Notes under the pieces: generated by a model | The model's input: the letters and a program-made list of their open reading frames with translations, nothing else | Database searches by the model: none | What the model was told of the DNA's origin: nothing | Shown here: piece after piece, positions 1-64,000 of the stretch | Numbering within the stretch: position 1 is the first letter of the stretch | Layout: each line of letters begins with the position of its first letter | Assembly: GCA_947568835.1 (NCBI GenBank) | Contig: OX387603.1 | Coordinates: 6,546,701-6,610,700, forward strand | Reading direction: 5' to 3' | DNA length: 64,000 bases | DNA from: Protonemura montana | Taxonomy: Eukaryota; Arthropoda; Insecta; Plecoptera; Nemouridae | Program-made: the position numbers and the translations under genes

Positions 1-780
1 GTCGTGTCAACCATCTTTAGAACATTTAGGTGTGAATAAGGCTACAGCTCCCATCCACAAAAGCTTCATCGCTTGTGAAACACGGAAAAAGTCGTTTGAA
101 AATTGGCCGGTGTCCATGAAGCAGAAGCCAGATGTTTTAAGTGATGCTGGATTCTTTTATACTGGTAAGTTATTTCAGTTCAAAAATGACAGTGGCAGTT
201 TAGCAATGATAATCTACAACCCCAACTGCTGTTCTGACTATGACTGTTCTGGTTTACAGGCAAGGGCGATCAGACCATCTGTTTTCATTGCGGAGGAGGG
301 CTCAAGGATTGGGTGGAAACGGACGATCCTTGGGAGGAGCACGCAACCTGGTTCCCGAAGTGTAATTTCATACTCCTTCGCAAGGGCAAAGCATTTGTAG
401 ACCTCCTAGCCAACAAGGCCAATCTAACAACCAAGGTAAATATTCTGAAATTTACAACCTGCACCTTATTTTTTAATCTTAAAGATATTTTCTTACAATA
501 GATAAGTAATGTATGCAACTAACATTCTATTTTTGGTCAGGAAACGCTGGAAATCGAGAGCACCAAGGAGGTGGCTGTTGCCCATGAGCTTGAGCCCATG
601 GATTCGGGTAGGAGCGACAACGACGCCCGCCTCTGCAAAATTTGTTGCGTTGAGGACCTAGGCGTCGTGTTCCTGCCCTGCGGCCATTTGGTTGCTTGCG
701 TCAAATGCGCACCATCAATCAGTGCTTGCCCTGTTTGCCGGCAACCCTTAACTGCAACTGTGCGAGCCTACCTTCCGTAA
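1..780 (+). CDS. Inhibitor of apoptosis protein, 3' part (BIR + RING), truncated by window start
   Basis: IAPs bind caspases through BIR domains and ubiquitinate partners through a C-terminal RING. Three coding exons are visible: 2-164 (open at the window edge), 260-435 and 541-780 (stop TAA). Phases agree at both junctions. The first two exons encode a BIR zinc fold: FENWP, then AGFFYTG, then CFHC, with the later ligands H and C in DPWEEHATWFPKC. The last exon encodes a short linker and a C3HC4 RING: LCKICC, LPCGH, CVKC, CPVC, ending close to the C-terminus as usual in IAPs. The translated part is about 193 residues. Any upstream BIR and the start codon lie outside the window. The family (DIAP/XIAP/cIAP) cannot be fixed from this part alone. 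It is convergent with MSH2. Confidence 0.93.
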
Positions 781-961
781 CGTCCCCGATGCATACATCG
801 CGGATGATGAACGGCACGCAGCCAACCTCATCGCAGGGCCGGAATTGTTGGTAATGGACTTATGACTCTCATTTCTGCAGTGAGGGTCGACTTTTATTTC
901 AAGCAAGTCCGGCCCAGAATAATGAAAGCTAAATGGAACTAATTGTTTACTAGGCACTTTG

Positions 962-967
962 AATAAA
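962..967 (+). terminator. Poly(A) signal of the IAP gene
   Basis: A canonical AATAAA lies 182 bases after the IAP stop codon, followed by a T-rich stretch. It is the first such hexamer downstream on this strand. Confidence 0.6.
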
Positions 968-1734
968 ATATTTTTTAAATCCCTTTAAATGACCTCGAAA
1001 AGTTATGTAATGCAATGATCCAATGCAACATTTCAAATCATGTACCTGAACATTTATGTACAGTATGTCTATTGTTTCGTATCATCATTTATTCATCTCA
1101 TTGCAAATTACCCACAAAAACTGTTGCATATTTAAATTAAGTAGAAGAGACTGGATTTTCTTTCATATTTTAAAATTAGATAGTCCTTAAGTAATTTTGT
1201 AGGCGATTCCAATACAACTTTTGTCTGGGCAAAAGCTGCCTAGCCAATGACTAAATAACCAGTTGTGTTTGTGATAAGAAGTAACTCCCCTGCTATTAAT
1301 AATCTTAACATTTCTTTGTAAGTGTAGAGTGCACTTTCTAGCTTCCTAGCTGTTAAAGGGCTGCCAGCATATTAAATTAACCAAAGTTTCGATTATTTCA
1401 TCAATGTATCACTAAGCTTATGGATAGTGAGGAGAACATGCCAGGAAAGAAATTGTTTTGATTTAATACAATATTGTAAACATATGCGGAGCCAATCTTT
1501 CGTGTCAGAAGTATTCTGCTCAAAATATCGGTGATGGTTCAAAAATGCACATGTGGAGTAATCCATGTCAATCCCACACTGGTTGGCTTTAATCTTCTCA
1601 GATTCTATTGCATTGCTTTGAACAGTTTTGTATTCCTACTTGCACTTGGCATCGCACCATTCCTTATTCTATGAGGAACACATGGCATTGCTGATCTCGG
1701 GTGGAGTAGAAAATATTGAATTGTATTTATAATT
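968..1734. other. Intergenic spacer between convergent IAP and MSH2
   Basis: AT-rich DNA between two gene tails. I see no ORF with family motifs, no RNA gene and no repeat. It presumably holds the two 3' UTR ends. Confidence 0.5.
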
Positions 1735-1740
1735 TTTAAT
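1735..1740 (-). terminator. Candidate poly(A) signal of MSH2
   Basis: The common variant ATTAAA occurs on the minus strand 50-55 bases after the MSH2 stop codon. No canonical AATAAA is closer, so this is an inference from position. Confidence 0.4.
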
Positions 1741-1789
1741 ATACATAAGATTGTCAATAAAATTTCCTTTCTCTTACTTGCTTTTTGTA

Positions 1790-4700
1790 CTAGGCCAGTA
1801 AAGAATCAACGTAAGGGTTTTTCGCTGCCATAATGCCGACTTTGAGCTGCTCCACTCTCTGGGACAGTTCAGGCTCGCTGATTTTATCAGAGGCAAGTTT
1901 CTTGCAAGCTTCTAGGAACTCTCTCACCATCTTTGTACCTTCCTGTAAACCAAAAATGAGATTCCATGTGTATTGAGTGAGAGAAGCAAGACCAGGATAC
2001 GAATTTATGTAGGCTACCATCCCAAAACTAGGAGCAAGACGCTTATACAATAGTGGAGATGTCTAGTAGTGATTTGATTGCAGTGAATAAGCCATAAGCT
2101 CATAGGGGAGGATTTTTTTTAAACACGATCTTATTCGTTACGCTTGTGGGCGAACGAAAAAGTAGACCTGCAAGTGAGCACATCCAACATTTTCAGGAAG
2201 GTTTGATCTGAATAGTGCGTTACAAACACCATTATCTTTCTTCGAGACTTATTTGGTTAGCCTATAAGTGACCAATGCTTTCAATGAAATTCACATATTT
2301 TCAGGTGTCAAGCCAAGAGTAATTTTAGGTTTAGGGTCCACTGATATGTTCACGTTACATTAAAACAGATTCTATTCGGCTTTTGATTGACTGTGTTTTG
2401 CATTCTGGTGTACACCTTTGTTCTACCTATTGTTGGGAATGCCAATCTAGGTATGGTCTGCCAAATGTAACCCTGATATACATACCTCCAGAGCCGGAGT
2501 GTCACTGCACCGTGCCTGCCCGACTTCAAGCTCGGCCTGCTTTTTCGCGGCCATCTCTAGCACGGCAGGTGGAAACCGGGCCATGCGTGCGACGTGCAGC
2601 CCAAAGCTCTGATCGCAAAAGCCGGGCCGCACGGCGTAGAGCAGCGTCAGGCGGTCTCCGTCCGCAGCTGCCGTCACATGGCGATTGTCCACCGTCGGCA
2701 CAGAGTCCGCCAGTGCAGACAGCTCGTGAAAGTGGGTGGCAAACAGCGTGAAGCAGCGGACGCTCGTGGCCAGGTGCCTGCAAAGTGAAGGATGTCTTGC
2801 AATTCAAATCCACCACAGAAATCAAGGAATCTATTGAGTAGATTGTGTGCCAAAATATAAGCTAAATAGGAGTCAGAATTTACACCTGACAACCATTACT
2901 GCACAATTAGTATTTGCTCCATAGAAGGGTTTCATCTGTTTCCTGAGACCAGCATGAGTGGAATACCAACTGAGCATAACTGACCTAAGAAGTCTGTGGT
3001 TATAAATTGATAGTTCATCACTTAGTTCATCTATGAACCAGAGCAATGCTGCATATCCAAACAGCAAACAATTATGAAATGCTATGTGGTCCTATGCCTA
3101 CTCAATGAGCTCTGTTTTTAGGATGGCTCTGGTCTAGGCGCCTACAATGCAAACTTGATAAAAGGCACACTAGGCTATAGACAGAATCTTGGGTCCATTT
3201 TCAAACAGCATAAAAATTACTGACCAGCTGGTAGGAACAGGCAGGAAGTACATAGCTGCCACTTGAAATAATGAGCATGCCGTATGTGTGACGGCTGTGC
3301 GTCTATGTTTAACGAGACTTGAATGCCGATGGGCGGAACTCACTCAGCAATGGCCCAAGCCATGCCGCAGCCGTCGTAGGTGGAGGTTCCACGGCCTAGC
3401 TCATCAACGATCACCAACGAACGCTCGGTGGCTGTCTGTGGACAGAGTCAAGCCGTCACTAACATTACAAGTTGGCAGAAATAAAAGCATATTATTTTCC
3501 TATCAAGGCTCTCAATGTCCTCTTTCTCTTCCTGTTGCCTTTGTCTAAAGCAGCAACTTCATAAGAAGTTACAATCAATCTGCTGTGTTTTGAAAACAAA
3601 ATTATGAAAAGATATGAAGCCCATTGACAAGCTATATCACAGTTGGTGACTACAAAAAATTCCATACATTTTGTATTTTAAGAGAAAACTAATATTGTTC
3701 TAGTGGAATTACCGTTTTTAAATAAATTTGAATTCAAAACACAAAGAAATTCAAAACAATGTTTTTCGGGCTCACCTTGACTACTGCGGCCGTCTCCACC
3801 ATCTCGTTCATAAACGTGGAGACGCCGTTGAGCTGCGAGTCATCAGCGCCGACCCGTGCCAAGATGGCGTCTACCAGGGAGAGCTCGGCGTCGTCGCAAG
3901 GAACGAAGCTGCCAATCTGAGCCAGCAGTGTGGCGACGCCCACCGAACGGATGAACGTGCTCTTGCCACCCATGTTCGGTCCGGTCACTACATACTGCGT
4001 AGTCTCGCCTGTTGGGCAGTCGGCAAATGACACAAGGGAACTTTGTCGGTTTGCGAGGATTTAGTTTCATTGGCATTCTTTTTTTGTTGCAAACTTTGAA
4101 AACAAAAAAACCAACCATAGGAGATTAAATGTTTGAGTGAACTTTTGATAGTCACATAGATGTTAAGATGTGGCTACCTAGCTATCTTATCTTGCTATCT
4201 TATGTTGACATGGACATATTTGGCTATTTACATTAAAATGTGCTTATCTTTAAATTTGAGTGGCCAATTGCACAATCTACTCGTAAAATTAACCCACAAG
4301 ATAAACAGTGACGTCAGAACAGCATTGCCCCCTAGAATTGGAAATGCTTGTGCTTCTGGGGGACAGTACAGTTCCTCACTTCATGCCCCAACTACTACCA
4401 ACCTCATAAAACTTAATTTCAATGGCAGGTTTATAGCACAAACTTTTCCAACACAAAACTATCTCTTGTACATTCCCAAGAGGGATAAATGTTTTTTACA
4501 CTACTATCGACGCTTATCAACACAAAAAAAGCAATGTTGTTGCTCTTGTAGGCGAGTGTTGATTGGTTGATTTGCTTTGTAAAACGACGCACTGTTTTGA
4601 CAACTGGCCCTGCGGCACTGGTCTTACGGCGTCGGTGAATGAGTGGATGCTGATGAGGCTGAACCTAACATAGTCTAGAAAGGTGGAGGGGAAAACGGTG

Positions 4701-7700
4701 CTGGCATGTAGCCTACTTCTGTCGAAGAGCACCAAGGGGACCACCGGTTTAACGTCCCTTCCGAAGGATGGTACAACGTGAACAACAGGATCCCTGCACA
4801 AATCCATGCTGTCGAGAGGTTGATAAGCAAGGCGAGTGAAGTTGTTGTACTATCTTTCATCTCTTTAACCTCTCTACCGTACAGAACTGGTCATGTGTAA
4901 GATGGTCACCCATCCAATACCTCACTCAGCGGAGTGTTGCTGAACTTCGGTGATCTAATGGGAACTGCCCGGGTGTTTCCAACACGTCAAACCGTTCGGT
5001 TAGGTGAATGTTGCAAGAAAGCTGCGTGGCCAGCTATTTTCATTGGCAACTCTAATGCTGAAATTACTTTAGCAAGACCAATCACGCAGCAGCCAACAAT
5101 AATTTGTTTTCATTGGGACAAAATGGGGGAGTATAATGTACTCGAGGTCACTAGCAATTTTTATTCACCTTGCTTGAGATCCACGTCGTTGGCAATAAAT
5201 GACACTCCGTCATGGATTTCAACGCAGGGATGCCGCAGCTGTTTTAGCCTCAACACGCCTCCTTTGGAAGCTGCCTCACACAACTTTGGCCGCACCCACG
5301 GCTTGGGGGCGTCGGCCGCTGCCACAGCAAAGCCGACCAGAACATCCAGCACAGCCACCACAGTGCCCAGTCGCCCCACAACACCGCCGTATCTAAGGTG
5401 GGATCAAACGTGTTAGCTAACCATTCCTTTGGACACCATTTGCCTAGATTAAATAACCGCTACAGGGACTTGAGTCATGCATTTACAGACTGTTGCCGTG
5501 TCAAGTTCTTTTGATAAAAATATAATAACTAGAAGAATCTTAGGACGTGCTAGTGCCGGGATATTAATCAAGATTTACAAATAAAACCATAGCTGTTTTG
5601 GAAATAGTCAATATGTTACAGATAAGTAAATTTGTTCCTGAAGGTTGAGCAGACAGCCTCATTCTTAAAATAGAGCTAGTCCTGGTCGTAAGAGATACTT
5701 GCTCACTTCATCCCTAATCCTACCGAGACTAACTCACCCCTTGGCGATGCCGATGATTTCATTGACCACTACAGCCTGCTGGGTTTCGTACGAGTCTCGA
5801 AGCGTGATGTAAGACTCGTTGAGCGCAGTCAGTTTGTCATCTCGGAAACGTACGCCTCCTTTGTTCGTGTCCAGAGTCTTGAAAGACTTATTGTTTCGCA
5901 GTGATTTCTCCTCCTGTTAGAGTTTAACGGTTAGCCATAAGGTCTTGCTGTAGAAGTTAATTCTCATTTTATATAATTTTCCTTTAAGCCTGTTTATTAT
6001 TTCTAGTATTTGAAGCATTAGAAGATGGTAATTTGGAGTTGAAATAAATGCATTTGGAAGAAAATCAATATGATTCTGAATTTTTTTATCCTGACCAAAT
6101 GACCTAATTTAAGTACTAGACTTCAATAAAAAGCCATTTAGCATACCTTTTTAGCTCAAATGCTCAGCACTGGACAGTTAAGACAATGTATTGTATTTAA
6201 TACATTTTTGTAGTTTGGAAACACGCAAATGTTTGGCAACATTGCCAAAATAGGTATTAGATCTACCTAAGGTGTCAATTCTGTACGTTTCAAAGGATTA
6301 AATTTGCAAAACTTACCAGCAGATTATTGTATTTGGTATCTAGTAATTGTATCTGGTATCAGATTGTTGTATCTGGTATCAGATTGTTGTATCTGGTTAG
6401 TCAGAAACTAGGTCATGGAAGACTAACATAATACGGGATATGAGTGATATGACCCACCTTGAGGGTGATGCGGTAGAAGTAGCCATACTGGGGGTTGTTC
6501 TCCAACTTGACCGATTTGCCTGCCTCCAAACGTAGGTTGTTGGCTGCATTGTTCAGCTGTTTTTTCATCCGAGCCTCTAAGTCATCTATCTGTTCACGAA
6601 TTTCTGCGCAAAAAAATATTTGTGTTTAGAATATCTAAGTCATTGACAAATCTCATTTCAATTTTTTTTACGACAATGCCAAGAACTCTAGGAGCTTTGG
6701 GGTTAGCTTCAATTCCCTCTATAGTATCTAGTCTGTCAGCATCCACATCCAACATTCTCTTCAGTAAACAAGCTCCGAACAGAGAATCGATATAATGACT
6801 AAGAAGCGTAGCATACCCTTGAGGTCCTCATCAAAGTCTGGCTTAACGAGGTAGTCCCCCCTGGCAACAAGCTCCAGGTCTAGGGTAGTCTCCACCATCT
6901 GGCCAAAGGGCCCAAGGTCCTTGGCCAGGTCTGTGAGCGGGGAGATGAGCATGGCCATCGCAGCTGCACAATGTTTAACCCGCGACAGACTTCCCAGCAG
7001 GCTGGGCAACCGCTCCACAGCTTGATATACCCTGCGGCCAAGAGTAATAGGTATAGTAATTAACAATATACATATTAAAACCAAGTCAAGGAGATGCAAA
7101 CAATAAAATAACAATACTTTGGCTGCTAACAGATCAAAGATAAAGTGGGTCACGAACATGAAACAGTCGCGCAAGGTGAGCTTGCCGCGAGCCATCTTGT
7201 TCCCAAGCTTGGCGAGGTCAGGTAGTCGCCGCAAGTGGTCGTCGCTGAGGGCTGCTCGCAGCTCGGCATCTTCTAGCAGTTCGGCCACAATTTCGTGGCG
7301 CTCGCTCACGGCGTTGCGGTCTGTTAGCGGTTGGACCACCCACTGGGCTACAAGTCTGGGAGTTGAAAAAACACGACGATACATTTACGACTTAAGCGGA
7401 TAAAAATGCTGTATGCACCTTGCAATTCCGCTACGATTTTTTCCAGGGAAATGCTCTACGATGTGGAATATGGTCCTGAAAACCAAATTGAGATTATAAC
7501 TACCAGAATTGTTACTCGAGCAATATTGTTATTAGAATAATTATTTAAATAAAAAAAACGGTTCCACAACAAAACTCTTTCGCTCACTAAGGAAATAAAG
7601 AAATTGAAGCTGGTATCTTCTCTTGCGGGCTAGACTGTAGCAATGCTGGGGGGCAGTCCTTGTGCTGGTATCTTCTCTCACGGGTTAGACTGTATAATTA

Positions 7701-10700
7701 GTCGTGTGGTCGTACCTGTGTCCTTGAGGAGTACGGCATCTGTCCAGCAAGCCAAGCACACAGTTTTGTCTGCCAGAAGCCCGTGTTGACGGCATTACGT
7801 TGAGAGCTCTGACTGCGGCAGCGTCGAGACGTGCAAACCCAGATACTGATAGCGTAGAGAGTGTGAACTGGCCCTCGCTGCCGGCATCACTACCCAGCTG
7901 CAGGAGGATCAGACGCCGTGAGAAAAAATGCTACATTCGGACTCGGGGTTAAACTGTCAGTAAGTCACTGACTGATAAGTGCTGCTTGTCGTTTTGTACA
8001 GTTGGCAGCGGCTACATTGTGATCGATGTGGGTCAGTAGCAATTACTAATATTTCTCAAAAAATAGGCGGTCATGTACACTTAATGTAGATGAGCATAGC
8101 AAGTGACACAAAAACTTGATTTACTGACGCAGAAAAAAAAACCTTTTATCTTTAGTGCTTTTTTTTTTTAACTGATACAGCATCATAATGTTCTTGTAAA
8201 ACATAAGTTCTGTCATCTATGTACACCAGTTTGGTCTCCAGGGGTTTGGGGCCTCAGACCCCTTCTCGGAGTGCAGTTGGGATTTGGGTTTTTTGTGAAC
8301 CTGAGCAGGGGCAGTAATTTTTCACAAAACACTTACCTCCAGGTACTTGATGAGCGAGGCCAGTGCGGCAATCGCTTCGGAGAGCGCCATCTGTGGTAGG
8401 GCCAAGGCGTTGTGCTGCTGGCCCTCGTCGAACGCTAGTAACCGGTTTAAATCCTGGGCCACGTCGTCGACCTTCCAATCAGCTCGCTTCCGCGGTGTAC
8501 TCAGGACGCCCACTCGCGACAGCACCTGTCAACGTACCGGTTATACATTCACTTTAAGTGAATTAAAGTTAGTTTAAGTGTACGTGAGAAAACCAGACTC
8601 GTTGGGTATTGTGTTATTACCCAAAATGCAAATTTTGTGGGAACTTTTGCAAACTAATATATTAAATTTTACCCAATAGATCAAGAAAAACTGTAACAAT
8701 GTTTAAAAACATAAAAAAAAATAGGAATAAGCCAATATTGTCACTGTAAACAGCAATGTTTTTGTTTTTGAAGATTTGTGAATTAAAAGCATAAGATTTT
8801 CTACATTTGACAACAATGCCCTAAGAAATGGAAATTTTTCGGGCGTCAGTATTGTTCCTCCGTTCCAGAATCGCAACACCAAGTTGTGTATTTCCGAATG
8901 CAAATGAAATTTATTCCCGTATTTCTGACGAATCAACTCAAAGACAAATCAAAACGCTCCCGAACAGTTTGGTGTGTAGTAAACAATGCTTATTGTGAGA
9001 TCACCGATGTTAAGCAACACTGCGTTGGGTCAGCTATTTGGATGGCTGACTATGATACATATGACTAGATCTGTTTGGGAGAAATGTTGGAGTAAGTACA
9101 AAAAATTTATTTGCCTGGCTTATCAACCTCTCGACAGCACAAATTTGTGGAATAATCCTTTTGTTCGAGTTGCACCGTTCTTCGGAAGGCACATTTAGAC
9201 AGTGGTGCCCTTGATGCTATTCAACAGGAGAAGGGAAGGTAGCAGCACTGGATCTCCCTCCTCCCTTCAAGACTAGGATAGGTTCATTATCATCCTCATC
9301 ATCATCCACTCATTCACCGACGCCATTAGACCTGTGTCAAACGGCTGGTTGTCAAAACAGCATCGTTAAACTCGACAAATCATCTGACGCTCACCTTGAC
9401 AATCTCTGGGTGTGGCGGGTCGAGATGCAGACACTCTCGTGGGGCGTGTCGCACAAGCAGGCCTTCGAACACAGCCAGCTGTTCATCGTCGGGGACGATG
9501 GCGACCGTGAATGTCCGCGCCACTGGGTCCACCATCGCCACAGCGACTGCCTTGCCCCCATCTGCCACCGCCGCTGCCATCACCACGCCACCCACTCCCT
9601 CCGTCCCCTCGCCATCCCCCTCGCCGCGCCACAGCACCTCCTCGAACTGTGACAGGTTGCCTGGCGAACCCTGCAACAGCCGAATCAGGATCCACGGTCA
9701 GGGCAGGAGCAAAGATGTATCAGGCTCAGTACGAACATATTAAGAGACAGGGGTTTAAAGAGCTCTGGGTAACTTTTATACAAAACGTACAATATTGAAA
9801 TTACAAACGTTAGACAATTGCACACCAGGTTGAAATTTGGGACTACACAGTTTCTACGGCCAGATAAATAATGCCTATCGTTGTCTCTGGTCCAGTTCAC
9901 AGTTCTACATTGTGTTTTCTTTCATAACCTGTCACTTAAATCCCTTATCTCCATGATATATCTTCCTTTCTAACTGAGACTTCACTATCATCATGATTTA
10001 TTAGCTTTTGTAGCACTTATGGCCTGAATGAATAACTTTTAAAGTCTGAACACACCTTTAATTAGTAGCAAATAAAATCACAAATTACATATTATTGTCC
10101 TAAAAATTGAAAAGGACTTCGTTCCCACCTTGTACTCTATTTGCCAGTTGTTGGCACCCTTGGCAGTGCTACGGTTGGTGTACACCTCGATGCGGTACTG
10201 GCGTACAAGCAGCAATTGCCGCGCGAGCTTTTCGAAGTTGGTGGCGTTCAGTACGAGTGAGTCGAGGGAGTTGTCCTTGGCACCAATCAAGCGCAGGGAG
10301 CCGGTGGAGTTGAAAACAATCTCGGCAGCCAGCCGGGCGTCAACATCGTGTGCCGTGTAGAAGTCGCCTCGGTCAAACAGGCGCACGGTAGTTGCCGCTT
10401 TCTGCGGGATACAGAGACCTGGTTTTAGCAAAATCACAACTCCTGGCTGAAGTTTTAAGTTCAAACAATCGCCATGGCGACTTCCGATCACATGCAGGTT
10501 TCTGTGAGCTAAAAGTAAAACTCAGAGTTGAAGAATTCTGTAAAAATGGGCCTTCGAAAGTCATGACGGAAAAAAAAAATGTTTAGCCGGAAACTAGCGC
10601 CAATGAACTGGTTGAAAAACGTTTTCTACTAACCACTTCAGTCTTTTTCTGTTTACTTACTAATAAAAATAAGAAAAGACATTCAGGTCTTCAGAATGTT

Positions 10701-11431
10701 AACTATATTCTCCATGAATTGCTTGCCACCGATTTCCATTCAGTATTTCCCAGCAGCACACCCTGGTATGCTAAATAATCCTGATAAATAATCAGTTCCG
10801 TCCGAGGACTGCATTTTATTCTTTCCTCGCTTTCAATTGCTGTTAGGTGTACCATAACAATGCACTAATCAGTGACATAGTGGTTATTGCATGCTGGTAT
10901 ATTCAGTCCACCCACAATTTATTTAAAATCTGGCCCCACACTACAAGGGTAACTCAAGGGAACTGAATTGTAGTATGATAAAACCAACAAATTATATATT
11001 TTGAAGACAAAAATAAAAAACCAAGTCAAACAGATCCGATGCTTTTTAAAATTAATATGATGCTTGTTGAATTAGGGTTGTAAGTGGAGATTTTTTAAGT
11101 CGACAACTGAAAATAATGAAGGTAAATATTAGGTAACTACTGAGTGCAGTTATATGAGCAGTAATTAATAGCTTGTTGCAGGATTTAATAGAGTGTGATA
11201 AAATCAGAATAAAAAGAAAGCGGAAACCAAACCACACGCTAATTCTGTGAACAAGGAGTGCCTAATCAACCAGGGATGTGGTTATGCATCCTGCCTCACC
11301 TTCCTGCCTCACCTTCCTGTAAGCATTACCACTTTTAAAGGAAAAATATGTTGCATAAATGAATGTCCAGGAAATAACAAGTTTCAGCTGCAATAAGAAC
11401 TTTCCCAATATTGCAAAATAAAATAAAATAA

Positions 11432-11474
<43 letters not shown>

Positions 11475-14400
11475 GTTTTATTAGGAACTTAGGATTATAC
11501 ACAATAAATTGCACTGTCCGGTGGTTACTATACAGTTTTACAGTTTTACAATTTTACTATTTTGGCAAGTTCATTAAATGACAGGCTATTTCATAGCCTA
11601 GTTCCTCTGCCTAGGAGTGAGTGGCGTCCTATGTTTGTTCGATAAAACTTTATAAATAGTTTTTGTCCATTATCAGGTCGAACACCTGTCTTGTTTTGGT
11701 TAGTTTCGACATATTTGGCCAGGTCCTGCCAGGCGTCGACTAATTGGAACATATTAGTTCCATAGTAGAACTTAAACATAATTGGAACAATTTTTCGATA
11801 GTTCTAATTTTTCTAGTTGTCATAAGCCAAGACCTGCTGAGAAGAGTTGTGGAGTTATTGGAAAATAACTGAAAAGAAATGCATACTGTCTAAATACTGG
11901 CCAAGGGTTAGCAAGGGTTACTGGGAAATAAGAATTTACTTTCATGATTTCGACCTAATTTGGCCAAATTCTGTGAAAATTTGTGACTCTAATAACTTTG
12001 TTGGTTTTTGAGTTTAGATTTTAATTCAGCTAATGCAAAGATGATAATTTCGAAAAAAAAATGACGTTAGCAGTCAAAAGATCGCCATTCATGATTTTTT
12101 CATATCTTTCTTTGAGAGTAAAGCTTATTAAATATGTGTAAAATCTCCACAAAATATTACAAAAAAACATAATAATCACATGCGCCAAGAGACTTTGCAT
12201 GGACTAAAAGTAAGTTTTTATTTTCAGTCACTTTTCAGATCTCATTTGAAAGGTGTCAACATATTTCCTTGCCAGCCAGTTTTAGATAAAGTTTTCTATT
12301 AAAACCCCATTGAATCGCTATATAAGTGTACATAAAGTTATGCTCCGAAATAGGGTACAAAATAAAACCATTTCCACCAGTTTTCAACCGATTCCAGAAA
12401 CTTCTATACAAGGTACAACTTCGCATGTGCAACAAGCAACATACCGACAACCCCACAACCATAAACATGAACATGACGTCACAAAAATTAAGGCTTTTAT
12501 ATTTAAGGTTAATAAAATAATTGTTGAAACATGCAGTGACTATAAGTCATGATATATTTGGGCGTGATCAACAACCACACGTTTGCTCAGGAGGAGATAA
12601 CAATATTTTCATTTCATAATGTATGCAATTGCATACACAGTCATTAATTAATGACTTTTCAAGGCAATTATTGCGCTTTAGAACAGGAAACCAAGAGTTC
12701 CACTAATCTCCTTCCTCCCCATGTAGTTGTGTTGATAGCGGAGAGGGGGGTGGAGGGGACACAATACAAATTATGATATAGCTATATATATAGGTACTTT
12801 ATCAAGTTAGTTCGGACGATTTATTTTACAGGTTTATGAAATTTCTTTAACGAAAATTCTATTTTGCGATGAAAAGAAATGAAACAAGTCCACTTAGATC
12901 AGTTATGTAGCCTGCATCATGCGTCGCTCGTTACGCTAATAGATATTTTATAACCAATTAGACCAATTTCATATCTACGCTATGTATTTGCCACGATATT
13001 TGACCCTTCAACCTTGTCAACCTTGAATGCCATAGGCAATCCGTGGGTCGGTCAGTGGCACTCTCACACATTGAACATGTCCAGTGCACTTTTAACCAAA
13101 TTACGCCCGTTTTGTGGTGTTATTCAATGGTTTATTCCTAACAAAAATTTAACAAGGCTCACCCGACTGCAAAGGAAAATGCAATCTGACGCTTTTCTGA
13201 TGGTTGAAAATGCAAAAATGACGAGAAAACACAGTCCAAGAGCTGTTTATATTTTACTATTTTTTTGGGGAAATTTGTGGCTGAAAACTGTCATTTAAGT
13301 ACCAGAAACATGAATAAGATGTTTTAAATATCATGTTGATACCAAAAATATACCAAATTCATGCTGTTTTGGTAAGAAATATGTCAAAATACGACGCGGA
13401 TTTTTTAACCTTAGCCTAGACAAGATTATAACGCAACAGATTCCAAGCGAAAATTATATTTCCGACTTTTATACAAATCGCCATTGGCTTTAACTTCTAT
13501 TAAATGCTTCCTTAACTTTAAGTACGGTTTTTTCAGCAACCGAAGCATACTTATTTAGTTTCGTATGATTTTTTTGGTCAAAACATGAATTTAAGTGACA
13601 GATCGCAAAAAAACAATTGACAATTTCCTTTTACGTTGGCATAAGTTGCCGTGAAAAGTTTTTGTGGCAAATTTCCCGAAATATTCCTGGGAGATTGGCG
13701 TTTAACCTGCGGCTATTGGCATTTTTCCAATGATTCATTCCGATACAAAATTGAATGTGGAATCGGTACGTAGAAATAAGAACTCTATCTGATAAAAGTG
13801 GTTGAAAATTGAACAGTAATTGAGATCTCGATTAAATCTTTTTCCCCAGGATGAAAACCACTCAGGTCACTGTAATCACTCGCTACACTTATGACAGCTG
13901 TGAACACAGCGGGTATACATCTTGAACCTCTGTTTGATTGAGTTTAACCCTGGACATAAACCTTAACACAAGAAAAGGGGGTCAAAATTTAACAGTGAAA
14001 GATTTCTCAATAAAACAATTTTTGCCAGTACTGAAATTCTTTGAAATCAGCTCACATCACTTGACTCGAGTGTAGGTACAGCAAGCGCAGCAGGTGCACA
14101 TCTAAAACACTTCCCAATAACTAGGGCTTTGCGAACGCAATTTGTGTTGCGTTGTAGATGAGCGTAGCGATAGTTGTGGCTGGTAAAAAGTATAACTGAT
14201 CAAAGAAAAGAGCAGAACATGCTTTACATTTTTAGGTCACCCTTTATGTACTTAATCCTATTTCTTATTGATTTCTTATTGAACCACGCAGATATTTGAT
14301 ATTTGATATTTTTATTCAACTTGATATTTTATTGAAACGAATTTGAATTTGATCTAAAAAAAACGATCGCGAACTTCGATCTTCGATCGCGATTGTTTTT

Positions 14401-16613
14401 TGACGACGATCTTGATCTTTTTAAAAGATCGCTTTCAAAACGATCTTCCCCAAATATGGCACCAGAGCATCATTATAATTATTTTCTGGGATGTTTACAT
14501 TTTTCTTCAATGTTGGACTTGCTCGAACTCCGCTGCAGTTATCGCCTGGATACAGTAGGATAGCGGCAGCGCTGAGAGCGAATGTGAGCGAAAGGACTTT
14601 AGACCGATGACCGAGCAAGCTTGGAACAGATAGTATACTTGAGAGGGAGCGAACGTAGCGCCATCCCGTGTCCAGATGGGAAACTATTTTAGCTTGTGGG
14701 TGAGGGGATTGGCGCGAATCTTGCGGGGCGAAAGCTTTCGCGTAGCAATAGCATAGGAGTGGACAATCTGTGTATGTCTATCTATGGTCAAACGGTGAAA
14801 AAAATTCACAAAATCGACTAAAATTCTCTAAAAATCACTTAAAAGCATTAATAAAAACAACTATGCAACTTTGAGTCTTGAAATAAGTTACTTTTTGCAC
14901 AATAATATAATAATTGAGAACGAAATAACATATTGCAAATTAAATAAAAAAATTAAATGGTAAGTTTAAACTGCACTCCATAGAGACAAAATGAAAAGGT
15001 GTGCATTAGTCATGTGATCTCTTTGGAGCCCTAATTGAGGGGTGTCAAGCATATGCTTAGATTTGTTTATCATTTGACTTTCTCAGTGCGTGAGTCACCG
15101 ATAGGAGTAAGCTATTAACTTCCCCACTTCCTCCACCATGCATATCAAGGGAGCATAGGCAAAGTTTTAAATTGATTACAGCTTGCAGTAGTGTGCCAGT
15201 CTTGTTGGAGATAAGCGTTATTAGGCATCATGCTGCCAAAAGTTCTGTGCTTATTTGGAATAGTAGCATTGGTAGCTGCTGCTCCATACTCGGACCGCCA
15301 GTACATTGATCAGTTACAGAAAGAATACCAGGATGACCAATATGACTCGACCTCAGAAGACTATGGAGTATTTGACGGCATGCAGCAACAGTTTGAAAAG
15401 GCTAATGGGCAAAATTTGGAGTTGAAAGATATAGAGCAGTTTGAAACGGAAGGAGATAAACAACACGACGGCATTGAACAAATTAATGATAGGGAAGACA
15501 TTGAACAAACTGATGATAGGGAACAAGAAGATATTGAACAAACTGATGATAGGGAACAAGAAGATATTGAACAAACTGATGATAAGGAACAAGAAGATAT
15601 TGAACAAATTGATGATAGAAAAAACATTGAACAGATAGATGACAGAGAAGACATTGAACAAGGTCAACGTGGCTCAGGGGAAGAAATGCAAGATATTGAA
15701 CAAGTAGACCAAGATCCTGAATATCAACCAGAAAAAATAGAACAAGTTCAGCAAACCGATGATTATTGGAAACAGAACCATGACAGTAACGACAACGATG
15801 GAGATGATAAAATCCATTTCCCAGAAGACATGGATCAATTAGAAACTGACAGTGCAATTGGGAAGCTATTTGGTAAGAGCACAGTTCAAGAGCAAGAAGC
15901 AAAGTATGATGACGATCAGGATCAACAGCAAACAGAAGTTAACTTTGACGAAGATAAACTGCCTGAAGAGGAAGTAATATCAAGTCCAAGCTACAAACCA
16001 AACTATGGATCGGGACATTCTGGTGCATACAAGCCTTTGTATCCATATGAGCCAGAAGTGACCACCAAGAAGCCATCATGGTACAAGAGATTGTGGGCGA
16101 GCACCAAGGAAAAGGCAAGAAATTTGGCACACAAAGTTAAGGAAACTGTTGGGAGAAAATAATTACCATAGGGTTAATGATAACTATTAGAATGTGTAAG
16201 ATTTACTAAAATGGATGAATGCGCTTTAAAAAAACAGACTCTAAATTGTATTGTACTTTCTTAGACCTAAATTAATAATTGCATATAACTATTCAGACCA
16301 ATAAATGATCCAGCTGAGCATTATTGAATCCGTGCTGATATACATACATATACTTAGACGTAGGGCTGGTATGAATAGTGTAATCACTGGGGATGTATTA
16401 ACATGTATTAATTAAGAAATTAAATACCAACCTCTGGAAGAGACTTGTAGAAATTCACGAATCCCTTCTGCTGCGATTCATCTGTAATTATAAAGAATCA
16501 GGTTTTAGTTCTTAGTTGCACGAGTTCAATATATATTATTTAAATTCGGTTAACCTAAAACATAAGCATTTTGATGTACCTAAAGTAAATTGTTGTTTCG
16601 GTTGAACTGCCAT
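1790..16613 (-). CDS. MSH2: DNA mismatch repair protein MSH2 (complete, 15 coding exons)
   Basis: MutS homologue that pairs with MSH6 or MSH3 in the nucleus to recognise mismatches and loops. Coding exons in transcript order: 16613-16580, 16481-16432, 10401-10129, 9670-9395, 8525-8337, 7897-7716, 7355-7158, 7031-6817, 6603-6458, 5913-5738, 5392-5169, 4008-3776, 3435-3344, 2777-2486, 1942-1790. They total 2733 nt, 910 aa (human 934), with consistent phases and GT..AG borders. The start encodes MAVQPK, as in human. The N-terminal domain has [15 protein letters not shown]. Walker [11 protein letters not shown] is near residues 663-672, Walker [13 protein letters not shown] near 740-751, and ATHFHE near 776-781. 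The C-terminus stops at SLLA, slightly shorter than human. Intron 2 (about 6 kb) contains a separate plus-strand gene. Other introns carry SINE and LINE pieces. Confidence 0.97.
4585..5012 (-). mobile_element. 5S rRNA-derived SINE, copy A
   Basis: On the minus strand the 5' end resembles the 5S internal promoter region: GATCACCGAAGTTCAGCA, then TTGGATGGGTGACC. It is followed by a body shared with the other four copies: CTTATCAACCTCTCGACAGC, a conserved GGGACGTTAA block, and a 3' end GTCAAAACAGTGCGTCG. There is no poly(A) tail. It lies in MSH2 intron 11. The boundaries are approximate. Confidence 0.8.
6321..6400. repeat. Four tandem 20-bp units in MSH2 intron 9
   Basis: Four consecutive 20-base units of the pattern AGATTGTTGTATCTGGTATC. 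The two inner units agree best and the first and last are diverged. It is a small minisatellite-like expansion inside an intron, with no coding meaning. Confidence 0.85.
7610..7694. repeat. Short direct duplication in MSH2 intron 6
   Basis: A block of about 30 bases beginning GCTGGTATCTTCTCT and ending TAGACTGTA appears twice with a few differences, separated by about 25 bases. It is a local duplication upstream of exon 7 and does not affect coding. Confidence 0.6.
8955..9368 (+). mobile_element. 5S rRNA-derived SINE, copy B
   Basis: It starts with a 5S-like head (CCGAACAGTTTGGTGTGT, then GAGATCACCGATGTTAAGCA and ATTTGGATGGCTGAC) and continues into the shared body GCTTATCAACCTCTCGACAG. It ends GTTGTCAAAACAGCATCG. 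It is the most diverged of the long copies and runs antisense to MSH2 in intron 4. Confidence 0.8.
11416..11474. repeat. AT-rich microsatellite, (AAAAT)n then (AAT)n
   Basis: A run of AAAAT units passes into about 15 AAT units. On the minus strand this is a (TTA)n tail exactly at the 3' side of the adjacent LINE-like fragment, which suggests it grew from that element's terminal repeat. Confidence 0.9.
11475..11800 (-). mobile_element. LINE (non-LTR retrotransposon) 3' remnant with microsatellite tail
   Basis: A minus-strand frame at 11591-11779 reads through a segment ending [18 protein letters not shown], which has the shape of the C-terminal end of LINE reverse transcriptases (a conserved 'RG..LW..LP'-like block near the end). 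The frame then diverges, and the DNA ends in a (TTA)n tail. The LINE clade cannot be assigned. The copy is old and truncated. Confidence 0.4.
15230..16162 (+). CDS. Unrecognised secreted acidic-repeat protein, nested in MSH2 intron 2
   Basis: A 310-aa single-exon ORF on the strand opposite MSH2. The first 17 or so residues are a clear signal peptide ([18 protein letters not shown]) with likely cleavage before PYSDRQ. Residues about 81-144 are a tandem repeat built on [11 protein letters not shown] (33-bp units with variants). Most of the rest is rich in D, E and Q, followed by a Tyr/Pro/Gly-rich stretch. The last 27 residues are strongly basic and helix-friendly ([20 protein letters not shown]). 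The Kozak-side sequence and the downstream AATAAA support a real gene. Function is unknown. One reading is an acidic pro-region with a cationic C-terminal peptide; another is a cuticle or matrix protein. Confidence 0.8.
   Translation: MLPKVLCLFGIVALVAAAPYSDRQYIDQLQKEYQDDQYDSTSEDYGVFDGMQQQFEKANGQNLELKDIEQFETEGDKQHDGIEQINDREDIEQTDDREQEDIEQTDDREQEDIEQTDDKEQEDIEQIDDRKNIEQIDDREDIEQGQRGSGEEMQDIEQVDQDPEYQPEKIEQVQQTDDYWKQNHDSNDNDGDDKIHFPEDMDQLETDSAIGKLFGKSTVQEQEAKYDDDQDQQQTEVNFDEDKLPEEEVISSPSYKPNYGSGHSGAYKPLYPYEPEVTTKKPSWYKRLWASTKEKARNLAHKVKETVGRK
15472..15663 (+). repeat. In-frame 33-bp tandem repeats coding [11 protein letters not shown]
   Basis: About six units, three of them nearly perfect (GATATTGAACAAACTGATGA core), then shorter IEQIDDR variants. 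Unit length is a multiple of three, so copy-number change keeps the frame. The two other minus-strand frames across it are also open, which explains spurious antisense ORFs. Confidence 0.9.
16300..16305 (+). terminator. Poly(A) signal of the nested gene
   Basis: Canonical AATAAA 138 bases after the stop codon of the nested secreted-protein gene and upstream of MSH2 exon 2. The nested transcript can therefore end wholly within the intron. Confidence 0.6.
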
Positions 16614-16756
16614 TCTAGTTATGTTAGTAGGTAAACAGTATCTTCAGCCAAGTAAAATAAACGCAAATGCCAGCCGCCAAATACTTTATCTGTCTGTCTT
16701 TTCCTAAAACGAGTCACAGAACCGCAGATCTGTCCTCTATTCACATGTACGGCGAT

Positions 16757-16765
16757 GGCGCCAAA
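16757..16765 (-). promoter_or_regulatory. E2F-like site upstream of MSH2
   Basis: TTTGGCGCC on the minus strand, about 145 bases upstream of the MSH2 start codon, matches the E2F/DP consensus TTTSSCGC. Mismatch-repair genes are known E2F targets in mammals. Use of this site here is inferred from sequence and position only. Confidence 0.4.
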
Positions 16766-17775
16766 TCTATACCCCTGCTCCTGTCAGGTAGCAAGTGGTT
16801 CCTTTTTCCAAGCTCCGCCCATACATTGTAGAATGTGAACTAAGTAGGTACTTGGAAGCTCCACTTGCTTGGAAGTTTATGGAGCTTCACCCTGAAAATA
16901 TTTTCATAGTTTTCAAGTTAATCAAGCTTTGGAGGCAGAGGGATAAAACTTGATGTGAGCCTCTTGGGGAAGATTAAGCACACATCTTTTAAACAAAGGT
17001 TCAGTTGGTTACAGCAACCCTATCTATGGTCTTTGGTTACAGCAAAGGTTTAACACAGTTAGCCAAAGGAAAGAAAAACTTAATAGGATCATAGGAGGCT
17101 ACATAAGAAATGTAGAAATACATGTTGTATCAAAACGATATTTAATTCTGCGATGTACAAAGTACTCGATTTTTTGGTAGAATTCGTGACCAACTCGTAT
17201 ATCGGTACAAATCTCAACGCAAAAAATACACACAACAGCAGTTTGAATTGTCTGCATATAACATTAAATTTCACAGTTCTACACATTTTTGGCAGGTAGT
17301 TACTGCTTTAAATTCAAAAGACAAACAAAACAACTGATTGACATCACATTCAATAACCATGAACAAACAATCTGTTAGGTATGTTCCTACTTAATTAATT
17401 TGTATGTAAATATAATAATCTTGATTGAAAATTATCAATTTGAACACATAGTGCAATCCTTGCACACCTCCCTATATTTAGATACAGATAATAATATAAT
17501 AAAATTATAAACTGCCATACAAATATCTAGCTCGGTCTGATGGAATTAAGTAAAATGCAGGTAAATGAGTCTAAAGCCTTTTTTACACGGGGACAGTTTT
17601 CACAAGAACAATCTCGGCCATCTGTTTACACTGGGTTTTCTTAGATGAACTGCCGTGACATGTCAGTTTTGGCGGTTATTTCTTATGGATAACTTTAAGG
17701 TTTGTTCATGAAAATGAGGCACGGTAAATGCATAATCTCAAAAGTAAGCCGCTGTCTGTTTGGCGGCAATGTTTC
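16766..17775. other. Spacer between MSH2 promoter and BRWD 3' end
   Basis: AT-rich DNA between the 5' end of MSH2 and the tail of the BRWD gene, which is on the same strand. It probably contains the MSH2 upstream region. I see no coding exon or repeat. Confidence 0.5.
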
Positions 17776-17781
17776 TTTATT
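17776..17781 (-). terminator. Candidate poly(A) signal of BRWD
   Basis: First AATAAA on the minus strand after the BRWD stop codon, implying a 3' UTR of about 610 bases. Weaker variants lie closer, so the true end is uncertain. Confidence 0.35.
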
Positions 17782-18391
17782 CGCTCTTTCCATTATCTAT
17801 TATGCAGTGTCAGGAAAGTTCTGATTGGTTCGTGTCATAGGAAAAAAGTGTTGAAACTAGACACACCCTATTTGAAAATGTGGTGCAGCAGTCTGCTGTG
17901 ATTGGATTTGAGTAGAATTTTGGCAGCAGTTTTGACGCCAGTTTTTGTTTACGAGGGACAAGTTTTCTAGTATGGTACACTGCTGCAGTAGTGCTACAAA
18001 ATCTTTCCCCATGTAAATGGGCTTACAAGTTTACGTGTTGACTTCGGAGAATTACATTAATTTTTGAGCAATAAAAGTGTCAAAATCCTAAGTCTGGGAT
18101 CTTTGTAAAGCATAATGATGGCATTTTCTGACATGATATTACAACGATAAGTATAATGGGGAAGTTATAAAGTTAACTTTTGCCAGTATCATCAACACCG
18201 GGGCTGCCTATCGTCACAGAGATCAAAGAACGACGATTTATGTAAAAAACTGAAAATTATTTAAAAAAAAAACTAATCGCATTTAGCTAATGAAAAACGT
18301 CACATATTTCGCAAGTCGCGCGCCCGGAAAGTCGTAACCGAGACGCACTGGAGTCCTGAGTGTGAAACACTTTGTGGCGTCCGACCGTCCG

Positions 18392-33682
<15,291 letters not shown>

Positions 33683-34407
33683 TGTAAAATCCTGTTTTAC
33701 GATTCGCCCATACTATAACATAGAAAAATACATTTCCAATAAAATCATGCTCTGAAAAAGATCACCATTTTAACCTGGAGAGCTTTGTGACACAGTTTTT
33801 GTGATCGTTTTTAACAGAGGGGTCAAGTGCCAAAAGAGTGACCAACAGGTAAGACTAACTCACCACCAAATGCTATAGAGTCTTTGCATATTTTATACAC
33901 TGATAAATAACACTAAAAAGCTTTCTGATGCAGCCTTATCAACCTAATTCCAGATCAATTTCAATGTCCAGGCCTAGCCGTAGCTGGCATATAGACAGGC
34001 AGACATGCTAGCTAAGCTTAAAAATGGCAACAAAACAAAATTTGGAATACTGCTGAACAACCAATACTCAAATTGGTGTAGAATTGATTTTTTACAATTA
34101 GAGGCAGAAAAAACAATACAAAAAGTTGCGACTTTTTTTGGTTTATCATAATTCTGTTTTTTTAAATCAGGATGTTTGCAAAATCGGTTTAACATTACAC
34201 ACATATAAACCTCTCATCTAGCAGGTTTACTGTTCGAGTGTTGGTTTTGCTGGGCGCTGCACAGCGCTCTGCCCACAAGGCGGCCAAGCACATCACCACG
34301 CACGTCGCACAAGTTGGAAATCGGCAAACAACTGGAGTTGTCACTTACAGCGGTGTTGTGTAAAGTCTGCTTATGTGTTTATCCTCATTAGATTCTCAAT
34401 TATAGTG
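33683..34407. promoter_or_regulatory. Divergent BRWD / CTR9 upstream region
   Basis: About 725 bp separates the two start codons, which point away from each other. The CTR9 side (about 34230-34360) is locally GC-richer (GGGCGCTGCACAGCGCTC), in contrast to AT-rich surroundings. No coding exon is seen here. It must contain both 5' UTRs and probably a bidirectional promoter. A pyrimidine-rich stretch followed by AG just before the CTR9 ATG leaves open a 5' UTR intron. Confidence 0.5.
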
Positions 34408-37400
34408 ATGTCGGGATCAATCGAGATCCCTTTACGGGATACCGATGAAGTAAGTAGTTCTCCTGTATATATCACACAGCTTTTTATCTGACATTGAAGG
34501 GTCATAACCTTAAAAGTTATTTTTGTATTTGTGGTTTGTTACAGACCTTAATTTTAACTGATATAACTGATTCTAGTACATTTTGTGAAACAATTCTCAA
34601 TGTACGAAATCCTTCCAATATTTTTAAGGTTATCGAATTGGACTTCGATCAGCTTCCTGAAGGAGATGAAGTCCTAAGTATTCTTCAACAAGAAAAAGCC
34701 GCATTGAATATTTGGGTCACTTTGGGTGTAAGTAAGATTGTTTTGGAGATATTTTGTGAACTCTTGAAATACCTTGCCTTCATCTAAATTATCAGGACTA
34801 ACTATATTATTATATACATTGTAGATTGAGTACTACAAACAAGGGAAGATTGATGACTTCATCAAAATCCTTGAGTCGTCTCGCAATGACGCGAGCGTGG
34901 ATTATCGGGATTATGAAAAAGATCAAATGCTTGCTCTGGATATGTTGGCAGCATACTTCGTACAAAAAGCTAATCGAGAGAAGAACAAAGACAAGAAACG
35001 AGAGCTGTTCACAAAGGCTACGTTGTTGTACACTACTGCTGACAAAATCATCATGTACGACCAAAACCATCTCCTGGGGCGTGCATATTTCTGCCTCCTG
35101 GAAGGGGACAAGATGGAACAAGCTGACGCTCAGTTCAACTTTGTTCTTAATCAGTCTCAGAATAATATCCCATCTCTCCTTGGTAAAGCATGCATTGCTT
35201 TCAACAAGAAGGACTACAGAGCAGCGCTGGCCTTCTACAAGAAAGCTCTCCGCACAAATCCACAGTGCCCTGCCCAAGTCCGGCTGGGTATGGGTCACTG
35301 CTTTCTGAAGATGGCCAATCAGGACAAAGCAAAGCTTGCGTTTGAGCGCGCTTTGCAGCTAGATCCCACGTGTGTTGGCGCTCTTGTCGGCTTGGCGATC
35401 CTCAAGCTAAACAACCAAGAGCCGGATCAAATCCGTTGTGGAGTGCAGATGCTCTCCAAGGCATACACAATTGACTCAACCAACCCAATGGTGCTCAACC
35501 ATTTGGCCAATCACTTTTTCTTCAAAAAGGATTATCACAAGGTACGTTCCAAGGACCCATTTGCAATCACCCTGTGCCATCTGCGCCGCCCATTACCAGG
35601 CTTGACACTTGTTCTCAGGTCCAGCACCTGGCACTGCACGCGTTCCACAATACAGAGAATGAGGCTATGCGAGCAGAGTCATGCTACCAGCTGGCACGTG
35701 CGTTCCACGTGCAGGGCGACTACGATCAGGCGTTCCAGTACTACTACCAGGCCACACAGTTTGCGCCCGCCGCGTTCGTGCTACCCCATTTCGGGCTGGG
35801 ACAGATGTACATCTACCGTGAAGACACAGAAAACGTAAGGGGAGATGGTTTTTCACTTTATTTACATTTGGGTCATTCCATGTGTAATCACTCACCTCAA
35901 ACTTTGACCGACCCAGATTTTGATGAAAATTGGTATACTTGTTAAGTTTGTTGACTTAGGGGCTATTTTTTAATTTTTTTTTTTTTGGTCCAACCGTTCG
36001 GATATTACAAGGGGGGGAAGTTGGGGTCATTTTGCCCCCCGCGCGTGTAGTGACCACCCTTTCTACGCAATATCTAGGGTTCTATGGGAGCTACAGAGCT
36101 GGGAAAAAAATCATCTGAAAGGTAATTTCATACCCTACCTGAATATGGAAACAAAAATGACGATATGTTAATACGAATTTAATTGTGATTTTACACATCT
36201 GCATTTTCCAAAATGACCATATCGCTGATGAGTCATTTTTGATTTGCCTGATTTTTTTTCTATATGTACAGAACATACATATGATCATGTGTTCCAAAAA
36301 TCAAGATGGGTGTTCTACTACTTTCCAAGAAAAAAAAATGTTTTCTGCAAATTCATTCATAATATAAATTAATATGAACTGAATTTAAGACAACATTCAA
36401 GAAAATGATCATTACTTACAATCATAGCTACTATGAAGTACAAATTTGCATATCTTAAGAGAGATGTAGTTTACCTTATTGAGGTACATATTTTATAAGC
36501 CCTGCTGTTGCCCTGTTGGTGTCTGTAGCCGACAAAAAGTATGTTCGACCAGTTGCCGTGTTGGGGTCGGCCAGTGTTAAAACATCAGCAAAAGCTACAA
36601 TTAGTTTGTCTTGTACACTGGGATAAAAATATGATGGAGCTGGTCCATGAGGGTGTAGAAAGTTGACTTGAAGTTCAAGAGACTGTGATGATTTTTCAAG
36701 AACACACGCTAGCCACCAGTCTTCGTTGTATGCTACAGTGATGAAACTGCCCACGTCTTTGAACTCAAACTCGGGTATTTCTGCTGCTGTTGCTTCCTCC
36801 TCTTCTTCTTCTTCTTCTTCTTCTCCTTCTTCATTTTTCTCAACAATCTTCACAATGTTGATTTCTTCAGAAAGAGAAAAGTGTTTCACATGTAAGGAAG
36901 TTAGCGATTTTGGGTAGAACGCATGAAAGCTTCTTGTGCCTACGATAGTTTTTAATTCTTTGAATCGTTCTTTAAGTTTGATGCCATTTGCTGTAATCTC
37001 TTCATTGGCTACAAACACAAAATTTACAGTCCACACATTTTCTGTTGCCCACCGGTAAAAGTCTATCGGCGTCATTATTTGGTCGGCATATGGTTTCTGT
37101 AAACTTGCCCGTGCTGCATTTCGTTTTACAGTCCCACCAACTCCATCGCATGGTCCTTTACCGTGGGATGTGGCAAAAAAATGCCACTCAGCAGTTAGTT
37201 CGAAGTCAACTTCATGATGGCACAAGTTGGAAAAATTCTTCTTATTCTTATATTGGGCTGCCGCTCCATCAGAAAAGTAAATTAAATGGGATACATCCGA
37301 AATGTTTTGTTTCAGGTGTCTTATCAGGTGCTTTTGGAAAGTGTGCACAGTAACGGTGTCATGAGTTAGCGAGTCAGAAATGACAACGTAACTTAAATGT

Positions 37401-40400
37401 TGTATGTCTCGATCTTCAGGCTTAAAGTAACACACAAATGGGTGAAGGGTGCATTGGCTGTTATTCCAATGGTAACCTTGTGCAGCATCCTGGAGCACAA
37501 AAGAATAATTCTCAGCGAAGTCGCCCACTACTAAAACTTCCCCTGGTTTAAGGTTGGCTTTCTTCTCCTGCATGAATGCCGCTTGCTGCCGTGCAATAAA
37601 ATCATGATTTCTTAATAAAATGCATTTTTCAATAAAACAGTCAACAAACTCATCTGTAGGTTTCGTAATTGTCTCTAGGGTACATCTGTCTGTTGACAGC
37701 CACTGTTTATAAGTCACAGAGTCTATGAAATTTTCACTGAATGAGATTTCTAGCCATTCACGAAGTTCATCGGTTCCCGGACAATTGCCACACTTTCCTA
37801 CAAAGCAGTTGAGAAGCGGGGGGTTGCACATGAGGCTGGCAAGGCAGTGTTGGTATGATTTGATGGTACCGTCTGAAAGCAAAGGCAGCTTTGCTCCCAA
37901 AGCCATCAACTTAACGTTTTGGTGTATCGTACAGACACAGACAGAATGTGTCCCAGCTGCTCCTGCCAGAACACAATGTTTGGGTCTGAGCTCTGCAAAC
38001 TTCGAGAATCCAACCTTGATGTCAGGATATTTATCTTTGAAGCTGCGATACACTTCACTTAAGTTGCTTAACACTAGTCTCTTCTGGCGGTGAACTCGAT
38101 TGTCACCCACTTTAACCGAGACAAAATCTTTTTTACCCGGCATGACACGGCTTACATCATCATTTTCATAAAACTCTTCAATCAGTTGAATGCAATCAGG
38201 GGAAAGAGTTTTTCCTGCTTTTTGATTTGCAGATGGCAGTATCCCTTGGGCCTTTACTAGTTGTTTGGTTTTACGTACCAAATGGTTAGATGCATTGAAC
38301 TCTTGCATTATTCTCTTAATGCTCCAACTTTTTGGAAGCACAGATAAAATTGTTATTTTCTCGCTTCTGGTACTCGTCTTAAACTTTTCTTTCAGTTGTG
38401 CTATTATCTCTGACCCATCACGGATGCTGTCCTTGCACTCCTCTGAAGATGTCAAATCTTCTTTGCTGATTTCTTCATTACTGGGAGATACTAGTTCCAA
38501 TCTCTTCTTTACACCTTGTGTTATTTCGCTGAACTTTCTTTTCGAATAAAACATAGATTTACCCTTTAGTTTGGTGGTATTAATAGGTGACACACCAAAT
38601 GCAGCTAAAGACTGATTCACGGCATCTGCTTCACAGGGTATGTCCACGAAAGGTAGGTCAAGTTCAGTGGATTTAGTTGGCGTTAGAACAGAAACGGTTG
38701 TTAGTTCCTTCAGCCTGAGCGAGAGCAGCTTACGGCAAGTTGAGCATAATTTCTTTCCAGGGATGAGGTCGGCAATCTCCAAGTATTTCGTCCTGGATGC
38801 TGCATTAATTTCTCTTAACCCATTAACTTTCACTATTCCACAGTGAGCCTGAAACGGATCGCAGCATAACTTGTGGTGACAGCTATACAGACGAAGGAAT
38901 TTCTTTTCATGTAAATGACACACGGTCTTCACATTATCACACTTAGTACGCAGAGCTAATGATAACTGCTGGTCACTATTGAAACTTTCAATGCTTTTAA
39001 TCGCTAGATCTTCGATGGGTCCACATTCTTCTTCAAAGAACAGTCCAATTGAGCACATTATGAATCTCTAAATAAAAGGTGCTTGAGAGCAAATTAGCTT
39101 CTATCCTCATCAACATGAGGCCAGAGACTGATTGCTTTAGTCCAGACAAGAAATTACCAAACTTTTTACTTGTAACCTGTTACAACTTGATCCATGATTC
39201 AGGAGCATGACAAACAATCTATAGTTGTATTCTAGGGAATACCATTTTAAGATTCTTGTAGATGCAAGTCCAGACAAGAAATGAACAAACTTTTGACTTC
39301 TATGAACTGTTTCAACTTGATCCATGATTTACAGGAATATGGCAAACAATCGATTTGTATTGTAGAGAATAACATTTCAAGAACATGCAACTGTGCAAAC
39401 AAAAATCAACTTTAATATAAAATATATGCCAGTGCTCTGATCACAATAATTGTGATCAAAATGCTGTTCTACTGGCAAAAAGGCACTTTTTTATAGAAAA
39501 AATTTTTTTTCTTGGAAAGTGGTAAAACACCCATCTTGATTTTTGGAACACATGATCATATGTATGTTCTGTATATATAGAAAAAAAATCAGGCAAATCA
39601 AAAATGACTCATCAGCGATATGGTCATTTTGGAAAATGCAGATGTGTAAAATCACAATTAAATTCGTATTAACATATCGTCATTTTTGTTTCCATATTCA
39701 GGTAGGGTATGAAATTACCTTTCAGATGATTTTTTTCCCAGCTCTGTAGCTCCCATAGAACCCTAGATATTGCGTAGAAAGGGTGGTCACTACACGCCCG
39801 GGGGGCAAAATGACCCCAACTTCCCCCCCTTGTAATATCCGAACGGTTGGACCAAAAAAAAAAAAAAAAAAAAATAGCCCCTAAGTCAACAAACTTAACA
39901 AGTATACCAATTTTCATCAAAATCTGGGTCGGTCAAAGTGAAATTTAATTAAAAGTGAGTGATTACACATGGAATGACCCATTTGTTACTGCTTTAAACA
40001 AAAGGTGATTTGTTAGTGGTCAATGCCAAACATATCATGCCACCTTTTCTGCTCACTAAACAAGCAGGAGCATTGCTTTGTTTCCACAAATCTGAATGTT
40101 TTCGAATCATAGTCAGACAAATCTGTCCCAGGAATGACTGTGTCCTTCATACCACCACTCACCAAACAAAACGTTCTATGATTTTAAGATTATAAGTTTA
40201 GGATCTTGGTACTTTGAAAAGACCAAAGCTGAGCAAAATTGTCTCAGAAAGTTGCAATTTTGCTCAGAAAATATTACCCAGAAGTAACAATAACATATAT
40301 AAACAATATAAATGATGATAATAATTATGTAATAATAATTATAAATAATAATATAATGTAACGAATACTAAGAAACCCTATGAATTCTATAAACACTTAA

Positions 40401-43400
40401 AAGTGTGAGATAAGCCATCGCCAGAAACTTAACAACCTTTCCGATTCAAGCCACTCATGAGCTCTTAAGCCATGTGCTTTCAGTCTCATTCTTATGCATT
40501 CATTCGTGTATTCAGGCTGCTCAGTGCTTCGAGAAGGTGCTAAAAGCGCAGCCGGGCAACTACGAAACGATGAAGATCCTCGGCTCCCTTTACGCCGGCT
40601 CTTCGAGCCAGTCTAAGCGCGACATTGCCAAGAGCCACCTGCGCAAGGTGACGGAACAGTTTCCCGAGGACGTGGAGGCGTGGATCGAACTGGCTCAGAT
40701 CCTCGAGCAGTCGGACCTGGCAGCCGCGTTGGCGGCTTATGCAACTGCAACGCGAATCCTCCGCGACAAGGTCCACGCCGAGATACCGCCAGAGATTCTC
40801 AACAACGTCGGCTCTCTGTACTACCGGCTGGGGAACCTCACCGAGGCGCAGGCCAGCCTGGAGGAAGCTTTGGCACGGTGAGCACGTAACCTCAGTCTAC
40901 TTCAAGAGTTTGGTGGTTTGTTAAATACAATGGCTCTTAAGATAAGACATTCGGCAATTCTTAAGTGAAAAATGGTTGAAAAATTAAGTGAGTTTATGAT
41001 CAGTGCTCAATAGCCGTTACAGTTTTGGCAGAAATGGGCCTCCGACAATCTTCTTAAAATTTAACGTATATTCTAGTTTCTGAATTGTAAATATTATTGT
41101 ATAGCAAGTGACTAAAATGATAGACTTCAATGTCTGCAAAATATTTTCTAACCTTATTTGCCCAGAATTGTTTGGAAGCAATAATTACTTTTCAATATGT
41201 TGGATTTGATTTTGCAGTACATTTTTTTTAAGCTTTCGAAACCTAACCTTAATGCTAAACAACCGATATTTGCACAGGTCTAAGGTGGAGGCTGACCAGG
41301 ACCCTCAGTACTACAACTCGATGGCAGTGACGACGACGTACAACCTCGCGAGGCTGAACGAGTCCCTATGCCATCACGACCGCGCTGAAAAGCTGTACAA
41401 GGACATCCTGAAGGAGCACCCCAACTACGTCGACTGCTACCTGCGTCTGGGGTGCATGGCTCGCGACAAGGGACAGATCTACGAGGCGTCCGATTGGTTC
41501 AAAGAGGCGCTGCGAATCAACAATGAGCACCCAGATGCGTGGTCTCTGCTTGGTATGTTGTGCAATTTGCGGTAGACGTTTTGCTATTTGTTAGTGAAAG
41601 TGCTGTAATTTTGGTTAAAAAGTGTACTTCCCCATCTTTAAAATCAACCTTTTTTTTTAGCAGACACTTAATAGTATTAAGTGAATAGTAATTTTAGGTG
41701 ATTTTTTTGCTGGTTTGTTGGTCTATTTAAAGTCTATACATTGATTTAAAAATAAAACTTGATTGGTCTGAGTTGAAAATCCCGAGACTCTGATCTCAAC
41801 GATTAATGAGAATGTCTAAAGATGTTAAGTTAATCATTAGTTTCGAGGATCAAGGACTGAGCTTAGAGGGCAAAGATATGGGAATTTGAGACTTGGGAAG
41901 AAATTTCATTACTTTATTGATAATTACGTCGGCTTACCTTACCTTTTGTGCCTACAAATGTGTCGATCACTAAAACAATCTGCCGAGAGAGCCTATGGAC
42001 AGGAAAGACTGGTTTAAGTGTAGTAAATCTGTGTACTGAATGGTGGACGGTGGTTTTGCAGGCAACCTGCATTTGGCCAAGATGGAGTGGGGACCCGGTC
42101 AGAAGAAATTTGAGCGAGTTCTACGCAACCCCGCTAGCGCCAATGATGCGTACGCCATGATCGCGCTCGGCAACGTCTGGCTGCAGACGCTGCACCAGCC
42201 GACACGGGACAAAGACAGAGAGAAGCGACACCAGGACCGAGCACTCACACTCTACAAGCAAGTGCTCAAGTGAGTAAAGTCCGTACCGAAAGATACTGGG
42301 GACATTTTTGAGTTGCTCATGTGGAAACACTTGGATTTGTAAGACTAGCTGGTTAATTATTTTATTTGTGATTCGAAAAATTGTGACAAGGTCTCTTGTG
42401 CAGTGTGCTAAGATAAAAATTACACAGATTATTGCATTTCTAAGTTGGCTTGACATTCATTGGAGTACCTCGTGCATATCTGTTAGCAAAAAAGGATGTT
42501 TTTAATTAAAGAGAAGTGCTCAAAACTAGGGGTGTGCGAAGCTTCGAACTTGACGAATAATTCGGCTCGAATCGAATTATTTGACTTCGATTGTCGATTA
42601 GTTGTTTTAAAATCATTCGAAAATACTTCGGTTCGAAAGAAAATTATTCGCTGTTCGAATGCTTCGAGGTCAACTTCGAAGTTGGTTCATGTAATGGCTA
42701 CTAGGGAGCAGCACACGTCACAAAATTGAATTCCAAACATGAAATTCAAAATGGCCTTTACTCTGGTTCAAAGACCCTCTGGTTCTTGCTTATTTAAATC
42801 TTCTTCTATTTACGTACTTATGACCCCTTCTGGCTCCTACCATGGATATTGATATGAGTGAGGCAGAAACGGAAAGGCAAGGTGATAACAATAACATCAA
42901 TGATAATAAGAGGAGTGTAATTTGGGACCACTACAAAAAGCTCATTTTTGTTATTTTATGATCATGCTGTTTAAAGTGTTTATCATGCTATGGACATGGT
43001 TATCTGTCACAACTCACCCTGATTTGATAAACATGAGATTTATGGGTAAACTTTTTAGTAGTACATTAAGGAAAGAGACTGGAGCTATAAGTATGTACCT
43101 TACGGAATGCTGTTTAACTGGAAGTTAAAACATGCTAAACTTGCTAATAAATACCAAAGTGACAATAAAAATTCAGAATTCTGCGTTTTGAAATTGAAAT
43201 GAAGTGATAAAAGTAGCAATTCGAAAATACTTCGATCAAATGAAATACTTCGATATTCGACGTTTTTGTAAATAATTATTCGAAATTCGATTCGGTTTGA
43301 AACTGTGGACAATAATTCGATTCGATATTCGATTCGAACTCAAAAACCACTATTCGCACACCCCTACTCAAAACTCAAAAGCTACCTGTCACATGCATCC

Positions 43401-46400
43401 CATTAACGAATACTTTGTCCTTAAGCAGTATTTTAGCAGTTAATTCAGCTGTGATGGTGTGGGCCTTAACCAGGGATGATGGAGCAGAAATGGAAATTAC
43501 ACAATATTTACCTCAGAAAGCAACTGAGCTAAATCTGATCTTAAACCAAATTTAAATACTACACAGTGCATACATCCTCAATTTCCAACTGATAATTGTA
43601 GTCATTTACATTCTCGTAACAATTATTCCTGAAGGCTTTTCGATACAACGAAGCTACGTCAAACATCCGTACAAAGCCGAGGCCGGTCTGAGGCATGGTG
43701 TATGTTACTAGGAACGACCCGCGCAACATCTGGGCTTCTAACGGCATCGGCGCCGTGCTTGCCCACAAGGGCTGCGTGAACGAGGCTCGCGACATCTTCG
43801 CACAGGTGCGAGAAGCAACCGCCGAGTTCTGCGACGTCTGGCTCAACATTGCTCACGTCTACGTAGAGCAACGCCAGTACGTCAGTGCTGTGCAGATGTA
43901 CGAGAACTGTCTGCGCAAGTTCTACAAGCACCACCATGTAGAGGTACGAGTTCATGAATAAGTGGAGAGATATTACAGTGCTGGAATGTATAAACATAGA
44001 AACACCAAGCATAAAATAGCTGAATAAGGGGAAGTTTGTTATTCGTTTTACCGTTGAGTGTAGGTTATAGGTAGAGTTTCAACGTCAATGTTACAGTCTC
44101 TGCGTGAAAAATGACTACCTTATCGACAAAAATGCAGAGTATCGGAAGTTCACGTTAAGTGGAGCCACTGTAACATAAAATTTAATTTCGATATTTATAG
44201 TAGGTTACTCGCTTCTGAATATCGTTACATGTGTATCAATCGTTGAGGTAAACATCGATGAAGATTTTTTGAGCATGAAAAGTTTCAAAAGTGAGTTAAC
44301 CTACGAGAAATATCGAAATTAAAATTCATACGACAGTGGCTCCACTTAACGTGATTGTCCGGTACTCTGCATTTTTGTCGGTAAGGTAGTCATTTTTCAC
44401 ACAGAGACTTTAACATTGATGTTGAAACTCTACCTATAACCTACACTCAACGGTTTTACTAAGCATTCAAAAACCCACTTTTTCACACTTATATTTAAAA
44501 GTAGTGCTAAGGTTGGATAAAATTATATAAGGATTGTAGTGAAGAGGGAAAGGGAGAGGAAGAGCTACTTCCTGAGAAGAAAATTGGTATTTTGTGGTGC
44601 ACTCACCGAAAAATTACTAGAAATCCCATGAATTTAGACATTACAGCGTGTTGCCATTGTTAGAGCCATTTAATACAAGTCCATTTCACAACGCTGCTAG
44701 CGCAACCTACTCTGTGCCTTATGGCTATCGACTAAATTACGACTCTGTGGTTGTGCAGGTGCTTCAGTACCTAGCCCGGGCGTACTTCAAGGCCGGGAAA
44801 CTGAAGGAGGCAAAGATGACTCTTCTGAAGGCCCGCCGCGTAGCACCACAAGACACGGTGCTGCTCTACAACATTGCGCTAGTGCTGCAACGTCTCGCAA
44901 CTCAGATCTTGAAGGACGAGAAGTCGACGCTGAGCACCGTCTTGGCTGCAGTGCACGAGCTCGGCTTATCACACAAGTGAGTGCGATACACTAAGATTTT
45001 ATTTTGTTCTTCGATGCAGATAGGCATGAATGAGATCAAATAAAAAAAAGGTGCAATAATACTACAAAAAATTCACTTGTAGCTTCAGATTTATTCTATG
45101 TCATCCACCAAAAATGTGGGAATTTGGTAGTGCTAGTTTGAACCCGTCCCAAAAGTTTCATGTTTACATTTGAACTTATGTCCAGATACCTAACATGTGC
45201 CAAGAAACTTTTGATTTAATTTTTACTTTTAATGTGAAAATAAAATATCCAAAAGGTGTAACTGGTCGACTAGTTGATAAAAAAAAAATTGCGCGACAAA
45301 AGCAAATGTTGATATTTACAATTTTTGACTCGATAGTTTGCTGAAAATGGTTCAATTGTGCCCCCAACCTCCACCCTAATCAACGTAGGGAATTTAACCC
45401 ATGTTCGAGCTATATTCGTGCACCCATCGCCATGGTCTAGCTTTGGTTCTATGCCATCAGATACTTCCAATACCTGACGGAGCGCGGCGACCGCATGCGG
45501 TTGGACGTGAACCTGGCTGCGTTGGAGTCCCGGCAGTGCCAGGACCTGTTGTCCCAGGCTCAGTACCACGTGGCGCGAGCACGGCGACAGGACGAGGAGG
45601 AACGTCTGCAGCGGCGGAAGCAGGAGGGCGAGAGAGAGGCGTTCCGCGTCAAGCAGGCAGAGGTGCTCAAGAAGTACGAGGAGAAGAAGAAGGTATGTCG
45701 ATTCGGGGTTAATAGTTGCAGGGCATTTGTTTGAATACTTTGTATGGTGCGTTGTGCTAAGTTCAGTTGGTATTTGTTTTATGGCAATGATGTAACTTGA
45801 CAAAGGCATTATTTGATTTATGCTATTACAAAGGTTGATTCATAAATGATAAAAAAATTAATTTTGTTATGTTTCTGAGCAAAGACAAGGCCTTGTTTAC
45901 TAATATCAAAATAATTATCCATGCCATAAGTAGCCTATCTGTAGCTGTTTTGAAACTAGTCAAATGATTTCAATGCTAGAAGTCATTAAAGATTGCAAAT
46001 TCCCAGCTCAGGTCATTTTGAGTAAAAAAATGTCAACTGGGAATAAAAGGACAAGTCCCGTTGTTCTTTTAGGTGGAAGCCGAGGAACTGCTGAAGAAGC
46101 GACAAGACTTCCGAGAGAAGACGAAGAATGCGTTGCTGTTCGGCGACATGCCCAGCGAGAAGGCGGTGAAAAAAGGTGCTGGCCGCAAGAAGACGGAGCA
46201 GTACGTCTCGGACTCAGGCTCCGACGCAGGAGGGGGAGGAGATGGTGGGGAGCCACGGCCACGCAAGGAGAAGAAACCTCGCAGGTCAGTTTTCATTGCA
46301 CTTTGCCACACAGCTTATCTGTTGAGTGACTGATGTACTTTGTTGCGATTTTGTTGTGATTGTTGTGTTATACCCTGAAATTGATGGTAAGAGTGGCAAA

Positions 46401-49400
46401 TAGCTGGTTTATGTATTGGGAAAAAAATATGTCTTATCAAAACTTATTTGAGTTAAACGCTGGCTGTACCAAGCTTTCACTATGTCGCTTTGTTAGCTTA
46501 GAATTGGAGAAGTAGAATTTCTTCTACATAACTTCAACGGGGCATCTTATTGAGGGAACTCATTCGTTTCACACAGTTAACATGTTTTTATTCAGCTTGC
46601 CTAGACTAAACATGCTATTTTTCAACCACTGGCTTGTGGTCCTGACAAGCCGTATATTGTCCAGCGGTCAGTGCTAATGGTTTTGCCGGTCGTTGTTCCA
46701 GCGGGGGAGAGAAGAAGCCTCGTGGTGGAGGAGGCCGGAAGAAACGAGGGGGCCGCCGCGGAGACGGCGACCAATCGGACGATGGTGGGGAACGTAAGCC
46801 GCGCGGACGGGGTCGCAAGCCACGGGTAAGTCTGAAAGCCTTAACCTAACCCCACTCTTTAGAATCGGGGATCTGCCTTGGTCTGAGATAGAACCTGGAT
46901 TTCTTTCGTTGACTTGTTTTGATACCATTAAAAAAGAAAAAGGTCTCTACCCCGCGAGTTGTTGGCGCAAGAATGCTTGTTATGCACAGAGGTGACTTCA
47001 ATAGTTACATAATTTACCAACATCAGACAGTTTCTTTATTTCTGTTTGCACAATGGGCAGTTAAAATGTGGCTCTGCCATGTTTTTTTTGACAATCCAAG
47101 TTCTGACATTTTCAATGTCTATTTATAGCCAATATATAAAGGTGAATCATTTTTCTAATATACTGAATAATGTCATGACTCATGATTCATGAAAATGTGA
47201 GCGTCAATTTGTATGCATTCGAATATGAATCATTGTCCGATAAACTTTTCACAACAAGGGCTGGATTTTGAGTGGTTCGTTAAGTATTTAACAGACCGTT
47301 TACAAACAACATAGACCGTTTATAGACCGTTTACAGACCGTTTTCAGCATTGAAAACATCTACTGATCTGCTGTTGCCAAGCAAATAACAAATTAATGGA
47401 CTGTTAGTACCACTGAAAAACCAGCCCTTGGTATCTAAGATTTAAACACGAAACATAGCCGTGATGACTTCCCGATAACAAGCAACGTGACCAATCCCAA
47501 ACTGACTTGGCCACCGTGATTCCTGCAGGAGCCGAAGGGCAAGAAGACGACCGAGATGCTGTCCAGCAAACAGAAGAGCCGCGTCGTCTCCAAGGAGACA
47601 GTCTCCACCGATGAGTCTGACAGTGATAGCAACCAGCTCAAGATCGCCAGCGGGTGAGCGTAGTTTCTTAGTCTGCAAACTTCCTGAGGCTTCAAGGAAA
47701 CCTGCTTTACTTACTAAGGTCTACCCACAATTAACTTAGCAATAAGCAAAAGCACTAGCACAGCGACCAGCCTTCATAAGTCTCGTATCTGGCGGTATGC
47801 AAAGTAGGCGGTGATTGAGCTGTCACTTGTCTGTTCTGTAGAGTCCATTTGAAGTTATATAGATATATTACATGTTTATAGTATTTACAGTAAGATTGCC
47901 ACGGAATTTTAAGTTTACTTTTACTCGTTGCTAATTCTATAAAGTAGCAGTGGGTTAGCCATGGTTTTCAACCTTGTGTATGGGTACACAATCTAATACA
48001 GAGCACTCGTGAAAGTTCCCAAAGTCCTCAAAAATCAGAAAAGATTGTCTGCCATTGCTCTGTGATTGGTTCAACATGGTCACACCCACAGCACACAAGA
48101 AGTTGGTTTGCTCGAACATTGCTAAATGCCATGCGTATGCTAGTCTAGTCGATTGAGATTGTGGAAGTCCCATATGATTTCAAGTTTTAACATCCTAGTG
48201 CTTATTGCTATGTCAATGGTGGGTTCACATTCTGAGGCAATATTTTGAGAGTATCAATGACATGCAGCGGACAATGAATTTTACAGGCTGTTACACTCTT
48301 AAAAAGTGAAAAATGTTCCCAGTGATTTTAAACCCCTTGCTATGTGTTTCTAGGATCTGGAAGTATTTTTAGTTGGATCTACATCTTTGGCCAAGGACAA
48401 AGTTCGGCAGTGTTATTATGGTTTTCAGACTCATGTCTACTTATCTAACCTTAGCACTAGTCTAATTAATTTACTAATTTAATTTTAGCACTTTTTTATT
48501 AGGAACACTACCTAATACGTTAAAAAAATGACACGCATTTTAGAGAGGTTGTAACTATAAGCGTTCTTGATAGTAAAATGCAAGCATTTGTAATTCAAAT
48601 TAGATATCACACCTTAAGCACTAGTTTTTCAGCAGTGTTATGCAATGCCTGATATTCCTTCAACTCAGCTTTTCAAGCCCTTTTAGCATACAGTATGCCT
48701 TCCTTAGTATCCTTAACCCTATCATTAGTATTCCTTATTAAATTATGAGCATCACAAGCTGATCTTTTAACACTTTAGAAACGACGGGAGTGGCAGCGAC
48801 AGCGCTGGGCCTACGAAAGCCAAGAAGCGGCGCGTGTCTTCCGGCTCCTCCCGGTCTCGATCAAGGTCCCGGTCGAAGAGTGGCTCCCGCAGTGGCTCTG
48901 GCTCCCGTTCGAGGTCACGGTCTCGCTCCGGCAGCGGGTCCCGGTCTGGAAGCGGCTCGAGGTCACGGTCACGGTATGGTTGCCAGACTTTTCTGAATGC
49001 TTAAAATTATGGATTCCTTCTTTGGGAATTTGTCAGCTCTATTTATTTTACAGTGGTTTTAGCAGTACCAGTCTTATAATATTGATAAGGCTACTCCCCT
49101 ACATTTAGAGTTTCAGGCAACATAGGCAAGAGTGATTTTTAAGTAAAAAAACTTACTAAGCCTAACTCAACTCAACTAGCCATAGGAATAACTCTTAAAA
49201 ATGATGGGCAAACTAGGCTGGTGACAGTTTTCCTCCCAAAAATTGTTGGCCTCAATGCTATTTGTGAGCTATCTTCATAATTGTGATAAAATTAATTTTT
49301 TAGCAGTAAAACCTTTTTAAAGTACTATTGTGTTTCTTGAAATATTTACATATTTGACACACCTGTTGTAGAGTCTCTCAGCTGCGAAACCCCTAGGGAG

Positions 49401-52400
49401 CTGCTTCGTCAGCCTGTGTGTAAGCCCGACACTGTACCAGCGGCCTGATGGAAAAATGAGCCATTCCAAGGCTTAAGGTTTCGTTCTAAGAAGTTGCTGC
49501 CATTTAAACTTGGCTTCAAAGTTCAAATCCAAACTTCCAGCATCCATAGGCATCCATCCATCAACGTGGTCCCCTGTTTTTGTTTGTCAGATCCGGCTCC
49601 AAGAGCGGTTCCCGCAGCGGTTCCGGTTCCCGGTCGCGTTCCCGTTCCAAGTCTGGGTCACGATCTGGCAGCGGCTCGAGGTCTGGCTCGGGACGATCCC
49701 GGTCCAGATCTGGGTCCCGGTCTGGGAGCGGAAGTCCAGCCGGTAGTAAAGCAAGGTCTGGCTCTGGCACATCAAGCAGGTAGGTACACTGTGTGCCACA
49801 CACAGTTCTTTCTTTTCTTAAAAGTGAATTGAGAATTTCTTTCGAGAGAATCTGTGAAACATTGCAAAGGGTAGAATAACAGTTGGATCTATTATCTTGA
49901 AAAGGGCGACATTATGAAATTAACCCTGTTCTTCATACATCAAGATTATGCTCAAGCAAATGAACAGAAACTGTTGCATTTTGCAATTTACTTTTATAAT
50001 GGGCCATTGCAACTTACCTTCCAGTTACAACTTAATCAAAGTTGAGTTTTTTTGTTGTTTTTTGGTCATGGATTTAGTTCCTATGATGTAAGTTGTCCTG
50101 GGTGAAACCAATTGTGGGCTGACTGTAATTGCCTTGCAAGGTTGATACCATTAGGTTTATAGGTGTGCCTTTATTACCTTTCAATGTTACCCTTGTTGGT
50201 AATGTTCATCGTCAGTCTCTCTGTAGGATGACATACATTTTGCCAGTTGATTCCCACTCGGCAGGCTGACTTTTGGGTGGGCCAGATATAGAGAAGTTGG
50301 TTCTGAACAGTCATGGGCTGCGACCCATTGGTTGTGACCACACATGCAACAAAGAGGTTGTGTTTGTTTTTGACTTGTTTCATAAACTACCCCATCTCTT
50401 CAAATTTAAGTAGACGTGGACAAAGACCCTACCAAGGTGGTAGACAACACTTCCCTGTAATTAGACATGGTTTTCATTTTTCAAATGGAATTTTTAAAGC
50501 ATGAAATAAAAATAAAAATAGTAAAAAAATATTAATAAGAAAGCATTAAAACATATTGACAGCCACAAATTCAAAAATATCAATCAACAACAACAGGATT
50601 GCAGTCAGAAAGATAAGCAAATTATTGATGTAAACAAGAATACAGAATTAGATTTAGACGAAATCTGATAAATTGCAAACGCTCGCAATGCGCGGGGTAT
50701 TTTATTATTTTCAACCCTATAACCGTCTCAAAAATTGATGCCCAAACAGGGACTCGAACCCCGATCTCCACCTATCGCGGGTGTTGCTCTGACCCATTGA
50801 GCTACGTGGACACTGGCTTTTTGAGATGTATGGCTATTGTTGGTATATCTCGAAGTGTATTCTTTAAATGCAAATTCTTTTCTTACACACCATCCTGCTT
50901 TTTATTTTTGCAAGTTCTGCTGGATCAATTAGTTGAGGTAATCGAGAAACTGTCCCATATTTCAAGAAACGTCTCAATGTAGACTCGGTGCTTTAGTTAA
51001 ATACATATGTGCGTGGCGTATGCAAGCGTTTTTGAGAGGATTACTGGTTTACCTTATCGGGAGGAGTGAGAGCAGGTCCTTGAGTTGGGGAGACAATTTA
51101 GATGGTCACCTGACAAGATGAACACAAATCAAACAGCGATCCTCCTAAATTACCACTTTAAATCGTGAATAAATCAATGCACCTGATTTATTTTTAATAC
51201 TCCACCCATATTTTCTAGGGGTGTGCGAAGCTTCGAACTTGACAAATAATTCGGCTCGAATCGAATCGAATTATTCGACTTCGATCGTCGATTAGTTGTT
51301 TTAAAATCATTCGAAAATACTTTGGTTCGAAAGAAAATTATTCGCTGTTCGAATACTTCGAGGTCGACTTCGAAGTTGGTTCATGTAATGGCTACTAGCT
51401 TTGGCTACTAGGGAGCAGCACACGTCACAAAATTGAATTCCAAACACGAAATTCAAAATGGCCTTTTCTCTGTGTTCTTGCTTACTTAAATCTACTTCTA
51501 TTTACGTACTTTTGACCCCTTCTGGCTTCTACCATGGATAGTGATATGAGTGAGGTAGAAACAGAAAATGATAATAAGAGGAGTGTAATTTGGGACCACT
51601 ACAAAAAGCTTATTTTTGTTATTTTATAATCATGCTGTTTAAAGTGTTTATCATGCTATGGACATGGTTATCTGTCACAACTCACCCTGATTTGATAAAC
51701 ATGAGATTTATGGGTAAACTTTTTAGTAGAACCTAAAGGAAAGAGACTGGAGCTATAAGTATGTACCTTACTGAATGCTGTTAACTGGAAGTTAAAACAT
51801 GCTAATAAATACCAAAGTGACAATACAAATTCAGAATTCTACGTTTTCAAATTGAAATGAGGTGATAAAAGTAGCAATTCGAAAATACTTCGATCAAATG
51901 AAATACTTAGACATTCAATTCGATATTCGACGTTTTTGTAAATAATTATTCGAAATTCGATTCGGTTCGAAACTGTTGACAATAATTCGATTCGATATTC
52001 GATTCGAACTCAAAAACCACTATTCGCACACCCCTAATATTTTCCTAAGCTTGCTCTAGACTTTTAGCTTGATACGAAAATAGTTTCTACTTATATCTGT
52101 TTTTTTTGCAGATCGGGATCTCCGGAAGCAAGGAAGTCAGTATCCGGAAGCGATGATGAGCCTGGTAAGTACACTTAAATTTGTTTCAATTCAAAAGTTG
52201 TGCAATTTTTGTTTATCCCTTGGGATTGGGATCCCTCTGTGCTTATGAGTGTGCCTTTGACACCTTATAGAGAAAGAAAAAAATTCTGGCAATGGTCTCG
52301 GTCATGTGGAGGTTTTCTGATTTATGAGCCAGCAGTGATAGTAGTTGGCAGCAGAAGGAACAGTAGTACTTATTCAAAAGGTTAGCTTTAGGATATATAT

Positions 52401-53170
52401 GGGCACAAATGAACAGGCTTTCTTTCTCTTCTTTGTGGTTAGGCATTGAGCATTTACTCTTAGTTTGTTCAATTCAATACAGATGGCTCATAAGGTCTCG
52501 TTCCCATAATCCTGAAAATAAAACTTCCTTCCATGTGTCTGTAAGTATTATAAGATCACTGGAATTCGTTGGGAGATCACGGGAGTTAGGCTATACTGAA
52601 CTGGGTCATGAATTGAATAGGTGACCGTTGTTAATTACCTATTCTGACTTTGAGGTACGGTTGAGGGTTTTAAGTAAATACAACAGTTACATCTCACCTT
52701 ACACTTTAAGCCAAGCACGTGACAGAATGGATTAGCGGAGACATTCTGTTGTTCGAGTAATACCATAATCATAATAAGAAAGAGACGTTCAGCCTGTGTT
52801 TCTCATAGTGCCCTCCAATAGGAGTAGACTGTGTTTGGGTTTCACCATCTCCACATTATCATTCTATTACTAACTGATTATTTCGAACAATTTCTCAGGG
52901 TTATTGGTGTCATTGTCAATTCCATAACCATTAATAATCAATGCTCACAATCAATCATATCATAACCTGCAACCTCCCCCCATCTCCTTATTCAGCCAAG
53001 GCATGGATTGAGCTTTTGGATTGAAACTTTTGACATACTTTGAATCTCCAAAACCTCTCAAATACCATTTCAATTGGGGTCAAGTGTTATACTAACATTT
53101 TTTTTTGCTTTCAGACGCGAAGGGTTCCGGAAAAGATGCAAATTCCGGAAGTGGAAGTGGAAGTGACTGA
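34408..53170 (+). CDS. CTR9: CTR9, TPR subunit of the PAF1 complex (complete, 17 coding exons)
   Basis: Scaffold subunit of the PAF1 elongation complex, which travels with RNA polymerase II and supports H2B ubiquitination and H3K4 methylation. Coding exons: 34408-34449, 34629-34727, 34825-35541, 35619-35834, 40516-40877, 41278-41552, 42062-42269, 43712-43943, 44759-44976, 45461-45692, 46073-46284, 46702-46825, 47529-47653, 48779-48973, 49591-49779, 52112-52164, 53115-53170. Total 3555 nt, 1184 aa (human 1173), phases consistent. The N-terminus [14 protein letters not shown] and block [13 protein letters not shown] match the family. TPR repeats fill about residues 50-780 ([19 protein letters not shown]). 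A charged coiled-coil region ([14 protein letters not shown]) follows. The last 165 residues are an RS/GS-rich tail. Introns 4, 7, 8 and 15 carry transposons. Confidence 0.97.
35870..36338. repeat. Left terminal inverted repeat of the CTR9-intron transposon
   Basis: Matches the reverse complement of 39503-39980 over nearly its full length, including a T-run (about 35970-35986) and a G-run. Its inner limit is near CTTTCCAAGAAAAAAAA. Confidence 0.9.
36476..39058 (-). CDS. Putative transposase of the CTR9-intron DNA transposon, uninterrupted ORF
   Basis: An 860-aa ORF without stop or frameshift between the two inverted repeats. The N-terminal part has a Cys/His cluster ([14 protein letters not shown], then [12 protein letters not shown]) likely to bind zinc. 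A possible helix-turn-helix segment follows ([17 protein letters not shown]). The central region has catalytic-looking acidic motifs: VVGDFAENY, then [13 protein letters not shown], then [16 protein letters not shown]. The order resembles a DDE/D nuclease core with its first Asp in GDF, second in SDG and a later acidic residue in PCDG. A run of ten Glu occurs near residue 755. Similar proteins are widespread in invertebrate genomes as transposon products. The ORF begins 445 bp inside the right repeat; an additional 5' exon cannot be excluded. Confidence 0.85.
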   Translation of the reverse strand: MCSIGLFFEEECGPIEDLAIKSIESFNSDQQLSLALRTKCDNVKTVCHLHEKKFLRLYSCHHKLCCDPFQAHCGIVKVNGLREINAASRTKYLEIADLIPGKKLCSTCRKLLSLRLKELTTVSVLTPTKSTELDLPFVDIPCEADAVNQSLAAFGVSPINTTKLKGKSMFYSKRKFSEITQGVKKRLELVSPSNEEISKEDLTSSEECKDSIRDGSEIIAQLKEKFKTSTRSEKITILSVLPKSWSIKRIMQEFNASNHLVRKTKQLVKAQGILPSANQKAGKTLSPDCIQLIEEFYENDDVSRVMPGKKDFVSVKVGDNRVHRQKRLVLSNLSEVYRSFKDKYPDIKVGFSKFAELRPKHCVLAGAAGTHSVCVCTIHQNVKLMALGAKLPLLSDGTIKSYQHCLASLMCNPPLLNCFVGKCGNCPGTDELREWLEISFSENFIDSVTYKQWLSTDRCTLETITKPTDEFVDCFIEKCILLRNHDFIARQQAAFMQEKKANLKPGEVLVVGDFAENYSFVLQDAAQGYHWNNSQCTLHPFVCYFKPEDRDIQHLSYVVISDSLTHDTVTVHTFQKHLIRHLKQNISDVSHLIYFSDGAAAQYKNKKNFSNLCHHEVDFELTAEWHFFATSHGKGPCDGVGGTVKRNAARASLQKPYADQIMTPIDFYRWATENVWTVNFVFVANEEITANGIKLKERFKELKTIVGTRSFHAFYPKSLTSLHVKHFSLSEEINIVKIVEKNEEGEEEEEEEEEEATAAEIPEFEFKDVGSFITVAYNEDWWLACVLEKSSQSLELQVNFLHPHGPAPSYFYPSVQDKLIVAFADVLTLADPNTATGRTYFLSATDTNRATAGLIKYVPQ
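39145..39385. repeat. Two diverged tandem units of about 120 bp inside the transposon
   Basis: The block TCCAGACAAGAAAT...TTCAACTTGATCCATGATT...CAAACAATC occurs twice in succession between the ORF start and the right inverted repeat. Such subterminal repeats often serve as transposase binding sites, but here this is inferred from position. Confidence 0.6.
39503..39980. repeat. Right terminal inverted repeat of the CTR9-intron transposon
   Basis: Reverse complement of the left repeat. It ends GGAATGACCC and is followed by the ATTT duplication. It carries a 21-base A run (about 39853-39873) and a 10-bp insertion relative to the left arm. Confidence 0.9.
42527..43366 (+). mobile_element. Non-autonomous hAT element, copy 1 (CTR9 intron 7)
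   Basis: Perfect terminal inverted repeats TAGGGGTGTGCGAA / TTCGCACACCCCTA, flanked by a perfect 8-bp target duplication CTCAAAAC (42519-42526 and 43367-43374). An 8-bp duplication and a TA-start terminus are hAT hallmarks. Subterminal regions are packed with TTCGAA/TTCGAT motifs. At 42842-42961 it retains a 39-aa ORF whose end SVIWDHYKK resembles the start of a BED zinc finger, as found at the N-terminus of hAT transposases. The rest of the transposase is deleted. Confidence 0.92.
44051..44453. mobile_element. Foldback MITE (CTR9 intron 8)
   Basis: Two arms of about 165 bp are near-perfect reverse complements, starting CCGTTGAGTGTAGGTTATAG, with a spacer of roughly 75 bp. The element is bordered by TTTTA on both sides (44046-44050 and 44454-44458), a 5-bp candidate target duplication. 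There is no coding content. The superfamily is unassigned. Confidence 0.85.
48790..49779 (+). repeat. RS/GS dipeptide-coding repeats in CTR9 exons 14 and 15
   Basis: Exons 14 (48779-48973) and 15 (49591-49779) are built of short repeats coding [12 protein letters not shown] and similar. The two exons resemble each other, suggesting exon duplication. They give an RS-type tail near residues 1035-1148. The antisense and +1 frames are also open because of the repeats. Confidence 0.85.
50739..50811 (-). pseudogene. tRNA-like sequence (probable tRNA pseudogene or SINE head)
   Basis: The minus strand has an A box (TAGCTCAATGGG) and a B box (GGTTCGAGTCC) at tRNA spacing, a T stem CGGGG/CCCTG, a D stem GCTC/GAGC and a mostly paired acceptor stem (GTCCACG with TTTGGGC, one mismatch). 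The anticodon stem ACACC/GGTGG leaves the loop CGCGATA, which lacks the universal T33, so normal decoding is doubtful. No intron is seen. It lies in CTR9 intron 15, antisense. Confidence 0.6.
51216..52036 (+). mobile_element. Non-autonomous hAT element, copy 2 (CTR9 intron 15)
   Basis: Same termini (TAGGGGTGTGCGAA) and interior as the copy at 42527, with a different perfect 8-bp target duplication ATATTTTC (51208-51215 and 52037-52044), so it is an independent insertion. The BED-like ORF persists at 51534-51629 (31 aa, eight residues shorter than in copy 1) and again ends [15 protein letters not shown]. Confidence 0.93.
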
Positions 53171-53280
53171 ACAGAAATTTCTATATAGATTTACCTTCGC
53201 TTGTATTTTTCACTATGTCCCTTTGCATATTATTTTGTGTATGTATTCCATGTGTATTAGGAACATATTTCTTTTATCAC

Positions 53281-53286
53281 AATAAA
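53281..53286 (+). terminator. Poly(A) signal of CTR9
   Basis: Canonical AATAAA 111 bases after the CTR9 stop codon; it immediately precedes the inverted exon copy. Confidence 0.65.
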
Positions 53287-53322
53287 AATAACTGCTTTTC
53301 TGATAGTTTTTAGATTCATTTG

Positions 53323-53444
53323 CCCCAAACAAATTGGCGTTTTATCTAACTACGCTTCCACTTCCGGAAATTGCATCTTTTCCTGATCCCTTGCCATCTG
53401 AAAAAAAAAAAAAACAGTTCGAAAAAATGCTAATTTGTTTGGGG
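53323..53444 (-). pseudogene. Inverted copy of the last CTR9 exon within short inverted repeats
   Basis: On the minus strand, about 53350-53402 reads as poly-T, CAG, then an exon-like segment translating DGKGSGKDAISGSGS in the same phase as the true last exon ([15 protein letters not shown]), and soon stops. The copy therefore includes the splice acceptor side. It is enclosed by CCCCAAACAAATTGGC (53323-53338) and its near reverse complement GCTAATTTGTTTGGGG (53429-53444). It cannot be joined in cis to CTR9 because it is on the opposite strand. Confidence 0.7.
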
Positions 53445-54591
53445 TTATATATTTTTGAAAATACAAAATGTGTTAGCTTTTGAGTTACCGCCTACTGACC
53501 TTGATTATTTAAGTTCGATGCATTTAGAATGCTTGAACTAGGTCATTGTTTTATTATTTTGTGGTTCTTTTATTGTCAGAAAATTGTCAGGACTGCTTAA
53601 ACCCTCGAAACAGTAACAGGTACAAGTTACGAAACGTTGGAAAATTTAGTTGTTCTTCACTTAGCATTCAAAACCCATTTCAAATAAGTTTTGTCAAAAC
53701 TGCTATGCTGACGAATGGATTCGTATTTCGTAATGTTGACCCACCTCCCTTTACTTTCTAAAAGAATGGGTGTGTTCAACGAATGGGTTGCATTCATTCG
53801 AGTTCTGTTCACATATATGCGTTATTTTATTGTTGGACCAAAGAAAGCTTGTGGGATTTTGAATTTAGTTTTTATTTTACTTTAAAAACCGTTGAAATCT
53901 TTGATTTTTTCCTTGATTGTGATCATCTGAATTAAAATAAGATAAAAGCATTTTGTTTTCAAAGTTCCCTTTTGTAGGTATATGGTTTATTGTGGTCCAT
54001 GTTGATGGAAATACATCTCGAGTCTGGAAATTCTGGGTAATTTTGAATCGTTTCAAAATATACACTTAACTAATTATTTAAGCCAGTTTTATTTAAAAAG
54101 CACATGAAATTAATTAACCAAAAAGTATTTCAGAAAAAAATACTCATTCCAATGGCAAAGATCACACGTTTTAAACTTTGCAAAAGAAAAACTATTTATG
54201 AAAAATGTATTATTTCTGGTCAGTATCAAGGTAAGGAATTCTATTTTCAGCAAGTAGATACCCAATAAGTAGGTAAATAAATAGCCCCGAAGATAAATGA
54301 CAAAATGTGACCCTAGAAATTACTGAAGCTGCAACGTTTTAAAAGAACGGTCTCGATCTCGTCTCCTTTCATCTGCCCAGAATCATTAAAATCCCTCCTA
54401 ACAAATTAACACAAGTCTGCTGAAGTCGAAATCCATATAGAGTCTGATATGGTCTGTTGGTTTTTCTCTCAGTAGATGTTAACAATACCTTGAGTGGTAG
54501 GATATTTCAGTTTCGACTTTCATAAAACAATCCACAGATTCTTTCGCCAGTGACCGGCCAGCGAGCTGAAAAACACAAAAACACCTCCGCT
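53445..54591. other. AT-rich spacer downstream of CTR9
   Basis: No ORF with family motifs and no RNA gene recognised between the CTR9 tail and the TTF-type hAT element. Confidence 0.5.
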
Positions 54592-55946
54592 CAGTGGCGT
54601 AACTAGGTATTCCTGGGTCCGGGGGCTAGATTTTTTTGGCTCCACTTTCCACGCCCCACCCACCCAACCAAAAAGAAAGAGTCTGCAAAAAAGAACAGTT
54701 CTATAAGTTTCTGTATCGCACACATTTGTATACGTTCACTTGCCAGTGCTGAAAAAGATACTTAAGGATTTAAGGATATCGGAAATTAACAATTTCTTGC
54801 GATTTAGCAATAAATCGGGATCACCGAAAGCGATACAAGGTGAAATATGACATATATATATGTTTCCAGTCACGAATTCCATTTGCCCCGGGGTAGCTTC
54901 CCTTTATTTAAACAGCTACTTGTCCTTTTTCTGTCAGCAAGCAACCTACAAGGTTGACAATACGCGACATCGAGTGCAGGTGAATAGACAAGCCCCGTTT
55001 TGGACTTTGTTTCATAGTAGCTAGCGGAAAAGCTTCGTTTTGACTCAGTAAAAGTCAGAAAAGGCCCCGAAAGACGACATGGGCAATTGTAAATTAGGAC
55101 ATTTTTCGTATGGAAACCAACGATGTCCGGGTAATGTTTGCGAGTAGTTGGATTATTCATTATTTCACTGTACTTTATATGGGAAGAAATCGAACAAGAC
55201 ACCTTTACCCTTTCAAATTTGATTGAAAATAACTACAAGTGGGATTATTATTAATTAACCCCCGCCATATATAAGTATAATATAATATATTCTTACTGCA
55301 TTTTCTCGTGGCAAACTTCCAGTGTTATTAGAAGTTTCCTCTGTCACAGCCAAACGATCGTTGCATACCTGAAAACTCAAACCAGTAGACACGATAAAGC
55401 TGCTGATTTTTGGAAGCTTATTCACTTTCTTGTTATTGCCACGTTTCATACGCCTCTTTTGGGCCCCGCGGTGACTTCCGTCAGCCACTGTAACGTAGCC
55501 CAGTGAACAGTGACACATTTCCTAAAAACTGTAATGTGTAAAAGCATTTTTTCCCACGATTGGGAAAAATAAGTTACCCGCAAAAATAACGCAAATTCGG
55601 TCATTTGCGCCGACCAAGAGTAAGACAGCAGCGTGTAGTATGTGACTTACGCACTCAGCGGCAGTAGCAACGTAGTTATTATGTAACCATTACGAGGAGT
55701 AGGCTAGAGCCAGAGCCTTAACGGGGTAGTAAGAGTGCCTGAAATGCAACTATTTCATTTAAGATTATTTTGGCGAACACACATTTTTTTTTGACGTAGG
55801 TCGTCGGCACGGGCTCGTCGGCCGGCGCTAGCACGGCACACGCCTACGTTTTTACTTTCTGACGGACCCCACGAGCCCTCCTTCATGGAAAAACCTCTGG
55901 GCCGGGGGCGGTCGCCCCGCCTGCACCACCGGTAGCTACGCCACTG
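54592..55946 (-). mobile_element. hAT element with TTF-type zinc-finger remnants
   Basis: The termini are CAGTGGCGTAACTAGG and, at the other end, the reverse complement of CAGTGGCGTAGCTACC, a widespread hAT terminus. Flanks CCTCCGCT (54584-54591) and GCTCCGCT (55947-55954) are an 8-bp target duplication with one mismatch. Minus-strand frames at 55255-55518 (KKVNKLPKISSF) and 54870-55202 (RSFSASYYETK, then SPALDVAYCQPCRLL) match the N-terminus and TTF zinc finger of ZMYM1-like hAT transposases. The catalytic part is missing, so the copy is non-autonomous. Confidence 0.85.
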
Positions 55947-57266
55947 GCTCCGCTTAAAGTTCATCTCCTGACCTAGATAATACAACTACTGTCTGAGCTC
56001 GTTTTGAGTCCACAATATTAACCCTATAGCACACCTATAGTGATAGACCGATCTCGAAAATATAAAATACCTTCCCACCTATCTCTAGAAAGGTCATCCC
56101 TAGGAATGTTGTATAGTAGAGAAACGCGCGCTTTAATTTCAAGTATGTCCTAATCGTAGAGCATGCAATGCAACAGCAAGAGCTAAAGGTGTTTGGCAGC
56201 GTGGCATGGTATCATCAGAGGCTATAGAATGCATTATCAACTACCTCCAGACAATGTTACAGCCCGGCACGAATTCCAATTCTAGCTAAATTATTAGCGG
56301 CATCAAGCTCCATTCGCCCCTTTCTCTCTACCCCGCTGACCCATAGGCGTTCGCTAGACCATTTCCCAACACTCCCTTTAAAAGAACGCCTCTGTCTCAA
56401 CCAGTTTCACGAACCGTTGTGAAATTGAGACCGGCCAATTTAATCGTTTAGTGAAATAATACCTTTGCCAGTCACGAAACAGGAATGAAAAAAATCATCA
56501 GTTTTCAAAAGTCTATAATGTTGTCGTGCGTCTAGATACTGGAATATGGAAATTCAGACTGCTCAATTTCGCTGCACTTAACTGTAATGTACAGCAAAGA
56601 TTCTTGCTAGCAGAAAAGTTTAGTTGGCAAGTAAAGTTAGTGAGCTGGTAAATCGGTGCGAAGCACGTAAACGTCCCTGTCTTGCCGGTTGTTGACATCG
56701 ACATAGTTTGTGCCGCTCTGATGGCGTTTGGTTTCCGCGGGGCTCTCCCAATCTCCCGCCATAATGAGGTGAGAGGAGTTCGGGTTAATGTTTTAAAGGT
56801 GATCACTTATTCATGGCGCATTGAGAGAGTGTGTTGTTAGCGGTCTGGCTGGCAGGTTGAAACTCGGCTCGACTGTACGTACCGTAGTGAGCTTAGGGAA
56901 TGCACACTGCCATCCACTCAGTCTGTGCAGTTCCAAGCTTGTTCACGTGTTTCGCGCTAGCCAGGACATCAGTCTCCCACCGCAACCAGAGGAAGCGTTC
57001 TGTGTTTACGTCGCGCGAGCCGCTATCTCGTAAAACTCCCTCGCAAACACCTCTCTGCTTCTCCAATGCAATGGGGTTGGCTAAATAATTATCCGTACCC
57101 TGTCAGGGGTCTAATAATGTCTCGCCGAAGATTATGAACTTACTGAATGTAGTTCATCCATGCAAGATTAAGATCCGCTAACCTGGCCCCTGCAGAATGA
57201 GAACTAATTATCGGACATAGCTTAACGATAAGTGGTAAGTCATAAATTATTATAATCATATTGATT
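55947..57266. other. Spacer without recognised gene
   Basis: Mixed-composition DNA with several CpG-containing stretches (about 56700-57010). Short open frames are present, but none has conserved motifs or convincing splice structure. Confidence 0.45.
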
Positions 57267-57412
57267 GACCGAATGGTTTGGCGTGTTGGAATCGTGCGGA
57301 AGTTAAGCACCATTGCGCTGGATCAGGTATTTTATGGGTGACCATCATAAGGTATCTTTGATCATGAGCAAGACGAGAGAGGCTGGAGGGATGAAAGTTC
57401 GTAAATAACACT
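57267..57412 (+). mobile_element. 5S rRNA-derived SINE, copy D, 5' fragment
   Basis: The 5S-like head is present (GACCGAATGGTTTGGCGTGT, GAAGTTAAGCACCATTGCG, TTATGGGTGACCATC), followed by the junction GGCTGGAGGGATGAAAGTTC. The sequence then departs from the family. The body and 3' end are missing. Confidence 0.75.
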
Positions 57413-60400
57413 TGGAGAGGAGAGATAAGAATTTCAAAAATATTGTTTTAATTAGGTGGGGTTTTTTTTTGATGGATTGTCCCAGTGTACGTCCTCTCTC
57501 CCTTCACTTATTACGAGCTTTCTGGGATTCACACTGCACCATTAGTTCCCCGCACGTCAGCTGTTCGGCACCCACTTTTGGCAGATACTAATTGGAATTT
57601 GGAACTGCACTTCGTGCTTTATTTGCTTAAAAATGAAATAACGTCATGCGCTAACGAGACGCCATTTTGATTGGGATAATGGGCTTGCTCTAGAGACATT
57701 CCGTTTCGCTGGACAAATGTTTATACAATAGGTTAGCAGGCAATTACGGAGAGTATCATTTGCTTTTTAGAGGTTATCACTGTGATGGCAAATACTTATT
57801 TCTAGGGTTTTGCTACTTCTGCTTTGGATCGTGGTGATGGAATGTGGAATCAAGCACCGACCTGCGTTACTTTAGGTATGCTAGTAATTGCTATCTAGTG
57901 CTATCATGTGGAAGAGTTCATGCAATTCAAGTAAGGGGAGAGAGGAACATAGTTATCACCTGACCAAAAAAGGTTGTTGGTTGACTAAAACTTGAGAAAT
58001 TAAATTCTCTTGTTTTGAGGTAAACGCAAGTAATTTTGTATTTTTTCCCGGAATATATAAATTAGTACATCCCCACCCCTTCCTGATAGAGTTGATGTTG
58101 GTCAAAATCAATGCGATCCTCTGTCAATGGGTGGCCAATATTTTTCGCGCTGCGTAGTATTTGGACCCCTTCCCCTCTAAAATTTAAAGTCGTGGGTTCT
58201 CGTTCCGATGGGCAGATTAGCTATAAAAGAAAACGACGGAAGATCTTGCATTTATTTTTGGAATAATAGTAAGCAGTACAACTGGCAATACTTGCTAGCT
58301 TTCTGTGGATCGAAGAGAGATAAAGGTAGTCCCTCGTTCATTAGCGTGACAGTAATTGACAATCTATTTATATAATTAATGTTTTGAACTATTATTATTG
58401 GCAAGTAAATTTAGTTCAATAATAAATATAAACGATAATTTAGCGAGAAGTTTGTAAACTCGGAGGGTAAAAGAACATTGACCCTATTTCCAAACATTTT
58501 GACAAAAAAATGGGGCTATCCGTGAATGAGCAAGGTCGTACTGGCCGCGTATTGGGTATGAGTCACACTGGTTCGGAGGCTAGCCCAGGTTAAGAAGTTG
58601 GTCAAAGGTCCTTGGCGATGTGGGGTACCTGTCATTGACGGCTAGATTTTGTGTCAGGCCGGCTGATTGTCGGGACTTTTACTCCCTGGACTGCCTGCTC
58701 GGCTGAAATACCAGTCCCAACAAGGTCATAATACCATTGTTCCCGAATCAGCCGTACTTGAAATACAGCGCCATGGGCTCATAATAAAGTTATAAACATA
58801 AATTAGGCTAGAAGATGCCACTTAGTGCCGACGGTCATCACCCTGAGACTCAGAGGTAGCAATCGATGCTCTCAGTTGCTTCTCGTCTCGCCTGGCCTAA
58901 ACCAACACCCAGTGCTGACAGCCTTCACAAACTTTACCTAGCCTAGGAGGCAGCATCCTGATTGGAATGTTGAAAATACCGATTCTCACGCTGGATTGAA
59001 TTTTAAATGGACGACATCTGAACTAGATCATTGAGGCTCGAGTGTTTTTTTTTAAATTCTTTTACCCGAAATGTGTACAGTGTAGCTCTTTCGATTGGTA
59101 CTAACTAAAAATCCCGGATACCCAAAATCCATCCTCACAATTTAATTTAGCGCACGTATTACGAATCAGTGTAAAATGTTTGCACTCTTATATGTACTTA
59201 GTGGGCTAGGGTCAATTTCTGCTGAGCAAACGAGCCGGCAGCACGTGGTGACGGTTTAGCGATCACTCGATATTGCAGATGTGTAGCACTAATTGAGCAC
59301 TAATGAACGGTATCTGGGTCTCAAAAATTAGTGCTAAATATGGAGGGGGAGCGCGAACTTTTGCTACAAACTTTAAATGAATTGATATGAAAAACTTTCG
59401 GAGCAGTAATTCTACAATTTGGAAAGGACATGTGACTAATTAAGCACTAATTATTATGCTATGTTAGATAATTCGTTAGGTCATGTTTATGGAACTGCAA
59501 GATTGTAAGGAACCATACATTTCTGTGTTGGTTGGTAACACTCGATAGCACCCACACGCACTCTCAGGACCGTGCCCCATGCACCTACATCTAAAAATTA
59601 ATGCTCAAAATGCCTGTTTATTGATTGCATTTTATAAGCGCTTCTAATGCTAGAACGGAAATAACGTTCCTTCATGAGAAGTCTCATGTTGAATCACGAA
59701 GAATTCTCTCTCTGTCAAACAAAAGTCTAACATAATCTTAGTCCGCTGGGATTCGAACTCGAGTTTTGAAAACAACTCAAACACACCGCACAATTCTATT
59801 TGCTCTTCTTCCGCTAGCCTGGCAATATTTCGCAAGGACTATCTGTGGTCCGCTATACCACTATAACTCCCCTCCTCCTCCTGGCGTCTCACAGGCACCG
59901 GAAGCCAGAGGGCGCCACTTGGGGCTTTGCGCCGACTTGAAGACTCAAATCCGCATCCTGCTCGCAGACTCGCCAAAGAGAGTCGGAAATTGGTGCAAAT
60001 GCCAAGTCATTTTTCTCCCGCTTTGCATAGGACAATTATGGAAGGGCATCTTGGCCAAGAATCAAACTTGTGAATGCTCTGCTTCTAAAAGAGGTCAAAC
60101 CATGATGAATGCTGACTGCTGAATAGTTGTACCAAAGATACTGTAGGGTGTACAACCCAGTTATCACTACTCTAACGAAAGTACAACTGGAAATTATAAA
60201 TCTGCGTTTTGATATTCGCATATGTTTATCTTCTGCTGTGGGAATAGTCGAGTTGGTAAACCCGATTCCCCTAGCACCATGCCCCGCCAAGCGCTAAACC
60301 GGACAACGCGCTGTCCCATGAGGAGGATGCCAGCGGCCCGCGAGTATGGGATAATACACGCCTATGTTAGGGATAGTACATTTGCGTGTCAGCGATGGAT

Positions 60401-61739
60401 TCCTTGCACAACTGCCTGTATACTTTCTTCAACTCTGTCCTCCATAAATATCGATTTCCTGACAACCGGACGCCGTCGACTGGACCTGTACCATGATTCA
60501 GTCGCCCAAGCCTTTATCAAATGTTTTTTTCCTTCTTTACGGAAAGATTCCGTTCGGAAGATATGAATATTCAGGATCTGTCGGCGCTGGGTCGAGGTGA
60601 GTGGATGAAGGTGGGAGTCAAGAGTAACGGGGTGTTTTGTATTGCGTAAGCTTCGACCCTTTTCACCTTTGCGACGACGAAACTGCCTCGACAGGCGGTG
60701 TGAAACGACACGGTTTTTTCCACTCTATGCAGACAGGCCGTCAGCTGTTTTTCCTCGCGTCTAATTGCATGGAGTCCGAACGCTGCCACAAAACAGCCCC
60801 GACGCCCCATGCCCGACGCCTACATCGAGGCTAGAGCCAAGCGACTGTAGCCCACGCACAGGACAAGCAGGCTGTCGTATCTCCCCCCTAGCACCACTCC
60901 AGTTGTGGAGACGTGAAGTAATGGGGCGAGACATTAAAAATGCATTAAATGCTATCGCCAAATCTATACCGAGGAACGCGTAAACCGATAAAAATGCTAA
61001 TATACTCCGAAATAAGAGCTGGCAAAGGAACCAATTATTTGTTTAATGTCTATTATATATAAGGACTAGTGCTTGGGAATCCCGATTCCACTTCTGACTT
61101 CTGTACATTCCATTGGCGCACAAGATGCCGATTGCTTCCATCGCCCCCACCATTTGAGGTTCTGGCGAAGTGACCCTCTTGGCATCAACCAACAATTCCT
61201 TTGAGTTGCCGCTCTGGATCGCGATATGGCACAAGCCAATCGATTCAACGTCTTTGGACTGTGAGGGAAAAACTCTGCATTGCTATTGGTTGATGGGTCT
61301 GGCATGCATACTGGGCACAGTTCGCTTTGCCAGAGCAATATGTGCATGTGGCCTATTGGCCTATTGCAATTGGGCCAATAGGACGGCAAAAATGTGCGAT
61401 GGAGCGGAAGCTTGATTTCGGACGGTACAATTTCATTTTTTACCATGCTAGGTACGTTCACGAATTCCAACTGCCACTGGGCAAATTTCGCTTTGACTTT
61501 TCTGGAACTAGGAAATGTTTTCGCAGCAAAGAAAGTTTCAAGTGACCGCAGCAACGAGCAGCAGTCAAACACACTACCTTTAGAAGGCACTGAGAAAAAC
61601 ACAGACAAAGCTAAAACCGTTCTTACATCGGAGGTTCCTAAACACATAACACACCAATAAACAGGAGCATCGTTTTTTTACCTACCGTAAGCTGCGAACT
61701 AGAACCGCTTGGCGAGAGGTTCTCCGTGTTTGCGGGGTC
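57413..61739. other. Gene-poor region
   Basis: More than 4 kb with no gene I can support. Open frames of 60-190 codons occur on both strands, but they overlap one another and show no family motifs. At about 59735-59765 (minus) a B-box-like GAGTTCGAATCCC is present without a convincing tRNA fold. Confidence 0.4.
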
Positions 61740-61995
61740 GGTGATACGCGCGTCCTTCACCCGTAGGTCATGTCTTGGACGGCGCCGACGCCGACGCCGA
61801 CGCCGATGGGGACGCCGCGACGCTCGACAGCGTCGGGCAGTCGTGAGCGCGCCGCGGTACTAGCGAGTCGCTCCCCATCCATCGGGTCCTCGCCGTCTGT
61901 CGTCTCCGAGTACTGCCTCCGAGTCCTTACAGTCGGCATCGGTCCGGCGTCGATCCGGCATGATGCCCGTCTGAAGGTAAGCGTCGATGGCCTGG
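61740..61995. other. GC-rich, CpG-dense block, possible exon or promoter of an unknown gene
   Basis: GC-rich segment with GCCGAC triplet repeats (about 61782-61806) in otherwise AT-rich surroundings. On the plus strand an ATG at 61770 opens a frame that reaches AAG|GTAAGC, a good splice donor, near 61977. On the minus strand an acceptor-like CTTCAG (about 61979) precedes an equally open frame. The evidence does not decide strand or coding status. Confidence 0.25.
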
Positions 61996-63299
61996 CAACC
62001 CGGGGAGGTACCCGACATGCGACATCACCTGCTCTTCCGTCAGGCAGGCGATGGCAAGACAAATGACAGGGGCTGACGAACCGTGCGGATGGAAGGCGAT
62101 AGAGCACCTCCATCGTAATATATGTTTCCCACAACTGACGCTCCTACCCCATAGACTCACGCTTGATTAAATTTGCCAATTAAATTCTACAAGTAAGGGG
62201 TTGAAAATCCATGGTCAATTTAAAACAATAATTTACTCAAGCTAGAAACATAATTACGCGATTTTTTCGTGTTTACTGATACGCTAGGCTTAGAGGGGCC
62301 AGATCGCGCTGCGCCGAAAATGAGCACGGTGTCCGTGAGACGGTTGCGCTGTCCGCCTGATGTCCCGACTGTCATGTCACATAACCACTTCCGCGTTCCA
62401 ATTAATAAGCCAAGTTCACGATTCCCGATGGTAGCCGATAACGACGAAGTCATTTCTCAGCCAACCTGCTTACGACCCACCAACCCACGCCGACCCACGC
62501 GACGGATCTTAAATAAGTTAGCGCCACTTCCAGCGACTGCTCGGTGGAAAACAGTTGACAGACGCCCGCGCCTACCCCCGAAAGTCAAACAAGTGTCGCG
62601 CGCCAAACAGCGACCAAAGTTTCAAGGTTTCTGGGTGAACTATGCTCGAGGGTTAACGGGACATGTTTGGTGGAGGGGCAGTTGGACAGAAGCGACGACT
62701 CAAATGCACGTAGGGTCGTGGTTTTTCCGCGAATCGAGCACGTCGACGCGTTTTAAAGAAACTGCAGAAGATAGAATTTTATATTTCAATCAAAACTCGT
62801 GCTGTTGTTGGTTATCGTTCAGGAAAGCCAAACACCTTTGGGAAATTGTAACGGATTCTCTTCGTGGAAATTTTGAACAGAACTAGAGCTGCAAGAATAA
62901 GTAAAAATATACGATAATGCTCGTGCTCAGATGGTGTAATGAGACTTTATCGGTTGACGTGCTGGATTGTACCGAGATTTTCTCGGAACTTGTATAATGT
63001 GCACTAGATATCGGAACATATTCACTACATTTTTTTGAAGCAGGTACATTTCACTTCCATGCGGAAAAGCACGTACGTTTGAAACGAATGAAAACTCGGA
63101 TCGCAGATCAACGTTGTCACGATCGAGCTTTTCCAATTTGATTGACGCTGTACAGTACAAGCCAGTATGGATCCGATGGATATTCAATTCAATCCGCTGC
63201 CCCACTAAGCAAGAGTTAATTAAAAAAACATCCGCATACCCGTTCACTTTGTTTACATTTTGAAAAACGCGTGCCACATTGATTGGTTTGTGGTGTTTA
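61996..63299. other. Spacer without recognised gene
   Basis: It holds a 205-codon open frame (62269-62886, plus) with no recognisable motif and no nearby splice or promoter support. Otherwise I see nothing. Confidence 0.4.
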
Positions 63300-63728
63300 G
63301 ACGCACTGTTTTGACATCTGGCCATGCAGCACTGGTCTCATAGCGTCGGTGAATAAGTGGATGATGATGAGGATGATGATGAACTTAACCTAGCCTAGAA
63401 GGAAGGAGGGGAAACCCGGTGCCGGCACGTAGCCTACTCCTGTTGAAGAGCACCTAGGGGACCACCGGCTTAACGTCCCTTCCGAAGGACGGTACAACTC
63501 AAACAGCAGGATTCCTCCACAAATCCATGCTGTCGAGAGGTTGATAAGTAAGGCGAATGAAGTTGTTGTACTAACTTTCATACCTCCGAGTTCTCTCCCG
63601 AAGAGAACTGGTCATGTGTATGATGGTCACCATCCAATACCTGACTCAGCGCAGTGTTGCTTAAGGTCGGTGATCTCACGAGAACCTGTGTTTCCAACAC
63701 GCCAAACCGTTCGGTCGCGTGCTGCAGC
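63300..63728 (-). mobile_element. 5S rRNA-derived SINE, copy E, full length
   Basis: This is the best-preserved full copy. On the minus strand it starts with a 5S-like head (GACCGAACGGTTTGGCGTGT, GTGAGATCACCGACCTTAAG, ATTGGATGGTGACC). The body CTTATCAACCTCTCGACAGC and GGGACGTTAAGCCGGTGG follows, then the 3' end CAGATGTCAAAACAGTGCGT. Simple ATC repeats occur just before the 3' block. Confidence 0.85.
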
Positions 63729-64000
63729 CATGGTAACAGAAAATGTGATTTGAGCCGCTCACATTTCCTGTGCGTCTACAAATAAAGTGAACTGACACGG
63801 ACTGCATATGTGCTGCACTTGCACACACTTTGCTTGTACGTTTAGATCGATCCGACGGAAAAGACGAGAGCCGTGACTGCGAGCTAAGCCGAGAGACGTT
63901 TTCAAACTCTAACGTATTTTGAAGATTAGAACCAGAAAATGGTCTACCTCTGTGGCTCCAGGAGCAGCACCAAGATATTTTACTTCTTTAGGGTTAAGAT
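63729..64000. other. Window end, nothing recognised
   Basis: The last 270 bases carry no coding motif or repeat that I can identify. Confidence 0.4.

Follow-up and report, generated by a model that had tools for sequence, protein, structure and literature searches.

The genome of Protonemura montana carries a DNA transposon whose copies, about 163 in number, appear to be nearly all full length and are the product of a very recent burst. We interpret it as an autonomous, Sola-like transposon, of which a single sequence was amplified to this copy number, most likely after a recent horizontal arrival; we put the probability of this reading at roughly two in three. The copy from which the analysis started is inserted in an intron of the gene CTR9. 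Here we describe its structure and insertion site, document the number, identity and target sites of its copies, and discuss its affiliation and origin.

Structure of the element and its insertion site

The window, as we call the whole stretch of DNA analysed, comprises 64,000 nt of contig OX387603.1 (assembly GCA_947568835.1), positions 6,546,701-6,610,700 of the forward strand. A complete DNA transposon of 4,111 bp spans window positions 35870-39980. The features of the element and of its host gene are the following, in window coordinates:

near 34408, plus strand: start of CTR9 exon 1 (exon map)
near 34629, plus strand: CTR9 exon 2 (exon map)
35542, plus strand: end of CTR9 exon 3, GT donor (splice site by eye)
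35834, plus strand: end of CTR9 exon 4 (splice site by eye)
35835..40515, plus strand: CTR9 intron 4 (phmmer of flanking frames and exon map; splice sites by eye)
35866..35869, no strand: left copy of the target site duplication, ATTT (read in the sequence)
35870..36343, plus strand: left terminal inverted repeat, beginning GGGTCATTCCATG (repeat comparison and alignment)
36476..39058, minus strand: 860-aa ORF, presumed transposase (ORF listing; the sole long ORF in the element)
37145..37147, minus strand: candidate third catalytic Asp, D638 (motif reading)
37268..37270, minus strand: candidate second catalytic Asp, D597 (motif reading)
37520..37522, minus strand: candidate first catalytic Asp, D513, in VVGDFAENY (motif reading)
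39139..39354, no strand: two direct repeats of about 85 bp, 128-132 from start to start (repeat search)
39497..39980, minus strand: right terminal inverted repeat (repeat comparison and alignment)
39981..39984, no strand: right copy of the target site duplication, ATTT (read in the sequence)
40516, plus strand: start of the CTR9 exon after intron 4 (splice site by eye)

The element ends in GGG...CCC and bears inverted repeats of about 475 bp. Of these, 443 nt form one block with 98% complementarity, and an indel near the ends separates it from a terminal block of 32 nt (94%, flanking bases included). Aligned against each other with this indel included, the two arms are 95.9% identical over 487 columns. 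The motif GGGTCATT occurs at element positions 1 and 155 and, reversed, near the opposite end. Between the start of the ORF and the right arm lie the direct repeats of about 85 bp, which are perhaps promoter or binding sites. No second ORF longer than 122 aa is listed inside the element, which argues against a Fanzor-like passenger.

The flanking frames identify the host gene. In phmmer comparisons with solved CTR9 chains, the frame at 34825-35838 reached an E-value of 1.2e-124 and that at 40414-40881 one of 2.8e-56; the frame at 35475-35945 also matched CTR9 (E 3.3e-36), and engineered TPR repeats scored higher there. With the end of exon 4 at 35834 and the start of the following one at 40516, as read by eye from the splice sites in the genomic sequence, the element lies in intron 4, antisense to CTR9. 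Minus the element and one ATTT, this intron measures 566 bp. The original prediction, which had placed an undamaged transposon with an exact 4-bp duplication, matched inverted repeats of some 470 bp and an 860-aa ORF at this site, is thus borne out in its structural part.

Copy number and completeness

Other copies were sought in the 258-Mb assembly, which consists of 34 contigs. (On one of these, C34, the COX1 gene reads TGA as Trp, AGA as Ser and AAA as Lys, a pattern that fits the invertebrate mitochondrial code, table 5, as used by protostomes.) An initial DNA search returned 364 candidates; 40 of these were scored, and all 40 were 100% identical over 3,001 bp. Two internal markers then gave the same count of 163: one is a 33-mer from the 5' part of the ORF, matched exactly, the other a 41-mer from the ORF core, matched with up to three mismatches; every one of the 100 core matches listed (of 163) is exact. 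Exact matches to the terminal 26-mer number 328, and a tolerance of up to three mismatches raises the count to 334 (reversed-pattern control: 0); the six additional ends fall beyond the matches listed.

The spacing of these markers speaks to completeness. The two internal markers are equally spaced in all 100 copies listed (of 163), none of which is internally deleted. Among the first 50 end pairs listed (of about 167), 47 are spaced by 4,085, one by 4,084 and one by 4,086, the remaining pair, spaced by 90, being part of a nested locus; no short derivative is found among these 50. From both spacings, nearly every copy appears to be full length. Of some 167 end pairs, about four come without a matching core marker and could represent derivatives lacking it, or copies altered within it.

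Identity among copies and age of the burst

Forty copies with their flanks were taken from contigs C1 and C2, among them the window copy and one copy cut by nesting (L023). Among the remaining 38, the 860-aa frame is always kept, and 28 match the window copy at all 4,111 positions; the only amino-acid change is H723N, in copy L041. A sample of eight from contigs C3-C5 yielded seven complete copies, all with a full frame and two identical to the window copy. Three more copies from C2 (L001-L003), drawn from the best matches of the initial DNA search and hence biased to identity, comprise two identical ones and three full frames. Pooled, 32 of the 48 other complete copies show no difference from the window copy along the entire 4,111 bp, the remaining 16 are each one or two events away, and the full 860-aa frame persists in 48/48.

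Two further copies were selected for looking odd. L056, chosen for its end spacing and kept outside the 48-copy tally, has a 1-bp deletion that breaks the ORF; L054, the most diverged copy read, shows 5 mismatches in 2,901 bp, including one change from Tyr to Phe. The recent insertion that had been proposed from the window copy is therefore upheld by its relatives, counted as 163 with each internal marker, instead of being contradicted by a crowd of diverged ones; the preserved frames likewise support an intact and potentially autonomous element.

Outside the arms, the 48 copies hold four private substitutions (positions 1022, 1097, 1197 and 2154), or about 2.6 per 100,000 sites; for the first 38 copies the same measure was computed as 2.5e-5. 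The mean pairwise difference is about 0.016% among 39 copies, private as well as shared single-base variants are present, and the ORFs are near-identical at synonymous sites, too. If substitutions are assumed to arise at 1e-9 to 1e-8 per site and year, and with assembly errors included in the variant count, the burst would date back some 2,500 to 25,000 years, a figure to be taken as a loose guide. Assembly polishing could have raised the likeness among copies. Overall, the data suggest an extremely recent dispersal of an element that may be mobile even now.

The arms themselves carry no such information. Their mismatches with each other are confined to a handful of places and are common to nearly all copies read; they therefore predate the burst and are uninformative on its age, such that the clock is copy-to-copy rather than end-to-end identity. 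While the inverted repeats exist as predicted, their mutual likeness is accordingly discarded as a sign of youth.

Exchange between the arms

Some of the variants have a distinctive form, in which one arm has been given exactly the base of the other arm: at 102/103 in 4/48 copies, at 3704 in 1/48 and at 3928 in 3/48. The probability that three of seven substitution events would match the other arm by chance was estimated at 3e-8 for the first 38 copies, a post hoc figure obtained with the data already in view. As only a single arm is altered in each copy, crossover between the arms is rejected, and the variants look like the outcome of conversion or template switching. Other changes have an ordinary appearance, namely those at 197 and 3863 in the arms, one at 3633 next to a run of A/T, and the gain of one base within a run of T.

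Target sites, nesting and distribution

An exact 4-bp duplication flanks 47 of 51 copies (37/40 from C1 and C2, 7/8 from C3-C5, and 3/3 of those further taken from C2), and chance is thereby excluded. Three of the four exceptions involve nesting: L023 and L024 are each a piece of the same nested locus, and L060 is broken up by an insertion nested in it. The fourth, L036, is complete but lacks a duplication. Across 37 sites the duplications are AT-rich, with A at the first position in 62%, T at the last in 51%, and A or T in at least 86% at each single position. The 37 duplications tallied comprise 23 different sequences, so that this composition is a preference and not a rule; TTAA is not among them. 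The context of the target is symmetric, or palindromic, C preceding the duplication at 54% and G following it at 41% of the 37 sites.

Two nested self-insertions show that the element jumped successively. On contig C4, one element sits inside another with an ATGA duplication of its own. The second locus, C1:22022459-22030684, has a length of exactly two elements plus 4 bp, is flanked by ATAT on the outside and contains an inverted 86-bp end segment.

The copies are not spread evenly. Contigs C1-C4 (98 copies) show 18 gaps below 100 kb against 7.9 expected by chance (p about 0.001), with no excess of gaps below 500 kb, and C2 harbours 34 copies where 18.8 would be expected (chi-square over contigs, p 2e-4). 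Local hopping or a target preference could account for this clustering.

The transposase and the affiliation of the element

The 860-aa protein gave chance-level matches only in Pfam (best E 0.051), NCBIfam (0.12), PHROGs (0.18) and the PDB sequences (0.76), and a fold model of residues 330-700, computed from the single sequence, reached a mean pLDDT of 35, too low for use. The core motifs of the protein could form a DDD triad of D513, D597 and D638. This core may resemble the transposases of the Sola superfamily, which reportedly goes back to Bao and colleagues in 2009. Among superfamilies with comparable duplications, Academ elements combine an Academ transposase with duplications of 3-4 bp, a length compatible with the 4 bp here, and CMC/Chapaev elements end in CAC, which the GGG...CCC termini do not; this speaks against the latter group.

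Other comparisons draw on published descriptions. Sola elements are given there as 2-9 kb in size with inverted repeats of 11-1124 bp (PMC10741241), ranges that include the 4,111 bp and the arms of about 475 bp found here, and as generating 4-bp duplications, as seen at 47/51 copies. For the Sola2 type, PMC3627910 lists duplications of AWWT, ATAT, AAAT and ATTT, a kind matched by the AT-rich duplications of our copies, and a transposase of 888 aa, similar in size to the 860 aa here; the arms of 12-21 bp in that account differ from the long ones of this element. Ginger elements are characterized by TG...CA ends and a Gypsy-like integrase (PMC10741241); the GGG...CCC ends and the lack of an integrase-core match in Pfam speak against them. 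Kolobok and piggyBac duplicate TTAA (PMC9587614), and the absence of this sequence from the 37 duplications tallied speaks against both.

Instead of Sola, the transposase could conceivably represent another superfamily that makes 4-bp duplications (Academ, Chapaev/CMC, Ginger) or one that has yet to be described. Searches of Pfam, NCBIfam and the PDB brought no significant match to the protein, and the Sola likeness is judged from descriptions, which lends this alternative some weight. We nevertheless regard it as unlikely in view of the termini, the target sites and the agreement in size, arm length and AT-rich 4-bp duplication with Sola as described in the papers cited. Judged by its duplication, palindromic target and size, the element fits the Sola type, closest to Sola2, and is most likely a fresh member of an already known kind, caught unusually early.

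Origin of the burst

In the mechanism that we favour, the long inverted ends would be bound by the 860-aa protein, whose RNase-H-like DDD active site would cut the element out; insertion would then take place, with a 4-bp stagger, at targets that are short, palindromic and AT-rich. In this way one sequence, most likely a recent horizontal arrival, would have been amplified to about 163 copies, too recently for decayed or internally deleted copies to build up. The points that we count against this explanation include the missing protein family match, the poor fold model, the lack of a donor in the viral, prokaryote and phage collections searched, copies L036, L056 and L054, the roughly four end pairs without a core marker, a clustering that may stem from target preference instead of local hopping, and a possible effect of polishing.

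Older relatives in the genome were sought with four degenerate patterns that cover two core motifs and avoid the codons of the burst. These patterns gave three matches in total: the burst variant L054, and L049 (C2:5101116) and L053 (C11:2360964). In tblastn with the protein, the latter two reached E-values of 6.7 and 2.5, respectively, at best, neither of them significant, and both are rejected as chance hits. No clearly diverged relative was thus found with these four patterns, which fix certain codons or residues and could be escaped by relatives using other codons and by ancient remnants. Neither a relative nor a donor turned up in viral contigs, prokaryote genomes and phages, searched with peptide patterns suited to close relatives.

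Another alternative that we regard as unlikely is that the same recent burst issued from an old resident family, one surviving master of which was reactivated without horizontal transfer. A burst from a single master would likewise yield identical copies, and the collections in which no donor was found hold no animal genomes. A resident family should, however, leave decayed copies or short derivatives, and the genome offers only six more ends at up to three mismatches, the same 163 core markers at this tolerance as exact 5' markers, and no diverged relative by patterns that fix some codons. That no decayed family was detected favours arrival from outside over reawakening, and the transposon was probably acquired horizontally and recently. 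Very improbable, finally, is that the copies are older and were kept alike by gene conversion or homogenised by assembly polishing: the base exchange between the arms suggests that conversion occurs, but it would have had to act at about 163 dispersed sites without leaving decayed copies, the near-identity extends to synonymous sites of the ORF, and the single-base variants imply that the assembly resolves some differences.

Beyond recent horizontal arrival and amplification, the invasion may be live, a Sola-like element from another species now spreading in the host population, with nearly every copy autonomous and most insertions unfixed, at a stage before deletion derivatives, MITEs or decay. 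We advance this scenario tentatively and give it somewhat less than an even chance.

Comparison with other young transposons and implications

Very young, intact, multi-copy DNA transposons have been described before. The zebrafish Tc1/mariner element ZB is represented by 20 full-length copies, more than 99% identical and 19 of them intact (PMC7913693); it belongs to another superfamily with a TA duplication, whereas the present element has about 163 copies that, in the sample read, are mostly identical over 4.1 kb. Traveler, a DD35E Tc1/mariner element, counts over 2,000 intact copies in a single toad species (PMC7093834), and its recent invasion was inferred, as here, from low divergence and intact copies. 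For Traveler, recent means a Kimura divergence below 5%, and most copies are truncated, compared with a mean pairwise difference of about 0.016% (39 copies) and no internal deletion among the 100 copies listed for the present element. What is new here is the 163-fold, almost error-free amplification, together with the scarcity of derivatives and fossils and the traces of exchange between the ends.

No Sola transposition assay is mentioned in the titles or first lines of the abstracts of seven open-licence papers naming Sola transposons, a set largely devoid of subscription journals. In its natural sequence, the element is a candidate for an active member of this superfamily and, if the invasion is indeed live, could provide a functional Sola-type transposase for bench use.

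As a rule, the invasion of a genome by a DNA transposon has to be pieced together from copies that have decayed. With about 163 copies, nearly all of them apparently full length, the P. montana element would open the first stage of an invasion to direct study. This includes the rate of spread, the choice of targets, the exchange between arms, the first appearance of deletion derivatives, the beginning of host silencing, and the effects of intronic insertion in genes such as CTR9.

Other loci in the window and the assembly

Window 15215-16162, + strand: ORF encoding an acidic protein
G000:C4:5760925-5762262: full-length COX1 (L065)

The product of the window ORF is secreted-looking and contains [11 protein letters not shown]-type repeats. 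In the animal's own assembly (G000), the COX1 on contig C4 equals in score that of contig C34 (L066), which fits the invertebrate mitochondrial code, and a second, partial COX1 lies near it on C4. The C4 COX1 would be either mitochondrial DNA recently copied into the nucleus or the product of an assembly join.

Atypical copies of the element

G000:C1:22022459-22030684: nested pair of elements (L023/L024), 8,226 bp
G000:C1:32533784-32537894: complete, identical copy (L036)
G000:C16:8293826: element copy (L054)

The length of the nested locus corresponds to two elements plus 4 bp, ATAT lies outside each of its two ends, and at one inner junction the terminal 86 bp are inverted between CCCCTAA and TTAGGGG. 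L036 lacks a matching 4-bp duplication at its flanks (TTAA versus AAAA), perhaps owing to recombination between copies or to a deletion at the target. Among the element copies read, L054 shows the highest divergence (5 mismatches in 2,901 bp), including a Tyr to Phe exchange within the QYKN motif, and possibly represents an older sublineage within the burst.
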